From NCBI RefSeq assembly GCF_024732245.1, contig NZ_CP093845.1, positions 2,170,001 through 2,234,000 of the forward strand: a stretch of DNA of 64,000 nucleotides. Reading direction: 5' to 3'. How positions within the stretch are numbered: position 1 is the stretch's first letter; each line of letters opens with the position of its first letter. Source of the DNA: Dietzia sp. B32 (GTDB taxonomy: Bacteria; Actinomycetota; Actinomycetes; Mycobacteriales; Mycobacteriaceae). A program made the position numbers and the translations under genes. Below are positions 1 to 64,000 of the stretch, piece by piece. A model generated the notes under the pieces. The model did not search any database, was not told the DNA's origin, and worked only from the letters and a program-made list of their open reading frames with translations.

Positions 1-689
1 AGGTCGCGGCGGCCGGCGAGCGCGGCGTTGACCCGGTCCAACGCCAGCAGCGTGCGATCGACATCGTCCCGGTGCGCCTCGTACAGGGCCAGAGCCCGCT
101 CGCCGCGTTCGCGGATCCTGCCGATCTCCTCCCCACGTCCTCCGAGGGCCACGGTCAGCTCCTCCATCACCGACCCGAGCTGGTCGATCCCGCTGCCGTT
201 GAGCAGCAGCCCGAGCGACGCCAGGCTCGACTCGAGGTCCGGACCGACCCCGCTACGCGACCGCGGGATCACCCTCGTGTCCTCCAGCAGTGCGGCGGTC
301 CCCGGACCGCGGGGGGCGCTCAGCGCGATGAACGGACTCCCCAGTGCGGTCGGGAGTCGGATCTCGGCGAGTACATCGGCGGGGACCCCGGAATCACCTT
401 CGAGGCGGACCCCGATCACCGCGTCGCTGCCGTCGGTGTCCACCGTGCGGACGCGCCCCACCAGGGACTCTCCGTACCGGACCTCGGCACCGGGGGCGAG
501 GCGGTCGGCCCGCTCGAATCGCATCTCCACGTCCGTAGAGTCCTCACCGGTGTCCATCCCCAGCGGGAGCGCCTGCAACGACAGGGCCGGGGAGTGCGCG
601 GCGACCACAGCTGCCAGCACGAGCAAGACCACCCCGATCGATGCCACGAGTCCGCGGATGAGGTGCGGTCCCGTCCTGGTCTCCCTCAT
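1..689 (-). CDS. Mce family protein, fifth of the mce operon (MceE position), 3' part outside window
   Basis: Mce proteins are MlaD-domain subunits of lipid ABC importers. The gene opens with ATG two bases after the mceD stop. The product starts MRETRTGPHLIRG, followed by a membrane segment at about residues 13-32 and then an MlaD-like stretch (ADRLAPGAEVRYGES, about 60-75), after which it runs off the window. By position it is MceE, which is usually a lipoprotein. No cysteine follows the hydrophobic segment (it reads LLVLAAVVAAHSPALS), so there is no lipobox and a plain membrane anchor is more likely. About 229 residues are visible of perhaps 330-400. Order in the operon, not sequence alone, decides the letter. 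Confidence 0.85.
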   Translation of the reverse strand, partial: MRETRTGPHLIRGLVASIGVVLLVLAAVVAAHSPALSLQALPLGMDTGEDSTDVEMRFERADRLAPGAEVRYGESLVGRVRTVDTDGSDAVIGVRLEGDSGVPADVLAEIRLPTALGSPFIALSAPRGPGTAALLEDTRVIPRSRSGVGPDLESSLASLGLLLNGSGIDQLGSVMEELTVALGGRGEEIGRIRERGERALALYEAHRDDVDRTLLALDRVNAALAGRRD

Positions 690-691
690 GG

Positions 692-1789
692 TCACCCGCC
701 TCCCGTCGCGCGTTCGAAGGCGCCCACGATCCCGAGTGGATCGTTCTGCTCCACGGGGAACATGAGCGGATTGGTCAGTCCGGCCCCCGTACACAACGGC
801 AGCGGTTCGCGGGCGCACAGTTCGCGACCGCGCTCGAAGTGGGTGATGTTCGACGAGATGTTGAGGCGGATCCGCGCCCGACCGTCCGGTCCGATGCTGT
901 CGGCCATGTTGCCCATCATCTGCGGGTACTGGTCGAGGAACTCCGCGAAGTCGGCGCGGTGGCGCGCGTACAGGGCGGTGACATCGCGGGTCGCCCCCGT
1001 CGCGGCCGTGAGGTCCTCGCCGCGGGCGGCCATGATCCCGTCCACCTCGTCGAGGATGACGCGCAGGTCCTCCGCGGGGGCGGCGACGTCGATCTCGTCC
1101 TCCCTGATCTGTCGTCCCAGGTCGTCGAGCCCCAGGACGAGGTCACGCATCTTCTGGTCGCGTCCGCCGGCGGCGTCCATGAGCACGGACAGTTCCGTGA
1201 CGATCGCCCCGAGGTCCTGCGCGCGGTCTCCACCCACCGCGGAGACGGTGGACAGGTCGCGGATGGCGCGGTTCAGCTCCTCCCCGCGGCCGTCGAGCGC
1301 CGCGGCGCCACGGTCGAGGCCCCGGGCCACCTCTTCGGCACCCGGCGCGAACGCCGAGCTCAACGTGTCGACGCCGGCGACGAACTCGTCGAAGTCCAGT
1401 GGCGCCCGGGTCCTGGCAACCGGGATGACGCCGCCGTCCGGGAAGGTGGGCCCGTCGATGTACGCAGGGGTGAGCTCGACGAACCTGTCCGCGATGACGG
1501 CGGGGTTCATCACCACCGCGCCCACGTTCCCGGGCAGTCGGGTCCCGGGATTGAGGGAGAGCCCGACCCGGACGACCGGCCCGAGGGGCTCGACCTCCTC
1601 CACCAGCCCCACCTCGACTCCGACGATCCGCACCTGGGAGCCCACGTAGATCCCGTCCGCGGTCGCGAACTCGGCGGTGATCCGCACGCGGGAATCACCG
1701 CGTCCCCCGACCATCACCACGGCGAGGACGATCGCGGCGACCAGGACGGTGGCGAGAACGATGAGGACACGGGCGCGACTCAACGGCAT
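692..1789 (-). CDS. Mce family protein MceD
   Basis: A 365-residue MlaD-domain protein with an N-terminal membrane anchor (residues about 7-27), then an MlaD fold beginning RITAEFATADGIYVGSQVRI, which carries the VxGVxVG motif typical of Mce proteins. The middle is helical and rich in heptad-like leucines and charged residues, as expected of the Mce needle or barrel. The ATG lies 10 bases inside the end of mceC, indicating translational coupling. It is shorter than mycobacterial Mce1D (over 500 residues), lacking a long proline-rich tail. The letter is given by gene order. Confidence 0.88.
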   Translation of the reverse strand: MPLSRARVLIVLATVLVAAIVLAVVMVGGRGDSRVRITAEFATADGIYVGSQVRIVGVEVGLVEEVEPLGPVVRVGLSLNPGTRLPGNVGAVVMNPAVIADRFVELTPAYIDGPTFPDGGVIPVARTRAPLDFDEFVAGVDTLSSAFAPGAEEVARGLDRGAAALDGRGEELNRAIRDLSTVSAVGGDRAQDLGAIVTELSVLMDAAGGRDQKMRDLVLGLDDLGRQIREDEIDVAAPAEDLRVILDEVDGIMAARGEDLTAATGATRDVTALYARHRADFAEFLDQYPQMMGNMADSIGPDGRARIRLNISSNITHFERGRELCAREPLPLCTGAGLTNPLMFPVEQNDPLGIVGAFERATGGG

Positions 1790-2808
1790 CCGTCCATCAC
1801 CCCCAGGGCACAGAGGGCGGAGTCGGGGATCGGTCCGGTGGGGGTGGCGACGTCGGTCCAGGGCCCGTTGCCGGACGCGTCGCTCACGGCGCGCAGACCC
1901 GGTGGCAGGCGGGTGAGCGCCTCGTCCATCACCTCGATGTTGCGGTGGTAGGTCTCGCTGATCGAACGCATGTTGACCAGGAGACGGTCGACGTCCTCGG
2001 CCTCGGAACCGAGCAGCGAGCGGACGCGGGTCGCCAGGTCCTCGACCGACGCGACCAGAGTCCGCAGGGCCTCCCGGCGCTGCGTCAGCACGGTCACCAG
2101 GACACGGGCCTGATCCGTGAGCGTGCGGATCCCGGCCTCCTGGGTGACGAGGATCCCGGTGATCTCCCGTGTGGTGGTGACGACCTGACTCATCCTGGCG
2201 TCCTCCCGTGCGAGTAGTCCGAGCGCGGCGGAGACGTCGTCGATCGCCCGCCCCGTGGCGTCGGCGTCCTGCGGCAGGACACTGTCGAGGGTGTCGATCA
2301 CCGCGCTCACCGCCTCGGTGTCGAGACCGTCGGCGAGGTCGGTCACGGCCTCACCGACGTCGTCGATCATGTACGGGGAGGTGGTCCGTTCCACCCTGAT
2401 GCGGCGCTGCGGACCGAGGTCTCCGGAACCCGACGGGACGACGTCCAGGAACCGGTTGCCCAGGATCGACTTGAGCCCGACCGTCGCGGTGCTCGACTCC
2501 CCGAGACCCTGGCCCCGGTCCAGGCGGAACCCCACCACGGCCAGGCCGTTCTCGATCGACAGTGAGTCGACCCTGCCGGTCGGGACGCCCGAGACGAGCA
2601 CCGTGTCCCCGGCGCGCAGACCGCCCGCGTTGTGGAACTCCGCCGTGTACGCCTCGGTGCGAAGGACGTACCACAGGCGCGGCAGCGCGACCCCGGCCAC
2701 GAACACCGCCAGCACGAGCAGGATCGACACCGCCCCCACCAGCACCGTGTTCCCCCGGCGGGCGTGCCGCGGGTCCCGGACCAGGTCCGACAGACTCTCG
2801 CGGATCAT
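1780..2808 (-). CDS. Mce family protein MceC
   Basis: A 342-residue MlaD-domain protein. I start it at the ATG at 2808 (MIRESLSDLVRD), which has a G-rich ribosome site just upstream and follows the mceB stop by 11 bases; a longer reading would overlap mceB. A membrane segment (about residues 23-45) precedes the MlaD domain (YTAEFHNAGGLRAGDTVLVS). The C-terminus contains a Cys pair (ALCALGVMDGCR) that could form a disulfide outside the membrane. It belongs to the six-protein Mce assembly fed by YrbEA/B. Confidence 0.87.
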   Translation of the reverse strand: MIRESLSDLVRDPRHARRGNTVLVGAVSILLVLAVFVAGVALPRLWYVLRTEAYTAEFHNAGGLRAGDTVLVSGVPTGRVDSLSIENGLAVVGFRLDRGQGLGESSTATVGLKSILGNRFLDVVPSGSGDLGPQRRIRVERTTSPYMIDDVGEAVTDLADGLDTEAVSAVIDTLDSVLPQDADATGRAIDDVSAALGLLAREDARMSQVVTTTREITGILVTQEAGIRTLTDQARVLVTVLTQRREALRTLVASVEDLATRVRSLLGSEAEDVDRLLVNMRSISETYHRNIEVMDEALTRLPPGLRAVSDASGNGPWTDVATPTGPIPDSALCALGVMDGCR

Positions 2809-2819
2809 CTCCGACCCCC

Positions 2820-3866
2820 TCACCTGCACACCTCCGAGTTCTGGTGTCCGAACGGGTTGGCCTGCATCCCGTCCCACGAGACGGTGAAGTTGCACATGTA
2901 CAGGGACAGGAACCCGCCCTTGCGGGTCAGTGCGTTGACCTCACGGGCGAACCCGGGCACCCGGCCGAGCGTCGACTCGAACTCGTCGGTCCGGGGGACC
3001 CAGCCGTCGGTGGTGTGGCGCGCGGCGTCCACGCTCGTCCGCAGGTCGCGGTCCGTCTCCTCAAGCATCGCCGCCAGGGCCGCCGACGAGGCACCCCCGC
3101 GGTCGATGAGCAGGGCGAGGTCGCGTCCCCCGCCGTCGGCGAGCGCCCCGGAGACCTCGTCGAGCCCCCGGACCAGACGCCGCAGGTCACCCTCCCGACC
3201 GGTGAGGGTATCCCCGAGCGCCTCGACGTTGTCCGCGAGCCGGGTGTAGACGTCCTCGCGGTCGAGGACATCCCGGCTGAGCAGCGCCAACCTCGACAGG
3301 AGGGTGTCCATCGCGCCGGGCTCACCCTGGAACGCGGCGACCACCGTGTGCGAGAGCGCGTTGACCTCCTCCGGCCGGACGGAGTCGAACAGCGGCTTGA
3401 ACCCGTTGACGAGGGCGGTCAGGTCCACCGGTCCCGTGGTGTCCTCCAACGGGATGCGCGAACCCTCGGGCATGTCGACCGCACCACGGACGGCCGGCGC
3501 TCCGCCCGGGGTCGGGTCGAGCGACAGATAACGGATCCCGAGCATGTCCCCGTACCGCACCGACGCACGGGCGCCCGCGGTGACGGGGTTGTCCTGCTCG
3601 ACCTCGAAGTGCACCACGGCGGTGACCTCACCGCCCGCACGGATCTCCCGGTCCACCCCGAGCACCCGTCCGACCCGGACGCCGGCGACGGTGACCTCGG
3701 ATCCGGGCCCGAGCCCACCCACGTCGTCGAACTCGGCGCTGTACCCGCGGGCACCGAACCCCACCGGTACGCGCAGCGTGTTGATCACCAACACCGTGCA
3801 CAGGACCCCGAGCAGGCAGAAGACGAAGAGCTGCACCGCTGGCGCGAGACCCGGACGACCGGTCAT
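2820..3866 (-). CDS. Mce family protein MceB
   Basis: A 348-residue MlaD-domain protein. The ATG at 3866 overlaps the mceA stop in an ATGA arrangement, so I prefer it to the ATG 48 bases upstream. Order: membrane segment (about residues 11-32), MlaD domain (YSAEFDDVGGLGPGSEVTVA, then VRVGRVLGV), an alpha-helical region, and a short C-terminal part with Cys residues (YMCNF, SEVCR). The motif RYGDMLGIRYLSL matches the MceB pattern of a conserved GxRYxxL stretch after the beta-barrel. Confidence 0.88.
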   Translation of the reverse strand: MTGRPGLAPAVQLFVFCLLGVLCTVLVINTLRVPVGFGARGYSAEFDDVGGLGPGSEVTVAGVRVGRVLGVDREIRAGGEVTAVVHFEVEQDNPVTAGARASVRYGDMLGIRYLSLDPTPGGAPAVRGAVDMPEGSRIPLEDTTGPVDLTALVNGFKPLFDSVRPEEVNALSHTVVAAFQGEPGAMDTLLSRLALLSRDVLDREDVYTRLADNVEALGDTLTGREGDLRRLVRGLDEVSGALADGGGRDLALLIDRGGASSAALAAMLEETDRDLRTSVDAARHTTDGWVPRTDEFESTLGRVPGFAREVNALTRKGGFLSLYMCNFTVSWDGMQANPFGHQNSEVCR

Positions 3867-5143
3867 CGGATCGCCACCTCGTTCCCACGCACGAGCGGGC
3901 CGAGCATCGTCCACGCGGCCGCGTCGGGACCCGCATCGTGGACCCCGGGCGGCGGGACCGGTGACCCGGGCTCGCCCGCGGCCGCTGCCTGGAGCTCCCG
4001 GATGACGTCCCGTTCCGACGCGGCGTTCACCGTCAGCCCGGGCCCGGTGTCCGGGGCGGGCTCGCCCGTGCAGGTCGAGCCCGCCAGGTCCGGGTACCGC
4101 GGGCAGTCCTGCGGCCCGTAGGGCATCGGGTCGGCGAACGACGGGACCGCGGTGATATCGAACCGGCCCGTCGAGAACGCCGCCGCGCCCGCCTCGCCCA
4201 TGGGGCGCATCGCGTACAGGGTCCTGATGACCCCGTGTGGATTGCGGGCCGTCCGGTCGAAGACGACCCCGGTGTCGTGGACCAACCTGATCGCGCCCGG
4301 CACCGTCCGGTCGGCGAGGACCGCGCCCGAGGCCCCGGCGCCCAGACCCGCGTCGAGGAGGCGGCCCAGGGAACCCGGGCGGTCGAGGACGATCCCGGAC
4401 AGCCGGGTGGCCTCCTCCATCGTCGCGAGGATCGCCGGGCTCGCCGAGGCCAGGTCCTCGGCGAGGGCGGCCACTCCCGGGGAGGCGTCGAGCGCGTCGC
4501 CGAGCGCCGGGTTGAGCTGGGCGGTCGCCAGGTCGGCGTCGTCGATCACGCGGCCCAGGGTCTCCCCGCGGCCGTCGAGTGCGCGGGACAGTGCGGTGAG
4601 GGCCACCTGCATCCGCTGCGGCTCGATGGACACCAACAGATCGCTGGCCCGGGTGAACACGTCGTAGAGCTGCACCGCCTCGTCCGACCGGTCGGCGGGC
4701 AGCTCGTCGCCGTCCGTGAGCGTCCGTGCCCGGTCGGCAACGGGCCCCGCCGGACCGGTTCCGCCGGCCGGGACCAGGTCCAGCCGGACATCACCGAACA
4801 GCGTGCGCGGGACCACCCGCACGACCACGTCCCCCGGGATGTGGTCGGCGTACTCGGAGTCGATCAACATCTCCACGCGGGTGCCGGGCTCGTCGTCGTC
4901 GCCGACCGCGCCCGCCGACCCGCGCACGTCACCGACCTTCACTCCCAGGTGGTGGACCGGTGCGTTCTCCGGGATCCGTCCCGCCGCGGCCGGCAGTGCG
5001 GAGGTCACCGTGGCCCCGGCGTCGAACACGCCGGCCCCGCGGCCCACCAGCAGCACCCCGATCGTCACCGCCACGACGGTCGCGACCACGCCGCGCAGGA
5101 TCAGGGTCCGCTCGGGCGCCGGGCGCGCCACCCGGCGCCTCAT
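3863..5143 (-). CDS. Mce family protein MceA
   Basis: A 426-residue protein, first and longest Mce subunit of the cluster. The ATG at 5143 overlaps the yrbEB stop (ATGA); an earlier in-frame ATG would lie inside yrbEB. It has a membrane anchor (about residues 13-34), an MlaD domain with the GVKVGDVRG motif, a long helical region, and a C-terminal domain with two Cys (PQDCPRYPDLAGSTC), as in mycobacterial MceA proteins. It should sit in the cell envelope as part of the hexamer that moves a hydrophobic substrate to the YrbE permease. The substrate cannot be read from sequence. Confidence 0.9.
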   Translation of the reverse strand: MRRRVARPAPERTLILRGVVATVVAVTIGVLLVGRGAGVFDAGATVTSALPAAAGRIPENAPVHHLGVKVGDVRGSAGAVGDDDEPGTRVEMLIDSEYADHIPGDVVVRVVPRTLFGDVRLDLVPAGGTGPAGPVADRARTLTDGDELPADRSDEAVQLYDVFTRASDLLVSIEPQRMQVALTALSRALDGRGETLGRVIDDADLATAQLNPALGDALDASPGVAALAEDLASASPAILATMEEATRLSGIVLDRPGSLGRLLDAGLGAGASGAVLADRTVPGAIRLVHDTGVVFDRTARNPHGVIRTLYAMRPMGEAGAAAFSTGRFDITAVPSFADPMPYGPQDCPRYPDLAGSTCTGEPAPDTGPGLTVNAASERDVIRELQAAAAGEPGSPVPPPGVHDAGPDAAAWTMLGPLVRGNEVAIR

Positions 5144-6021
5144 GTGATCCCCAGGGCGGGGACCTCGGGCACGAGACCCCACAGGGCGAACGTGAGCACG
5201 ATGTCGAGGAAGCCGATCGCGAGGATGCTGGTGCGCAACGCACGACCCGCCGCACGGCCGACCCCCTCGGGCCCGCCGGTGGCATGATAGCCGTAACTGC
5301 AGTGCACGAGCACGATCACGAGGGCGAACACGACGGCCTTGATCAGCGAGTACAGCACGTCCTCGGGACCGAGGGTGATGTGGAAGAAGTGGTCGTAGGT
5401 CCCGGCCGACCCGCCGTTGACGTACACCACCACGAACCGGGTGGCGATGTAGGTGGCGACCAACCCGATCGCGTAGAGCGGGACGATGCAGATCATCGTG
5501 GCCACCAGGCGGGTGCCCGCCAGATACGGCACTGTCGGCACGGACATGGCGTCGAGCGCGTCGATCTCGTCGGAGATGCGCATCGACCCGAGCCTGGCGG
5601 TGAACCCGGTGCCGACCTTGGCGGCCAGGGCCACGGATGCCACCACCGGCGCGAGCTCACGGGTGTTGGCCATGGCCGAGAGCATCCCGGACAGGGTCGT
5701 CATCCCGATGAGGTCGAGGCCGCGGTAGGTCTCGACCCCGACCATGATGGCCGCCACGGCGGACATCGCCAGGACGATGCCCACCGTGCCCCCGCCGGCG
5801 ACCAGCGACTTGGACCCGAAGCCCACGTCGACGACCTCGCGGAGCACCTGTCCCCGGTAGCGGACCACGGCGGTCGGGAGCGAGACCAGGACCCTGCCGG
5901 CGAAGGTCACGTGCCTGCCGACCTCGGCCATCGCCGTGCCCAGTGCGTTGACGCGGCCCGCGGTCCGCGTGGCGCGGGCGCGCTGCCACGCGGTGGTCTC
6001 CGCGACCCGGAAGCCCCCCAC
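5140..6021 (-). CDS. YrbE/MlaE-type ABC permease, B subunit
   Basis: A 293-residue integral membrane permease of the MlaE family that pairs with YrbEA in Mce transporters. Five to six membrane segments are visible, with the family core from about residue 73 (SLVAGGGTVGIVL) through NTRELAPVVASVALAAKVGTG and the EIDAL motif (DEIDALDAMSVPTVPY). It begins with GTG one base after the yrbEA stop, so it is co-translated. No ATPase is encoded nearby; Mce systems usually use a separately encoded MceG ATPase. Confidence 0.92.
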   Translation of the reverse strand: MGGFRVAETTAWQRARATRTAGRVNALGTAMAEVGRHVTFAGRVLVSLPTAVVRYRGQVLREVVDVGFGSKSLVAGGGTVGIVLAMSAVAAIMVGVETYRGLDLIGMTTLSGMLSAMANTRELAPVVASVALAAKVGTGFTARLGSMRISDEIDALDAMSVPTVPYLAGTRLVATMICIVPLYAIGLVATYIATRFVVVYVNGGSAGTYDHFFHITLGPEDVLYSLIKAVVFALVIVLVHCSYGYHATGGPEGVGRAAGRALRTSILAIGFLDIVLTFALWGLVPEVPALGIT

Positions 6022-6022
6022 C

Positions 6023-6832
6023 TCAGTACTTCCCCACCGACGGCACGGCCAGCCCGTAGACCGCGGACAGGACCGTGTTGACCACGAAGACGGTGACGAA
6101 CGCCAGGACGACGGTCTCGTTCACCGCGTCCGCGACACCGGAGGAGCCGCCGTCGGCGTGCAGACCCTTGAACGTCGCGATGAGCGCGGAGACGATCGCG
6201 AAGGCGATCGACTTGACCATGGCCATCCACAGGTCGGACGGACGGCCGTACGCGCTCAGGGTCGACAGGAACGCGCCGGCGGACTCCCCCTGCCCGTAGA
6301 CCTGGTAGAGCAGGCAGGCCACCACGCCCATGGCGGTGACCAGCGCGCACATCACCACCGAGACGAGCACGGTGGCGATCACGCGGGGCACGACCAGACG
6401 TTCCACCACGTCGAGGCCCATGACCTCCATCGCCTCGACCTCCTCGCGGATCGTCCGCGAGCCGAGATCCGCGCAGATGGCCGAGCCCCCGACCCCGGCG
6501 AGCATGAGCGCACACACCAGGGCCGAGGCCTGTCCCACCACCACGAAGGCCACCACCGCACCCGCGTACCCGGCCGCGCCCAGCCGGCCGGCGAGCTCCC
6601 CCACCGAGACCGCGACGAGCACGCCGACCGGGAGCATGAGCAGCAGTGCGGGCACCGAGCTCACACGCGCGATGAACAGCGCCTGGTCACGGGTCTCGGC
6701 GAGCGCCAACCGGCCGCGGGCCACGGTGCTCACGCACCGCAGCAGGGTGAAGACCGAGAACCCGACGAGCGAGCCGACCTGGCCGGCGAGATCGACGACC
6801 GGGCCGCGGCCGGTGGGGAGGTGGAAGACCAT
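6023..6832 (-). CDS. YrbE/MlaE-type ABC permease, A subunit
   Basis: A 269-residue MlaE-family permease. Family signatures are VGGSAICADLGSRTIREEVEAMEVMGLD at about residues 119-146 and several long hydrophobic spans. The ATG at 6832 is 10 bases downstream of the fadD stop. It forms a heterodimeric channel with YrbEB and receives lipid from the Mce proteins encoded just downstream. Its placement after beta-oxidation genes suggests that the imported lipid is catabolised. Confidence 0.92.
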   Translation of the reverse strand: MVFHLPTGRGPVVDLAGQVGSLVGFSVFTLLRCVSTVARGRLALAETRDQALFIARVSSVPALLLMLPVGVLVAVSVGELAGRLGAAGYAGAVVAFVVVGQASALVCALMLAGVGGSAICADLGSRTIREEVEAMEVMGLDVVERLVVPRVIATVLVSVVMCALVTAMGVVACLLYQVYGQGESAGAFLSTLSAYGRPSDLWMAMVKSIAFAIVSALIATFKGLHADGGSSGVADAVNETVVLAFVTVFVVNTVLSAVYGLAVPSVGKY

Positions 6833-6842
6833 GGCGCTCGGG

Positions 6843-8435
6843 TCAGACGCCCATGGTGCCGTGCTCGGAGCGCAGCGTGCCCTTGACGACCTTGCCGCTG
6901 GCGTTGCGCGGGAGCTCGTCGACGTGGACCAGGTGCTTGGGGAGCTTGAAGCCGGCGAGCTTGTCCCGCAGCCACTCGGTCAGCTCCTCGAGGGTGAGAT
7001 CGGTGCCGCCGTCCTCCACGTTCTGGGCGACCACCGCGACGGGGACCTCGCCCCACTTGTCGTCCTTGCGGCCGATCACCGCGACCTCGCGGATCCGCGG
7101 GTGTCCGGCGATGATGTTCTCCACCTCGGCGCAGTAGATGTTCTCGCCGCCGGAGATGATCATGTCCTTCTTGCGGTCCACGACGTAGACGAAGCCCTCG
7201 TCGTCCATCCGGACCAGGTCGCCGGAGTGGAACCAGCCGCCCTCGAACGCCTCCGCGGTCTCCTCGGGCTTGTTCCAGTAGCCGGACATGGTGGTGGGGC
7301 CGCGGTAGACGATCTCGCCGACCTCACCCGGGCCGACGGGCTCCCCGAATGCGTCGACGACGCGGGCCTGGAGGGTGGGGATGACCTTGCCGACGGACCC
7401 GAGCTTGCGGATCGCGTCGTCGCCGTCGAGGGCGCAGGTGATCGGGCTCATCTCGGTCTGGCCGAACACGGCGCAGTTCAGGGCGTCCGGGAAGGTCTCG
7501 GCCATGGCGCGCAGGATCGTGTCGGTGGACGGGGCCGCGCCCCAGGAGATGTTGCGCAGCACCAGGCTGCGTGGGCGGGCCTGCTGCTCGGCGCAGACGG
7601 CCTGCCACTGCACGGGCACGAGGAAGATGCTGGTGATCCGTTCGGCCTCGAGCGTGTCCAGGACCGCCGTGGGGTCGAAGGCCTGCAGCGGGTGGACCAC
7701 CGTGACGCCACCGAGCTGGAGACTCGGCGCGATCGATCCCAGCGCCGCGATGTGGAACATCGGGGCGGCGCACAACGCGCGGCCCTCCTCGTCGAACAGA
7801 CGGAAGACGCGGATGCAGGTCAGCGACTGCGCGGTGAGGTTCTCATACGAGAGCATCGCGCCCTTGGGACGACCGGTGGTGCCCGAGGTGTACATGATGA
7901 GCGCGGTGGAGTCCTCGGGGACGTCGACCGGCTCGTGCGGCTGGCCCTCCTCCGCGATCGCGTCGGCGTACGTGGTCTGCTCGGGCGTCCCCGACTCACC
8001 CCCGATCACGATGTGATGGCCCGGCTCCTCGCCCTGCGCGCGGATCGCACCGACGAGCGGGGCGAGCATGGCGTCGGTGATGACGACCTTCGGCGCGGAG
8101 TCGCCGACCAGGTAGGCGAGCTCACCCGGGGTGAGCCGGAAGTTCACCGGTACCGCGATCGCGCCCAGCTCGTTGATGCCCAGCACGGCCTCGACGAACT
8201 CAGGGTTGTTGAGCGTGATGAGCATGACCCGGTCGCCCTTGCCCACCCCACGGCGGGCCAATGCGTCGGCGAAGCGGTTGCTGCGCTCGTGCAGTTGGCT
8301 CCACGTGGTGGCCTGTCCGAGGTAGCGCAGCGCCTCCGCGTCGGGTTGCATCTCGGCGTGGGTGGCGACCCACGTGTTCCAGTTGTTGCGGCGTGCCGCG
8401 TGGAGCTCGGCGATGGGATCCGTGGCGGTGGTCAT
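6843..8435 (-). CDS. Acyl-CoA synthetase (AMP-forming), FadD5-like
   Basis: A 530-residue ANL-superfamily ligase that activates a carboxylic acid to its CoA thioester via an acyl-adenylate. The P-loop MYTSGTTGRPKG is at 181-192, the AMP-binding GQTEMSP motif is present, the hinge region reads HSGDLVRMDDEGFVYVVDRK, and the C-terminal catalytic lysine region is PRNASGKVVKGTLR. The ATG at 8435 has an AAAGG ribosome site. It lies directly upstream of yrbEA, as fadD5 does in the mycobacterial mce1 operon. Activation of the imported lipid is the likely role; chain length or steroid side-chain specificity is unknown. Confidence 0.93.
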   Translation of the reverse strand: MTTATDPIAELHAARRNNWNTWVATHAEMQPDAEALRYLGQATTWSQLHERSNRFADALARRGVGKGDRVMLITLNNPEFVEAVLGINELGAIAVPVNFRLTPGELAYLVGDSAPKVVITDAMLAPLVGAIRAQGEEPGHHIVIGGESGTPEQTTYADAIAEEGQPHEPVDVPEDSTALIMYTSGTTGRPKGAMLSYENLTAQSLTCIRVFRLFDEEGRALCAAPMFHIAALGSIAPSLQLGGVTVVHPLQAFDPTAVLDTLEAERITSIFLVPVQWQAVCAEQQARPRSLVLRNISWGAAPSTDTILRAMAETFPDALNCAVFGQTEMSPITCALDGDDAIRKLGSVGKVIPTLQARVVDAFGEPVGPGEVGEIVYRGPTTMSGYWNKPEETAEAFEGGWFHSGDLVRMDDEGFVYVVDRKKDMIISGGENIYCAEVENIIAGHPRIREVAVIGRKDDKWGEVPVAVVAQNVEDGGTDLTLEELTEWLRDKLAGFKLPKHLVHVDELPRNASGKVVKGTLRSEHGTMGV

Positions 8436-8491
8436 GATCTCGGCCTTTCGTGGCGGTGGGTGACGGGAGGGGCAGGTGACAGAGGGACGGT

Positions 8492-12476
<3,985 letters not shown>

Positions 12477-12520
12477 TGGGGTGTTCTCGTCCTTGGGAGG
12501 CTTGAGGCCGGCGGCTGGTC

Positions 12521-13738
12521 TTACAGGCGTTCGATGATCGTGGCGATACCCATCCCGGCACCCACGCAGAGAGTGGCCAGGGCGTAGCGGGCGTCGCGGC
12601 GTTCCAACTCGTCCAGGGCGGTGCCGAGGATCATCGCGCCGGTGGCGCCGAGGGGGTGGCCCATGGCGATCGCGCCGCCGTTGACGTTGATCTTGTCCAT
12701 CGGGACGTCGAGGTCCTTGGCGAACTTCATGGGCACGGCGGCGAACGCCTCGTTGACCTCGAACAGGTCGATGTCGTCGACCGTCAGTCCCGCCTTGGCC
12801 AGCGCCTTGCGCGCGGCGGGCGTGGGGCCGGTGAGCATGATCGTGGGTTCGGATCCGACCACCGCGGCGGAGACGATCCGGGCGCGCGGCGTCAGGCCGC
12901 CCCGCTCGCCCGCCTCGGCGTTGCCGATGAGCAGGGCGGTGGCGCCGTCGACGATGCCGGAGGAGTTGCCGGCGTGGTGGACGTGGTCGATCCTCTCCAC
13001 CCAGTGGTACTTCTGCAGCGCGACGGCGTCGAACCCGGCCTGCTCGCCGAGGGCGGCGAAGGAGGGCTTCAGGGCGGCGAGGTCATCGGCGGTGGTGCCG
13101 CGGCGAATGTGCTCGTCGTGGTCGAGGACGACCTGCCCCGCCAGGTCGACCACCGGGACGACCGACCGGGAGAACCGGCCGTCCTCCCACGCGGCCGATG
13201 CCAGTTCCTGGGAACGCTGCGCGAACTCGTCGACGTCCCGGCGGGAGAAGCCCTCGAGGGTGGCGATGAGGTCGGCGCCGATGCCCTGGGGGACGAAGGA
13301 GGTCTCGTAGTTGACCCGGGGGTTCTGCGCCCACGCCCCGCCGTCGGAGCCCATCGGCACCCGGGACATCGACTCCACGCCGCCGGCGATCACGAGGTCC
13401 TCCCAACCGGCGCGGACCTTCTGCGCGGCCAGGTTGACCGCCTCCAGGCCCGAGGCGCAGAAGCGGTTCTCCTGCACCCCGGCCACCGTCTCCGGCAGGC
13501 CCGCCGCGATCGCGGCGATCCGCGGCAGCACCGCGCCCTGCTCGCCGACGGGGCCGACGATGCCCATGACCACGTCCTCGATCTGCGCGGGGTCGAGGTC
13601 GGCGTTCCGCTCGACGAGCGACCGCAGTACGCCGACGGCGAGGTCGATCGGGGCGACGCTGTAGAGCGAACCGCTGGACTTTCCCCGTCCGCGTGGCGTA
13701 CGCACCGCGTCGTAGATGTAGGCCTCGGGCACTGACAT
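12521..13738 (-). CDS. fadA: Acetyl-CoA acyltransferase (thiolase, FadA)
   Basis: A 405-residue thiolase that cleaves 3-ketoacyl-CoA in the last step of beta-oxidation. The nucleophilic cysteine is Cys94 in [13 protein letters not shown]; the C-terminal catalytic motifs are [15 protein letters not shown] and LCVGAGMG. I take the ATG at 13738 ([15 protein letters not shown]), which matches thiolase N-termini; the upstream in-frame extension would cover the promoter region. It is the first gene of the long minus-strand operon and partner of FadB. Expression is likely controlled from the intergenic region shared with the tandem-TetR gene. Confidence 0.95.
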
Positions 13739-13901
13739 GGGTGGGTGATCCCTTCCGCGTTCGACCACGTTCCGCGCCGTCGACGTGACGCGTCTCGTGG
13801 ATCCGATCACATATATCTGTGAATTCGGGTTTACTATGGCCACTGTAACCGGTGTTGTCAAGATCACACCTTGTTCCGCCGAACCCGGAAGCCGAGACCA
13901 C
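13739..13901. promoter_or_regulatory. Divergent promoter region, fadA operon / tandem-TetR gene
   Basis: A 163-base intergenic region between diverging genes. It is conspicuously AT-rich in the middle, unlike the rest of the window, and holds the two sequence blocks listed separately at 13802-13819 and 13838-13847. These are the likely operator of the adjacent tandem-TetR regulator. Promoter hexamers cannot be assigned with certainty. Confidence 0.7.
13802..13819. promoter_or_regulatory. Operator-like motif, copy 1 (TCCGATCACATATATCTG)
   Basis: This 18-mer recurs with one mismatch at 17788-17805, in front of the aldehyde dehydrogenase and fadE genes. In this copy it extends into a near-palindrome, TCACATATATCTGTGA at 13807-13822 (14 of 16 positions symmetric). 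A second shared block, GGCCACTGTA, lies at 13838-13847, starting 36 bases downstream of this motif's start; the corresponding distance in copy 2 is 38. It differs from KstR and KstR2 consensus boxes. Inference: binding site of the product of 13902-15170. Confidence 0.65.
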
Positions 13902-15170
13902 GTGACCCCCACCCACGCGCAGGCCGCGCGCCCCCTCCAGGCCCCGCCGCCGGGGTCCCGACGTGCAGAGATAGCGCTGGTGGCGGGCGAGGAGTTCACC
14001 CGGCGCGGCTACCACTCCACGCGCGTGGAGCACATCGCCGATCGGCTGGAGGTGACGCCCGGGGCGCTGTACCGGCACGTGCCCGGCAAGTACGAGATGT
14101 TCCGGGACGCCGTCGCGATCCTCATCTCAGAGCTCGAGTCCGCCACCGGAGGCGCGCCCGTCACGGGTGGCGATCGGACGGACGTCGACGAGGAGGACGC
14201 ACTGCGGCACGTGGTGGAGTCGGTCACGCTGACCACGCTCACCCACCGTTCACGGGCGTCGCTGTACCGCTGGCAACTGCGGTACCTCAGCCCGGAGGAC
14301 CGCGCCGCGGTGGTCGCCGCCGACGCCCGCGTGCGCGGCCGGGTCGCCGACGCCGTCCGGGGACGACGACGAGGAGGACCCACGGCGGGCGCGGGTTCGG
14401 CGGCCGGGGCGATCCTGTCGTGCATCGCCTCGCTGGGGCACCACCGGATCGAGATCACCGGGCCCGACGCCGTGACGCTGATGACCTCGATCGCCGACGA
14501 CCTCGCGCTGTGCATTCCGCAGCGACGCCGGCAACCCGACACTGCGGCGAGGACAGGACCCCCCGGTGCGGCACCGGGGTCGATCCGGCTGCGGGGCGGC
14601 GCCGCGACCCGGGAGGGCGCCATCAGCGCCGCCATCGAGCTCTTCCATTCCACCGGGTACGACGGGGTGACGATGGAGGCGATCGGCGCGGATGTGGGGG
14701 TTGCCGCGTCGGCGCTGTACCGGCACTTTCCGGGCAAGGCCGCTCTGCTCACCGCGGCGGTGGACAGGACAGCCGGGCTGGTCGGGGACCTCCTGGACCG
14801 GCACGCCGCCTGGCACGGCGCGGGCACGGATCCGGCCGGGTCCCTGGTCGACCTGCTGGACCAGTACATCGGCATCGCGTTCTCCCACGGCCCCGAACTG
14901 ATGCTGTACCACTCCGAACTGGGCAGTCTGGCCACCGAGGACCGGCGCCGGATCCAGCGGGCCCAGCGCGCCCAGCTCGACCGGTGGGCGAACCTGGTGA
15001 ACGAGGCCTCCCGCGCGCACGGGGGAACCCCGCCGGACGAGGTGACCGCCCGGCTCCGGGTGCACGCCGCGCTGTCGGTGGTCCTCGACGGCGGCTGGGG
15101 GACGGGCTTCGACCCGGCTGCGACCGCCAGGCTCGGCGAGTTGGCCCGGACACTGCTGCTCCCCCGCTGA
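13902..15170 (+). CDS. Tandem TetR regulator with two DNA-binding domains (Mce3R-like)
   Basis: A 422-residue protein with two complete TetR_N helix-turn-helix domains in one chain: the first at about residues 19-75 ([20 protein letters not shown]), the second at about 237-292 ([19 protein letters not shown]). Each is followed by a ligand-binding-like helical domain. The architecture matches mycobacterial Mce3R, a roughly 400-residue repressor of mce3 and of lipid-metabolism genes. It diverges from the fadA-mce operon, as Mce3R does from its target. The GTG at 13902 is preferred because it has GGAAG upstream; an in-frame ATG at 13836 lies within the operator region. Confidence 0.88.
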
Positions 15171-15185
15171 GCCGGCCGCGGCGGG

Positions 15186-16268
15186 TCAGGCGGCTCCGGT
15201 GGCCCCGGCTGCCGGGGCGTGCGCGACCGGGCAGGCGCCCTTCCGGTCCCGCGGCTGGATCGGGCAGGCCCCCAGATCCGCCGGACGGTAGCCCTCCGGG
15301 TACCCGGGGTACGTCCGGTTCTCGGTCGCACGGGCCCCGAGCTCCCGGCGACGGACGGGCAGCCAGCGCACCACCCTGGACCGCATCCGCAGTGCCGCGT
15401 AGGCGGCGTCCCGGAACGCCGGCGGCTGCCACGGGAAGCCGAAGGCGCGGGTCATGTCGTCGTCGATCAGCGACCGCACGACCTTGCGGACCACCGGCCG
15501 GACCGGCGCGGGATACCAGGAACACATCAGGTCGAGCGTGTACGTGCCGATCAGCTCGTTGTTCCGGTCGTAGCGCATGGTGCGGGCCTCGTAGTCGTCC
15601 CGCCAGCGCCGGAACTCCCCGATGTCCTCCGGGATCCCCGAGATCTTCATCCGTTCCCCGACGGCGCGGTAGAAGTGGAACGCCGCGAGTCGCTCGTTCG
15701 GATGCAGACGCCGCCAGCCGTTCGCATCGATCCACTCGAGCGGCTCGTAGATGAACGTCGACAGCACGTACAGCATGTCGTCATTGGTGATCTCGTACAT
15801 CGCGTGCTGACGGTTGATGACCCGCAGCGCCTCCTTGCCGCGGGGCGAGTCGTACCCGTGCTCCACCAGCTCCACCATGAGCAGCGCGGTGTCGTCGTAC
15901 CGCTTCTGCGGGTGGTCGCGGAAATTCCCCGCCTGCTCCAGGACCGCCGACACCGACGGGATGCAGTAGGTCCGGTACAGCGCCAGCTCGAGCGCCCGCT
16001 GGTAGTCCCAGGGGAACTCGTACGTCGAGGTGATGCGGTGGATCTCCTCCGCATCCGACACCGGGTCCAGAGTGTCGATGAGGTCGCGCCAGTACCAACG
16101 ACCGGGCCTGAGCGGGACCCCCGCCGTGAGCGGGTGCTCGACGGCGGAGTCGGTGACGAGGTCGGCCGGGACGGGTCCGAACACCCCGGGTACGGCGGGC
16201 CGGTCGGTGACCGTGGACCTCGTCGTCGTCGTCTTCTCCGGGGTTCTCTCAGCGGAGGTGGCGGTCAT
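15186..16268 (-). CDS. DUF2236 / oxygenase MpaB-family protein
   Basis: A 360-residue protein of the DUF2236 (MpaB, latex-clearing-protein-like) family, whose studied members are heme-dependent oxygenases. Family features are the N-terminal segment with GRWYWRDLIDT, and a central helical core carrying conserved His and Arg residues (RVINRQHAMYEITNDDMLYVLSTFIYEP at about 150-177) where heme coordination occurs in relatives. The C-terminus ends in a basic, Cys-containing tail (GACPIQPRDRKGACPV). The start is six bases after the ALDH stop, so the two are co-transcribed. A role in oxidising the same hydrophobic substrate is inferred. Confidence 0.8.
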   Translation of the reverse strand: MTATSAERTPEKTTTTRSTVTDRPAVPGVFGPVPADLVTDSAVEHPLTAGVPLRPGRWYWRDLIDTLDPVSDAEEIHRITSTYEFPWDYQRALELALYRTYCIPSVSAVLEQAGNFRDHPQKRYDDTALLMVELVEHGYDSPRGKEALRVINRQHAMYEITNDDMLYVLSTFIYEPLEWIDANGWRRLHPNERLAAFHFYRAVGERMKISGIPEDIGEFRRWRDDYEARTMRYDRNNELIGTYTLDLMCSWYPAPVRPVVRKVVRSLIDDDMTRAFGFPWQPPAFRDAAYAALRMRSRVVRWLPVRRRELGARATENRTYPGYPEGYRPADLGACPIQPRDRKGACPVAHAPAAGATGAA

Positions 16269-16274
16269 CCCACA

Positions 16275-17771
16275 TCACATCTTTCCCTGGACGTTGGCGA
16301 GCATCCACTTGACGATCTTGATGTCGCGCGGCTTGCGGGTCATGGTCATGAGGTTGAGCGGGGCCGCGAACTTCTGCGCGGTGATGGCCTTGGGGCGGGC
16401 GAACTCACGCAGCCCGTCGGCGCCGTGGATGCGGCCGAAGCCCGAGTCACCCGAGCCGCCGAACGGCAGGGACGGGATGCCGGCAAAGGCGAGGAACGAG
16501 TTGATGGACACCATGCCCACGTCGAGCTTCTCCGCCAGGGCCAGTCCCCGCTTCTTGTTGCCCGTGAAGATCGAGCCGCCGAGCCCGTAGCGGCTGGCGT
16601 TGGCCTTCTCGACGGCCTCCTCCAGGTCCGCGACCCGGTTGATCACCACGGTCGGGCCGAAGGTCTCCTCGGTGACCGCGGAGGAGTCCTCGGGGACGTC
16701 CACCAGGACGATCGGCTCGACGATCTTCTCACCGACGGACTCCTCACCGCCGAGGACGGCCTTGCCACCCTTGGCGAGTGCGTCCTTGACGTGCCTGCGG
16801 ACGATGTCGACCTGCGCCGGCAACGTCATCGGGCCGTAGCTGGAGGAGGTCGAATTCCCCGGGGTCAGCGCACGGACTTTGGCCGTGAACTTCTGGACGA
16901 ACGCGTCGTGGACATCGGAGTGGACGTAGATCCGCTCGACACCCGCGCAGGTCTGGCCCGCGTTGCCCATGGCACCGAAGACCGCCTGGTCGGCGGCCGC
17001 GTCGAGGTCCGCGTCCGAGTCGACGAGCAGGGCGTCCTTGCCGCCGCCCTCGATGACGACCGGCGTGAGCGTCTCCGCGCAGGCGGCCATGACCTTGCGG
17101 CCCGTCGCCGCGGAACCGGTGAACGCGAGCTTGTCCACGCCGGCCCTGCACAGGGCGTTACCGGTGGAACCGTCCCCGGTGATGGTCTGGATGAGCGGCT
17201 GGGAGGCACCGAGCGAGTCCCACACCTCGGCCAGCCAGACGCCGACACCCGGGGTGAGCTCGCTGGGCTTGAACACGACCGCGTTGCCGGCGGCCATGGC
17301 ATACGACAAAGTGCCCATCGGGGTGAAGACCGGGTAGTTCCACGGGCCGATCGCGCCGACCACACCGTAGGGCTGGTACTCGACGTACGCCGCCTGGTTG
17401 CTCATGAGCAGCCCCGCCGAGACGGGGCGGCGACGTAGGACCTTGTCCGCGTTCTTGGCCGCCCACTCCAGATGGCTCACGGCGAGCATGACCTCGAGCG
17501 TCGCGTCCTCGTCCGGCTTACCGGTCTCGGCGGAGATCAGCGACGCGAGCTCCTGGGCCCTCGACGAGATCGCCCGCTTGTACTCCAGCAGCCACTCGCG
17601 GCGGCCCCGCGGACCCTGCTTGGCCCACCAGCGGGCGGCGGCGCGCGCACGCTCCACGGCTAGGGCGACCTCCTCCGGCCCGGCGATCGGGTACTCGGCG
17701 AGGACGGTGCCGTCGCGGGGGTCCACGCTCGCGAACGTGGGTCCGGTCTTGCTGGGCTCGGTGGTCGTCAT
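16275..17771 (-). CDS. NAD(P)-dependent aldehyde dehydrogenase
   Basis: A 498-residue class 3/fatty-aldehyde-type ALDH that oxidises an aldehyde to an acid. Motifs seen are IGPWNYPVFTPMG (cofactor site), FTGSAATGRKV, the glutamate region VIEGGGKDA and the catalytic Cys275 in NAGQTCAGVERIYV; the C-terminal PSLPFGGSGDSGFGR is typical. The C-terminal 40 residues are hydrophobic-basic (LNLMTMTRKPRDIKIVKWM), which may give membrane association as in fatty aldehyde dehydrogenases. It lies first in a two-gene unit with the DUF2236 gene, behind operator copy 2. Confidence 0.93.
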   Translation of the reverse strand: MTTTEPSKTGPTFASVDPRDGTVLAEYPIAGPEEVALAVERARAAARWWAKQGPRGRREWLLEYKRAISSRAQELASLISAETGKPDEDATLEVMLAVSHLEWAAKNADKVLRRRPVSAGLLMSNQAAYVEYQPYGVVGAIGPWNYPVFTPMGTLSYAMAAGNAVVFKPSELTPGVGVWLAEVWDSLGASQPLIQTITGDGSTGNALCRAGVDKLAFTGSAATGRKVMAACAETLTPVVIEGGGKDALLVDSDADLDAAADQAVFGAMGNAGQTCAGVERIYVHSDVHDAFVQKFTAKVRALTPGNSTSSSYGPMTLPAQVDIVRRHVKDALAKGGKAVLGGEESVGEKIVEPIVLVDVPEDSSAVTEETFGPTVVINRVADLEEAVEKANASRYGLGGSIFTGNKKRGLALAEKLDVGMVSINSFLAFAGIPSLPFGGSGDSGFGRIHGADGLREFARPKAITAQKFAAPLNLMTMTRKPRDIKIVKWMLANVQGKM

Positions 17772-17787
17772 CTGAGGTCCTCTCGTT

Positions 17788-17805
17788 TCCGATCACATAT
17801 ATTTG
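17788..17805. promoter_or_regulatory. Operator-like motif, copy 2 (TCCGATCACATATATTTG)
   Basis: It matches 13802-13819 at 17 of 18 positions and sits between the diverging ALDH and fadE genes. The second shared block, GGCCACAGTA, is at 17826-17835 (9 of 10 identical to 13838-13847), starting 38 bases after this motif's start versus 36 in copy 1. The right half is less palindromic here. Inference: the tandem-TetR protein controls both divergent promoters. Confidence 0.65.
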
Positions 17806-17907
17806 ATGTAGCGTACCGTGATACGGGCCACAGTAGTCCAGTGTGCACGCAACCGACACCCCGTGACCGATACCGGGACAACCACCCACAGAAAACCGAG
17901 GCGAGAA

Positions 17908-19050
17908 GTGTTCGACATCCTCACCGAAGAGCAGCGTGACTTCGCCCGATCGATCGATGATTTCTGCGCGCGCGAGGTCGGCAGCGTCGAGAAGCGGCGC
18001 GAGCTCACCACCGAGGGCGGCACCCACTCGCCGCACATCTACGCCAAGATGGCCGAGCTCGGGTGGCTGGGACTCACCGTCCCCGAGGAGTACGGCGGCT
18101 CCGACGCCGGCGCCGTCGAACTGTGCCTCCTCCTCGAGCACTCCCTGCGCGGTCTGACCCCCATCGGAGGCATCGGCCCCACCCTCATCACGGCCGCCGC
18201 GTACCAGAAGTTCGGGACCGAGGAGCAGCGCAGGCGCGCCCTCGAGCTGGTCGTGAACGGCGGCACCCTGTCCATCTCGATGTCCGAGCCGGGTGCCGGG
18301 TCCGACGTCGCCGCCCTGCGCTGCAAGGCCGAGCGCGACGGCGACGACTGGGTGATCAACGGCCAGAAGACCTGGTGCTCCAACGCGCACTTCGCCGACC
18401 GCATCCTGCTCGTGGCCCGCACCGACTCGTCGGGCAAGAAACACGAGGGCATCACGATGTTCGACGTGCCCGCCGACATCGCGGGCCTGCAGATCACCGG
18501 GATCGAGACCATGGGCGGCAAAGAGGTCAACGACCTCTACTTCACCGACGTCCGCCTGCCCGCCGACTCCGTGATCGGCGAGGTCGGCGGCGGGTGGAAG
18601 CAGCTCATGACCGGCCTCAACACGGAGCGCCTCATCCTCGCCGCCATGCAACTCGGCGTGGCCCAGCGGGCGTTCGACGACTGCCTGACCTTCATCAAGG
18701 AGCGCGAGCAGTTCGGCCGGCCCGTCGGGTCCTTCCAGGTGCTGCGCCACCGGATGGCCGACCTCGCCACCGAGATCGAGGCCACGCGGCTGCTCGTCTA
18801 CGCGGTGGCCAGGAAGGTCGACGACGCCGACCCCACGGCTCTGTTCCCCCGCGAGGCGTCCATGGCCAAGCTCAAGGCCTCCGAGCTGAGCAAGCGCGTG
18901 ACCCTGGAGTGCATGCAGTCCATGGGCGGGTACGGATACGCCACCGAGTACGGCATGGAGCGCCTGGTGCGCCAGGCGGTGGTCTCCACCATCTACGGCG
19001 GCACCAACGAGGTGCAGCGCGACATCATCGGCAAGACGCTCGGACTGTGA
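17908..19050 (+). CDS. Acyl-CoA dehydrogenase (FadE-type)
   Basis: A 380-residue FAD enzyme catalysing the first dehydrogenation of beta-oxidation. Signatures are MSEPGAGSDVAALRCKAERDGD, WVINGQKTWCSNA, FTDVRLPADSVIG, EREQFGRPVGSFQ and the C-terminal MQSMGGYGYATEY...IYGGTNEVQRDIIGKTLGL. I start at the GTG at 17908, preceded by GAGGCGAG, giving the normal family length; an earlier ATG would run through the shared operator. The usual catalytic-glutamate position near the C-terminus is occupied by YGG, so the base must lie elsewhere, as in several FadE subfamilies. It supplies the step missing from the fadA-fadB operon. Confidence 0.93.
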   Translation: MFDILTEEQRDFARSIDDFCAREVGSVEKRRELTTEGGTHSPHIYAKMAELGWLGLTVPEEYGGSDAGAVELCLLLEHSLRGLTPIGGIGPTLITAAAYQKFGTEEQRRRALELVVNGGTLSISMSEPGAGSDVAALRCKAERDGDDWVINGQKTWCSNAHFADRILLVARTDSSGKKHEGITMFDVPADIAGLQITGIETMGGKEVNDLYFTDVRLPADSVIGEVGGGWKQLMTGLNTERLILAAMQLGVAQRAFDDCLTFIKEREQFGRPVGSFQVLRHRMADLATEIEATRLLVYAVARKVDDADPTALFPREASMAKLKASELSKRVTLECMQSMGGYGYATEYGMERLVRQAVVSTIYGGTNEVQRDIIGKTLGL

Positions 19051-19514
19051 GCGCCGCCGCGCGCGAGCTCGAGCTCATCCTGGCGCTCGACACGGTCCCC
19101 TCGGTCCGGATCTCCGCACTGTGGGACTCCCTCGAGCCCGCGCGGGTCGACGACATCACGGGCAGCCGCTGGAGGGGCACCGGCCTGGACACCGGGCATC
19201 CCATGTTCGGCATGCTCGGGCAGATGCGCTGGTGGGGCAAGGACTTCACCGAGGCCCGCAAGGTGGACCCGATCCTCGTCACCGACGACGCCGGTGACGT
19301 CGTGCCGGACACCTCAGCGACGGGCGGGGGCGGGGCATCCCTGTGGGAGGTCTCCTTCCGCGGCCGCCCGACCGCCTCCATGGTGTACGACCGTCTGCCG
19401 GTGATCGACCACTTCGCCGTCGTCGGCCCCGACACCCTCCTCGCGGTGATGAACGGGCGCGGCACCGTCCACGAGGGCGAGCACTTCTGGTTCGTCCTCG
19501 AGCGCCAGCACTGA
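19047..19514 (+). CDS. GXWXG/DUF4334 domain protein
   Basis: A 155-residue protein starting at a GTG that overlaps the fadE stop (GTGA). It contains the GXWXG motif in ITGSRWRGTGLDTGHPM (about residues 34-50) and the DUF4334 C-terminal part (RGRPTASMVYDRLPVIDHFAVVG, about 108-130). The biochemical role of this family is not established. Its strict coupling to the acyl-CoA dehydrogenase suggests a small-molecule-binding or accessory function in the same lipid route. Confidence 0.85.
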   Translation: MSAAARELELILALDTVPSVRISALWDSLEPARVDDITGSRWRGTGLDTGHPMFGMLGQMRWWGKDFTEARKVDPILVTDDAGDVVPDTSATGGGGASLWEVSFRGRPTASMVYDRLPVIDHFAVVGPDTLLAVMNGRGTVHEGEHFWFVLERQH

Positions 19515-19517
19515 GCC

Positions 19518-19560
19518 CCGCTGGCCGGGTGCGCGGGGCGGGTGCGCGGGCCGGGTGCGC
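19518..19560. repeat. Short tandem GC repeats after the DUF4334 gene
   Basis: Iterations of a gCCGGGTGCGCGGGgCGG-like unit fill the gap downstream of the DUF4334 stop. Immediately after, CGCCCCA-CAA-TGGGGCG (19573-19589) forms a 7-bp inverted repeat that ends two bases before the next start codon and could fold over the initiation region. Confidence 0.6.
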
Positions 19561-19590
19561 GGGGCGGCGCCACGCCCCACAATGGGGCGC

Positions 19591-20391
19591 ATGACCCCCA
19601 ACCCCGCGCGCCCGGTCCGCATCGCCGTCCAGCTCCAGCCGCAGCACTCGCCCGACTACGGGCTGATCCGGGACGCCATCCGACGCTCGGAGGACGCGGG
19701 CGTGGACGTGGTCTTCAACTGGGACCACTTCTTCCCGCTCTACGGCGACCCCGACGGCGCCCACTTCGAGTGCTGGACGATGCTGGCCGCCTGGGCCGAG
19801 CAGACCGAGCGCGTGGAGATCGGCGCCCTGGTCACCTGCAACACCTATCGCAATCCCGACCTTCTCGCCGACATGGCCCGGACCGTCGACCACATCTCCG
19901 GCGGCCGGTTGATCCTGGGCCTGGGCAGCGGATGGTTCGAGCGGGACTACACCGAATACGGCTACGAGTTCGGCACCAAGGGCTCGCGGCTCGACGACCT
20001 CGGGCACTCCCTCGAGCGGATCGAGCAGCGCTTCGCCAGGCTCACCCCCGCTCCGACGCGGGACATCCCCGTGCTGCTGGGCGGCGGCGGCGAGAAGAAG
20101 ACCCTGCGCCACGTGGCCCGTCACGCCGACATCTGGCATTCGTTCGTGGACGTGGAGACCTACCGCCACAAGTCGGAGGTGCTCGCCGGGCATTGCGCGG
20201 ACGTGGGGCGCGACCCTGACGAGATCGAGCGGTCGACCGAGATCGGCGGCGCCAGCTCACCCGATGAGGCCAGGCGACTCGCCGAGGACCTGCACGCCGA
20301 GGGCGTCACCCTCTTCACGGTCGGGCTCAACGGGCCGGAGTACCCGCTGGACCTGGTCGAATCGCTGGTGGCCTGGCGCGACGGGCGCTGA
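19591..20391 (+). CDS. LLM-class F420-dependent oxidoreductase
   Basis: A 266-residue luciferase-like TIM barrel, as in F420-dependent enzymes common in Mycobacteriales. Motifs are VFNWDHFFPLYGDPDG near residue 37, EIGALVTCNTYRNPDLLADM, GRLILGLGSGWFERDYTEYGYEF and the phosphate-binding LLGGGGEKKTL. It prefers F420 by family trend, but the cofactor is not proven. I take the second ATG (19591); an ATG nine bases upstream (19582) is within a hairpin. It is co-directional with the fadE pair but 76 bases away, so operon membership is uncertain. Confidence 0.85.
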   Translation: MTPNPARPVRIAVQLQPQHSPDYGLIRDAIRRSEDAGVDVVFNWDHFFPLYGDPDGAHFECWTMLAAWAEQTERVEIGALVTCNTYRNPDLLADMARTVDHISGGRLILGLGSGWFERDYTEYGYEFGTKGSRLDDLGHSLERIEQRFARLTPAPTRDIPVLLGGGGEKKTLRHVARHADIWHSFVDVETYRHKSEVLAGHCADVGRDPDEIERSTEIGGASSPDEARRLAEDLHAEGVTLFTVGLNGPEYPLDLVESLVAWRDGR

Positions 20392-20401
20392 CCCTCGCTC
20401 C

Positions 20402-20536
20402 CGCGATCCGCCCTCCGGCTCGTCATCTGCCCTCCGGCCCCCGCACGCGACTCGCATTCGGGAGGGCGGATCGCGCCGGGGCACCCGACGCGGCCGGAAT
20501 CTGCAGCGCAAGGCGCGTTCCGAGGGGCGGATCGCG
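20402..20536. repeat. Four-copy repeat cluster forming a 15-bp inverted repeat between convergent genes
   Basis: CGCGATCCGCCCTCC at 20402-20416 is the exact reverse complement of 20461-20475 (15 of 15), with a 44-base spacer. A degenerate direct copy lies inside the spacer (20425-20438, ATCTGCCCTCCGGC), and a further inverted copy at 20522-20536 (GAGGGGCGGATCGCG). It separates the convergent LLM and transporter genes and may terminate both, but the multiple copies are more than a simple terminator needs. Confidence 0.7.
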
Positions 20537-20541
20537 GGCAC

Positions 20542-20766
20542 TCAGCCCCGCTTGACCGCCCTGTCGACCCGGCGCCACGTCCGGTAGGTGTACCACGACG
20601 CCACCAGCATGAGCACCAGCACCAGCGAGGCGAAGATCGACGGCCGCCCGGTGAGGATCAGCCCGACCGCATTGACCAGTGCAAGCACCGTGAAGAACCC
20701 GACGAACCCGCCGATGACCTCCAGCCGCTGCCGGGCACCCAGGGCGTCCCCGCCGCTACGAGCCAC
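20542..20766 (-). CDS. Small two-helix membrane protein of the sugar-importer operon
   Basis: A 74-residue protein with two membrane segments (about residues 17-37 and 43-61) and basic ends (RTWRRVDRAVKRG). It starts with GTG six bases after the second permease stop and is the last gene of the importer operon. The trehalose importer locus of Corynebacterium glutamicum also carries a small unassigned membrane protein gene, so an accessory role is plausible. No function is known to me. Confidence 0.75.
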   Translation of the reverse strand: MARSGGDALGARQRLEVIGGFVGFFTVLALVNAVGLILTGRPSIFASLVLVLMLVASWYTYRTWRRVDRAVKRG

Positions 20767-20772
20767 CGTCGG

Positions 20773-21720
20773 TCAGCTCTTCAGGCCGCCGGCGGTGAGG
20801 CCGGAGATGATCCGCCGCTGGAAGATCAGCACCATGACCACCAGCGGCACGGTGACGAGCGCGCCGGCGGCCATGATCGCCGCGTGCGGCGGGAGGTACG
20901 GGTTGACGCCGGAGAAGCGGGCGATCGCGACGGTGACGGGCTCGGTCGCGGCGGTGGACAGCTGCTGCGAGAGCACGAACTCGTTCCACGTGATGATGAA
21001 CGCCAGGATCGCGGTGGTGAACAGCGCCGGCGCGGCGAGCGGCAGGATGATCTTGATGAACGCCTGGCCGCGGGTGGCGCCGTCGACGCGAGCGGCTTCC
21101 TCCAGCTCCCACGGCAGGTCGTTGAAGAACGACGTGAGCGTGTAGATGGTCAGCGGCAGCGCGAACGAGATGTTGGGGATGATGAGCGCCTGGTAGGTGC
21201 CGATCCAGCCGATGTCGGTGAACAGCTGGAACAGCGGGGTGACCAGCGCGACGCCGGGGAACATCGACGCGGCGAGGATGATCCCGGTGACGAGGAACTT
21301 GCCGCGGAAGTCGACCCGGGCGAGGGCGTAGGCGGTGAACACGCCGAACGTCAGCGCCAAGGCCGTCGTGATCGAGCTGATGACCACCGAGTTGATGATC
21401 GCGCCCAGGAAGTTGTTGCCGCCGTCCGTGGACAGGGCCTCACGGAAGTTGTCCAACGTGAGGTGCGAGGGCACGGGGCTGGCGGAGAAGATGAACCGGT
21501 TGTCGCGGAACGCGGTGACGAGCATCCAGTAGAACGGCGCGAGTCCCCAGACGAGGATGAGCAGTGCCCCGACGTAGGTGCTCGCGGTGCGGCCGAAGGG
21601 CTTGCGCGGCGGCTTGATGTCCTGGTCGTCGGGACGCCGATCGGGACCGGGGGTCGACGACGACGAGGAGGGCCGCGGCATCGTCGGCGAGGTGCTCGGT
21701 TCAGACACTCGGTCGCTCAC
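20773..21720 (-). CDS. Sugar ABC transporter permease (SugB/TusG-like)
   Basis: A 315-residue MalG-type permease. A Ser/Pro-rich N-terminal tail of about 45 residues precedes six membrane segments. The EAA loop that docks the ATPase reads ELEEAARVDGATRGQAFIKIILPLAAPAL (about residues 208-236). The GTG start overlaps the stop of the first permease (GTGA). It forms the inner-membrane channel with the upstream permease gene. Substrate assignment to trehalose rests on gene order and on the binding-protein family. Confidence 0.9.
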   Translation of the reverse strand: MSDRVSEPSTSPTMPRPSSSSSTPGPDRRPDDQDIKPPRKPFGRTASTYVGALLILVWGLAPFYWMLVTAFRDNRFIFSASPVPSHLTLDNFREALSTDGGNNFLGAIINSVVISSITTALALTFGVFTAYALARVDFRGKFLVTGIILAASMFPGVALVTPLFQLFTDIGWIGTYQALIIPNISFALPLTIYTLTSFFNDLPWELEEAARVDGATRGQAFIKIILPLAAPALFTTAILAFIITWNEFVLSQQLSTAATEPVTVAIARFSGVNPYLPPHAAIMAAGALVTVPLVVMVLIFQRRIISGLTAGGLKS

Positions 21721-22706
21721 CGGATCTCCTCCTTCTTGCCGGTGCGATCTTCCACGACGTTCGCGCCGAGGAATTTCACCATGATGTACGCGACGGCGAA
21801 GACCAGCAGGAACACCAGTGTCGATATCGCGGAGGCGCTGTTGAAGTTGCCCATCCTCATCTCGTTGACCACCAGCATCGACACGGTCGCAGTCGGCGAG
21901 TTGGAGTTGGCGGAGACGAGGATGACGGGCAGGTCGTACATGCGCAGCGCGTCGAGCGTGCGGAACAGGATCGCCACCATGAGGGCGGGCCGCACCAGCG
22001 GCAGGGTGATCCTGGTGAACTGCTGCCAGCGTGAGGCGCCGTCGACGCGGGCCGCCTCGTAGACGTCACCGGGGATCATCTGGAGGCCGGCGAGGATGAG
22101 GAGCGCCATGAAGGGCGCGGTCTTCCACACGTCGGCCACGATGATGGCGATCCGGGCGTAGAACGGGTCGGTGGTCCAGGCGATGTTCGTGCCCAGGATG
22201 GTGTTGGCGATCCCGTTGGGGGCGAAGATGAACGCCCACAGCTTGGCGGTGACGGCGGTGGGGATCGCCCACGGGACGAGCACGGCGGCCCGCAGCAGGG
22301 AGCGACCCCAGATGCTCTTGCCCATGACCACGGCCATGGCGAAACCGAGCACCGTCTCGAGGGAGACCGTGGTGACGGTGAAGAACAGGGTATTGCCCAT
22401 GGCGGGCCAGAAGTCGACGGACGAGACGCCGGGCGGACAGGTGACGGTGCCGTCCCCGCCGGGCGCCGGACACGCCTGCGTCAGCCAGTAGAGGTAATGC
22501 TGGAAGCCGGCGAACCCGCCGTCCGAGAACATTCCGGTCGCCGGGTCGAGACCTCGGTCGGCCATGAAGGACAGGTACACGGCGCGGATGACCGGGTAGC
22601 CGATCACCACCGCGAGGATGGCCAGTGCGGGGCCCACCATCCACACCGGCCGCCAGTCGAACTTCTTCTCGACCAGTGGCGCCGGGGACTTCTCGATCGT
22701 CGTCAT
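21717..22706 (-). CDS. Sugar ABC transporter permease (SugA/TusF-like)
   Basis: A 329-residue MalF-type permease with six membrane segments and the EAA loop DVYEAARVDGASRWQQFTRITLPLVRPAL at about residues 210-238. The ATG at 22706 (MTTIEKSPAPLVEKK) is chosen because the upstream extension reads through the intergenic hairpins. It overlaps the second permease gene and is separated from the binding-protein gene by a 135-base region with strong stem-loops. Confidence 0.9.
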   Translation of the reverse strand: MTTIEKSPAPLVEKKFDWRPVWMVGPALAILAVVIGYPVIRAVYLSFMADRGLDPATGMFSDGGFAGFQHYLYWLTQACPAPGGDGTVTCPPGVSSVDFWPAMGNTLFFTVTTVSLETVLGFAMAVVMGKSIWGRSLLRAAVLVPWAIPTAVTAKLWAFIFAPNGIANTILGTNIAWTTDPFYARIAIIVADVWKTAPFMALLILAGLQMIPGDVYEAARVDGASRWQQFTRITLPLVRPALMVAILFRTLDALRMYDLPVILVSANSNSPTATVSMLVVNEMRMGNFNSASAISTLVFLLVFAVAYIMVKFLGANVVEDRTGKKEEIR

Positions 22707-22740
22707 CGCCTCGCTCCTCGCCGGGTTCGTGCCCGCCCAC

Positions 22741-22816
22741 CAGGGAGACCGGTGGGCCCCGGGAACGTTACCCGGGGCCCACCTGCCCTGGTCCGACAAC
22801 CGTCTGTCATCGGACC
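22741..22816 (-). terminator. Two tandem hairpins between binding-protein and permease genes
   Basis: GGTGGGCCCCGGG (22751-22763) and CCCGGGGCCCACC (22771-22783) pair perfectly over 13 bp with a 7-base loop, and outer CAGGG/CCCTG (22741-22745, 22786-22790) extends the stem. A second hairpin pairs GGTCCGA (22790-22796) with TCGGACC (22810-22816). Such structures after a binding-protein gene commonly cause partial termination or protect the upstream mRNA, giving excess binding protein over permease. Confidence 0.75.
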
Positions 22817-22841
22817 GTGTCGATCACTCAGCTGTCGTGGA

Positions 22842-24110
22842 TCACTGAGCCTGTTCGATCGCGGCCGTCATGTCCGTGAGGGCCTGCTGGACGTCCTTCT
22901 CCCCACGCAGCGCGGCGAAGGTGTTGTCCTGGATCGCCTTGGACACCGACGGGTAGAACGGCGTGACGGGGCGCGGCTCGGCGTTGTCGAGCGCCGCCTT
23001 CAGTGCCGGCATGTACGGGAACTCCTGCTGGAGCGCCTCGTCGTCGTAGATCGAGGACAGCACCGGCGGGAACGACTGCTCGGCGAAGCCCATCTGGACG
23101 TCCTCGGAGATGATGAACTCGAGGAACGCGCGCGCGGTCCCCTTGTTCTCCGAGAACACGTTGATCGCGTTGTTGTAGCCACCGAGCGTGGACTGGCCCG
23201 CGCCGTCCTTGCCGACGATCGGGGCGACCTGGAACTTGCCCTGGACCTGGGAGGTGGGGTCGGACTGACCCGACTCGTACATGTACGGCCAGTTGTAGGA
23301 GTACATGGTCTCGCCGGCGAGGAAGGCCTGTGCGGTCTCCTCCTCGGTGAACGCGTCGGTCTGCGGGGCGATCACGCCGCCCTTGTAGGCGTCGACGAGG
23401 GCGGTCAGACCCTCGCGTGCCTGGTCGGTGTCGAGCTCGGGCGTCTTCCCGTCCTCGCCCACGACCTTGCCGCCCCAGCTGTGGATGAACTGGGTGGCGG
23501 CGACGGTCAGGCCCTCGTACTGGCTGAGCTGGGTCTGCAGGCAGTCGACGTCCGCACCCTCGGCGGCCTCGCAGGAGGAGACGAGTGCCTCCCAGTTGGC
23601 GGGCGCCTCCGGCTGGAGATCGGTGCGGTAGTACAGCAGCTGGGCGTTGGTGTTCTGCGGCACGCCGTAGAGGGTGCCGTTGTAGGTCGCCGAGTCGACG
23701 GCGGCCTCGATCAGGCCGGAGGTGTCCACCTCGGTGTCACCCTCGATCGGCTGCAGCCAGCCGTTGGCCGCGAAGTAGGCGGTGTCGGTGACGTCGAGGG
23801 CGAAGACGTCGTACTCGCCGCTCTCGGTCTGGAGGGACTGCGTCAGGGTGTCGCGCTGTCCGTCCTGCTCGGCGGGCAGCTCGCGGAGGGTGACCTCCTG
23901 GTCGGGGTTCTCCGCGTTCCACTGCTCGATGACGGGGCGGAGCTTGTCGGTGTCGTTGCTGCCCATCGCGAAGGTGATGGGGCCGACGCCGGAGGCGCCG
24001 GCCTCCGCCTGCTGGTCGGACTCGTCGCCACCCGATCCACACCCTGCCGATACCAGGGCGACGATGGAGGCGGCCGCCGCCGCCTTGAGGAACCTGCCGT
24101 GAACGGCCAT
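22842..24110 (-). CDS. Sugar-binding lipoprotein of ABC importer (LpqY/TusE-like)
   Basis: A 422-residue extracellular solute-binding protein, family 1. The start at 24110 gives a signal peptide with lipobox LVSAGCG (Cys about residue 24), followed by a Ser/Gly/Asp linker. Mature features include FAMGSNDTDKLRPVIEQWN, YDVFALDVTDTAYFAANGWL and YGVPQNTNAQLLYYRTDL, resembling LpqY, the trehalose-binding protein of mycobacteria. It is anchored outside the membrane and delivers sugar to the two downstream permeases. Trehalose is inferred, not shown. Confidence 0.88.
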   Translation of the reverse strand: MAVHGRFLKAAAAASIVALVSAGCGSGGDESDQQAEAGASGVGPITFAMGSNDTDKLRPVIEQWNAENPDQEVTLRELPAEQDGQRDTLTQSLQTESGEYDVFALDVTDTAYFAANGWLQPIEGDTEVDTSGLIEAAVDSATYNGTLYGVPQNTNAQLLYYRTDLQPEAPANWEALVSSCEAAEGADVDCLQTQLSQYEGLTVAATQFIHSWGGKVVGEDGKTPELDTDQAREGLTALVDAYKGGVIAPQTDAFTEEETAQAFLAGETMYSYNWPYMYESGQSDPTSQVQGKFQVAPIVGKDGAGQSTLGGYNNAINVFSENKGTARAFLEFIISEDVQMGFAEQSFPPVLSSIYDDEALQQEFPYMPALKAALDNAEPRPVTPFYPSVSKAIQDNTFAALRGEKDVQQALTDMTAAIEQAQ

Positions 24111-24367
24111 GCGCTCTCTCCTACTGTCGTGTCTCGACTCCCCTCGGCGAATACCGACGGGCAGTGGACCGGTGCCGCCTGTGACGCGGGTCTCACTGAG
24201 GACCTGCTGAGCGTAACCCACGAGGCGGCGGTGGCGCGGGACCACGTGCGAACATGTGGCCGACGCGCCGTCGCTCCGATGACATGGGGCGTCACGCGAG
24301 CGAGGTCACACTTGTCACTCTAGCAACAACAATTGTTGCGGATGTAGCATGCACCGCCCCGCGACCG
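24111..24367 (-). promoter_or_regulatory. Intergenic region with palindrome CAACAATTGTTG, upstream of binding-protein gene
   Basis: A 257-base gap inside an otherwise compact transporter cluster. It contains a perfect 12-bp palindrome CAACAATTGTTG at 24327-24338, flanked by AT-rich sequence, and an imperfect inverted repeat CCACGTG...CATGTGG at 24242-24259. The palindrome, 217 bases before the binding-protein start, is a credible operator for a LacI/GntR/ROK-type regulator; no such regulator is encoded in the window. A separate promoter for the binding-protein-permease part is likely. Confidence 0.55.
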
Positions 24368-25423
<1,056 letters not shown>

Positions 25424-25440
25424 GAGAAGACTTCCCTTCA

Positions 25441-25458
25441 CCGGCAGGAACGTGCCGG
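25441..25458. promoter_or_regulatory. Inverted repeat CCGGCA-N6-TGCCGG upstream of ATPase gene
   Basis: Six-base arms separated by GGAACG lie 18 bases upstream of the ATPase ATG, in the divergent region shared with phoX. It could be an operator or a leader hairpin; no regulator can be assigned. Confidence 0.4.
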
Positions 25459-25507
25459 ACGATCCGAGATAGAGGGCAACACGACGACTGTAGCGGGCCC
25501 GGGCGGA

Positions 25508-25540
25508 GTTCACCGTGGCTGTGCCCAGAGTTCATCCGCG
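25508..25540 (+). promoter_or_regulatory. PHO-box-like direct repeats upstream of phoX
   Basis: GTTCACCGTGG at 25508-25518 and GTTCATCCGCG at 25530-25540 are spaced exactly 22 bases start to start, with a weakly matching 11-mer between. Actinobacterial PhoP boxes are direct 11-base repeats built on GTTCACC, so this is a good candidate, and its position about 90 bases before an alkaline phosphatase gene fits. It predicts induction under phosphate limitation. Confidence 0.65.
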
Positions 25541-25626
25541 CGTGGTCGGGACGCGGCCGGCCGGTGGTCCGGCGCCCCTAGCGTGCATGCGTCCACTACG
25601 ACTGTCGACACCTCCAGGAGACCCCG

Positions 25627-27771
25627 ATGTCCGTCCGCCGCCTGCTCCCGATCGCCAGCACCCCGTCGCCGGGGATCTCCAACCGCCAGCACGTGACCTG
25701 CGTCTACAAGTGCGGCGACCAGTGCGCCGCACCGGTGCCCAACACCACCGCCAACCCCTACTTCGGCGAGATCGCCACCCAGATCAGCCGCCGCGGGGCG
25801 CTCAAGGCCGCGGGGGTCGTGGCGTTGGCCGTGGGGGCCAGCCAGGTACTGCCCGCGACCGCCGCGGCGCAGGGCTCGATCGCCGCCGGCCCGCTCGGCC
25901 CCACCGGGTCGACCGGCGGGGCCACCATCGATACGTCGTTCACCCCGGTCGCACCCAACACCGCCGACGCCGTCACGGTCCCGGACGGGTACACCAGTGA
26001 CGTGGTGATCCGCTGGGGCGACCCCGTGCTGCCGGGGGCGCCGGAGTTCGACTTCGAGAACCAGACCGCCGCGGCGCAGGCCATGCAGTACGGCTTCAAC
26101 TGCGACCTGGCCGTACTGCTGCCGATGGACGACCGGGACGAGCGTTTCCTGCTCATCGTCAACCACGAGTACTCGACCGAGCCGTCGATGTTCCGCGGGT
26201 ACGATTCCTCGTCGCCGACCCGCGAGCAGGTCGAGATCGCCTGGGCCGCCCACGGGTTGACCGTCGTCGAGCTGGCCAGCCGCGCCGGCGACGGCGGGCT
26301 CGACCCCGTCATGGGCTCGTACAACCGCCGGATCACCGCCACCACCCCGTTCGAGTTGCGCGGCCCCGCCGTCGGTGCCCTGACCCGGACCACTGCGGAC
26401 CCGACCGGCACGCGCGTGCTGGGCACGCTGAACAACTGCGCCGGCGGGCACACCCCGTGGGGCACCGTGCTGTCCGGCGAGGAGAATTTCAACCAGTACT
26501 TCGGCACCGCCGGGACGGTCGCCGACCCGGAGCGACTCGAGGCCCTGCGCCGCTACGGCATCTCCGTCTCCCGCTCGGGACGACGGTGGGAGGATTTCGA
26601 CCCCCGGTTCGACCTGGCCGCCGAGCCCAACGAGGTCAACCGCTTCGGCTACGTCGTCGAGGTGGATCCCTGGGATCCGGACTCGACCCCGGTCAAGCAC
26701 TCCGCGATGGGCCGGTTCAAGCACGAGGGCGCCAGCATCCACGTAACCGGGGACGGCACGGTCGTCGCCTATTCCGGCGACGACGAGCGCTTCGACTACC
26801 TCTACAAGTTCGTCTCCAGCCGCCGGATCACGCCCGGCACCTCGTCGGCCGCGCGGGCCGAGAACATGAGGATCCTCGACGAGGGCACCCTCTACGTGGC
26901 GACGTTCGCCGGCAACTCCCCCGCCGCGGAGATCGACGGCTCCGGGGCGCTGCCCGCCGACGGCGCGTTCGACGGCACCGGCACCTGGATCCCGCTCATG
27001 ACCGTCGCCGCCGGCGGGAGCGCCGTCTCGCACGTGCCGGGCATGACGGCGGAGCAGGTCGCCGTGTACACCCGCATGGCCGGGGACCGGGTGGGAGCCA
27101 CCAAGATGGACCGCCCCGAGGACGTCGAGCCCAGCCCGACCACCGGCAAGGTCTACATGGCGCTGACCAACAACACCCGCCGCACGACCGCGGACGTGGA
27201 CGAGGCCAACCCGCGGCACAACAACAAGCACGGGCAGGTCGTGGAGATCACCGACGACCACGCCGGCACCACCTTCGGGTGGAACCTGCTCCTGGTGTGC
27301 GGCGACCCGGCCGAGGCGGACTCGTACTTCGGCGGCTTCGACAAGTCCAAGGTCAGCCCCATCTCCTGTCCGGACAACGTCGCGTTCGACCCCGCCGGCG
27401 GGCTGTGGGTGTCCACCGACGGCAACGCGCTCGGCTTCAACGACGGCCTCTACTCGGTGGCCACCGAGGGGCCGAACCGCGGCGAAACCAAGCTGTTCCT
27501 CACCGTCCCGATCGGGGCGGAAACCTGCGGTCCGCTGGTGTTCAACGATCGCGCGATCGTCAACGTCCAGCACCCGGGTGAGAAGGACGGCGCGTCGATC
27601 GAGAACCCGGCCTCGCACTGGCCCGACGGCGGCACCTCGCAGCCGCGGCCGTCGACCGTGGTCGCGTGGCGCAACGGATTCTCCGGGGGCGCCGGCTCTC
27701 TCGGTTCGGGGTCACTCGGCTCGGGGTCACTCGGCTCCGGCTCCCTGACGACGGGCCGGCTCGGGTCCTGA
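25627..27771 (+). CDS. phoX: PhoX-family alkaline phosphatase, Tat-exported
   Basis: A 714-residue PhoX/DUF839 protein, a Ca/Fe-dependent phosphatase that releases phosphate from organic esters outside the cell. An unusually long N-terminal region with two Cys pairs (CVYKCGDQC) precedes a twin-arginine signal SRRGALKAAGVVALAVGAS with Arg55-Arg56. Conserved segments are NHEYSTEPSMFRGY, NNCAGGHTPWGTVLSGEENF, GRFKHEGASI, KMDRPEDVEPSPTTGKVY and PDNVAFDPAGGLWVSTDG. The C-terminus ends with repeated SLGSG units. AGGAG precedes the ATG, and a PHO-box-like repeat lies upstream. Confidence 0.93.
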   Translation: MSVRRLLPIASTPSPGISNRQHVTCVYKCGDQCAAPVPNTTANPYFGEIATQISRRGALKAAGVVALAVGASQVLPATAAAQGSIAAGPLGPTGSTGGATIDTSFTPVAPNTADAVTVPDGYTSDVVIRWGDPVLPGAPEFDFENQTAAAQAMQYGFNCDLAVLLPMDDRDERFLLIVNHEYSTEPSMFRGYDSSSPTREQVEIAWAAHGLTVVELASRAGDGGLDPVMGSYNRRITATTPFELRGPAVGALTRTTADPTGTRVLGTLNNCAGGHTPWGTVLSGEENFNQYFGTAGTVADPERLEALRRYGISVSRSGRRWEDFDPRFDLAAEPNEVNRFGYVVEVDPWDPDSTPVKHSAMGRFKHEGASIHVTGDGTVVAYSGDDERFDYLYKFVSSRRITPGTSSAARAENMRILDEGTLYVATFAGNSPAAEIDGSGALPADGAFDGTGTWIPLMTVAAGGSAVSHVPGMTAEQVAVYTRMAGDRVGATKMDRPEDVEPSPTTGKVYMALTNNTRRTTADVDEANPRHNNKHGQVVEITDDHAGTTFGWNLLLVCGDPAEADSYFGGFDKSKVSPISCPDNVAFDPAGGLWVSTDGNALGFNDGLYSVATEGPNRGETKLFLTVPIGAETCGPLVFNDRAIVNVQHPGEKDGASIENPASHWPDGGTSQPRPSTVVAWRNGFSGGAGSLGSGSLGSGSLGSGSLTTGRLGS
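27688..27765 (+). repeat. In-frame repeats encoding a Gly-Ser-Leu tail of PhoX
   Basis: Near-identical 15-base units around GGGTCACTCGGCTC encode successive GSLGS motifs at the extreme C-terminus, ending TTGRLGS. The tail is not part of the phosphatase fold and may vary in copy number between strains. Confidence 0.7.
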
Positions 27772-27775
27772 CGGC

Positions 27776-27807
27776 CCGGGGGCCGGGTCGTCAGACCCGG
27801 CCCCCGG
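27776..27807. terminator. Bidirectional hairpin between phoX and alpha/beta hydrolase gene
   Basis: CCGGGGGCCGGGTC (27776-27789) pairs perfectly with GACCCGGCCCCCGG (27794-27807) around a 4-base loop GTCA. The minus-strand hydrolase stop codon (27791-27793) lies in the loop. A 14-bp GC stem between convergent genes is a strong terminator candidate for both, though it has no T-tract. Confidence 0.85.
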
Positions 27808-28603
27808 CCGGCGTGTACGCCAGGCCGCGCTCCGCGCAGGCGATGATCGAGGCGGCGACCCCCTCCGGGTCGTCCGACATCGGCACGTGGCCGTCCGCGC
27901 TGATCTCGATCTTCGCCTGTGGGAACAACCGCGTGGCGAGCGCGACCTGGCGCACCGGCAGGACCAGGTCGAACCGGCCCCACCGGATGGTGATCGGCAG
28001 GTCCTCGTCGACGGGCGCGGAGAAGAGGAACGCGCGCCGGTCGGCGCGGTCGAGCACGGTGTTGGACACGATCGCCTCGCTGTCGATCGCCGCCGCCTCC
28101 GCCGGGTAGCGCCACGGCCGGGCACAGAACACCGCCATCATCACCGCACGTCCGGCGGCCCGCTCGGTCAGCGCGGGGGTGTGGCGACCGAGCTTCGCGG
28201 CCGCCCGTCGCAGACTCCGGAAGACGGTGACCGTGTAGCGCCACTCGGCCTGCGATCGGAAGAACCCGGCGGGAGAGAGCGCGGTGACGCTGCTCGCCAA
28301 CCCCCGCGCACCCAGCTCGAGCGCCAGGAAGCCGCCGAGGGAGTTGCCCGCGATGTGCGGGCGCTCCCCGGCCGGGACGACCTCCTCCAGGAGAGTGACG
28401 AGTTCGGTAACGACGTAGTCGAGGACATCCCCGGCGTCGGGCAGGTCCGCGGACTGCCCGTGGCCGGGCAGGTCCACGACCACCACCCGGAACCGATCCG
28501 TGAGCAGCGGCACGACCGGATCCCAGGCGTGCGCCCGGTGGCACACGCCGTGGAGCAGGACGATGGTGGGACCGGTCCCGGTGATCTGGTGATACAAACC
28601 CAT
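27791..28603 (-). CDS. Alpha/beta hydrolase
   Basis: A 270-residue alpha/beta-fold hydrolase. The oxyanion region is LLHGVCHRAHAWDPV, the strand DLPGHGQS is present, the nucleophile elbow reads AGNSLGGFLAL (Ser in GNSLGG), and the C-terminal ISADGHVPMSDDPEG supplies the catalytic His. The start at 28603 (MGLYHQITGTGPTIV) is typical; a longer reading overlaps the promoter of the divergent MarR gene. Substrate unknown. Confidence 0.85.
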   Translation of the reverse strand: MGLYHQITGTGPTIVLLHGVCHRAHAWDPVVPLLTDRFRVVVVDLPGHGQSADLPDAGDVLDYVVTELVTLLEEVVPAGERPHIAGNSLGGFLALELGARGLASSVTALSPAGFFRSQAEWRYTVTVFRSLRRAAAKLGRHTPALTERAAGRAVMMAVFCARPWRYPAEAAAIDSEAIVSNTVLDRADRRAFLFSAPVDEDLPITIRWGRFDLVLPVRQVALATRLFPQAKIEISADGHVPMSDDPEGVAASIIACAERGLAYTPAGGRV

Positions 28604-28715
28604 GCCGTCAGTGTCCCCCACCGCGGCGAGGTGACGCCCCACGACTGGCGAATTTGGGCCTAGATTCGGTTCCGCGAGGCTTCCGGGGGAAGCCGGTGTC
28701 GAGGGGGCAGGGGTC

Positions 28716-29255
28716 ATGGAGACGACGACGAGCGAACCGGCCATACGGGACGGTGGGCCCGCTTCGGGTCTCGCCGAACAGTTCCGGCCGATCCTGTTGC
28801 GCCTGGACCTGCTGGTCCGCAGGCAGAGCACCCAGTACGCCCTGAGTCGCGCGCAGACCTCGATCCTGCACACCCTGGCCTGTCACGGGCGGCTCCGGAT
28901 GTCGGACCTCGCCCGGCTGGAGAACGTGCGGGTCCCCACCACCAGCAACTCGGTGAGCGTGATCGAGGCCATGGGGTACGTCGAGCGTGAACCCGACGCC
29001 TCCGACCGCCGCGGGGTGTGCGTCCGCCTCACCGACCTGGGGCGGGCCCGCATCGAGGAGGTGCTGGCGGACCGGGACCGGGACTTCACCGAGCGCATGG
29101 CGCACCTGACCCCCGAACACCGCGACCTGCTCTCCTCGGCGGTGCCCGCTCTCACCGCCCTGCTCGACGCCTTCGACGGCGACCCGGAACCCCAGCCCGA
29201 CACCCAGCCCGACACCCAGCCCGACACCCGGCCAGACGCGCCGCACCCCGCCTGA
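28716..29255 (+). CDS. MarR-family transcriptional regulator
   Basis: A 179-residue winged-helix regulator. The recognition segment LRMSDLARLENVRVPTTSNSVSVIEAMGYV and wing REPDASDRRGVCVRLTDLG are typical of MarR. A low-complexity tail (PQPDTQPDTQPDTRPD) is encoded by 12-base tandem repeats at about 29191-29229. It has a G-rich ribosome site (GAGGGGGCAGGGG). Divergent from the alpha/beta hydrolase, which is the likely target together with itself. Confidence 0.9.
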   Translation: METTTSEPAIRDGGPASGLAEQFRPILLRLDLLVRRQSTQYALSRAQTSILHTLACHGRLRMSDLARLENVRVPTTSNSVSVIEAMGYVEREPDASDRRGVCVRLTDLGRARIEEVLADRDRDFTERMAHLTPEHRDLLSSAVPALTALLDAFDGDPEPQPDTQPDTQPDTRPDAPHPA

Positions 29256-29323
29256 CCTCGGCCCGTCCGGCCGTCCTCCGCCCGACCCCGGCCCGGTCAG
29301 CCGCGCCCCTCTACCCTCGGGGC

Positions 29324-29998
29324 ATGAGCACTGTCCTGATCACCGGCGCCTCCCGCGGGATCGGAGCGGCGACCGCGCGCGAACTGTCCGCCGCCCACGA
29401 CCTGATCCTCGTGGGTCGGGACGTCGACTCCCTGCAGGCCGTCGCTGCTGACTGCCGCTCAGCGCGGGTGGTGGAGGCCGACCTGACCACCGCCGACGGG
29501 GTCGCCCGCGCGGCCCACGACATCGACTCGCTCGACGGCCTCGTCCACAGCGCCGGGGTCGCGGACCTCGGCCGGATCGACGAATCGGACGCCGGGCACT
29601 GGCGCCGCGCGTTCGAGGTCAACGTGCTCGCGGTGGTCGAGTTGACCCGGGTGCTGCTCCCGGCGCTACGCGCGGCACGGGGCCACCTCGTCGTCGTCAA
29701 CTCCGGCGCGGGGATCACCGCCAAGCCCGGCTGGGGCGCCTACAGCGCGTCCAAATTCGCGCTCCGGGCCGTCACCGACACGCTCCGGGGTGAGGAACCC
29801 GACCTGCGAGTCACCTCGATCCACCCGGGCCGCGTCGACACCGATATGCAGCGCGCGATCGTCGCCGCCGAGGGTCGCACCTACGACCCGACCGCATTCC
29901 TCCGGGCCGAATCGGTGGCCACCGCGGTCCGGAACGCGCTGGAGTCCACTCCGGATTCACATCCCACCGAGGTCGTCCTGCGGCCGCGCCCGCACTGA
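29324..29998 (+). CDS. Short-chain dehydrogenase/reductase
   Basis: A 224-residue classical SDR. The cofactor site is TGASRGIGAAT (residues 7-17), HSAGVADLG stands for the NNAG motif, and the active site is VVNSGAGITAKPGWGAYSASKFAL (Ser, Tyr and Lys present). RHIHPGRVDT-like C-terminal features (SIHPGRVDTDMQR) fit family members acting on small carbonyl compounds. Downstream of the MarR gene by 68 bases. Substrate unknown. Confidence 0.88.
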   Translation: MSTVLITGASRGIGAATARELSAAHDLILVGRDVDSLQAVAADCRSARVVEADLTTADGVARAAHDIDSLDGLVHSAGVADLGRIDESDAGHWRRAFEVNVLAVVELTRVLLPALRAARGHLVVVNSGAGITAKPGWGAYSASKFALRAVTDTLRGEEPDLRVTSIHPGRVDTDMQRAIVAAEGRTYDPTAFLRAESVATAVRNALESTPDSHPTEVVLRPRPH

Positions 29999-30070
29999 TT
30001 CCCCCGTCCGGCGGACAGGTGCGGCGAACGCCTCCCCCGCCGCCGCGCGTGTCGTAACGTCTGCTCCACC

Positions 30071-31159
30071 ATGACCAGCCCGGACACCCCACTGCGGGTC
30101 ACCGTGATCGGCGCGGGCGTGGTCGGCTGCTATGTGGGCGGCCGGCTCGCCCGCCATGCCGACGTGACCCTGGTCGGGCGTCCCCACGTTCTCGACCCGA
30201 TCCGCGCGGTGGGCCTGACCGTCGAGTCCGGCGCCGGCGAGGACGACCGGCTCCACGTCCCCGCCGAGGCCCTCACCCTGGCCACCACGCCCGAGAGCGT
30301 CCGCCGCTCGGACGTGGTCCTGGTGTGCACCAAGGCCGGGCAGACCGCCGCCGCCACCGCGGAGTTCGCCCCCTTCCTCAGACCGGACACACTGGTCGTG
30401 GGCCTACAGAACGGCCTCCACTCGGCGGACCTCATCCGTGAACTGCTCGACTCGACCACGGTGATCCCCGGCGTCGTGCCCTTCAACCTGGCGCGCACCG
30501 GCCCCGCCACCTACCGGCGCACCTCCACCGGGGTGATCCGGCTCGCCGATCACCCCCGGGCCGTCCCGCTGATCCACACCATGACGGCGGCCGAGCTACC
30601 CGTGCGGCCCACCGACGACATCCAGGCCGTCCTCCACGGCAAGGTCCTCATCAACCTCAACAACGCGGTCCAGGCGCTGTCCGGACTCCCGCTGCGGGCC
30701 GAGCTGCTCGACCGGGACCTGCGGCGCAGCGTCGCCCTGTGCCAGGCCGAGGCCAACCGGGTGTTCACGGCGGCCGGGGTGGTGCCGCGGGTGCCGCTGG
30801 CCGTCCCCGCCGGCGCCCTCCCGGTGGTGATGCGGCTGCCCAACCCGCTGTTCCGCCGACTCGCCCGGGCCGCGGTGCGGGTCGACGCGGACGGCACCTC
30901 CTCCATGACGGACGACCTCGTACGCGGCCGGCCCACCGAGATCGAGTACCTCCAGGGCAAGGTCGTCAAGATGGCCGGTCAGCTCGGGATGGAGGCGCCG
31001 GCCTGCGCGCGGATCGTCGAGCTGGTGCACGAGGCCGAGGCCGCCGGCGCGGATCGCCGGAGGTGGACCGGCCGGGAGCTGCTCACGGACCTGCAGCGCG
31101 CCCGACGCCGCGCGCGCCGACTGGCCCGGATACAGCAGATGACCGGCCAGCCGACCTGA
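30071..31159 (+). CDS. Ketopantoate reductase family protein (ApbA/PanE)
   Basis: A 362-residue NADP-dependent oxidoreductase of the 2-dehydropantoate 2-reductase family. The N-terminal Rossmann motif is VTVIGAGVVGCYVGGRLA (residues 10-27), with the NADP region TKAGQT and VGLQNGLHSAD; the catalytic lysine region is HGKVLINLNNAVQAL, followed by the ketopantoate-binding C-terminal helices (RGRPTEIEYLQGKVV). It is longer than E. coli PanE (303) and has a basic C-terminal helix (RARRRARRLARIQQ). Not adjacent to other pantothenate genes, so another substrate is possible. Confidence 0.85.
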   Translation: MTSPDTPLRVTVIGAGVVGCYVGGRLARHADVTLVGRPHVLDPIRAVGLTVESGAGEDDRLHVPAEALTLATTPESVRRSDVVLVCTKAGQTAAATAEFAPFLRPDTLVVGLQNGLHSADLIRELLDSTTVIPGVVPFNLARTGPATYRRTSTGVIRLADHPRAVPLIHTMTAAELPVRPTDDIQAVLHGKVLINLNNAVQALSGLPLRAELLDRDLRRSVALCQAEANRVFTAAGVVPRVPLAVPAGALPVVMRLPNPLFRRLARAAVRVDADGTSSMTDDLVRGRPTEIEYLQGKVVKMAGQLGMEAPACARIVELVHEAEAAGADRRRWTGRELLTDLQRARRRARRLARIQQMTGQPT

Positions 31160-31196
31160 CTCCCGCCCCGTAGCCGGGTCAGTCCTCGTACCGGAT

Positions 31197-31478
31197 TCAG
31201 TCCTCGTAGCCGATCGAGAACGCCGCCTCGAGGTCGTGCTTGGACTGTGTGCGGAACGCGATGTGGGTCTCGGTGTCCAGCACCCCGGGGACCTTGTTCA
31301 GGCGATCGGAGACGATGTCGGCGATCTCCTCGTTCCGCCGGGCACGCACCAGCACGATGAGGTCGATGGTGCCGGTGACCGAGTACACCTCGGAGACCCC
31401 GTCGATGTCGGCGATCGCGGAGGCGACCTCGGGGATCCGCGCCGTCTCGGCGTGGACGAAGACGATTGCGGTGATCAT
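31197..31478 (-). CDS. Lrp/AsnC ligand-binding (RAM) domain protein
   Basis: A 93-residue stand-alone RAM domain without a DNA-binding region. The beta-alpha-beta sequence MITAIVFVHAETARIPEVASAI and GTIDLIVLVRAR is typical of amino-acid-sensing domains, which form oligomers. It may modulate a full-length Lrp protein or bind small effectors. The 3' end carries an oddity: the last codons plus stop are nearly duplicated just downstream (31178-31194 versus 31197-31213). Confidence 0.85.
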   Translation of the reverse strand: MITAIVFVHAETARIPEVASAIADIDGVSEVYSVTGTIDLIVLVRARRNEEIADIVSDRLNKVPGVLDTETHIAFRTQSKHDLEAAFSIGYED

Positions 31479-31516
31479 GGCCTCAAGGCTAGTGGAGCGG
31501 GCGTACCGTGTGCGCC

Positions 31517-32206
31517 ATGATCCACGGCGACCTCTTCCAGACCGCGCGCGAGACGGAGACGAATCGCCGGTTCGCGCTCCAGAACTCCAAGATGCTCAAG
31601 GTGACCCTCGCCGAGCAGCCGATCCTCGCGCGGACGGGGTCGATGGTCGCCTACCAGGGGCAGGTCGGGCTCGAGAACGTCGGCAGCGGCGGGATCGGCA
31701 AGATGTTCAAGGCGGCGGCGACCGGTGAGGGCGTGCCCCTCATGCGCTGTACCGGCCGGGGCGAGCTCTTCCTGGCCGATCAGGCCTCCGAGGTCCAGGT
31801 GCTCCACCTCGAGGACGACATGATCTCGGTCAACGGGGCGAGCGTGCTGGCGTTCTCCGAGGGGATCGCGTCGGACATCCACCGCATCGCCGCCAAGGGG
31901 GCCGTCATGACCGGTGGCCTGTTCAACGTCTCCCTTCGCGGGACCGGGTTCGTCGCGGTGACGACCAAGGGCCAGCCGGTCGCCCTCGACGTGTCCTCCG
32001 CGCCGACGTTCGCCGATCCCCAGGCCGTGGTCCTGTGGACCGCCGGGGTGACGATGGACGTCCGGGTCGACACGGGCGGCCTGAAGTCCCTGATCCGCGG
32101 CGGCAGCGGGGAGACGTTCCAGCTGGCGTTCGGCGGTCAGGGACTGGTGGTCGTCCAACCGTCGGAGAACGTGCCCCAGGGGGCAGGGAGCCAGGGCGGC
32201 GCGTAG
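31517..32206 (+). CDS. AIM24 family protein
   Basis: A 229-residue AIM24-domain (TRAP-like beta-sandwich) protein. Characteristic segments are VTLAEQPILARTGSMVAYQG, GEGVPLMRCTGRGELFLAD and VSLRGTGFVAVTTKGQPVALDV. The domain is widespread in actinobacteria without a defined function. The ATG at 31517 follows TACCGT by ten bases and has no Shine-Dalgarno, suggesting a leaderless message. Confidence 0.88.
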   Translation: MIHGDLFQTARETETNRRFALQNSKMLKVTLAEQPILARTGSMVAYQGQVGLENVGSGGIGKMFKAAATGEGVPLMRCTGRGELFLADQASEVQVLHLEDDMISVNGASVLAFSEGIASDIHRIAAKGAVMTGGLFNVSLRGTGFVAVTTKGQPVALDVSSAPTFADPQAVVLWTAGVTMDVRVDTGGLKSLIRGGSGETFQLAFGGQGLVVVQPSENVPQGAGSQGGA

Positions 32207-32212
32207 TGCGCG

Positions 32213-32232
32213 CGCCCCGGCCGACCGGGGCG
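32213..32232. terminator. Hairpin between AIM24 and ketosteroid-isomerase-like genes
   Basis: CGCCCCGG (32213-32220) and CCGGGGCG (32225-32232) pair perfectly around a 4-base loop CCGA. It lies between two convergent genes and probably terminates both. Confidence 0.75.
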
Positions 32233-32249
32233 GAGTTCAGGGCGCGAGG

Positions 32250-32624
32250 TCAGCTCATGTTCTCCGGGGTCCAGTAGGCGCGCATCGAGGCGACCTTTCC
32301 CTGCTCGTCGTGCGTCATGAGGTCCCACACGTTGATGGTGGCCTTGGAGTCGGCGTCGAAGTGGGTGGTGATCTCGAAGTTGAACAGCAGGTCGTTTCCG
32401 CACACGCGCGCCTCGAGCACCTCGCCCTCGATCTTCATCGCCACGACGCTGGCGTAGAACTCGCGGATCGCAGCCTTGCCCTCGTGGACGGTCCCGTTGC
32501 CGACCGGGTCCTCGACGGTGGCGCCCTCCGCGTAGAGGTCCATGACGGCCTCGAGGTCGCCGGCGGTCAGCGCCGCGATGTAGGAGTCTGCGGTGGAACG
32601 GATCTGTTCGGGTGAGGCGCTCAA
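32250..32624 (-). CDS. NTF2-like/SnoaL protein, probable ketosteroid isomerase
   Basis: A 124-residue NTF2-fold protein similar to steroid delta-isomerases (SADSYIAALTAGDLEAVMDLYAEGATVEDPVG, then HEGKAAIREFYASVV). The start codon is TTG at 32624, with AAAGGG upstream. A KstR-type box lies 44 bases before the start, which supports a steroid-related role. The Asp residues typical of ketosteroid isomerase (one in VEDP, another in FNFEITTHFDAD) are in reasonable places, but the activity is inferred. Confidence 0.8.
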   Translation of the reverse strand: MSASPEQIRSTADSYIAALTAGDLEAVMDLYAEGATVEDPVGNGTVHEGKAAIREFYASVVAMKIEGEVLEARVCGNDLLFNFEITTHFDADSKATINVWDLMTHDEQGKVASMRAYWTPENMS

Positions 32625-32667
32625 GGCGGTGGCCCTTTCGGTGACGACGACGAGGTGACCCCGAGCC

Positions 32668-32681
32668 TAGAACGTGTTCTC
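32668..32681. promoter_or_regulatory. KstR-type operator (TAGAACGTGTTCTC)
   Basis: It matches the KstR consensus TNNAACNNGTTNNA at all fixed positions except the last (C for A). It lies 44 bases upstream of the ketosteroid-isomerase-like gene and 125 bases upstream of the divergent MFS gene. KstR is the TetR repressor of upper cholesterol catabolism in Mycobacteriales; control of one or both neighbours is inferred. Confidence 0.75.
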
Positions 32682-32805
32682 GTTCCGCGGGGGCGGACCG
32701 GGCGGAACAATCGTGCGAGTTGTGACTTGCGCCACTCTCGTCACGTGCCTACGCTCCTGACACCACCTGGAGCAGGTGCGACCGGCCCGGAATCGGGGGT
32801 ACGCC

Positions 32806-34236
32806 ATGTCCACGCAACAGACCTCACCCACGCCTGCCGAGGAGGAGTCGTTCCACACCGGCCGGGTGGTGATCATCTCCCTGGTCGCCGCGTTGGGCGG
32901 TTTCCTGTTCGGGTTCGACACCGCGGTGATCAACGGGGCGGTCGACGCCGTGCAGGAGACGTTCGAGATGAACGCCGGCCTGACCGGGTTCGCCGTCTCC
33001 TCGGCCCTGCTCGGCTGCATCGCCGGCGCCTACCTCGCCGGACGCCTGGCGGACCGGTGGGGCCGCACGCGCGTGATGATCCTCGCCTCGGTGCTGTTCA
33101 CGGCCAGCGCGCTCGGGTCCGGGCTCGCGGTCGGGCCCTGGGATCTCATCGTGTGGCGGATCGTGGGCGGTCTCGGCGTGGGCGCGGCGTCCGTCATCGC
33201 GCCGGCCTACATCGCAGAGGTCGCCCCGCCTGCCATCCGCGGTCGGCTGGGATCGCTGCAGCAGCTCGCGATCGTCTCCGGCATCTTCGTCGCGCTGCTC
33301 TCCGACGCCTGGCTGGCGGGGGTCGCGGGCGGCGCGATCGAGGAACTGTGGTTCGGCGCCGAGGCGTGGCGGTGGATGTTCTGGGCGGAGGTGATCCCCG
33401 CCGTGACGTACGGGGTGCTGGCGCTGACCATTCCCGAATCGCCCCGCTACCTGGTCGGCAAGGGGATGGTCGACCGGGCCCGCGAGGTCCTCCGCTCCAT
33501 CCAGGAGGGCGGGATCGACAACCGGATCAAGGAGATCCGCGAGACGGTCCGCGACGACCGCAAGCGCACGTGGCGCGACCTCGTGAAGCCGGGCGGGGTC
33601 AACCTGCTTCCCATCGTGTGGATCGGGATCGTCCTGTCGGTCTTCCAACAGGCCGTGGGCATCAACGTGATCTTCTACTACTCCACCTCGCTGTGGCAGT
33701 CGGTCGGCTTCACCGAGTCCGACGCCCTCACCCAGACGGTCATCACCTCCGTCACGAACATCGCGGTGACGATCGTGGCGATCGCACTGATCGACCGGAT
33801 CGGGCGCCGCAAGCTGCTCATCACCGGCTCCGTCGGCATGACGATCTCCCTGGCAGTGATGGCCCTGATGTTCAGTACCGCCACCATGGGGCCGGGCCCG
33901 GACGGCGAACTCGCCCCCCAGCTCGCCGACACCCAGGGGCTGATCGCGCTCATCGCGGCCAACGGGTTCGTCGTGTTCTTCGGCATGTCCTGGGGCCCGG
34001 CGGTGTGGGTGCTGCTCGGCGAGATGTTCAACAACCGCATCCGCTCCGCGGCGCTGGGCCTGGCCGCGGCCGCCCAGTGGCTGGCGAACTTCGTGGTCTC
34101 GACCGCGTTCCCGCCGATGGCCGAGTTCAGTCTGACGTTCACCTACGGCTTCTACGCGGTCTCCGCGCTGCTGTCGCTGCTGTTCGTGGCCAGGTTCATC
34201 CCGGAGACGACCGGCCGATCGCTGGAGGACATGTAG
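32806..34236 (+). CDS. MFS sugar porter
   Basis: A 476-residue, 12-helix major facilitator of the sugar porter family. Motifs are GRLADRWGRTR after helix 2, PESPRYLVGKG after helix 6, VFQQAVGINVIFYYS in helix 7, DRIGRRKLL after helix 8 and the C-terminal PETTGRSLEDM. Likely a proton symporter or facilitator for a hexose or inositol. The ATG at 32806 (MSTQQTSP) has GGGGG upstream. Confidence 0.92.
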   Translation: MSTQQTSPTPAEEESFHTGRVVIISLVAALGGFLFGFDTAVINGAVDAVQETFEMNAGLTGFAVSSALLGCIAGAYLAGRLADRWGRTRVMILASVLFTASALGSGLAVGPWDLIVWRIVGGLGVGAASVIAPAYIAEVAPPAIRGRLGSLQQLAIVSGIFVALLSDAWLAGVAGGAIEELWFGAEAWRWMFWAEVIPAVTYGVLALTIPESPRYLVGKGMVDRAREVLRSIQEGGIDNRIKEIRETVRDDRKRTWRDLVKPGGVNLLPIVWIGIVLSVFQQAVGINVIFYYSTSLWQSVGFTESDALTQTVITSVTNIAVTIVAIALIDRIGRRKLLITGSVGMTISLAVMALMFSTATMGPGPDGELAPQLADTQGLIALIAANGFVVFFGMSWGPAVWVLLGEMFNNRIRSAALGLAAAAQWLANFVVSTAFPPMAEFSLTFTYGFYAVSALLSLLFVARFIPETTGRSLEDM

Positions 34237-34403
34237 GCGCGCGGCGCTCGGCGCTGCCCCCGCCCGGCCCGTCGCCCGTCCGGCCCGTCCGGCTTGTCGA
34301 AAAGGCTGTTCGGCACGCATCGGCCGAGAAGGGGGTGTGCGAAACGCTCTTCTCGATGAGGGGCGGGCGAAGGGCGGAGGGCGGCGGGCGGCGGGCGCCC
34401 GGG

Positions 34404-35015
34404 TCAGGCCGCGTCGTCCGGGGTGCGCGCCGGGCAGAACAGGTCCGTCCGCAGGGTGGCGGGGTCCATGTCCGGGCTCGGCTCGGTCACGTAGCTCTCC
34501 CAGAACGGGGTCCCGGGCGCTCGGCCCATCGCACCGATCGATGCCATGAACTCGCCCCACGCCTGCCCGAGCCCGTCGTAGGAGCCGAGGTGGCTGACGA
34601 CCGCCACGTCGCCGGAGGGGAGCTCGGAGGCGACGACCCGCATCCCGTCGACCTCCGCCGGGTCACCGTCGTGGAGCTCGGCCAGCGGTCGGGCGAGGGG
34701 GAACCCGATCTCGATGTCGGCGGTGAACTCCGGCTCCTCGGTCGTGCGGGTGTAGACCGCGAACGCCGGCCCGGCCGGGGCCACGCCGGCCGCGAACAAG
34801 GCCGGGAATGCCTTGCCGAACGCCGCGTCGAAGTATCCGGCGATCGTGGACATGGGCACGCCGGTCGCGCGGACGACGGCGGTCGGCACGGCCGGTACGC
34901 GCAGCAGTCGCATCTGCCCCACCGGCTCAGGCCCGAGGTCGGGGTACCCGGGCGGCGGGTCGTCCGGCACGGCGGTGGGTCGGTCGTGGGACGGGGAGGA
35001 TGACGACGACGACAT
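34404..35015 (-). CDS. GyrI-like small-molecule-binding domain protein
   Basis: A 203-residue protein with a GyrI-like (AraC effector-binding/SHS2-type) domain after a Ser/Pro-rich N-terminus. The pattern VPAVPTAVVRATGVPMSTIAGYFDAAFGKAFPAL and HLGSYDGLGQAWGEF (His-Gly-x-Tyr region) is typical. Such proteins bind or hydrolyse hydrophobic cationic or lipophilic compounds. The start at 35015 is chosen as longer forms have atypical arginine-rich composition. Convergent with the MFS gene across an imperfect hairpin (about 34297-34359). Confidence 0.75.
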   Translation of the reverse strand: MSSSSSSPSHDRPTAVPDDPPPGYPDLGPEPVGQMRLLRVPAVPTAVVRATGVPMSTIAGYFDAAFGKAFPALFAAGVAPAGPAFAVYTRTTEEPEFTADIEIGFPLARPLAELHDGDPAEVDGMRVVASELPSGDVAVVSHLGSYDGLGQAWGEFMASIGAMGRAPGTPFWESYVTEPSPDMDPATLRTDLFCPARTPDDAA

Positions 35016-35189
35016 GATGTGCCCTCTCGATGACGCGGTGGCCTCTACCCAGTGTGCGCCGCGCGCGGCCACCAGGGAAGACCCGGCGGGCATCGACCAC
35101 CGCGCGCCTGCGCCGCCCACTACGCCGGGGCGGGTGGGTCGGGGGCCGAGACGGATGCGACGGTCGCGCGCGGCGGGGACAATCGGGGC

Positions 35190-35372
35190 ATGCCGCACTA
35201 CCGCCTCCGCACCCCTGACCAGACGATCGATCTCGGCGACTTCGACAACGCCCAGGAGGCACTCGAGTCCGCCGTCTCCAGCCAGTCCGAGAAGATTCCC
35301 GTCGACGGGTCACTCGAGCTGCAGGTGGGTGCCGACTGGCACTCGGTCGACATCGAGGGGGACATGCCGTGA
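35190..35372 (+). CDS. Small acidic protein coupled to metallo-beta-lactamase gene
   Basis: A 60-residue acidic protein (MPHYRLRTPDQTIDLGDFDNAQEALESAV...) with no membrane segment or signal. Its stop overlaps the GTG of the next gene (GTGA), so the pair is co-translated. Codon use matches the neighbours. I do not recognise a family; a small partner or modulator of the downstream enzyme is possible. Confidence 0.65.
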   Translation: MPHYRLRTPDQTIDLGDFDNAQEALESAVSSQSEKIPVDGSLELQVGADWHSVDIEGDMP

Positions 35373-36241
35373 GCCCCGGTCACGGGGCGCTCGCGGGTTC
35401 GGTGACCCAGTGCGCGACCTGCGGCCTCGAGCGCGCGCGGCCGCTGCCGGAGGTGTGCCCGATCTGCGCGGACGAGCGCCAGTACGTGCCCTCCGGAGGA
35501 CAGCGGTGGACGAACCCCGAGCAGTCGCGGGCCGGGGGCGCATCGATCGAGTTCACCGAGCGCGAGACCGACGTCATCTCACTCGTCCAGAAGAACAGCC
35601 CCGGCATCGGTCAGAAGCCGGCGCTCATCCGCACCGCACACGGCAACGTGCTGGTCGAGGTGCCCAATGTCATCAGCGAGGAGGCGGTCGCGGCGGTGCG
35701 CGGATGGGGTGGCCTCGCTGCGATCATCGCCTCACATCCGCACATGTACGGGGTGCAGTCACTGTGGTCGGCGGCGTTCGACGACTGCCCGGTCTACGTC
35801 TCGGCCCCGGACGAGCAGTGGCTGGGGCTGCGGCCACGCAACACGGTCGTGTGGGGCGGGGGCCACGCCGCCGAGCCGGCCGACGGCGGTGAGATCGAGA
35901 TCGTGCCGGGCGTGCGGGCGTCCCAGCCCGGCGGGCATTTCCCGGGCAGTGTGGTGGTGCACTGGACCGCCGCCGACGGCCGCGGCGTGCTGTTCACCGG
36001 TGACACGATCGGTTCGGTCGCGGATCCGGGGTGGGTGACGTTCATGCGCTCGTTCCCCAACTGGATGCCGCTGTCCGGGGCCGTCGTCCGCCGGATCGCC
36101 GAGCACGTCTCGCGCTACGACTTCGACCGCATCTACAGCAACTTCGGGGGCTGCGTACCACAGGACGCCCGCGGTGCCGTCCAGCGCTCGGCGGAGCGCT
36201 ACGCCGCCTGGGTCGACGGCGAGTTCGACCACCTCACGTGA
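35369..36241 (+). CDS. MBL-fold hydrolase with N-terminal zinc-ribbon/rubredoxin-like knuckle
   Basis: A 290-residue protein. Residues about 15-36 hold a four-Cys motif (CATCGLERARPLPEVCPIC) likely to bind zinc. The rest is an MBL-like fold, but the HxHxDH metal motif is reduced to ASHPHMYG, with later GGGHAAEP, GHFPGSVVVHW and FTGDTIGS (the conserved Asp). It resembles hypothetical MBL proteins of actinobacteria in which only part of the metal site is kept. Translationally coupled to the 60-residue gene upstream. Confidence 0.8.
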   Translation: MSPGHGALAGSVTQCATCGLERARPLPEVCPICADERQYVPSGGQRWTNPEQSRAGGASIEFTERETDVISLVQKNSPGIGQKPALIRTAHGNVLVEVPNVISEEAVAAVRGWGGLAAIIASHPHMYGVQSLWSAAFDDCPVYVSAPDEQWLGLRPRNTVVWGGGHAAEPADGGEIEIVPGVRASQPGGHFPGSVVVHWTAADGRGVLFTGDTIGSVADPGWVTFMRSFPNWMPLSGAVVRRIAEHVSRYDFDRIYSNFGGCVPQDARGAVQRSAERYAAWVDGEFDHLT

Positions 36242-36248
36242 CCGTCCG

Positions 36249-36641
36249 TCACTCCACGCGCCGGGCGCTTCCCGCGCTCTCGGCGCTCTCGGCGCTCTCG
36301 GCGCTGTCCTTGATCAGGGCGAGCCTGCGGTCCCATCCCCGGGACACCGCGCCGAGCAGATCGGAGATCTCGCGGATCCGATCGGGCCGGACCGCGTGGA
36401 CCTGCCGTCGCTGCTGCGGGCGTGCGGCGACGAGCCCCGAGTCCACCAGCATCCGGAGGTGTTTGGCGACCGCCTGCCTGCTGATCCCCAGGTCGGCGGC
36501 CACCGCTCCGGCATCGTCCGGCTGATCGGCCAGTCGGACGAGGATGCGGCGGCGGGTCCGGTCGGCGAGAGCGGTGAAGACCCCGTCGGCCCGGGCGTCG
36601 AGCAGCCCGGACGGGCCGTCGGTCGCGGTCGCGCCGTTCAC
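36249..36641 (-). CDS. ArsR-family transcriptional regulator
   Basis: A 130-residue winged-helix regulator. The HTH reads ALADRTRRRILVRLADQPDDAGAVAADLGISRQAVAKHLRML. No clear metal-binding CxC motif is present, as expected of ArsR proteins paired with SRPBCC partners. The GTG start at 36641 overlaps the stop of the SRPBCC gene (GTGA). The C-terminus has SAESAESAESA, encoded by three perfect 9-base repeats at 36274-36300. It probably controls the pair through the inverted repeat at 37217-37238. Confidence 0.9.
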   Translation of the reverse strand: MNGATATDGPSGLLDARADGVFTALADRTRRRILVRLADQPDDAGAVAADLGISRQAVAKHLRMLVDSGLVAARPQQRRQVHAVRPDRIREISDLLGAVSRGWDRRLALIKDSAESAESAESAGSARRVE

Positions 36642-37126
36642 GGGCGATCCTCCGCACGGCGCCGGGCGATGTCGAGTTCGGCCTCCCACCCGGCGGAGTT
36701 CTCCTCGAATCGCTGCCGCCGCACCACCGCGTCACGGCTCAGACCGGCGAATCCGGTCTCGCGCACCGTGAGCACGACGCCGTCGCCCCGGGGTTCGACG
36801 GTGAACTCGATCGTGTTGGACGGGAACTCGTCGACGTCTCCGATCTGCCCGCCCAACCAGCGGAACACCGCGCGGCGGGGCGGGTCCAACTCCACGGTGC
36901 GGATGCTGAACTCGCCGTGCACCGGGTCCACCACGTGGGAGACATCGCCCTCGGTGGTGATCTCGTGCTCGGCCCACTCACCGTTGTTGATGAACCATCC
37001 CGGTTCCGACACGATGCCCCACACGGTCTGCGCCCCGGCATCGATGTGGATGGTGCGGACGATCTCGTCCGGCACGTCGTCGGTGGTCGTGTCGGGTCCG
37101 GTTCCGGCTGCTCGGTCCTCGTTCAT
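36638..37126 (-). CDS. SRPBCC/AHSA1-domain protein
   Basis: A 162-residue START-like hydrophobic-ligand-binding protein (VRTIHIDAGAQTVWGIVSEPGWFINNGEWAEHEI, RTVELDPPRRAVFRWLGGQ). Such genes are often paired with an ArsR regulator, as here. ATG at 37126 with a strong AGGGAAG ribosome site; longer forms would cross the operator-like repeat. The natural ligand is unknown. Confidence 0.88.
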   Translation of the reverse strand: MNEDRAAGTGPDTTTDDVPDEIVRTIHIDAGAQTVWGIVSEPGWFINNGEWAEHEITTEGDVSHVVDPVHGEFSIRTVELDPPRRAVFRWLGGQIGDVDEFPSNTIEFTVEPRGDGVVLTVRETGFAGLSRDAVVRRQRFEENSAGWEAELDIARRRAEDRP

Positions 37127-37216
37127 CGGACTTCCCTCCCTCGCGGTGCGTTCCGCTCGGTGGATGCTGCGTCGCGGGGTGCACCTGTGCCTCCACGTTG
37201 GCACGATCCCCGACGT

Positions 37217-37238
37217 AGTGCAACCCTTTGGTTGCACT
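37217..37238. promoter_or_regulatory. Perfect 9-bp inverted repeat, probable ArsR operator
   Basis: AGTGCAACC (37217-37225) and GGTTGCACT (37230-37238) are separated by CTTT. It is 91 bases upstream of the SRPBCC-ArsR operon start and between diverging genes. GCAACC-N4-GGTTGC-type palindromes are common in front of ArsR/AHSA1 pairs. Autoregulation is inferred. Confidence 0.7.
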
Positions 37239-37414
37239 CACGTTTCGGACGGCTCTGTTCCCGCACGGCAGATCTCTTGCCCACGCTGATGGGTCGGCGT
37301 AGCGTTTCAGACGCGATACCACCGTCCTCACCACCTGTTTCCCGACGTCGCGACGTTCTCCCCGGGCGCCGCGCCCGCCGCACTCGTCACCGATGGACCG
37401 CCCGCGCACGGAAT

Positions 37415-37439
37415 CGGACCCCCCGTCCGGCGGGGTCCG
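37415..37439 (+). promoter_or_regulatory. Stem-loop in leader of RibD-like gene
   Basis: CGGACCCC (37415-37422) pairs with GGGGTCCG (37432-37439), ending 16 bases before the next ATG. It may act on translation or be an operator; nothing further can be said. Confidence 0.4.
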
Positions 37440-37455
37440 AATGTGAGGTGACCCC

Positions 37456-38052
37456 ATGAGAAATCTGGTGGCCGTCGAGTTCCTGACCCTCGACGGCGTG
37501 ATGCAGGGCCTCGGTTCCCCCGACGAGGACCGCGACGGCGGCTTCGAGCACGGGGGCTGGGGCCTCCCCTATGCCGAGGCCATGCACGAGGTCCTGGACC
37601 CTGGCGGACTGAGCAGAACCTCGGCGTACCTGTTCGGTCGCCGGACCTACGACAAGATGGCCGCCTTCTGGCCGTCCCAGCCGGACGAGAACCCCATGGC
37701 GGCCAGCCTGAACTCCTCACCCAAGCATGTCGCCACACGAGGTCAGCCGTCACTGGACTGGCAGGGGGCGGTGCCGCTGAAAGGGGACCTGACCTCGGCG
37801 GTCGGTCAGCTCACCGCCGAGGGCGAGGGGGACGTCGTGATCCTCGGAAGCGGCGACGTGGTCCGCCAACTCCTGACGGCCGACCTCGTCGACGAACTCC
37901 GCCTCTTCATCCACCCCCTCCTCCTGGGCACCGGTAAACACCTGTTCGGCGGCCTGTCGGCCCCGCGGGCGTTTCGCTTGACGAGCGTCGCCGCCACGAG
38001 CACGGGCACCATCGCGGCGGTCTACACCAGGAAGGGCCCTGATCAGACATGA
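37456..38052 (+). CDS. Dihydrofolate reductase/RibD C-terminal domain protein (first of two)
   Basis: A 198-residue RibD_C-family protein. VEFLTLDGVMQGLGSPDED at the N-terminus, LFGRRTYDKMAAFWP (about residues 61-75) and VILGSGDVVRQLLTADLVDELRLFIHPLLLGTGKHLF are family hallmarks. Members are NADPH-binding reductases, mostly uncharacterised. GAGG lies 9 bases before the ATG. It is followed by a paralogue at 38165. Confidence 0.88.
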   Translation: MRNLVAVEFLTLDGVMQGLGSPDEDRDGGFEHGGWGLPYAEAMHEVLDPGGLSRTSAYLFGRRTYDKMAAFWPSQPDENPMAASLNSSPKHVATRGQPSLDWQGAVPLKGDLTSAVGQLTAEGEGDVVILGSGDVVRQLLTADLVDELRLFIHPLLLGTGKHLFGGLSAPRAFRLTSVAATSTGTIAAVYTRKGPDQT

Positions 38053-38180
38053 CCACCACCTCTGACGATCACGACACCTCACCGGGTCTGACGCCCCCGA
38101 CCAGCATCGACCCCACACCCCGGTTCGGCAGCGGTGCGGGTTCCGAGACCGACAGGACAGACCCGTGGGCACCGTGGTGA
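38049..38180 (+). CDS. Possible 43-residue linker ORF between two RibD-like genes
   Basis: The ATG overlaps the stop of the first RibD-like gene (ATGA), and the frame closes 16 bases inside the second RibD-like gene. The peptide is hydrophilic and Pro/Thr/Asp-rich (MTTTSDDHDTSPGLTPPTS). Coupling favours translation, composition does not suggest a folded protein; it may serve to carry ribosomes to the next gene. Confidence 0.3.
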   Translation: MTTTSDDHDTSPGLTPPTSIDPTPRFGSGAGSETDRTDPWAPW

Positions 38181-38746
38181 TGTACGGCTCGGTGTCCGTG
38201 GACGGCTTCATAGCCGACGCCGACGACCAACCCGGACCGCTGTTCGACTGGTTGACGGGTGGCGACGTGCCACTGGACGACAGTGGCGTCGTGGCGGTGA
38301 CGCAGACGTCGTACGACTACATCCGGCCGTACTGGGATCAGATCGGGGTGACGATCGTCGGCCGCCACGTCTTCGACCTGACGGACGGTTGGGACGGGCG
38401 CCCGCCGAGCGGGGTCGACGACGTCGTCGTCGTGAGCCACCGACCCCCGCCCGAGGGCTGGGACCTCGAGGCGCCGTTCCACTTCGTCACCGACGTCGAC
38501 CACGCGGTGGCCACGGCCCGGCAGCTCGCCGGTGACCGGGTGATCGAGGTCGCGGCGGGCGACGTCGGTGGCCAGGTCCTCGCCGCGGGACTGGTCGACG
38601 AGGTACGTATGGACGTCGTGCCCGTCGTGCTGGGATCCGGGAAGCGCTACTTCGGGCCGGTCGACGCCCGGCACCTGCTGGAGGACCCGGACGTGGTGAT
38701 CCGGGGACGCCGCGTACTCCACCTGCGCTACCTGGTCCGCCGTTGA
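38165..38746 (+). CDS. Dihydrofolate reductase/RibD C-terminal domain protein (second of two)
   Basis: A 193-residue RibD_C-family protein starting at GTG. It has GSVSVDGFIADADDQPG, IVGRHVFDLTDGWDG and VEVAAGDVGGQVLAAGLVDEVRMDVVPVVLGSGKRYFG. Related to, but clearly diverged from, the preceding paralogue. An upstream in-frame start was not seen. Likely an NADPH-dependent reductase of unknown substrate. Confidence 0.87.
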   Translation: MGTVVMYGSVSVDGFIADADDQPGPLFDWLTGGDVPLDDSGVVAVTQTSYDYIRPYWDQIGVTIVGRHVFDLTDGWDGRPPSGVDDVVVVSHRPPPEGWDLEAPFHFVTDVDHAVATARQLAGDRVIEVAAGDVGGQVLAAGLVDEVRMDVVPVVLGSGKRYFGPVDARHLLEDPDVVIRGRRVLHLRYLVRR

Positions 38747-38774
38747 CCGAGCGGCCACCGCCGGGAACGCGGGA

Positions 38775-39713
38775 TCAGACCCCGGCCGTCGCCGCCTCCG
38801 CGAGTTCCCAGAACCGCTCCGCGATCGCCGGGTCCGACGCCTCGGCGCTGCGACCGATGAGCGTCGGAAGGCCCCGGAGGTGGCGCAGCGCGTCCGGCCC
38901 GGTGTAACCGCACGGTGGCAGCGGGCGGGTCGCGGCGAACAACGTCGTCAGCGCGGCCTGCGCGGCGGGCTGCGCGAACAGCGAACAGACGCCGGTGACG
39001 ACCCGATCGAGCGCCACGTTGCCGGTGGCGTTGGAGATCCCCGTCGCCGCCCAGCCGGGGTGGGTGAGCTGTACATCGACCCCGACCGCCGCCGCCTCGG
39101 CGCGCCCGTCGCGTAGCCGCTGGTCCAGCGCGAGGCCCCACAGCATGTCGCCGAGCTTCGACTGGGCGTAGGCCGCGGCGGGCGTCCACCGGCGCCGGCG
39201 GAAATGCGGGTCCTCGAAGTGCAGAGTGCCGCTCTTGTGGGCGTTGGAGGCGACGATCACCACCCGCCGCCGCACCAGCGGCAGCAGGAGGTTCGTCAGC
39301 AGGAACGGGCCCAGCACATTCACGCCGAGGAGCATCTCGAATCCCTCGGCGGTCTCGCGCCGGCGTGGGGTGATGGCACCGGCGTTGTTGACCAGCACGT
39401 CGATCTGCTCGGCCCCGCCACCGATCCCGCCACCGACCCGACGTCCAGCATCGCCCCCACCGGAGCCGGTCAGTTCACCGGCCGCCCGCCGCACGCTCGC
39501 CAACGAACCCAGGTCGACCTCCACCACCCGGGACTCACCGGGCAACTGCGATGCGACCTCCCGCCCTCGGGCGGTGTCGCGAACGGCGAGGATCACCCGC
39601 GCTCCCGACGCGGATGCGGCCCGGACCGTCTCCAGCCCGACCCCGCTGGTCGCGCCGGTGACGAGCCACGTCTGGCCGGTGAGGTCGGGAATGTCGATGG
39701 TTCTCCGGGTCAC
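38775..39713 (-). CDS. Short-chain dehydrogenase/reductase (retinol-dehydrogenase-like)
   Basis: A 312-residue SDR with a GTG start. TGATSGVGLE, NNAGAITPRR, VIVASNAHKSGTLHFED and the active-site YAQSK are present, a pattern typical of the light-dependent protochlorophyllide/retinol-type subgroup. A Gly-rich insert (GSGGGDAGRRVGGGIGGG, about residues 83-100) interrupts the usual beta4 region and is probably a surface loop. Substrate unknown, probably lipophilic. Confidence 0.88.
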   Translation of the reverse strand: MTRRTIDIPDLTGQTWLVTGATSGVGLETVRAASASGARVILAVRDTARGREVASQLPGESRVVEVDLGSLASVRRAAGELTGSGGGDAGRRVGGGIGGGAEQIDVLVNNAGAITPRRRETAEGFEMLLGVNVLGPFLLTNLLLPLVRRRVVIVASNAHKSGTLHFEDPHFRRRRWTPAAAYAQSKLGDMLWGLALDQRLRDGRAEAAAVGVDVQLTHPGWAATGISNATGNVALDRVVTGVCSLFAQPAAQAALTTLFAATRPLPPCGYTGPDALRHLRGLPTLIGRSAEASDPAIAERFWELAEAATAGV

Positions 39714-39805
39714 GAGCGCAGCGTACGTCGAGCCGCCGGGCCCCGGGGATGGCCGCCACCGCGAACCTCACCGGAGCGTCCCCGGTAGCGGACTACCCTC
39801 CAGAT

Positions 39806-41026
39806 ATGAACTCCACCACACCCCGGCGCTCCCCGTGGATGCTCTCCGCGGCGACTGCGGCCCTCGTCGTCGTCGCCTCTCTCGCGGCCCCCACCGCCGG
39901 TGCCGCCCCGGCACCGTCCCCCAACCCCGCGCCCAACTGGTCCGGGCTCGAGACCCGCCAGTGGACCGCTCCGATCCCCGTCCCCGGCGCGCCCGCGGCG
40001 ACGGTCCCGCTCGACCCCGCCCTCTCCCTCCCTCAGGCCGGCCGGGCGGTGCGGCAGGCTTACGGGACGATCGACCAGCACGGCCGCGAGGCGATCGCCA
40101 CGTCCGCCGTGTTCCTCCCGCACGGGACGCCGCCCCCCGGCGGTTGGCCCGTCGTGGCGTGGGCACACGGCACCACCGGGCTCGGCGACGACTGCGCTCC
40201 CTCGACCCAGCCGCGCTCGGAGCGCGACGCCGAGTACCTCGGCCACTGGCTGGACCGTGGGTACGCCGTGGTGGCCGCCGATTACGTGGGCCTCGGCACC
40301 CCCGGGCTGCTCAGCTACCTCAACGGGCAGGCGGCCGCACGTGGGATCGTCGACTCCATCACCGCCGCCCGCGCAGACGGACTGCCGCTCTCCGCCAGAT
40401 GGGGACTCGTCGGGCAGTCGCAGGGCGCCGGGGCGGCGCTCGTCACCGCGACCCGCGCCACCGAACTCGGCGCGCCCGCAGGCCTCGACTATCGCGGCGT
40501 CGTGGCGACCGGGGCCCCGGCCAACATCGAGCACCTGTTCCAATGGGGCGGGCCCGGATTCCCGCCGGTGAACCTCCCGACCGGGCTCAACCTGTACGCG
40601 ATGTACATCCTCGCCGGATTCCGCGACCAGCACCCGGAACTCGACGTCAACGGGTTCCTCACGCCGCAGGGGCGTGAGATGGTCGACGCCGCCGAGACGC
40701 TGTGCTACTCGGCGATGCGCGAGAAGGTGGGCGATTTCCAGGTCTCGCAGGCGCTGGCCCGGCCCCTGCAGGAGGTCCCCGACGTCTTCGGCCACCTCCG
40801 GCGCTACATGGGCACGCCGGCTGCGGGCTACGACCGTCCGGTGTTCCTCGGCCAGGGCCTGCTGGACCTCGACGTGCCCGCACCCTCGGCTCTCTCCCTC
40901 GCGGCGGAGATGACGCTCAACCGGCAGCCGCTCGAGCTGCGCGTGTACCCGGACCGGGATCACAGCGGGACCGTGTACGCCGCCACCCCCGACGCCACCG
41001 CGTTCCTCGACCGGGTCATGAGGTGA
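39806..41026 (+). CDS. Secreted LIP-family lipase/esterase
   Basis: A 406-residue alpha/beta hydrolase of the secretory lipase family. A signal peptide (about residues 1-33, ending TAGAAPA) precedes the mature enzyme. VVAWAHGTTGLGDDCAPS, the DYVGLGTPG motif and nucleophile elbow VGQSQGAGAA are clear, with a C-terminal DRDHSGTVYA His. No Shine-Dalgarno is visible; TACCCT lies eleven bases before the ATG, so the mRNA may be leaderless. It would release fatty acids outside the cell. A paralogue is at 44283. Confidence 0.9.
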   Translation: MNSTTPRRSPWMLSAATAALVVVASLAAPTAGAAPAPSPNPAPNWSGLETRQWTAPIPVPGAPAATVPLDPALSLPQAGRAVRQAYGTIDQHGREAIATSAVFLPHGTPPPGGWPVVAWAHGTTGLGDDCAPSTQPRSERDAEYLGHWLDRGYAVVAADYVGLGTPGLLSYLNGQAAARGIVDSITAARADGLPLSARWGLVGQSQGAGAALVTATRATELGAPAGLDYRGVVATGAPANIEHLFQWGGPGFPPVNLPTGLNLYAMYILAGFRDQHPELDVNGFLTPQGREMVDAAETLCYSAMREKVGDFQVSQALARPLQEVPDVFGHLRRYMGTPAAGYDRPVFLGQGLLDLDVPAPSALSLAAEMTLNRQPLELRVYPDRDHSGTVYAATPDATAFLDRVMR

Positions 41027-41348
41027 CCGCGGGAACGGGCGGGGCGGGTTCGTCCATGTATCGGGTCGACCCCGCCGGGCCCGGCGCCGGGGTGGCCTGC
41101 ACCGCCGATCTACCCCCGTTTTCACCGATCGTCCATATGCGGCGTTTCATAACTGCTGGCCAGGCGCATCGGAGAAGGTCGGTCTAATGTGACGACCGTC
41201 ATAATTGTTACCGACTTGTCACCAAGTGCCGGTTCGGGTTAGAGTTCCGTCATCGCCGCGCGGGGATGGTCCAGGGACTCCCCGCGCGGCTGACTTAATT
41301 TCGGACGACGGCGGGATTCCTAGAACGTGTTCTAGTACTGTCGGCGTC
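41027..41348. promoter_or_regulatory. 322-base region without a gene: promoter-like element, hairpin and KstR box
   Basis: The stretch is noticeably AT-rich at 41140-41250. It holds a sigma-70-like promoter, TTGTCA at 41216-41221 and TAGAGT at 41240-41245 (18-base spacing), followed at once by a perfect 12-bp stem GCCGCGCGGGGA/TCCCCGCGCGGC (41255-41266, 41279-41290) and then TGACTTAATTT. The KstR box at 41321-41334 follows. The promoter plus hairpin could make a short RNA or a leader that attenuates the downstream hydrolase gene. No ORF is convincing here. Confidence 0.5.
41321..41334. promoter_or_regulatory. KstR operator (TAGAACGTGTTCTA)
   Basis: A perfect match to TNNAACNNGTTNNA, and part of the 16-base palindrome CTAGAACGTGTTCTAG at 41320-41335. 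It ends 14 bases before the ATG of the HsaD-like gene, so repressor binding would block initiation. It strongly supports membership of that gene in the cholesterol regulon. Confidence 0.88.
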
Positions 41349-42218
41349 ATGAGCGCCCTCGACTTCGAGTCCACCAGCAAGACCATCACCGCCGGCCGTT
41401 TCGAGCTGCACTACCACGAGGCGGGTGAGCAGAGCGTCGCCGAACCCGAGAGCGCGGTTCCCGTCCTCTTCCTGCACGGATCCGGCCCCGGCGTGACCGC
41501 GTGGTCCAACTTCGCCGGCAATTTCCCGGTCTTCGCCGAGCGATTCCACACCATCCTGCTGGACATGCCCGGCTTCGGGAAGAGCTCCGACCTGGAGTGG
41601 GAGAAGGCCTACCCGCTCATCGCCGCCGAGGCGATCGACGCGTTCTGCGAGGCCAAGGGCATCGAGAAGGTCGACATCATCGGCAACTCCATGGGCGGCA
41701 ACGTCGCCTGCGAGACCGCCCTCGCCTACCCGCACCGCGTCCGCAAGATGGCGCTCATGGGCCCCGGCGGCCTGGCCGCCCCCTTGTTCACGCCCGAGCC
41801 GAGCGAGGGATCGCGCCGACTGTTCGAGTTCCTCGCCGAGCCGACCGACAAGAACATGGCGGCGTGGGTCGACACGATGGTCGGCAACAAGAAGGTCGTG
41901 GACGACGAGCTCATCCGCGCGCGCACCGAGGCCGCCACCGCGCCGGGCGCCGTCGAGCGCATGTACTCGGTGTTCGGCTCCATCCTCAAGCCGGAGAACG
42001 CCTACACCCCGCTGTACGCCCGCGCCTCCCAGATCCGGCAGGAGACCATGCTCATCTGGGGCCGGGACGACCGCATGCTCCCCTACGAGCAGGCCCACTT
42101 CGCGTTCCGCCAGCTCCCGCGCGCCGAGCTGCACGCCTTCTCCCGCTGTGGCCACTGGGCGATGATCGAACAGAAGGACAAGTTCGAGCGCCTGGTGATC
42201 GACTTCCTGCTCAACTGA
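41349..42218 (+). CDS. hsaD: HsaD-like meta-cleavage product hydrolase
   Basis: A 289-residue C-C bond hydrolase. In the steroid pathway HsaD cleaves the ring-opened 4,9-DSHA product. The oxyanion motif is LFLHGSGPGVTAWSNF; the nucleophile is Ser114 in IGNSMGGN, with Asp241 in WGRDDRM and His269 in SRCGHWAMIEQ, the same positions as in mycobacterial HsaD. Length also agrees. The other hsa genes are not nearby, which is unusual since hsaD normally lies with hsaA-C. Control by KstR is indicated by the box directly upstream. Another ring-cleavage substrate remains possible. Confidence 0.87.
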   Translation: MSALDFESTSKTITAGRFELHYHEAGEQSVAEPESAVPVLFLHGSGPGVTAWSNFAGNFPVFAERFHTILLDMPGFGKSSDLEWEKAYPLIAAEAIDAFCEAKGIEKVDIIGNSMGGNVACETALAYPHRVRKMALMGPGGLAAPLFTPEPSEGSRRLFEFLAEPTDKNMAAWVDTMVGNKKVVDDELIRARTEAATAPGAVERMYSVFGSILKPENAYTPLYARASQIRQETMLIWGRDDRMLPYEQAHFAFRQLPRAELHAFSRCGHWAMIEQKDKFERLVIDFLLN

Positions 42219-42251
42219 CCCGGCGGCGGTGCCGGCGCGGTGGCCGGTCGC

Positions 42252-42278
42252 GGCGGTCCCGGCGGTCCCGGCGGTCCC
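42252..42278. repeat. Three perfect 9-base tandem repeats (GGCGGTCCC)
   Basis: Located between the hydrolase stop and the DUF4261 start. Non-coding; probably variable between strains. Confidence 0.8.
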
Positions 42279-42305
42279 GGCGCGATCAGGCGTTAGCCTC
42301 GGAGC

Positions 42306-43163
42306 ATGACCGACACGCCGCAGCCCGACCAGCCCGCCGTCGACCCGCAGACCGGCGAGGACCTGTCGTGGAAGCAGACCCCGGTGGCGATCGTCCTGGT
42401 CGACCGGCCCGCCCCCGGCCACGACGAGGTCGGTGAACTCCTCACCGAGATCTTCGAGGGATCGTACGAGGTCGAGCGGGGCAGCGACGACGACCCCGCC
42501 ACCGCCGTCTACATCGAGGACGCGACGGTCATCGTGTCCTCGGTCGACGCCCCCGTGCCGGAGGCTGTCCAGTACACCCGCGACCTGGCCGCGTGGAACG
42601 GCGGCGAGTCCGTGGTGGAGTCGCACCGGTCCCAGGTCGTGGTGGCGGGGTTCCGGTGGGGACCGATCGGCGACGACGGCGAGCCGGGCGAACCCGAGTA
42701 CCTGGACCCCCGGCTCGACACGCTCCGTTGCGAACTGGCGGTCGCGAACGTCACGGCAGCCCTGACCGCGCTACCCGGCGCGGTGGCCGTGAGCGTGGGC
42801 GGCGCCGCGGCGACCCTGCCGGCCGGCCCGTACCGCGACCTCGTGACGGGCAATCCGCTGCCAGCCCCGGCCCTCGTCGGGGTGCGGGCCGGGATGCAGA
42901 CCGAGACCACCTCGTGCGTCTACACGAGCGGGATGGGCCGATTCGGCCGGATGGACCTCGAGCGGCTCGACGTGGACGCCCCGCCCGCCGCGGTCTACGC
43001 CCAGATGTGCGACCTCGTGGCCTACTCGCTGGCCACCGGGACCGTCTTCCAGCCCGGCCAGACCATCGAGGTGGGCGGACCACGACCGCTCGTCGCCACC
43101 GCCGAGGTCTCGCCGTTCACCGGTCAGGAGATCCTCCGGCTCGCGCCCGCCGACCGGTCCTGA
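42306..43163 (+). CDS. DUF4261-domain protein
   Basis: A 285-residue cytosolic protein without signal or membrane segment. The C-terminal half (SGMGRFGRMDLERLDVDAPPAAVYAQMCDLVAYSLATGTVFQPGQTI) resembles DUF4261. The N-terminal half has a long acidic stretch. Family function is unknown. The stop is three bases from the convergent methyltransferase stop. Confidence 0.65.
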   Translation: MTDTPQPDQPAVDPQTGEDLSWKQTPVAIVLVDRPAPGHDEVGELLTEIFEGSYEVERGSDDDPATAVYIEDATVIVSSVDAPVPEAVQYTRDLAAWNGGESVVESHRSQVVVAGFRWGPIGDDGEPGEPEYLDPRLDTLRCELAVANVTAALTALPGAVAVSVGGAAATLPAGPYRDLVTGNPLPAPALVGVRAGMQTETTSCVYTSGMGRFGRMDLERLDVDAPPAAVYAQMCDLVAYSLATGTVFQPGQTIEVGGPRPLVATAEVSPFTGQEILRLAPADRS

Positions 43164-43166
43164 ACC

Positions 43167-43889
43167 CTAGGGGCGCTGGCGGCCGTTGCGCTCGACGACC
43201 AACCGCGTGGTGGCTGCCAACTGGAACGGCCGGATCACCGGTTCGATCCGGCTGATCAGTCGTTCCTTCTTGAGCCTGGCGATGACGCTGCGCACCAGCT
43301 CCGGCAGCGGATTCCCCGCGTGGTCGACCAGCGGGTAGATCCGCACCTCCGGCGCCACGCGGGCCATCTCCACGATCGCGTCGACATGGTCGGCCAGGTC
43401 CATGCGGTCCGCGTAGGTGAACAGCAGATGCGAGCACAGGACCAGGTCCGCCGAGTCGTCGGCGAGGGGCAGCGAGGGCAACTCCCCGGCCACGTACCGC
43501 TCGGGGGCCGCGGCCAGGTGGCCCAGCATCCGGTCGGCGGCCGTGCGGCGGATGACCTCGTGGCCCACGACCCCGCCGCGGACGTCCCAGTCGTAATCGA
43601 TCTCCCGCGCGTGCTTCTGCGCCAGGGACCGCTCGACGTCCGCGAGGATCCGCCCGCGCAGGTCGTCGGCACCGAGCGCGTACTGCGGATCCACCGCGAC
43701 CGCGTCGCCGCCGGCCGCACAGATCTCGGCCACCGCGCTGGCCGCCCCACCGGGGCAGTCGACGATGCGCCGACCGAGGTCGGCCTCGTCCAGGCCGAAC
43801 ATGTCCGTGTACTCGTCCAGCGACCGTGCACTGACGAGGACATCGGTGTCCTCGAGCGCGTGGAAGGTGGTCTGGGGACTTGCGGTCAC
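43167..43889 (-). CDS. SAM-dependent methyltransferase-like protein
   Basis: A 240-residue class I methyltransferase fold. The SAM-binding loop is RRIVDCPGGAASAVAEICAAGGDAVAVDP (about residues 40-68), and motif LPLADDSADLVLCSHLLFTYADRMDLADH corresponds to the post-II acidic strand. The Asp-Pro that follows the glycine loop is normal for these proteins. GTG start. The acceptor substrate is unknown. Confidence 0.75.
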   Translation of the reverse strand: MTASPQTTFHALEDTDVLVSARSLDEYTDMFGLDEADLGRRIVDCPGGAASAVAEICAAGGDAVAVDPQYALGADDLRGRILADVERSLAQKHAREIDYDWDVRGGVVGHEVIRRTAADRMLGHLAAAPERYVAGELPSLPLADDSADLVLCSHLLFTYADRMDLADHVDAIVEMARVAPEVRIYPLVDHAGNPLPELVRSVIARLKKERLISRIEPVIRPFQLAATTRLVVERNGRQRP

Positions 43890-44282
43890 CTGGGGACTCT
43901 CCTCAAGTCAGCTGGCCCGGTCCTGTTCCGAGCCGTGGGGTCTGAAGCGTCGACCCGGGTTCCGTCGTACACCGTCTCGCATGGCGAAGCCGGCCCGACC
44001 GATCCCGGCGGGCCCTCGCATCGTCAGTACTACGCCACGACGGCGTGGGCGATGCGGGACCACGTCGGTCCGCATCGCCAGCACATCAGCACGTCTTTGG
44101 GCACGCCCTCACCGTAACAGCGGGGTCGGACACCGGCCACCGAGAAGTTCACGGTGATCAGAAATGAGGTGGAGGGCCGCCGGGGCCGTGAGGTGCGCCA
44201 CACCCACGGCTCGACACGCGTTAGGGTTCTGTCCAGTTCGCGCGGTGCCGACCTCCGCGCAGCCTCGACCCCGGGAGCACTC
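43890..44282. other. 393-base divergent region, mostly without recognised gene
   Basis: Between the methyltransferase and the second LIP lipase. It contains the small candidate ORF at 44030-44152 and, near the methyltransferase start, a near-repeat TCTGGGGACTT / CCTGGGGACTC (about 43871-43900). GGGAG lies 7 bases before the lipase GTG. No clear promoter hexamers or operator were found. Confidence 0.5.
44030..44152 (-). CDS. Possible 40-residue protein with CxxC motif
   Basis: The frame begins at GTG 44152 and encodes a peptide with CYGEGVPKDVLMCWRCGPTW then SRIAHAVVA. The third codon positions are strongly GC and two Trp and three Cys are used, which random reverse frames rarely show. It could bind a metal or be a redox peptide. 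There is no clear ribosome site, so it remains a candidate. Confidence 0.35.
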   Translation of the reverse strand: MNFSVAGVRPRCYGEGVPKDVLMCWRCGPTWSRIAHAVVA

Positions 44283-45638
44283 GTGAGCACTCCGTCCAGC
44301 CGGCGCACATCACCCGGACCGTCCACCGTCGCCGGAGCACTCGTGCTGGGTCTCGCGGTCGCACTGGCCCCCGCAGTGGCTCCCGCCGGCGCCCCGGAAG
44401 CCGCGGCCCAGGGCTCGTCGACCATCCCGGACCGCGCCGCGTTCTACACTCCGCCGGCTGAGCTCCCCGCCGACCCGGGCACGGTCATCCGCACCGAGCC
44501 AATGACCATCACGCCGAGCCTGCCCGACCTGATGAACGGTGGGGCGCTGCCCGCCGACGCCCAGCGGATCATGTACCGCTCGACCGGCGCCGCGGGCGGA
44601 CCGATCGCCGTCACCGGCACGTTCCTGCAGCCCAAGGCGCCCTGGACAGGGCCCGGGCCCCGCCCGCTCGCGGTGGTCACGCCCGGCACGCAGGGGCAGG
44701 GCGACCAGTGTGCGCCGTCGCGCTCCATGGAGGTAGGCCTGGGGATCCGGACCGCGCCCCCCTCGATGGCCGCCGGATACGCGGTCATGGACGCACTCAC
44801 GATGGTGATGGAGGGCTTCGCCGTCGTCGTCACCGACTACGAGGGGCTCGGCACGCCCGGCCACCACCCGTACGTCAACCGCGACTCCCAGGGCCGGTCG
44901 GCCCTCGACGCCGCCCGCGCGGCGGTGCGGCTGCCCGGCACGGACCTTGCGCCCGACTCGAAGACCGTGGTCAGCGGTTACTCGCAGGGCGGTGGCGCGG
45001 CCGCCGCGGCCGGCGAGATGCAGCCGGACTACGCACCCGACGTGAACCTGGTCGGCATCGCGGCCGGGGCGCCACCCTCCGACATGCTCGGCACGCTCGA
45101 ACGCGTGGACGGCGGACTGCTCACCGGCGCGGTCGGGTACGCGATCAACGGCATCCTGCAGGTCCACCCCGAGCTGCGTCCGGCGTTCGACCGGCACCTC
45201 AACGCCGAGGGGCAGCGCATGCTCGAGGTGACCGCCGGACAGTGCGTCGCCGAGACCGCGTTCGCCTACGGCCTCAAGCGCACAGGCGAGTTCACCGTGG
45301 ACGGCCGGTCGCTCGGCGACGCCGCCCGGTCCGAGCCGGAGATCGTCCGGGTACTCGAGGGCTACAACCTGGGCAGGGTCGCGCCGGCGGTGCCGGCGCT
45401 GGTCATGATCGGGCGGAACGACGACGTCGTCCCGCACCACACGGCCGTCGACCTCGTCCGCAACTGGTGCGAGCGCGGTTCCACCGTCGAACTGCGGACG
45501 GCCGAGGTGCCGTCGATCGCGCCGGGCCTGGTGGTCGACCACGCCATCCCGATGCTGTCCGAGCGGGCCACCAACGCCCGCTACCTCCTGGACCGTGTCC
45601 TCGACCGGCCCGCGCCGAGCTCCTGCGGGGCCGTCTGA
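44283..45638 (+). CDS. Secreted LIP-family lipase/esterase, second copy
   Basis: A 451-residue secretory lipase. The GTG at 44283 gives a Ser/Arg N-terminus and signal peptide (about residues 15-45, cleavage near APEAAAQ). AVVTPGTQGQGDQCAPS, TDYEGLGTPGHHPYVNRDSQG and the nucleophile elbow VSGYSQGGGAAAA are typical, with Asp in GRNDDVVPHH and His in LVVDHAIP. Related to the lipase at 39806 but not a recent duplicate. It would act on triacylglycerol or wax esters outside the cell. Confidence 0.92.
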   Translation: MSTPSSRRTSPGPSTVAGALVLGLAVALAPAVAPAGAPEAAAQGSSTIPDRAAFYTPPAELPADPGTVIRTEPMTITPSLPDLMNGGALPADAQRIMYRSTGAAGGPIAVTGTFLQPKAPWTGPGPRPLAVVTPGTQGQGDQCAPSRSMEVGLGIRTAPPSMAAGYAVMDALTMVMEGFAVVVTDYEGLGTPGHHPYVNRDSQGRSALDAARAAVRLPGTDLAPDSKTVVSGYSQGGGAAAAAGEMQPDYAPDVNLVGIAAGAPPSDMLGTLERVDGGLLTGAVGYAINGILQVHPELRPAFDRHLNAEGQRMLEVTAGQCVAETAFAYGLKRTGEFTVDGRSLGDAARSEPEIVRVLEGYNLGRVAPAVPALVMIGRNDDVVPHHTAVDLVRNWCERGSTVELRTAEVPSIAPGLVVDHAIPMLSERATNARYLLDRVLDRPAPSSCGAV

Positions 45639-45660
45639 CACTCGGGGCGGGCCGCGACCC

Positions 45661-46095
45661 TCAGGGCAGGTTGTGGTGGAACGCCTGCTGTTGGCTCAGG
45701 CGGGCGATCCGCCAGCCGGCATCCGTACGGACGAACTCGAGCACGTACCAGAGCCCGTAGAAGAACACCTGCTGGTCCTTCTCCTCCACCGGCCTCAGCG
45801 CCATCGGGTTGAAGCACATGCAGCGCCCGGTGGCCGAGTCGCCGTCGAGACGGACCTCGAGGTTGCCCATGAGGTGCTGCGTGGCGGCGAAGATCGGCAA
45901 CATCTCGGCCAACCACGCGCGCACCGCCGGGTAGTCGTCATCCGGGCCGCCGGACGCGGCGTAGCTCACCCGGGCGTCCGGGGTGAACACCGTGTCCAGC
46001 CCGTCGAAGTCCCGCGAATCGATGCAGGTCGCGTACGTGGTCATGAGGTCCTGCAGGTCCCAGCGGTCGGATAGTTCGACCAGTGTTCGGCTCAT
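45661..46095 (-). CDS. NTF2-like (SnoaL) protein
   Basis: A 144-residue cone-shaped NTF2-fold protein (LQDLMTTYATCIDSRDFDGLDTVFTPDARVSYAASGG, ATQHLMGNLEVRLDGDSATGRC), of the type related to steroid isomerases and bile-acid dehydratases. It diverges from a second NTF2-like gene at 46119, so the two may form a hetero-complex or share a substrate. Substrate unknown. Confidence 0.87.
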   Translation of the reverse strand: MSRTLVELSDRWDLQDLMTTYATCIDSRDFDGLDTVFTPDARVSYAASGGPDDDYPAVRAWLAEMLPIFAATQHLMGNLEVRLDGDSATGRCMCFNPMALRPVEEKDQQVFFYGLWYVLEFVRTDAGWRIARLSQQQAFHHNLP

Positions 46096-46118
46096 GCCCC
46101 CTACGCTAACGTGGCCTT

Positions 46119-46649
46119 ATGCAGTACGAGGAGGAAGTCCGCGCCCGCGAGGCGATCGAACAGCTCAAGTACCGGTATTGGCGGGCGTGCGACGCCAAGG
46201 ACCCCGAGGGCTTCCGGTCCTGCTTCGTGGCCTCCGGCGGGGTGCTGGACTTCGGACCCCTCGGGCGGACCGACCCGGACACGATGGTCGGGATCTTCCG
46301 CCAGATCGCGCTGGCGACCGCCTCCGACGGCGGCCCGCGGATCCTCGACATGCACCACGGCTTCATGCCGTCGATCAGCGTGCAGGGGGGCGGGCCGAGC
46401 AGCCCGCCGCAGCGCGCCACCGGCACCTGGACCCTGCAATTCCGCCAGGTGGACCGGGACAAGGGCACCGAGACGCTCTCCACCGGCGAGTACTCGGATG
46501 CGTATGTCATCGAGGACGACCGCTGGGTGATGGCCGAATGCCTGTTCACCCCGGGCTGGTCGGTCACCCGCACCCTCGACGACGCCACCGTGACCTACCC
46601 CGAGGTCCACACCGTCCCGGGTGCCGCCACCGCCGGAGCGGACTCGTGA
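46119..46649 (+). CDS. NTF2-like (SnoaL) protein
   Basis: A 176-residue NTF2-fold protein (AREAIEQLKYRYWRACDAKDPEGFRSCFVASGGVLDFG, then MHHGFMPSI). Its stop overlaps the GTG of the SDR gene (GTGA), giving a co-translated pair. TACGCT lies thirteen bases before the ATG and no Shine-Dalgarno is visible, pointing to leaderless initiation. Likely works with the SDR on a hydroxy or keto compound; steroid-like substrates are common for such pairs. Confidence 0.87.
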   Translation: MQYEEEVRAREAIEQLKYRYWRACDAKDPEGFRSCFVASGGVLDFGPLGRTDPDTMVGIFRQIALATASDGGPRILDMHHGFMPSISVQGGGPSSPPQRATGTWTLQFRQVDRDKGTETLSTGEYSDAYVIEDDRWVMAECLFTPGWSVTRTLDDATVTYPEVHTVPGAATAGADS

Positions 46650-47542
46650 GCGCCCGCGTCGCCCTGGTGACCGGTGGCAGCCGCGGTGTCGGACGCGGTG
46701 TGGCCACCGCACTCGCGCAGGCCGGGTGGACGGTCTACGTCACCGGACGGTCCGCCGAGCGGCTGCGGGGCACGGTCGATGCGGCCTCCGGCGCCCCGGG
46801 CGAGATTCGTCCGCTCGAATGCGACCACTCCCGGGACGAGGAAGTCCTCGCCGTCGTCGCCCGGATCGCAGACGAGACCGGTCGCCTGGACCTGCTGGTC
46901 AACAACGTGTGGACCAACCCCAAGGGCTTCATGGGGTTCAACGGCAGGTTCTGGGAGCGGCCCGCCGGCGACTGGGACGCCCTCATGGGCGTCGGGCTAC
47001 GGGCGCACTACGTCGCCAGCTGCGAGGCGGCCAAGGTGATGGTGCCGCAGGGCTCCGGTCTGATGGTGAACATCTCGTCGTTCGGTTCGCGCGCGCCGTT
47101 CCACACCGTGCTCTACGGGATGAGCAAGACCGCCCTCGACAAGATGGCCTCCGACATGGCGCACGAGCTCGCCGGCACCGGGGTCTCCACCCTCTCGCTG
47201 TGGTTGGGCCTCATCCGCACCGAGCTGCTGCTGTCGCTGGGGATGGACGACTTCAACGGCTTCCCACTGGACCGCGCCGAGGACCCCACCTTCGTCGGAC
47301 GGGTCATCGCCGCCCTCGCCGAGGACCCCGACCTGGCCCGGATGAGCGGCTCGACCGTCATCACCGCCGAGTACGGTCGCGAGAAGGGGATAAGGAACGA
47401 CGACGGCGAGGTCCCCCTGTCGCACCGCGGAGCGTTCGGCGGGGGTCCGCTCTTCCCGCCGGTGACGGACGAGCAGCTGGGTCTGGACACGGTGGACGAG
47501 GTGGCCGCCGCGGGCGGTCACAACGGGTTCGGCGGGCGGTAG
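46646..47542 (+). CDS. Short-chain dehydrogenase/reductase (DHRS1-like)
   Basis: A 298-residue SDR. TGGSRGVGRGVA cofactor loop, NNVWTNPKGFM in place of NNAG, NISSFGSRAPFHTVLYGMSKTALDKM active site (Ser, Tyr, Lys). The long C-terminal region and the NNVW substitution resemble human DHRS1-type reductases. Translationally coupled to the NTF2-like gene. Substrate unknown. Confidence 0.88.
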   Translation: MSARVALVTGGSRGVGRGVATALAQAGWTVYVTGRSAERLRGTVDAASGAPGEIRPLECDHSRDEEVLAVVARIADETGRLDLLVNNVWTNPKGFMGFNGRFWERPAGDWDALMGVGLRAHYVASCEAAKVMVPQGSGLMVNISSFGSRAPFHTVLYGMSKTALDKMASDMAHELAGTGVSTLSLWLGLIRTELLLSLGMDDFNGFPLDRAEDPTFVGRVIAALAEDPDLARMSGSTVITAEYGREKGIRNDDGEVPLSHRGAFGGGPLFPPVTDEQLGLDTVDEVAAAGGHNGFGGR

Positions 47543-47544
47543 GG

Positions 47545-47970
47545 ATGACGTCCGGCGACCACGGGGACCGAGGCGACGGCGGGGACCACAGCGCCCACGG
47601 GGACTTCGACGACCCACTCGAACGCCTCGAGCGGAACGAGCGGCAGGCCGGCCAGGCCTTACGGTACGTGCTGCTGTCGATAGTCGCGATCGTGGCCCTG
47701 GCGGCGGCGATCGTGTTGATCCGGGGCGGCATCGACGAGCAGTGCGCCGACCGGGGCGCCCTGTGCCTGACCTCCGACCGCGTCGAGGTGGTCATCCTGC
47801 CGCTGCTGCTGTCGATCGGCCTGTCCGTGATGGCGGGCGTGACGACGTACCGTCGCTGGCAGCAGCACATCCGCTGGCGCCCGTGGCTGTTCGCCAGCTA
47901 CGCGATGTGGATGGTCACCACGGCCTATCTGCTGATCTCGTCCTCGGCGGTGTTCGTCCAGAGCAGCTGA
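47545..47970 (+). CDS. Membrane protein, three predicted helices
   Basis: A 141-residue protein starting two bases after the SDR stop. A His/Asp/Gly-rich N-terminus (GDHGDRGDGGDHSAHGDFDD) precedes three membrane spans (about residues 41-60, 79-99 and 116-137), with a short loop holding two Cys (EQCADRGALC). No family recognised. It is last in the NTF2-SDR operon. Confidence 0.75.
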   Translation: MTSGDHGDRGDGGDHSAHGDFDDPLERLERNERQAGQALRYVLLSIVAIVALAAAIVLIRGGIDEQCADRGALCLTSDRVEVVILPLLLSIGLSVMAGVTTYRRWQQHIRWRPWLFASYAMWMVTTAYLLISSSAVFVQSS

Positions 47971-48019
47971 TGCCGGCCGGCTGAATGCGGCCGCCTCTAC
48001 GGAGACGTCACACGCACGA

Positions 48020-48089
48020 AATCCGCTATCCGGATTCCGGATCGGCTACCCGCACGGGAGTAGCGGATCCGGAATCCGGATAGCGGATT
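48020..48089. terminator. Very long perfect hairpin between convergent genes, 24-bp arms
   Basis: The 24 bases at 48020-48043 (AATCCGCTATCCGGATTCCG...) are the exact reverse complement of 48066-48089. The 22-base spacer pairs further (GCTAC 48045-48049, GTAGC 48060-48064). It lies between the membrane protein and leuS, 55 bases downstream of the leuS stop. The length and perfection exceed normal terminators, and there is no T-tract. Confidence 0.85.
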
Positions 48090-48143
48090 CGGGGCCGGGC
48101 CGGGCCGGGCCGGGGCGGGATCGGGGCCGGGCCGGGGCGGGAC

Positions 48144-51100
48144 TCAGGGGACGATGTTGACCATCTTGCCCGGCACCACGATGACCTTCCTGGGCGCCGC
48201 GCCCCCGAGGTTCTCCCGGACCTTCGCGTCGGCCAGCGCCGCCGCCTCCACGTCCGCCGGCGAGGCGTCGGCCGGGACGGTGATGCGCGAACGCACCTTG
48301 CCCTTGATCTGCACCGGGTACTCGACGGAGTCCTCGACCAGGTAGGACTCGTCGTGCTCGGGGAACGGCCCGTGGGCCAGCGACCCGCTGTGCCCGAGCC
48401 GGGACCACAGTTCCTCGGCGAGGTGAGGGGCGACGGGCGCCACCATGAGCACCAGCGGCTCCACGACCGAGCGCGGTGCGCCCGGCCCCTCGGTCGGATA
48501 GGCCTTGGTCAGGGTGTTGACGTACTCGATGAGCTTGGCGATCGCGGTGTTGTCGCGCAGGCCGGCGAAGTCGTCGCGGACCCCGGCGATCGCCTTGTGC
48601 AGTGCCTTGAGCACGTCGACGGTCGGCTCGGCGTCGGTCACGCGGACCTCGCCGGTGGTCTCGTCGATCACCACGCGCCACAGCCGCTGCAGGAAGCGGT
48701 GCGCGCCCACGACGTCCTTGGTGGCCCAGGGCCGGGAGGTGTCGAGCGGGCCCATGGACATCTCGTACACGCGCAGGGTGTCGGCGCCGTAGGAGTCGCA
48801 GATCTCGTCCGGGGAGACGGAGTTCTTGAGCGACTTGCCCATCTTCCCGTACTCCTGGCTGACCTCGACCTCGGCGCCACCGTCCCCGGCCGCGGGGTCG
48901 GTCCAGTAGAACTTCCCGTCGCGCTCGGTCACCTCGGCCGCCGGCACGTACACACCGCGGGCGTCGGTGTAGGCGAAGGCCTGGATGTAGCCCTGGTTGT
49001 ACAGGCGGCGGTAGGGCTCCTCGCTGGTGACGTGGCCCAGGTCGAACAACACCTTGTGCCAGAAGCGGGAGTAGAGCAGGTGCAGCACGGCGTGCTCGAC
49101 GCCGCCGACGTAGAGGTCCACACCGCCCGGGTCGTCCGCGCCGTGGACCTCGGGCCGGGGGCCGGTCCAGTAGCGCTCGTTCTCCAGGGCGCACAGCTGC
49201 TCGGAGTTGGTGGGGTCGATGTAGCGCAGCTGGTACCAGCTCGAGCCGGCCCAGTTGGGCATGACGTTGGCGTCGCGGGTGTAGGTCTGCAGGCCGTCCC
49301 CGAGGTCGAGTTCGACGGTCATCCACTCGGTGGCCTTGGCCAGCGGCGGGGAGGGCACGGAGTCCGCGTCGTCGGGGTCGAACGAGACGGGCTTGTAGTC
49401 CTCGACCTCGGGCAGCTCGACGGGCAGCATCTCGTCGGGCAGGGCGTGGGGCACACCGTCGGCGTCGTAGACCACCGGGAACGGCTCGCCCCAGTAGCGC
49501 TGGCGGGCGAACAGCCAGTCGCGCAGCTTGTACTGGATGGTGCCCTCGCCGGTGCCCTGACCCTCGAGCCAGTCGATGGTGGCGGCCTTGGCCTCGTCCA
49601 CGGCGAGTCCGTCCAGCGCGAGTCCGCCGGAGTTGGTGGAGTTCACGGCGACGCCGTCGCCCGTGAAGGCCTCGGCCTGCACGTCGATCCGCGAGCCGTC
49701 CGCCGGCGCCACGACCTGGGTGATGGGCAGCCCGAAGGCGGTCGCGAACTCGTGGTCGCGGGAGTCGTGGGCGGGCACGGCCATGATCGCGCCGGTGCCG
49801 TAGCCCATGAGCACGTAGTCGGCCACGAACACGGGGATCTGCTCCCCGTTGACCGGGTTGATGGCGTGGGCGCCGAGGAAGACGCCGGTCTTCTCCTTGT
49901 TCTCCTGGCGCTCCAGGTCGGGCTTCTGCGCCGCGCGGCGGCGGTACTCCAGCACGGCCTCGGCGGGCGAGGAGTGGCCGCCGGTCCAGCGCTCGTCGAG
50001 CCCGCCATCGGCGCCTGCCCCGGGTGCGTCGGCCGCGCCGGTCTCCGGCCAGAACGGCCCGGCCAGCTCGTCGACCAGCGGGTGCTCGGGCGACAGGACC
50101 ATGTAGGTGGCGCCGAAGAGGGTGTCGGGGCGGGTGGTGAACACCTCGATGGACTGGTCCGCCACGGCGAAGCGGACGCGGGCGCCCTGGGAGCGGCCGA
50201 TCCAGTTGCGCTGCATGGACTTGACCTTGTCGGTCCAGTCGAGGCGGTCGAGATCGTCGACGAGCCGGTCGGCGTAGGCGGTGATCCGCATCATCCACTG
50301 GCTCAGGCTCTTTCGGAAGACGGGGAAGTTGCCGCGCTCGGAGCGGCCCTCGGCGGTGACCTCCTCATTGGCCAGCACGGTGCCCAGCCCGGGGCACCAG
50401 TTGACCGTGGAGTCGGACAGGTACACCAGGCGGTGGGCGTCGAGGACCTTCTCCTGCTCGGCGTTCGAGAGCTCGGCCCAGTCCCGTCCGGCGTGCTCGC
50501 CCGGCAGGGGGCGGGCTCCGGAGACGAACTGCTCGACCAGCTCGGCGATGGGCCGGGCGCGGCCGGTGCGGGTGGGGTGCTCGCCGCCGTCGATCGCCCG
50601 GGCGGGGGCCTCGGGGTCGTACCAGGAGCCGTGGATCTGCAGGAAGATCCACTGGGTCCAGCAGTAGAAGTCGGTGTCTGTGGTGGCGAACACGCGGCGG
50701 CGGTCGTGGCCCAGGCCGAGGCGGCCGAGCTGGCGCTCCATGTTGGCGATGTTGGCCTCGGTGGTCACGCGCGGGTGTTGGCCGGTCTGGACGGCGTACT
50801 GCTCGGCGGGCAGGCCGAACGCGTCGTAGCCCAGGGTGTGCAGGACGTTGGTGCCCTGCATGCGGTGGTAGCGGGCGAAGACGTCGGTGGCGATGTAGCC
50901 GAGCGGGTGGCCAACGTGCAGGCCGGCGCCCGAGGGGTACGGGAACATGTCCTGGACGAAGAGCTTGTCCTCGGGCGGGGCGGCGCCGTCGGGGGCGGCG
51001 AGGGGGCCGACGGGGTTGGGGGCCTCGAACGTGCCGCGTTCGGCCCATTCGGTCTGCCAGCGCGACTCGATCCGCCCGGCCAGGGCGGCTCCGTAGCGGT

Positions 51101-51173
51101 GGGCCGGTCCGGTGTCGGACTGCGGTCCGGTCTCGGACTGCACGCCGGTGGCGGTCTGGTCGCTGCTGCTCAC
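48144..51173 (-). CDS. leuS: Leucyl-tRNA synthetase
   Basis: A 1009-residue class I aminoacyl-tRNA synthetase that charges tRNA-Leu and edits mischarged products. The HIGH-type motif is [15 protein letters not shown] (His86 to His89), the KMSKS motif appears as [14 protein letters not shown] near residue 776, and the editing domain includes [12 protein letters not shown] and [19 protein letters not shown]. The C-terminal anticodon-binding and leucyl-specific parts end [17 protein letters not shown]...[17 protein letters not shown] start; the N-terminal 25 residues are Ser/Thr/Gln-rich and not conserved, so a later start cannot be excluded. Confidence 0.97.
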
Positions 51174-51279
51174 GGTTGTCTGCTCTCCCTGGTATCGCCG
51201 GTGCCCACACGCAGGCGGTCTCCAGCCTAAACCCTGGCGCGGGCCGGGCCGCGTCAGCGTGTGGGCACCGACCCGTCGG

Positions 51280-51810
51280 TCAGGCCTTGGCCGCGCGACG
51301 CCCGGCGATGAGGGCGTCGAGGCTGTAGCGCCCGGTGCCGACCAGACCGAACACGGCGACGGCCAGGCCGATCACGGCGACGAGCTCCCAGCCACCGTCG
51401 GCGGCGTAGATGCCGGCGGCCTTGTGGACGTAGGCGTAGGCACCGGCCATGACGACGACGACGAGGACGGCCACCGCCTGGGTGAGCAGACCCAGGACGA
51501 GCAGGATACCGCCGACGAGTTCCACGGCACCGGCGAACCCGGCCGCGGCCTGGGCGGCGGGGACGCCGACCGACTCGAAGAAGGCGCCGGTGCCGTCCAC
51601 GCCGTTGACGAAGAGCTTCTGCCCGCCGTGGACGATCAGCACGGCGCCCAGCAGGACACGGGCGACGAGCAGGCCGATGTCGCGCACGACGGCCGGGACG
51701 GGCAGCAGTTGGGTCCCGGCGGTGGCGGTACCGGCGGTGGCCGGCCGCGTGGCGGCGGTCCCGGTGGCCGTGGTCCCGGTGGCGGTGGCGGTGTCGGTGG
51801 TGACGGTCAT
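51280..51810 (-). CDS. DoxX-family membrane protein
   Basis: A 176-residue four-helix DoxX protein. [54 protein letters not shown] and [28 protein letters not shown] are typical. The N-terminal 30 residues are a Thr/Ala repeat ([20 protein letters not shown]). DoxX proteins are linked to thiol and oxidative stress (MRC complex in mycobacteria). Divergent from a MarR regulator with an inverted repeat between them. Confidence 0.9.
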
Positions 51811-51832
51811 GCGACTCCTTCAGTAGATGATG

Positions 51833-51870
51833 TGACACATATATCTATCGTTTTCCTATGTGTTGTGTCA
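51833..51870. promoter_or_regulatory. Inverted repeats in DoxX/MarR intergenic region
   Basis: TGACACA (51833-51839) is complementary to TGTGTCA (51864-51870), and the overlapping ACACATA (51835-51841) to TATGTGT (51857-51863). The region is AT-rich and lies 23 bases from either start codon, so it probably overlaps both promoters. The likely ligand is the adjacent MarR protein. It contains CACATATATCT, which also occurs in operator copy 1 at 13808. Confidence 0.65.
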
Positions 51871-51893
51871 ACTAACCGGGTACGCTGGGCCCC

Positions 51894-52409
51894 ATGGTCG
51901 AACAGGTTCTGGGTCAGGAAGTGCGATGGTTGGACGACGAGGAGAAGGCGCTGTGGCGTGACTATCTCGCCATCCAGGGCCGCCTCCACCTGGAGATCCA
52001 ACGGGACCTCAAGACGTCGTCGAGCCTCACCGAGCCCGAGTTCGAGGTCTTGGTGTACCTCAGCGAGGCCGACGGCCCGCTGCGGATGACCGCGCTCGCC
52101 GACGTGTTGCAGTGGGAACGCAGCCGCCTGTCCCACCAGGTCACCCGCATGGCCAAGCGGGGCCTCGTGCAGCGCACGAGCTGCCCCGACGACGGTCGCG
52201 GCGCGTTCGTGTCCGCCACCGACGAGGGCATGGCCGAGATCGAGAAGGCCGCCCCCGACCACGTCGCCACGGTCCGCCGCGAGTTCCTCGACCGTCTGAG
52301 TGACCGGGACAAGCGCGAACTCGCCCGGTTGCTCGCCCTCGTCCGGGGTCCGGTCGGGGCTGAGACGAATCGGAGATCCGACGCCGCGGGCGTACCCTCA
52401 GGGGCGTGA
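51894..52409 (+). CDS. MarR-family transcriptional regulator
   Basis: A 171-residue MarR protein (LTEPEFEVLVYLSEADGPLRMTALADVLQWERSRLSHQVTRMAKRGLVQRTSCPDDGRG). The recognition helix segment QWERSRLSHQVTRM is characteristic of this common actinobacterial subgroup that controls DoxX or oxidoreductases. Its stop overlaps the GTG of the SdpI-like gene. It is likely to repress the divergent DoxX gene. Confidence 0.92.
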   Translation: MVEQVLGQEVRWLDDEEKALWRDYLAIQGRLHLEIQRDLKTSSSLTEPEFEVLVYLSEADGPLRMTALADVLQWERSRLSHQVTRMAKRGLVQRTSCPDDGRGAFVSATDEGMAEIEKAAPDHVATVRREFLDRLSDRDKRELARLLALVRGPVGAETNRRSDAAGVPSGA

Positions 52410-52993
52410 ACGCAGTGCTCGTGGTGGTCATGGTGCTCCTCGTGGGGCTCGCCCTCGTGGTCGGGGGCACCGGCGCGGCGGCCCTCTCCGGCACCCTCCC
52501 CGGCAACGGCGTGTTGGGCGTGCGGACCCCGGAGACGCGCCGCTCCCCCGAGGCATGGGGGCTGGCCAACCGCGCCGCCGCACCCTCGTTCCTCGGCGCC
52601 GGTCTCGTGCTGCTGCTCGGGGCCCTCGCCCTGGGACTGATCGGTGGCTGGATCGGTGGCCTCGTCGTCGTCGTGTCCCTCGTGGCCTCCCTCGTCCTGC
52701 TCAGCGTCGCCGGCCTGGCCGGGGCACGCGCGGCGGCCAGGTGGGACGCGACCTCCGGCGATCAGGGCGGCTGCGGCTGCGGCCCCGACGGCTGCGGCGG
52801 CCACGCCGCGGGCGACGCCGACTCCGCCGCGTCCACCTGCGGCGGCACCGACTCCACCACCGGTGAGGGCGCCTCCTGCTCCCCCGCCGACGGTTCCACG
52901 CCCGGCGACCCCGCCGCCGACTGCGGCGTGACCGGCGGCTGCGGCACCTGCGTCCTGCAGGGCATGTGCGAGACGGAGAGCACCAGCCGCTGA
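52406..52993 (+). CDS. SdpI-like membrane protein with Cys-rich C-terminal tail
   Basis: A 195-residue protein. Residues 1-105 have three hydrophobic spans and the SdpI-type segment GNGVLGVRTPETRRSPEAWGLANRAA. The last 80 residues are Gly/Ala/Ser/Asp-rich with ten cysteines (GGCGCGPDGCGG, STCGG, ASCSP, DCG, GGCGTCVLQGMC). The SdpI family includes immunity and signalling proteins; the Cys-rich tail is unusual and may bind metal. The GTG start overlaps the MarR stop. Confidence 0.78.
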   Translation: MNAVLVVVMVLLVGLALVVGGTGAAALSGTLPGNGVLGVRTPETRRSPEAWGLANRAAAPSFLGAGLVLLLGALALGLIGGWIGGLVVVVSLVASLVLLSVAGLAGARAAARWDATSGDQGGCGCGPDGCGGHAAGDADSAASTCGGTDSTTGEGASCSPADGSTPGDPAADCGVTGGCGTCVLQGMCETESTSR

Positions 52994-52995
52994 AC

Positions 52996-53020
52996 CGGCC
53001 ACCGGCTCCTCCGGTGGCCG
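52996..53020 (+). terminator. Hairpin after SdpI-like gene
   Basis: CGGCCACCGG (52996-53005) and CCGGTGGCCG (53011-53020) form a perfect 10-bp stem with a 5-base loop, starting three bases after the stop codon. No T-tract follows. Confidence 0.8.
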
Positions 53021-53081
53021 ACGCGCACGACCGCCTCTACGGTCTGAGGTCCACCCGTCTCACACCGCGAAGGAGATCACC

Positions 53082-53651
53082 ATGGCCGATCCCACCACCG
53101 CCGGGGACGTCGTCGACATCCTCACCGCCGACCATCGCGAGATGGTCGGCCTGCTCGAGATGATCGAGAACACCGCCGACGCCGAGGAGCGCCGCTCGCT
53201 CGCCGACTCCGCCATCGCCGAGGTCGTGCGCCACTCCGTCGCCGAGGAACTGTTCGTCTACCCCGTCTACGAGCGCGAGGTCCCGGGCGGCAAGGACGAG
53301 GTCGAGCACGACAAGGAAGAGCACCAGGAACTCGAAGAGGTCATGAAGGAACTCGAGGGCCTGGACTCCGGGGGCGCCGAGTTCATCGCCACCGTGAAGC
53401 GCTTCAAGGAACTCCTCGACCACCACGCCGACGACGAGGAGTCGGACCAGTTCCCCAAGATGCGCGAGCACATCTCCGCCGAGGACCTGGTCGACCTGGG
53501 CCGCAAGGTCGAGGCCGCCAAGAAGATCGCCCCCACCCGGCCGCACCCCGGCTCGCCGCACTCCGAGTTGTTCCACATGACACTCGGACCGGGCGTCGGC
53601 ATGGTCGACCGCCTCCGCGACGCCCTGAGCGGACGGGCCAAGAACACCTGA
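53082..53651 (+). CDS. Hemerythrin-domain protein
   Basis: A 189-residue protein with a hemerythrin-like four-helix bundle: ILTADHREMVGLLEMIE, AEVVRHSVAEELFVYP, EHDKEEHQELEEVMKEL and LLDHHADDEESDQFPKM give the His/Glu pattern for a di-iron site. Such proteins sense or store oxygen or respond to nitrosative stress. AAGGAG lies 8 bases before the ATG. The C-terminal 40 residues are basic and Pro-rich. Confidence 0.92.
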   Translation: MADPTTAGDVVDILTADHREMVGLLEMIENTADAEERRSLADSAIAEVVRHSVAEELFVYPVYEREVPGGKDEVEHDKEEHQELEEVMKELEGLDSGGAEFIATVKRFKELLDHHADDEESDQFPKMREHISAEDLVDLGRKVEAAKKIAPTRPHPGSPHSELFHMTLGPGVGMVDRLRDALSGRAKNT

Positions 53652-53662
53652 CGCCTCCTTTC

Positions 53663-53695
53663 CCGGCCCCGGCGACCACTCGCGCGGGGCCGGGG
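53663..53695 (+). terminator. Hairpin after hemerythrin gene
   Basis: CCCGGCCCCG (53663-53672) pairs with CGGGGCCGGG (53686-53695); inside, GCGA/TCGC pair further, leaving a CCAC loop. It ends 46 bases before the next gene. Confidence 0.75.
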
Positions 53696-53741
53696 ACGGG
53701 CGCACACTGGACGGAGAGCGCCCGGAGCGAAGGAGCCCGTC

Positions 53742-54215
53742 ATGGCAACCGACTACTCGATCACCCGCACGGCCGTCCTCGACGCCCCCGCCGCAGCGGT
53801 GTTCGCCCAGCTCGAGGACTTCCATGCCTGGGAAGACTGGTCGCCGTGGGAGAACGTCGACCCGGGCATGGAGCGCCGGTACAGCGGCCCCGAGCGCGGC
53901 GTCGGCGCCCACTACGAGTGGTCCGGCAACGCGAAGGCCGGTGCCGGCTCGATGGAGATCGTCGACGCCTCCGCGGGGCGCCAGGTCGTGATCGACCTGA
54001 GGTTCAGCAAACCCATCAAGGGCATCAACCCCACCACGTTCACCCTCGTCCCGCGCGGTCCGGACTCGACCGAGGTCACCTGGCACATGACCGGTCGGCG
54101 CGGACCACTCCTGCGCATCATGAGTCGGCTGATCAAAATGGACAAGGTGCTGGGCGATCAGTTCGAGCAGGGCCTCGCCTCGCTCGGCCGGGCCGCCCGA
54201 TCGGGTCAGAGCTAG
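53742..54215 (+). CDS. SRPBCC-family (polyketide cyclase-like) protein
   Basis: A 157-residue START/SRPBCC fold (YSITRTAVLDAPAAAVFAQLEDFHAWEDWSPWENVDPGMERRYSGPERGVGAHYEW). The WxxWSPWE motif near residue 27 is typical of polyketide-cyclase_2 proteins. GGAG lies near the ATG. Overlaps the convergent DUF202 stop by 4 bases. Ligand unknown. Confidence 0.87.
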   Translation: MATDYSITRTAVLDAPAAAVFAQLEDFHAWEDWSPWENVDPGMERRYSGPERGVGAHYEWSGNAKAGAGSMEIVDASAGRQVVIDLRFSKPIKGINPTTFTLVPRGPDSTEVTWHMTGRRGPLLRIMSRLIKMDKVLGDQFEQGLASLGRAARSGQS

Positions 54216-54586
54216 CCGGTCACCAGGCTGACGAGGACGGCGACGAGGCCACAGGTGGCCATCACGATGACCAACACCACGAGACCGACGTTGTGGGACG
54301 CCCGGGTCTGCGGCACCTCGGCCCCCCGGATGAAGCGCCCCACCCGCCGCTCGTGGTGACGCTGCACCCGGAGCAGTGCCAGCAGCGGGATCACGGTGAG
54401 CAGTGAGAAGACCGACGCCCAGAACACCGACGTCTCCGCGACCAGTTTGGCCACGAGGATGATGTTCACTCCCACCACGGCCCACGTCCGGGCCCACGAC
54501 AGACTGGTACGCTCGGCGGCCAATCCCGCGTCGGGCGGCACCGCCCGGGGCTCCACCCCGATCCGCCTCTGCCGGGGCGTGCTCAT
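54212..54586 (-). CDS. DUF202 membrane protein, second of pair
   Basis: A 124-residue DUF202 protein with the family signature GLAAERTSLSWARTWAVVGVN (about residues 21-41) and three membrane spans. The ATG overlaps the stop of the first DUF202 gene (ATGA). Its stop overlaps the convergent SRPBCC gene end. Paired DUF202 proteins are common in actinobacteria; function not established. Confidence 0.88.
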   Translation of the reverse strand: MSTPRQRRIGVEPRAVPPDAGLAAERTSLSWARTWAVVGVNIILVAKLVAETSVFWASVFSLLTVIPLLALLRVQRHHERRVGRFIRGAEVPQTRASHNVGLVVLVIVMATCGLVAVLVSLVTG

Positions 54587-54993
54587 GCGAAGGTGCCGCC
54601 CAGGATCGCCACGATGAGCAGGACCGCACCGATCGAGATCCCCAGCACCAACAGGATGGACGCCTGCGGCATGGGCAGCGGCCGCTGGTGCCGCATCGAG
54701 GCCTCGATCCGGATCCACCGCCGGAACGCCACGATCGCCAGTACCGCCGCGAGCACCAGCAAAATGCAGGCCAGCGGCGTGCGGACGACCTCCGGGATCT
54801 CCTCTCCCGCGAAGGCCTCCATCGCCACCGCGCCCGCCGTCAACCCGAGGCTCGTGCGGATCCAGGCCAGGAAGGTGCGCTCGTTGGCGAGCGTGAACCG
54901 CGGGTCCGGCTCCTCGCCGTCCCGCAACGCCCTGGGCCGCCACCCCTCCGAGGTCTGTCCGGTCTGTCCGGTCTGGTCGTCCTGTCCGGTCAT
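54583..54993 (-). CDS. DUF202 (YidH-like) membrane protein, first of pair
   Basis: A 136-residue DUF202 protein. A Gln/Thr/Gly N-terminal tail (MTGQDDQTGQTGQTSEG) is followed by the signature RFTLANERTFLAWIRTSLGLTAGAVA and three membrane spans. Co-translated with the downstream DUF202 gene. It may form a heteromeric membrane complex. Confidence 0.9.
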   Translation of the reverse strand: MTGQDDQTGQTGQTSEGWRPRALRDGEEPDPRFTLANERTFLAWIRTSLGLTAGAVAMEAFAGEEIPEVVRTPLACILLVLAAVLAIVAFRRWIRIEASMRHQRPLPMPQASILLVLGISIGAVLLIVAILGGTFA

Positions 54994-55061
54994 CGTCCGC
55001 TACCCGTCATGGGGCCGAGCCTATCGGGCGCCCTCCCCGACCCGGGTGGTGCAATAGACGG

Positions 55062-56063
55062 ATGGGCCTCCTGCGTCGTCTCCGGATCGAGCCGTTCATC
55101 CTGGCCATCCTGGCGGCGGTGGTCGTCGCCGCGGTACTGCCGGCCACCGGCGGCGCGGCCGATGCGCTGGACTGGGTGACGACGATCGGCATCGGCGTGC
55201 TGTTCTTCCTCTACGGCGCCCGACTCGAGCCCCGGGAGCTCCTGGTCGGCCTCACGCACTGGCGGCTCCACTCGGTGGTGCTCGCCTCGACGTTCGTCCT
55301 GTTCCCCCTGCTCGGCCTGCTCGGCCAGTGGGTCCTCACGCCTCTGCTCGGCGCGCCCCTGGCCGCCGGGTTCCTGTTCCTCACGCTGGTGCCGTCCACC
55401 GTCCAGTCGTCCATCACCTTCGTGGCGATCGCCCGCGGGCACGTCAGCGCGGCGGTGGTGTCGGCGTCGGTGTCCAATCTGTTGGGAGTGTTCGTCACTC
55501 CCCTGTTGGTGTTCGCCCTCATGACGACCGACGGGTCCGTGACCATCACGTGGGACTCGGTCGGCACGATCGCCCTGCAACTCCTCCTGCCGTTCGTGGT
55601 GGGCCAGCTCGCGAGGACCTGGGTCCTGCCGGTCATCCGGAGGATCAAGCGGATCGCCCTGTTCGACAAGACCGTCATCGTGCTGGTGGTCTACGCGGCG
55701 TTCTCCGACGGGGTCGCCGACGGGATCTGGTCGACGATCGGCGCCGCCGAGCTGGCCTGGCTGATCGTGGCGTGCTGCGTGCTGCTCGCGGTGGTGCTGG
55801 GTCTGACCGAACTCGCCTCCCGGGCCCTGGGTTTCGAGGACCGGGACAAGCGCGTCGTGCAGTTCTGCGGGTCCAAGAAGTCGCTGGCCACGGGACTGCC
55901 GATGGCGGCCGTGCTGTTCGTCGGACAGCCGATCGGCCTCATGGTGCTGCCGCTGATGCTGTTCCACCAGATCCAGCTGATCGTGTGCGCGTGGCTGGCC
56001 GGCCGGTACGGGCGGGCCGCGGACACTGACGCCGGCACCGACCCCGGCGCGGACACGGCGTAG
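55062..56063 (+). CDS. Bile acid:sodium symporter (BASS) family protein, YfeH-like
   Basis: A 333-residue transporter with about nine to ten membrane segments. GVLFFLYGARLEPRELLVGLTHWRLH, LTLVPSTVQSSITFVAIARGHVSAAVVSASVSNLLGVFVTPLL and QFCGSKKSLATGLPMAAVLF are typical of the YfeH subgroup. Members carry organic anions with sodium; the substrate here is unknown. The tail is acidic (DTDAGTDPGADTA). Confidence 0.9.
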   Translation: MGLLRRLRIEPFILAILAAVVVAAVLPATGGAADALDWVTTIGIGVLFFLYGARLEPRELLVGLTHWRLHSVVLASTFVLFPLLGLLGQWVLTPLLGAPLAAGFLFLTLVPSTVQSSITFVAIARGHVSAAVVSASVSNLLGVFVTPLLVFALMTTDGSVTITWDSVGTIALQLLLPFVVGQLARTWVLPVIRRIKRIALFDKTVIVLVVYAAFSDGVADGIWSTIGAAELAWLIVACCVLLAVVLGLTELASRALGFEDRDKRVVQFCGSKKSLATGLPMAAVLFVGQPIGLMVLPLMLFHQIQLIVCAWLAGRYGRAADTDAGTDPGADTA

Positions 56064-56069
56064 GCGCCG

Positions 56070-56104
56070 GGCGCGTGACGACCCCGGCCGCGGGTCACCG
56101 CGCC
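56070..56104. terminator. Bulged hairpin between BASS and VanZ genes
   Basis: GGCGCG (56070-56075) pairs with CGCGCC (56099-56104), continued by TGAC (56076-56079) with GTCA (56094-56097) across a one-base bulge. The VanZ stop codon (56095-56097) is in the stem. Probable bidirectional terminator. Confidence 0.6.
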
Positions 56105-56682
56105 GGTGGCCTGCCCGTGCCCAGCTCCACCACTGCGGCGGGGTCGCCGAGGCGCGGACCGAGGACGACCAGGACGGCGAACACCGCGGCGGTCGTGAGC
56201 GCGAGTCCGATCCACAGTGGGTGGAGACGTGGGCCGCTGGTGCGCTCTATGAGGGCGCCGACCAGCGCCCCGGCGGTGTTGAACAGCAGGTCCGTGACGT
56301 CGGAGTGTCCCAGGGCAAGGACGTTCTGGAGGATCTCGACCGTCGCGCTGATCGCCGCTCCGATGAGGACGACGACGAGGACCGCCCTGGCCCGGCTCTC
56401 CAGCAGGATGTACAGGAGCACTCCTAGCGGCACGAAGAAGGCCAGGTTGCCGAGTGCGTCGAACAGTGGGCCGAACCAGGTCTGGGCGTCGCGGAACTGG
56501 GCGAACGGTATCCATTCGGCCGAACGACCACGCTGGGATTCCGGTCGCCACAGCAGACCGATCACGAAGAACGCCTTGAGCATGGTCAGCGCCACCACCA
56601 CGGCGCCGTAGGCGACCACTGCGAGCGCAGCCCAGCCTCTGACCTTCGAGTCTGTCGGTTGCGTCACGGGCACAATCCTCAC
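56095..56682 (-). CDS. VanZ-like membrane protein
   Basis: A 195-residue VanZ-family protein with four to five membrane spans. WIPFAQF, FDALGNLAFFVPLGVLLYILLESR, SATVEILQNVLALGHSDVTDLLFNTAGALVGALI is the typical signature. The start is uncertain: GTG at 56682 or in-frame GTGs nearby (giving MTQPTDSKVRG-like N-termini). The physiological role of stand-alone VanZ proteins is not known. Confidence 0.87.
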   Translation of the reverse strand: MRIVPVTQPTDSKVRGWAALAVVAYGAVVVALTMLKAFFVIGLLWRPESQRGRSAEWIPFAQFRDAQTWFGPLFDALGNLAFFVPLGVLLYILLESRARAVLVVVLIGAAISATVEILQNVLALGHSDVTDLLFNTAGALVGALIERTSGPRLHPLWIGLALTTAAVFAVLVVLGPRLGDPAAVVELGTGRPPAR

Positions 56683-56751
56683 ACGGGCCCCGGCAACGGA
56701 GACGGTCCCGGGTCTGGCCGGGACCTCGGGCCCGGAGCGCCGTGGGCCCCG

Positions 56752-57603
56752 TCAGCTCCGGTGGGCGTCGAGGAATGCCCGGAGTGCCGCGGCGACCTCG
56801 GCGGGGCGTTCCTCCGGCGCGAAGTGGCCACAGTTCTCGATGAGGTGCAGTTCGCTGCCGGGGATCGCGGCGTGGAGGCGGTGCGCCCAGTCGGTGACCT
56901 GCCAGGTGTCGTCGGCGCCCCAGACCAGCTGGACCGGGATCCGACCGAGCCTGTCCAGCTGGTCGGAGATCTCCAGTGTGTGGCGCGGGTCGTAGTGCGC
57001 GACCTGGTGCCGGAAGAAACTCGGTTGTCCGATCGGACCGCTGATGAGGTCGACGTACACCTCGAGCGCGGCGGGGTCGAAGTTCGCCGGGTCGCTGTGC
57101 GTGGACAGCAGCCAGTCGCGGAAGTGCGCCCGGTGCTCGGCGTCCGGCGTGCGGGCCAGTTCGTCCAGCCCGTCGGCCATCTGTTGCCGGGTCCGCTCGG
57201 AGGGGTAGCTGTCGAAGCTCACGACGTCGATGAGGGTCAGGGACCGGAGGCGCCCGGTCGACTGCACGCCGAAGCGTTGCGCGATCCCGCCACCGATGTC
57301 GTGGGCCACCAGGTGGAACGTGTCGAGTCCCCACTCCCCCAGCAGGCCCTCGAGGACGGCGACCTGACCGGTGATGGACGTGTCGACGTCGGGGTCCCGC
57401 GGCCGTTCCGATAGTCCGTAACCGAGCAGGTCGAAGACGTGGACGCGGTACCCGGCCCCGGTGAGGGCGGGCACCACGTCGCGCCAGATGTACGACGACG
57501 AGGGCGTTCCGTGGAGAAGGACCACGGGTTCGCCCTCGCCGTGCACGCCGAACGAGATGCGGTGGCCGTCGATGACGGCGTGCCGGTCGACGATGTGGCT
57601 CAT
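56752..57603 (-). CDS. Alpha/beta hydrolase with Asp nucleophile (epoxide hydrolase/haloalkane dehalogenase type)
   Basis: A 283-residue alpha/beta hydrolase. HGTPSSSYIWRDV supplies the oxyanion region, the nucleophile is Asp102 in VAHDIGGG rather than serine, and the C-terminal CGHFAPEERPAEV gives the His. Asp nucleophiles occur in epoxide hydrolases and dehalogenases, so the substrate is probably an epoxide or a haloalkane. Ten bases downstream of the DJ-1 gene, same operon. Confidence 0.87.
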   Translation of the reverse strand: MSHIVDRHAVIDGHRISFGVHGEGEPVVLLHGTPSSSYIWRDVVPALTGAGYRVHVFDLLGYGLSERPRDPDVDTSITGQVAVLEGLLGEWGLDTFHLVAHDIGGGIAQRFGVQSTGRLRSLTLIDVVSFDSYPSERTRQQMADGLDELARTPDAEHRAHFRDWLLSTHSDPANFDPAALEVYVDLISGPIGQPSFFRHQVAHYDPRHTLEISDQLDRLGRIPVQLVWGADDTWQVTDWAHRLHAAIPGSELHLIENCGHFAPEERPAEVAAALRAFLDAHRS

Positions 57604-57613
57604 CGGCGCGGAC

Positions 57614-58312
57614 TCATCCCAGGTCGGAGACGATCCGCTTGGCCAGTTCCTCCGAGGACTGGGGGTTCTGACCCGTGTAGAGGTTGCGGTCCACCACCAC
57701 GTGCGAGCCCCACGGTTCGGCGGCCGAGGAGTAGTCGGCGCCCAGCTCGACGAGCTTGTCCTCCAGCAACCAGGGCGCGTTCTCGGCCAGCCCGACCTGC
57801 TCCTCTTCGACGTTGGAGAATCCGGTCATCTTGTATCCCGCGAACGGCGAGGACGACACGTCATCCGACGCCGCGAGGACCGCCGCCGGGGCGTGACACA
57901 GCATGGCGAGCGGCTTCTCCGCGGTCACCCGCTCGGCGAGGATCGCCCCGGAGGTCTTGTCCACGGCGAGGTCCTCCAGCGGGCCGTGACCGCCCGGGTA
58001 GAAGACCACGTCGAACTGGTTGTGATCGACGGAGGCCAGGTCGGCCGGCGAGTTCAGAACGGGCGCGAGCCGATCGAGCGAGGCCTTGACCTTGTCGAGG
58101 GTCTCCGGGTCGCCGGCGCCTTCGCCGAGGCTTGCCTGATCGACGGTGGGAGCACGCCCACCCGGGGTCGCGACGGTGACGGACCAGCCGGCGTCGGTGA
58201 ACACCTCGTACGGTGCGACGAACTCCTCTGCCCAGAAACCGGTGGGGTGCGCCGACCCGTCCTTGAGGGTCCAGTGGTCGGCCGCGGACATGATCATCAG
58301 TACGTTAGCCAT
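57614..58312 (-). CDS. DJ-1/PfpI-family protein (HchA-like glyoxalase III/deglycase)
   Basis: A 232-residue type-1 glutamine-amidotransferase fold of the HchA type. The nucleophile elbow holds Cys in LAMLCHAPAAVLAA, with the supporting Glu in FWAEEFVAPYEVF and PGGHGPLEDL. HchA-like proteins remove methylglyoxal. First gene of a two-gene unit with the hydrolase. GTTAGCC precedes the ATG; no clear ribosome site. Confidence 0.9.
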   Translation of the reverse strand: MANVLMIMSAADHWTLKDGSAHPTGFWAEEFVAPYEVFTDAGWSVTVATPGGRAPTVDQASLGEGAGDPETLDKVKASLDRLAPVLNSPADLASVDHNQFDVVFYPGGHGPLEDLAVDKTSGAILAERVTAEKPLAMLCHAPAAVLAASDDVSSSPFAGYKMTGFSNVEEEQVGLAENAPWLLEDKLVELGADYSSAAEPWGSHVVVDRNLYTGQNPQSSEELAKRIVSDLG

Positions 58313-58640
58313 GCCGCGACACTACGGATCTCGGGACGACTCGCAACTGGTCGCTCCCGACAAGTTCCGACCGCGCCGACCGACGACAAATCCCGGTAAT
58401 AAATCGATTCTCATCATGGCGTCATGTCATCGCGACTCACTTCCCCGTCGCCGCTACCTGCGGGTTCCCTCCATTCCCGGAGGGTGACTACATATCAGCA
58501 GGTCACAGGACCCCTCGACCGACGGTCTCTTTAGGCAGGAAAACGTTGAGGCGCCCCCGAAGCCGTCTTAATGTTCACGCCGCACGAGCTGAGTAGCTCG
58601 GGCAGCCGCCGGGCTGTCAGACGATTCGAGGAGGGGTGCC
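58313..58640. promoter_or_regulatory. 328-base divergent region without a gene
   Basis: Between the DJ-1 gene (minus) and the Pro-rich protein gene (plus). It is relatively AT-rich around 58385-58420 and 58490-58575. A small hairpin CCCTCC/GGAGGG lies at 58467-58484. GAGGAGGGG immediately precedes the downstream GTG. No operator or RNA structure could be assigned. Confidence 0.45.
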
Positions 58641-59180
58641 GTGCCCATGACGACGCGCCCGCCGCTTCCTCGGTCCATGCCGCTCCTGGCTCTCGCCGGC
58701 CTGGCCCTGCTCGGGTTCTCGGCAGGAGCAGGCGCAGCATGGCTCACCGAGGGGACCGCGACGGCCACAGCCGCCGGGCCCGTGCCGCCCTCGGTACAGC
58801 AGGCCGGCCTCACATCGCCTGCACCCTCCACCACGTCGGCGCGGTCTCCGTCCTCCGCCGCGACGTCCTCCACCGCGCCGACCTCCACCGCGCCAGTGAG
58901 TAGCGAGCGCCTGCCGTCCTCGAGACGAGGGTCGCCAGCGGCCCGCCCGGCCGCGGAATCAGCGCCGGTCGCGCCGGCCCGGCCGCCAGCGATCCGGGTG
59001 CCGGTTGTCCCGGCGCAGCCACCCGCACCGGCGCCGTACAGACCGGGCCCGGCACCCGCTCCCCGCCCGGCACCCCCGCCAGACCCGGCCCCGGTCCCGC
59101 CTCCCCTCGCTATCGACGTACCGCTACTTCCCGTCAACCCACAACCGGTCATCGAGCCACGTGTCGTCACGATCGGCTGA
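58641..59180 (+). CDS. Proline/alanine-rich secreted or membrane-anchored protein
   Basis: A 179-residue protein with an N-terminal hydrophobic segment (PLLALAGLALLGFSAGAGAAW, about residues 14-34) and then a long low-complexity Pro/Ala/Ser/Thr region (APAPYRPGPAPAPRPAPPPDPAPVPPP) ending in a small hydrophobic tail (AIDVPLLPVNPQPVIEPRVVTIG). Probably exported and extended, such as a cell-wall-spanning stalk. GTG start with a strong GGAGGGG site. Unrecognised family. Confidence 0.75.
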   Translation: MPMTTRPPLPRSMPLLALAGLALLGFSAGAGAAWLTEGTATATAAGPVPPSVQQAGLTSPAPSTTSARSPSSAATSSTAPTSTAPVSSERLPSSRRGSPAARPAAESAPVAPARPPAIRVPVVPAQPPAPAPYRPGPAPAPRPAPPPDPAPVPPPLAIDVPLLPVNPQPVIEPRVVTIG

Positions 59181-59205
59181 CCACCCACCAGAGAAAGGCA
59201 CGACC

Positions 59206-59544
59206 ATGGATCCCATCTCACTCGCCATCGCGACTCTCATCGCCGCCGGGGCGGCCCCGGCCGCCGCCGCCGGTTCCGCCGGCGCGGTTCCCGCCCTCGG
59301 TGCCGCCGCAACGGCTGTCGCAACCGCGCCTGCCTGGGCCGTTCCTGCGGGAATCGTCGCGGGAACCGGGGCCGCCGGCTCAGTCGGGGCCACCGGCCTC
59401 CTGGGAGCGGCGGCCGCCAGCAATCCCTTCACCGCGCACGGCCTGCAGAACGCCGGTGCTGATGCCTTCAACGCGGCAGCCGGCTCGGTCGCCGGCGCAG
59501 TGAACGATCTCAACATCCCGGGCGTCCACATCAACGTGAACTGA
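59206..59544 (+). CDS. Small Ala/Gly-rich hydrophobic protein
   Basis: A 112-residue protein composed largely of Ala, Gly and Val (MDPISLAIATLIAAGAAPAA...), with a more polar C-terminus (NAAAGSVAGAVNDLNIPGVHINVN). No typical signal peptide. It follows the Pro-rich gene by 25 bases and has AGAAAGG upstream, so the two are likely one unit. Low complexity with defined C-terminus suggests a small membrane or envelope protein; no family recognised. Confidence 0.7.
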   Translation: MDPISLAIATLIAAGAAPAAAAGSAGAVPALGAAATAVATAPAWAVPAGIVAGTGAAGSVGATGLLGAAAASNPFTAHGLQNAGADAFNAAAGSVAGAVNDLNIPGVHINVN

Positions 59545-59619
59545 GTGCACATCTCCACGGCCCCGCCGTGGCCCGTCACCGGTTGGGTCGCGGTGGGGTT
59601 GCGGTGCTTCAATAACCCG

Positions 59620-60177
59620 ATGACCAGCGTGACCTACCTCCAGCAGACCGACGCCGACCACCTGCGTCCTGCTGGCCGTGCGGAGCTGACGATCTCCCGG
59701 GTCTTCCCCGCGGAACCGGCATTCAACTCGCGTATGTACCGCGAGATCGGCAGCGACTGGAACTGGATCGATCGTCTCGAGTGGGCAGAGGGCGACTGGG
59801 CCTCGTACTGCTCCGACCCCTGCGTCAGCACGCTGCGCGCGACGTTCGGCGGCGAGATCGTCGGGTTCGCCGAGCTCCGCATGAGCCCGTGCGACGAGAC
59901 CACCGGCCCAGCCTTCGACAACTCCGACGGTGCCGCGGACGACGGCGTCGACGTGGAGATCGTCTACTTCGGCCTGCTCCCCCAGTTCGCCGGCCGGGGT
60001 CTGGGCGGATGGTTCCTCTCCGAGGTCTGTCGCATCGCCTGGAAGGTGCCCGGGTGCCGCCGGGTGTGGCTGCACACCTGCGACAACGACTCCCCCGCCG
60101 CCGTCCCCAACTACCTCTCCCGCGGGTTCGTCGAATACGCCCGCGCAGACACCGGCTGCGCGGCCTGCACCGCCTGA
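59620..60177 (+). CDS. GNAT-family acetyltransferase
   Basis: A 185-residue GNAT protein. EIVYFGLLPQFAGRGLGGWFLSEV carries the acetyl-CoA site Q-F-A-G-R-G-L-G (about residues 124-131), and VWLHTCDNDSPAAVPNYLSRGFVEYA is motif B. The ATG at 59620 has no ribosome site; AATAAC lies just upstream. Substrate unknown. Convergent with the lipoprotein gene. Confidence 0.9.
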   Translation: MTSVTYLQQTDADHLRPAGRAELTISRVFPAEPAFNSRMYREIGSDWNWIDRLEWAEGDWASYCSDPCVSTLRATFGGEIVGFAELRMSPCDETTGPAFDNSDGAADDGVDVEIVYFGLLPQFAGRGLGGWFLSEVCRIAWKVPGCRRVWLHTCDNDSPAAVPNYLSRGFVEYARADTGCAACTA

Positions 60178-60184
60178 ATCGCGC

Positions 60185-60754
60185 TCACCGTGGCCGAGTG
60201 CACCCATTACCCGCACAGGTCTGCCCATTACCCAGCTGCACCGGGACTTCCGGTCCACCCGGCCCCGGGATGACGTTGCCCGCCTCATCGCAGAGCACGT
60301 CATAGTTGCAGGTGTAGGGCACATCCACTGTCGGGACCGCATCGGGGTCGGGGAATTCTGCGCCACTCGGATACCGACACACAGTCCCATCGCACACCGG
60401 GGTGTTCGCTTCACGTTCTTCATTGAGAGTGGCGTCATGGACCGACTGACAGTAGTCGGAGTAGCCCGTTATCGTCCCGTCAGACCAGTAGGTCTCGACA
60501 GGACCCAGCCCCATCTGACAATCGACGATGTAGGGCTGCGCGGCAGGCAACTCTGCCGACGGCTCAACCTGGGCCTCGTCGGCCGGGCCCCCTTCTCCCT
60601 CACCCTCTTCCACCGGTTCAGCGCTCGTGGTGGTGGTCGGCGAACTCGTGCTCGATGACTGCGTCGTCGTATCGTCCGGTGCGTTGTCGACGGCTCCGCA
60701 GGCGGTAAGCAGCAGTACGGAGGCCACCGCAATCACGATGCGTCGAGTACTCAT
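60185..60754 (-). CDS. Lipoprotein of unknown function
   Basis: A 189-residue lipoprotein: signal peptide MSTRRIVIAVASVLLLTAC with lipobox LLTAC (Cys19). A Ser/Thr/Glu-rich linker follows, then a domain with eight cysteines (VDCQMGLG, SDYCQSV, VCDGTVCRYPSG, YTCNYDVLCDEAGN, TCAGNGCTRPR), suggesting disulfide bonds outside the membrane. Family not recognised. Confidence 0.85.
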   Translation of the reverse strand: MSTRRIVIAVASVLLLTACGAVDNAPDDTTTQSSSTSSPTTTTSAEPVEEGEGEGGPADEAQVEPSAELPAAQPYIVDCQMGLGPVETYWSDGTITGYSDYCQSVHDATLNEEREANTPVCDGTVCRYPSGAEFPDPDAVPTVDVPYTCNYDVLCDEAGNVIPGPGGPEVPVQLGNGQTCAGNGCTRPR

Positions 60755-60804
60755 CTAGTAAGCATCGTCGACATTCGCGGCCCCGGGATCAAATTCGACC
60801 ATAT

Positions 60805-61257
60805 CTACTGCTCGGGAAGGCGGCTCAGCGCCCGCCCGCTCATCCGGGAGACCAGCTTTTCGGACACTGCTCCGAACGCCTGCAGCTCGTCGTCGTCGAA
60901 TCCTTCGAACAACCAGTCGGCGAGTCCGACGCGCGCCGTCACCACCTCATCCACGATCCGGCGCGACTTCTCCGTCAGGTTCACCAGCCGCACCCGCCGG
61001 TCGTCCGGCGGCATCGTGCGCTCCACATGCCCGCTGGCGACCAGGCCATCCACCAGCGCGGTCACCTGACGCGGCGAGCAATCGAGATACGTGGCGAGTT
61101 CCACCTGCTTGCACTCTCCCTGCAGGCCGAGCACGAACAACAGCTCGAGACGCGGCACCGTCAGGTCGTAGTTCGCGGCCGCGCGCGCGATCGATCCCGA
61201 CATCTGCTCCGCCAACATCAGAGCGCGGTCGAGAATCTCGCTCGAGGATAGTGCCAC
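60805..61257 (-). CDS. MarR-family regulator divergent from CYP125-like gene
   Basis: A 150-residue MarR protein (VELATYLDCSPRQVTALVDGLVASGHVERTMPPDDRRVRLVNLTEKS). Two GTG starts are possible: 61257 and, 24 bases upstream, 61281. I prefer 61257, because a TATATA/TATACA stretch immediately upstream would serve as a -10 element with leaderless initiation. Divergent from the P450 gene, which it probably controls. Confidence 0.87.
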   Translation of the reverse strand: MALSSSEILDRALMLAEQMSGSIARAAANYDLTVPRLELLFVLGLQGECKQVELATYLDCSPRQVTALVDGLVASGHVERTMPPDDRRVRLVNLTEKSRRIVDEVVTARVGLADWLFEGFDDDELQAFGAVSEKLVSRMSGRALSRLPEQ

Positions 61258-61282
61258 GTGTATATAGTTACCACCATTCACG
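61253..61282. promoter_or_regulatory. Overlapping divergent promoters of MarR and CYP125-like genes
   Basis: TATAGT at 61263-61268 is a good -10 for the P450 gene on the plus strand; the same AT block read on the minus strand gives TATATA/TATACA for the regulator. The GTGTATATAGTTACCAC sequence is only partly symmetric. Binding of the MarR protein here would block both promoters. No KstR box is present although the gene is steroid-related. Confidence 0.5.
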
Positions 61283-61328
61283 GTTTCATCCCCGCCGGAC
61301 CCGGCGGGCGACCAGCCCAGGAGACACC

Positions 61329-62573
61329 ATGGACGTCACCATCCCGGCAGGCTTCGACTTCACCGACCCCGACCTGTTCGAGAAGCGGCTCCCGCACGAC
61401 GAGTGGCGCCAGCTCCGGCAGTCGGAGCCGATCCACCGCGTCGACAAGCGCGCGGGCTCCGACGGGTTCGACGACGACCACTACTGGCTGGTCACCCGGC
61501 ACGCCGACGTCAAGGAGATCTCGCGCCTGACCGGGGAGGTGTTCTCCGCCGGCGAGAACACGATGATCCCGCGGTTCGCCGAGGGCACCGACCGGTCGAT
61601 CATCGAGGCGCAGCGGTCGATGCTCGTCAACGAGGACGGCGAGATCCACAAGAAGCACCGGCGGATCATCTCCCGCGGGTTCACCCCCCGCGGTGTCGCC
61701 GGGATGCGCGAGGAGCTCGCCGACCGGGCACGCAAGATCGTCACCGCCGCCGCCGAGTCGAACGCCGACGACTTCGTCACCTCCATCGCCTCCGAGCTGC
61801 CACTCCAGGCGATCGCGGACCTGCTGGGTGTGCCGCAGGAGGACCGCCACAAGATCTTCGAGTGGTCCAACATCATGACCAGCTACGACGCCGGCGGTGA
61901 CCCCGACGCGCCCGCCATCGCGTCCATGGAGCTCATCGGGTATGCCAACGCCATGGCCGAGGACCGTGCCGCCAACCCGCGGGACGACATCGTGACCAAG
62001 CTCGTCCAGGCCGACGTCGACGGCGAACACCTCTCCGCCGAGGAGTTCGGCTGGTTCGTCACCCTCCTGGCCGTGGCCGGGAACGAGACCACCCGCAACG
62101 CCACCACCCACGGCATGGTCGCGATGCTCGAGCACCCCGAGCAGTGGGAGCTGTTCAAGCGTGAGCGGCCCGAGACCGCCTACGACGAGATCCTGCGGTG
62201 GGCGTCGCCGATCACCCAGTTCCAGCGGACCGCCATGGAGGACACCGAGGTCGGAGGGGTGTCCATCGCCAAGGGCGACCGCGTGCTCATCTGTTACGGG
62301 TCGGCGAACTTCGACGAAGAGGTCTTCGACGACCCCTTCAGCTTCAACATCCTCCGCGATCCGAACCCGCACGTGACCTTCGGCGGACAGGGCCCGCACT
62401 ACTGCCTCGGCGCCAACCTCGCGAAGATGCAGCTCGAGCTGATCTTCAACGCGGTCGCCGATTACTTCCCGGATCTGACCGCGCTCGGCGACCCCACGCG
62501 GCTCCGGTCGGGGTGGCTCAACGGCCTGACCGAGTGGAAGGTCGACCTGGGCAAGTGCCCGGTGGTCCACTGA
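61329..62573 (+). CDS. Cytochrome P450, CYP125-like steroid C26/27-monooxygenase
   Basis: A 414-residue P450. It closely follows the known CYP125 sequence pattern throughout: PAGFDFTDPDLFEKRLP at the start, IISRGFTPRGV, ELPLQAIADLLGVPQEDRHK, the I-helix LLAVAGNETTRNATTHGMVA, the K-helix YDEILRWASPITQFQRTA and the heme loop HVTFGGQGPHYCLGAN with Cys359. CYP125 oxidises the cholesterol side-chain terminus. Ribosome site AGGAG precedes the ATG. Related CYP142/CYP124 enzymes are less similar to this pattern, from memory. Ferredoxin and reductase genes are not nearby. Confidence 0.88.
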   Translation: MDVTIPAGFDFTDPDLFEKRLPHDEWRQLRQSEPIHRVDKRAGSDGFDDDHYWLVTRHADVKEISRLTGEVFSAGENTMIPRFAEGTDRSIIEAQRSMLVNEDGEIHKKHRRIISRGFTPRGVAGMREELADRARKIVTAAAESNADDFVTSIASELPLQAIADLLGVPQEDRHKIFEWSNIMTSYDAGGDPDAPAIASMELIGYANAMAEDRAANPRDDIVTKLVQADVDGEHLSAEEFGWFVTLLAVAGNETTRNATTHGMVAMLEHPEQWELFKRERPETAYDEILRWASPITQFQRTAMEDTEVGGVSIAKGDRVLICYGSANFDEEVFDDPFSFNILRDPNPHVTFGGQGPHYCLGANLAKMQLELIFNAVADYFPDLTALGDPTRLRSGWLNGLTEWKVDLGKCPVVH

Positions 62574-62620
62574 GCGGCCGACCGCGCCGACCGAGGTAGC
62601 GCCACCCTCGATCGCGCAGC

Positions 62621-62680
62621 CGCGCGCAAGTCCTGCAGCCGCTTACGATATTTCGTGCGCGGCTGCAGGACTTGCGCGCG
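62621..62680. terminator. Long perfect hairpin between convergent genes, 22-bp arms
   Basis: The 22 bases at 62621-62642 (CGCGCGCAAGTCCTGCAGCC...) are the exact reverse complement of 62659-62680, around a 16-base AT-rich loop (TTACGATATTTCGTGC). It lies between the P450 gene and azlD. No T-tract follows on either strand. Confidence 0.85.
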
Positions 62681-62689
62681 TGTGCGGGG

Positions 62690-62745
62690 CCACCCGGGCC
62701 GGCCGGGCCGACGGGGCCACCCGGGCCGGCGGGGCCACCTGGCCG
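62690..62745. repeat. GGCCACCCGGGCC-type short repeats next to azlD
   Basis: Several near-copies of GGGGCCACCCGGGCCGG with GGCCGGCCGGG follow the long hairpin, up to the azlD stop. Non-coding and GC-rich. Confidence 0.55.
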
Positions 62746-62751
62746 GCGGCA

Positions 62752-63087
62752 TCACACCAGTACGGTCTGCAGCAGCATGTAGGTCGCCGTCCCCAGCACG
62801 ATGCTCACCGCGGCCCGTCGAAACGCGAGGTGCACAGCAAGAGTGAGCCCCAACGCGACGGCCGCCGGCACCCACGAGCCGAGCTCGGTGGTCGTGTCCC
62901 GCAGGGTGTAGACCACCAGCACGACCATCACGCCGGCGGGCATCGTGCGGCCGAGGTAGCGGACAACGCCGGAATCGCGGAGGCGCGTCAGCGCCACGAA
63001 CGGGGCGGCCCGCAGCGCGAGCGTCACGAGGAACATCACGCCCAGCCCGGCGAACAGGTAGGCGGTCCCGGGAACGGCGGCGGTCAC
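62752..63087 (-). CDS. azlD: AzlD-family branched-chain amino acid exporter subunit
   Basis: A 111-residue protein with four membrane spans (YLFAGLGVMFLVTLALRAAPFVALTRLR, then TMPAGVMVVLVVYTLRD). The GTG overlaps the azlC stop (GTGA). AzlD is the small partner of AzlC in export of branched-chain amino acids or analogues. Confidence 0.88.
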   Translation of the reverse strand: MTAAVPGTAYLFAGLGVMFLVTLALRAAPFVALTRLRDSGVVRYLGRTMPAGVMVVLVVYTLRDTTTELGSWVPAAVALGLTLAVHLAFRRAAVSIVLGTATYMLLQTVLV

Positions 63088-63788
63088 GTCGCGTCCCGCC
63101 CGGCACGCGTGTTCCAGACGTAGCGCAGCAACAACACCACGACGAACGCGCACAGGCCCACGATGAGCATCTGCCCGGGCGCCACCACCGCCGCGACCAG
63201 GCCGCAGAGCAGGCCGATCACCGGCGCCGGCAGGTCTCCCGAGGAGCGCCACGCGTCCACGGCCAACACGGCGAACAGGGCGGTCAGCGCGAACTGCAGC
63301 CCGTCCAGTCCTTCCGGCAGCGCGGATCCCACGAGCGCTCCGACGATGCCCGGCACCACCCACAGCGACTGGCAGGTGATCGCGATGGTCATCGTCCGGG
63401 CACCGGTCATCTCCACGCGCCGCTTGGTGGCGGTGATCGCGTACACCTCGTCGGTGAGGGCGTAGACGGCGTAGAGTCGGCCGAGCCGCGAGCGGATGGC
63501 CTCGATCGGGAAGCTCAGCCCGTAGAAGACGTGTCGGAAGTTCACCAGGAACGCCGCGGCGGCCAGCGAATACAGGGGAGTGACCGCGGTGAGCAGGCCG
63601 ATCGCGAGGAACTCCATGGAGCCGGCGTAGATGACGATCGAGAACACCGGCGCCCACCACCAGTCGAACCCCGCCTGCGTCATCAGCACCCCGAACGCCA
63701 GACCGAGCGGGACGAGTCCCAGGCCGACGGTCGAGCAGTCGGCAAGACCCTTGCGGATCTCTGCGCTGGTGGAGGGGGCGTGCGGCAC
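63084..63788 (-). CDS. azlC: AzlC-family branched-chain amino acid exporter
   Basis: A 234-residue AzlC permease with about seven membrane spans (GLADCSTVGLGLVPLGLAFGVL, FSIVIYAGSMEFLAIGLLT, AAFLVNFRHVFYGLSFP, YALTDEVYAI). The GTG at 63788 is chosen; TAGACT lies thirteen bases upstream with no Shine-Dalgarno, suggesting leaderless initiation. Operon with azlD. Divergent from a VOC-family gene. Confidence 0.9.
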   Translation of the reverse strand: MPHAPSTSAEIRKGLADCSTVGLGLVPLGLAFGVLMTQAGFDWWWAPVFSIVIYAGSMEFLAIGLLTAVTPLYSLAAAAFLVNFRHVFYGLSFPIEAIRSRLGRLYAVYALTDEVYAITATKRRVEMTGARTMTIAITCQSLWVVPGIVGALVGSALPEGLDGLQFALTALFAVLAVDAWRSSGDLPAPVIGLLCGLVAAVVAPGQMLIVGLCAFVVVLLLRYVWNTRAGRDAT

Positions 63789-63872
63789 GCCGGGCAGTCT
63801 AGCCAGCCACGATTTGGCATCACCCCCGTCGGAGCCCTTCCGCCCTCGCGCCCGTCGGCGCAGACTCTGAGC

Positions 63873-64000
63873 ATGAGCGCACACCAGCCCGGGACCCCGC
63901 CCGCCCCCACCGTGTGGCACTGCTTCCAGTGCTCGGACGCGCGCGCCGTCATCGACTGGTTGGTCGAGGCCCTGGGATTCGTCGAGACCGTCTCCCATGC
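63873..64000 (+). CDS. VOC/glyoxalase-superfamily protein, 3' part outside window
   Basis: Only 42 residues are visible: MSAHQPGTPPAPTVWHC then FQCSDARAVIDWLVEALGF and VETVSHA. The first VOC beta-alpha-beta unit (xxCxDARAxIDWLxxALGF) resembles PhnB/glyoxalase-like bleomycin-resistance proteins. CAGACT lies twelve bases before the ATG. The remainder lies beyond the window. Confidence 0.75.
   Translation, partial: MSAHQPGTPPAPTVWHCFQCSDARAVIDWLVEALGFVETVSH

Follow-up and report, generated by a model that had tools for sequence, protein, structure and literature searches.

The genome of Dietzia sp. B32 contains a short element in four copies, which is conserved in related genomes and linked in position to the gene of a GntR/FCD regulator that we call Q. 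Comparative analysis of the sequences indicates that the element is probably a dyad operator read by Q as a dimer, with Q acting as the repressor of a lipid regulon. The genome is a single contig of 3.73 Mb, of which the stretch analyzed here (the window) makes up 64 kb; coordinates refer to the window unless a genome position is given.

The repeated element and its copies in the genome

An earlier note on this DNA had described an 18-bp block (block 1) common to two divergent intergenic regions, and the copies at 13802–13819 and 17788–17805 are indeed identical at 17 of 18 bases. When up to three mismatches are allowed the 18-mer has exactly two matches in the window, compared with 0.01 expected from 100 shuffles; the repeat is genuine and well above what chance would give. 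The earlier note placed it only in these two regions, and this was wrong. The exact 14-mer CCGATCACATATAT is present in four copies in the genome, where dinucleotide composition would predict about 0.001. The first additional copy (L006:10172) precedes an MPAB_Lcp_cat gene by 20 bp, and the second (L007:10198) precedes another by 17 bp; these genes, of the MpaB/rubber-oxygenase-like (MPAB) kind, are called MPABb and MPABc below. The longer pattern GATCACATATATNTGAT, which includes the right arm, has six genome matches with up to three mismatches, all at the same four loci, while its reversed control has none in the whole genome at the same tolerance. A two-mismatch match at genome position 2697541 was dropped, its surroundings being transposase-type genes.

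Site 1 (13802–13821) lies between fadA on the reverse strand and the gene of a tandem-TetR regulator on the forward strand. It comprises block 1 (13802–13819), within which the core GATCACATATAT occupies 13805–13816, and a weak right arm. Site 2 (17788–17808), 19 bp upstream of the start of the ALDH gene, comprises block 1 (17788–17805) and the dyad ATCACATATATTTGAT (17792–17807). Neither site is assigned to a strand. At the three units other than fadA, that is at site 2 and the two additional MPAB genes, the distance from core to start codon is 17–20 bp. A repressor would be expected at such a position, and repression itself we infer.

A dyad conserved across the family

The element has an imperfect dyad symmetry, in which block 1 makes up one of the arms, and its family-wide form is ATCAMATATATKTGAT. 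The dyad is found in 83 of 201 family genomes, and the reversed control is absent among the matches listed. The 12-mer core is present in all 16 sampled Dietzia genomes, compared with 10 of 185 other genomes of the family. The form in Dietzia is GATCACATATAT followed by the right arm TGATG. The left arm does not vary, but the right arm is less well kept at some sites, being looser at site 1 and at MPABb. The MPABc site reads ATCACATATATGTGAT where site 2 has ATCACATATATTTGAT. The Dietzia sites were gathered with a pattern of the left arm. For site 1 (14 Dietzia sequences) the core served as the search pattern, and the identity of these sequences in the core is thus partly the result of selection; a separate search with up to two mismatches allowed also found the region. 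Site 2 of one genome (G007) was missed by the collecting pattern.

The symmetry continues outward toward TCACATCA...TGATGTGA over 72 distinct copies (21 from Dietzia and 51 from elsewhere), and in other genera it spans as much as 28 bp. The two positions at the center combine freely, with CT in 23, CG in 20, AG in 17 and AT in 12 of the 72, and such free combination fits DNA half-sites and not an RNA stem. The arms do not covary at the variable center, and an RNA hairpin was rejected for this reason. The same observations bear on the broader proposal of a core-promoter or RNA element in place of a regulator site. In agreement with that proposal, block 1 is AT-rich and precedes three start codons by 17–20 bp, always in one orientation. 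Yet there are only four copies in 3.7 Mb, these are confined to one functional gene set, and elsewhere the dyad symmetry is as extensive, and the arms as free of covariation, as just described. We regard a promoter or RNA element as very unlikely.

Outside Dietzia we examined 91 loci, a set that is not neutral (73 were picked by a tandem-TetR homolog, 14 because none was known nearby, four by the 12-mer or dyad, and none by Q), and found 46 distinct dyads after removal of two duplicate sites (L165 and L168). All 46 precede ALDH and/or FadE: 27 are situated between ALDH and FadE, 11 in front of FadE, seven between ALDH and Q, and one in front of ALDH. Three of the ten non-Dietzia matches to the 12-mer (G193, G127 and G046) have no homolog of the tandem TetR, MPAB, FadE or mce within 20 kb. 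The 12-mer of G140 lies upstream of two yrbE homologs, with no tandem TetR in its 20 kb.

Genes around the sites

The run of reverse-strand genes leading away from site 1 starts with fadA (thiolase, 12521–13738), which would also open the fadA-mce operon presumed here. Next come fadB (10266–12476), a gene for a nitronate monooxygenase-family flavoprotein (9280–10509), echA (enoyl-CoA hydratase, 8492–9283), a FadD5-type acyl-CoA ligase gene (6843–8570; NF005857 above cut-off), and a group of two MlaE/YrbE permease and four MlaD/Mce genes (692–6832), all on the reverse strand. The open reading frame of the nitronate monooxygenase-family gene overlaps fadB by 244 bp, and because of this its true start is probably further downstream. 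Past the window edge the same-strand run takes in another two Mce genes, then a gene with no family assignment, and reaches an MPAB gene that ends it (genome 2166917–2167771; L284:6917–7771), with overlaps or gaps of no more than 44 bp in this part. We infer that the genes from fadA through mce to the terminal MPAB form one operon.

On the other side of site 1 the tandem-TetR regulator RegM is encoded on the forward strand (13902–15170, the GTG start being chosen from conservation), with two TetR_N stretches. The genes of ALDH (aldehyde dehydrogenase, 16275–17771) and, downstream of it, MPABa (an MPAB_Lcp_cat oxygenase, 15186–16268) are on the reverse strand, and that of FadE (acyl-CoA dehydrogenase, 17908–19050) is on the forward strand. 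Nine genes in the genome match PF09995 (MPAB_Lcp_cat) above cut-off, and four of the nine, including MPABa and the MPAB of the mce run, belong to units, or presumed units, that have the operator.

The second block and promoter sequence

The earlier note envisaged an asymmetric operator made of block 1 and a second block, GGCCAC(T/A)GTA. Block 2 is present at 13838–13847 and 17826–17835, on the forward strand in both cases, at offsets of 36 and 38 bp as reported. The two-block architecture itself did not survive, as block 1 belongs to a dyad and only two of the four genomic sites have block 2. At the two additional sites there is no block 2 within the 76 bases inspected to the right of the core. 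Taken alone with up to one mismatch, block 2 occurs five times in the window where 3.7 are expected, which is not above chance, and the genome has five exact copies versus 24 of the reversed pattern. The three copies elsewhere in the genome are inside predicted open reading frames. A single operator composed of blocks 1 and 2 was therefore rejected, given the two sites lacking block 2 and its occurrence at chance level.

A promoter-like sequence at site 1, TTGACA-17-CATAGT (13833–13861, reverse strand), reads toward fadA and has block 2 in its spacer. This is a good σA-like sequence, scoring 10 of 12 matches versus a mean of 0.0 in 50 shuffles, and block 1 would lie at about +7 to +24 relative to the expected fadA start. 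A CACAnTA-like sequence resembling block 2 of site 2 can also be seen by eye at the ALDH/FadE regions of other genera, whether or not a tandem TetR is nearby. Block 2 looks like promoter-side sequence outside the dyad operator.

A GntR/FCD regulator accompanies the dyad

The gene of Q (genome 2166203–2166913) lies about 3 kb to the left of the window and 17 kb from site 1. It converges, tail to tail, with the MPAB gene that ends the presumed fadA-mce operon. PF00392 and PF07729 are above cut-off in Q from Dietzia and in two from Rhodococcus, corresponding to a GntR winged helix-turn-helix (HTH) and an FCD domain. We first found Q beside dyads that were far from any tandem TetR. It is present in all 20 Dietzia genomes in which the region is covered, a count that leaves out G012 (where the contig starts inside the mce genes), G008 and G021, and its identity is 56–87% across 15 Dietzia genomes. 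Six of the 20 (G002, G004, G006, G010, G017 and G022) have Q in the absence of the tandem TetR.

Outside Dietzia, 40 of the 46 dyads have within 1.6 kb a Q unit that is directed away from them, 33 of these at 1.1–1.4 kb, with FadE lying between in the mapped loci, and seven directly at 119–241 bp. Among the six dyads without such a unit, four are in loci that end 0.5–1.3 kb past the dyad (L170, L171, L173 and L199), and at L273 (G131) Q lies 6.2 kb from the dyad in two pieces. At L123 there is no Q within 10 kb, and a tandem TetR is 2.5 kb away. In Hoyosella (L116) no Q is found in 20 kb, and a 12-mer site is immediately next to the 3′ end of a gene for a tandem TetR. Together with L123, this locus makes the strongest case for the tandem TetR. 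The linkage of Q to the dyad could in part be operon conservation, Q, FadE and ALDH being syntenic. The seven loci in which Q faces ALDH directly argue against a linkage that is merely synteny with FadE. No dyad is found upstream of Q itself in Dietzia sp. B32.

The HTH of Q is nearly identical in Dietzia and other genera (19 sequences), a constancy that may speak weakly for Q, GntR helices being generally alike. Palindromic operators characterize the FadR/VanR (FCD) branch, and the dyad is of this kind, assigned to Q through linkage only. The core of the dyad ATCAMATATATKTGAT contains none of the canonical GT..AC boxes (NyGTNxACNy). Most FadR-subfamily sites have these boxes, with exceptions that include BioR and NanR (PMC4494728). 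In the aligned helix of AlkR (9ISW), the nearest solved relative of Q, there is an arginine where Q has valine. McbR has isoleucine at this position. We take the arginine of AlkR to be the residue that reads the GT of the box. The change to valine might explain the missing boxes, and a changed DNA code in Q is plausible.

The tandem TetR beside site 1

The regulator adjoining site 1 was said to have two TetR domains, and this is borne out by two matches to PF00440. Its closest solved sequence is that of Mce3R (E = 7e-17). The predicted model (pLDDT 88, pTM 0.87) has the double-TetR fold in a single chain, and its best structural match is 9b7y (TM 0.76/0.83).

RegM was also proposed to be the reader of the element, recognizing block 1 alone or with block 2. 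Its gene is only 81 bp from site 1. Tandem-TetR homologs lie within 10 kb of 35 of the 46 non-Dietzia dyads, in a set where 73 of 91 loci were chosen by such a homolog, and at Hoyosella and L123 the homolog is near and Q is not. Non-Dietzia homologs with a dyad in the locus have one type of recognition helix, which is shared by a number of homologs that have no dyad in the sequence retrieved around them. Against this, the dyad persists where the regulator does not. A RegM homolog is clear in 13 of 23 Dietzia genomes, two of these as contig-end fragments, and a profile search (E ≤ 1e-8) revealed only single TetRs in seven others (G002, G004, G006, G008, G010, G017 and G022). G008 is 83% complete, and its contig crosses the locus with no tandem-TetR gene. 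Three more genomes without the tandem TetR were excluded, G011 and G019 being cut at the locus and G021 being 64% complete. Site 2 is present in all seven genomes, and the pairwise identity of its 17-bp core is 96.6%, compared with 98.8% in ten genomes that have the tandem TetR; leaving out the distant G022 raises the former to 98%. Beyond block 2 the corresponding values are 48% and 56%. Block 2 itself is looser where the tandem TetR is missing, falling from 94% identity to 76–77%, so that block 2 may matter to the tandem TetR, or this may be a result of sampling.

Outside Dietzia the dyad is likewise retained in two genomes in which no tandem TetR is found at E ≤ 1e-20 (G115 and G131), and in none of the 46 cases does a tandem-TetR gene start within 700 bp downstream of the dyad. 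A comparison of 81 tandem-TetR proteins, from which L186 was dropped as extracted in the wrong frame, shows one set of recognition helices in Dietzia and others elsewhere, whereas the core of the dyad does not differ. Block 2, moreover, is lacking at half of the genomic sites. The tandem TetR as sole reader was at first favored by homologs near dyads in several genera. It was weakened by the dyads in genomes lacking a RegM homolog, and displaced once GntR/FCD genes were found at dyads far from such homologs. Q tracks the dyad better, and we consider it unlikely that the tandem TetR reads block 1. Because it is adjacent to site 1, the tandem-TetR gene is probably a target of Q; it is perhaps a second regulator with another site.

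A third factor might read the dyad, for example a BkaR-type single TetR (G000:C1:998142). This protein, similar to the C-terminal half of RegM, is present in most genomes without the tandem TetR, but it is undetected in G006 and G019, in which the sites persist, and in Dietzia sp. B32 no dyad is near it. Its closest solved sequence stands for the entries 4g12 (titled Fad35R) and 6yj2 (titled Rv2506, BkaR), and BkaR is reported to be tied to branched-chain keto-acid metabolism. The chance that such a factor is the reader seems slight, and Q is the preferred candidate.

A putative lipid regulon

If Q is the reader, it would sit at the starts of the fadA-mce, ALDH-MPABa, MPABb and MPABc units, 17–66 bp before the start codon, and repress them until released by an acyl-CoA or a related lipid intermediate. 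The Mce proteins would then import lipid, which the four MPAB oxygenases would cleave oxidatively; ALDH would oxidize the resulting aldehyde, FadD5 would activate the product, and FadE, EchA, FadB and FadA would carry out β-oxidation. From the combination of MPAB, ALDH, ligase, β-oxidation and Mce genes, the imported lipid may be an unsaturated or isoprenoid one that is cleaved oxidatively. The earlier note had proposed a regulon of lipid import, aldehyde oxidation, acyl activation and β-oxidation. The shared set stands, and is enlarged by the MPAB genes (MPABa, MPABb, MPABc and that of the mce run), but RegM as its reader is not supported.

We know of no substrates for many Mce loci or for the bacterial MpaB-like oxygenases. 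A conserved operator that joins Mce and MPAB under common control, and for which there is a candidate regulator, would open the pathway and its inducer to direct tests in harmless actinobacteria. There is also a caution here, that a regulator gene adjoining an operator need not be its reader. In the one open-access collection searched, four 16-mer spellings of the dyad had no match, two 12-mer spellings matched in three unrelated papers only, and none of the papers listed had the operator or regulon as its subject as judged by title or the start of the abstract. A more speculative reading, to which we attach some but limited credence, is that Q has left the GT..AC code to read a new AT-rich dyad, governing a new Mce-MpaB catabolic route for isoprenoid or unsaturated lipids in Rhodococcus, Prescottella, Williamsia and Dietzia, with the tandem TetR as a dispensable second regulator under Q. 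On this reading MpaB-type oxygenases would cleave the lipids after Mce import, and the products would be oxidized to acids before β-oxidation.

Comparison with known systems

Q is probably a palindrome-binding lipid regulator with an unusual motif. The hunch that operator and genes are linked was correct, and the reader and architecture proposed with it were probably wrong. RegM is like Mce3R in being a single-chain double TetR beside lipid and mce genes. Both HTHs of Mce3R from M. tuberculosis (9B7Y) lie in one 25-bp nonpalindromic site (PMC11667970). Blocks that are 36–38 bp apart are thus unlike the mode of Mce3R, and the dyad is better tied to another regulator.

The gene of Mce1R neighbors fadD5 in M. 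tuberculosis, and both Mce1R and Q are GntR-type regulators linked to a fadD5-yrbE-mce operon. Mce1R (Rv0165c) is a FadR-type GntR repressor of mce1 (PMC2277422), and is not known to have an ALDH/MPAB/FadE arm or the dyad. The oxygenase that names the MPAB_Lcp_cat family, MpaB′ of mycophenolic acid synthesis, yields a product that goes to CoA ligation and then β-oxidation (PMC12591190). The presumed regulon would follow a similar route, with the difference that MpaB′ is fungal and biosynthetic whereas the MPAB genes here are bacterial.

AlkR of Pseudomonas aeruginosa (9ISW), a GntR/VanR regulator with an FCD domain, is described as a palindrome-binding repressor that is released by C16/C18-CoA (PMC12042122). 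AlkR and Q share the GntR and FCD domains, and would also share a palindromic operator and the control of lipid or hydrocarbon oxidation, both presumed for Q. The AlkR motif ATTGTCAGACAAT has GT..AC boxes where the dyad has none, and the target of AlkR is alkB2 while those of Q would be the MPAB, ALDH and Mce genes.

The operator at site 1 (window 13802-13821) lies between fadA on the minus strand and the gene for the tandem-TetR regulator on the plus strand. There is a second copy of GATCACA at window 13862, 57 bp past the core of site 1, and this second copy is present in 13 of the 14 Dietzia site-1 sequences collected by the core pattern.

We compared loci L061, L066, L068, L070, L064 and L132 for fadA and fadB together with the tandem TetR. 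Genomes G004, G002, G010 and G017 lack the regulator, and both fadA and fadB are missing from the same locus. G022 has retained fadA and fadB without the tandem TetR, while G007 has the regulator with neither fadA nor fadB at the locus. The chain of beta-oxidation genes includes a nitronate monooxygenase-family gene (window 9280-10509), as it does in relatives.

The match to MPABc, one of the two distal MPAB_Lcp_cat oxygenase genes, is interrupted by an internal stop or split into two pieces in two species, G009 (L074:6281-7129) and G010 (L067:3991-4697), while the operator core is unaltered in both.

Genome G080 contains two dyad loci (L285:9908 and L123:9995), each with a separate tandem-TetR homologue of its own. 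The GntR/FCD regulator Q, a candidate reader of the dyad, is found at L285 and is absent within 10 kb at L123. In G140 a genome search did not find the full dyad, though an isolated core 12-mer, GATCACATATAT, is present at L117:9586 with yrbE-type genes downstream. Around the tandem-TetR homologues of Mycolicibacterium and Mycobacterium (L176-L237) the dyad is absent within the fetched stretch, and these homologues carry recognition helices of other kinds.
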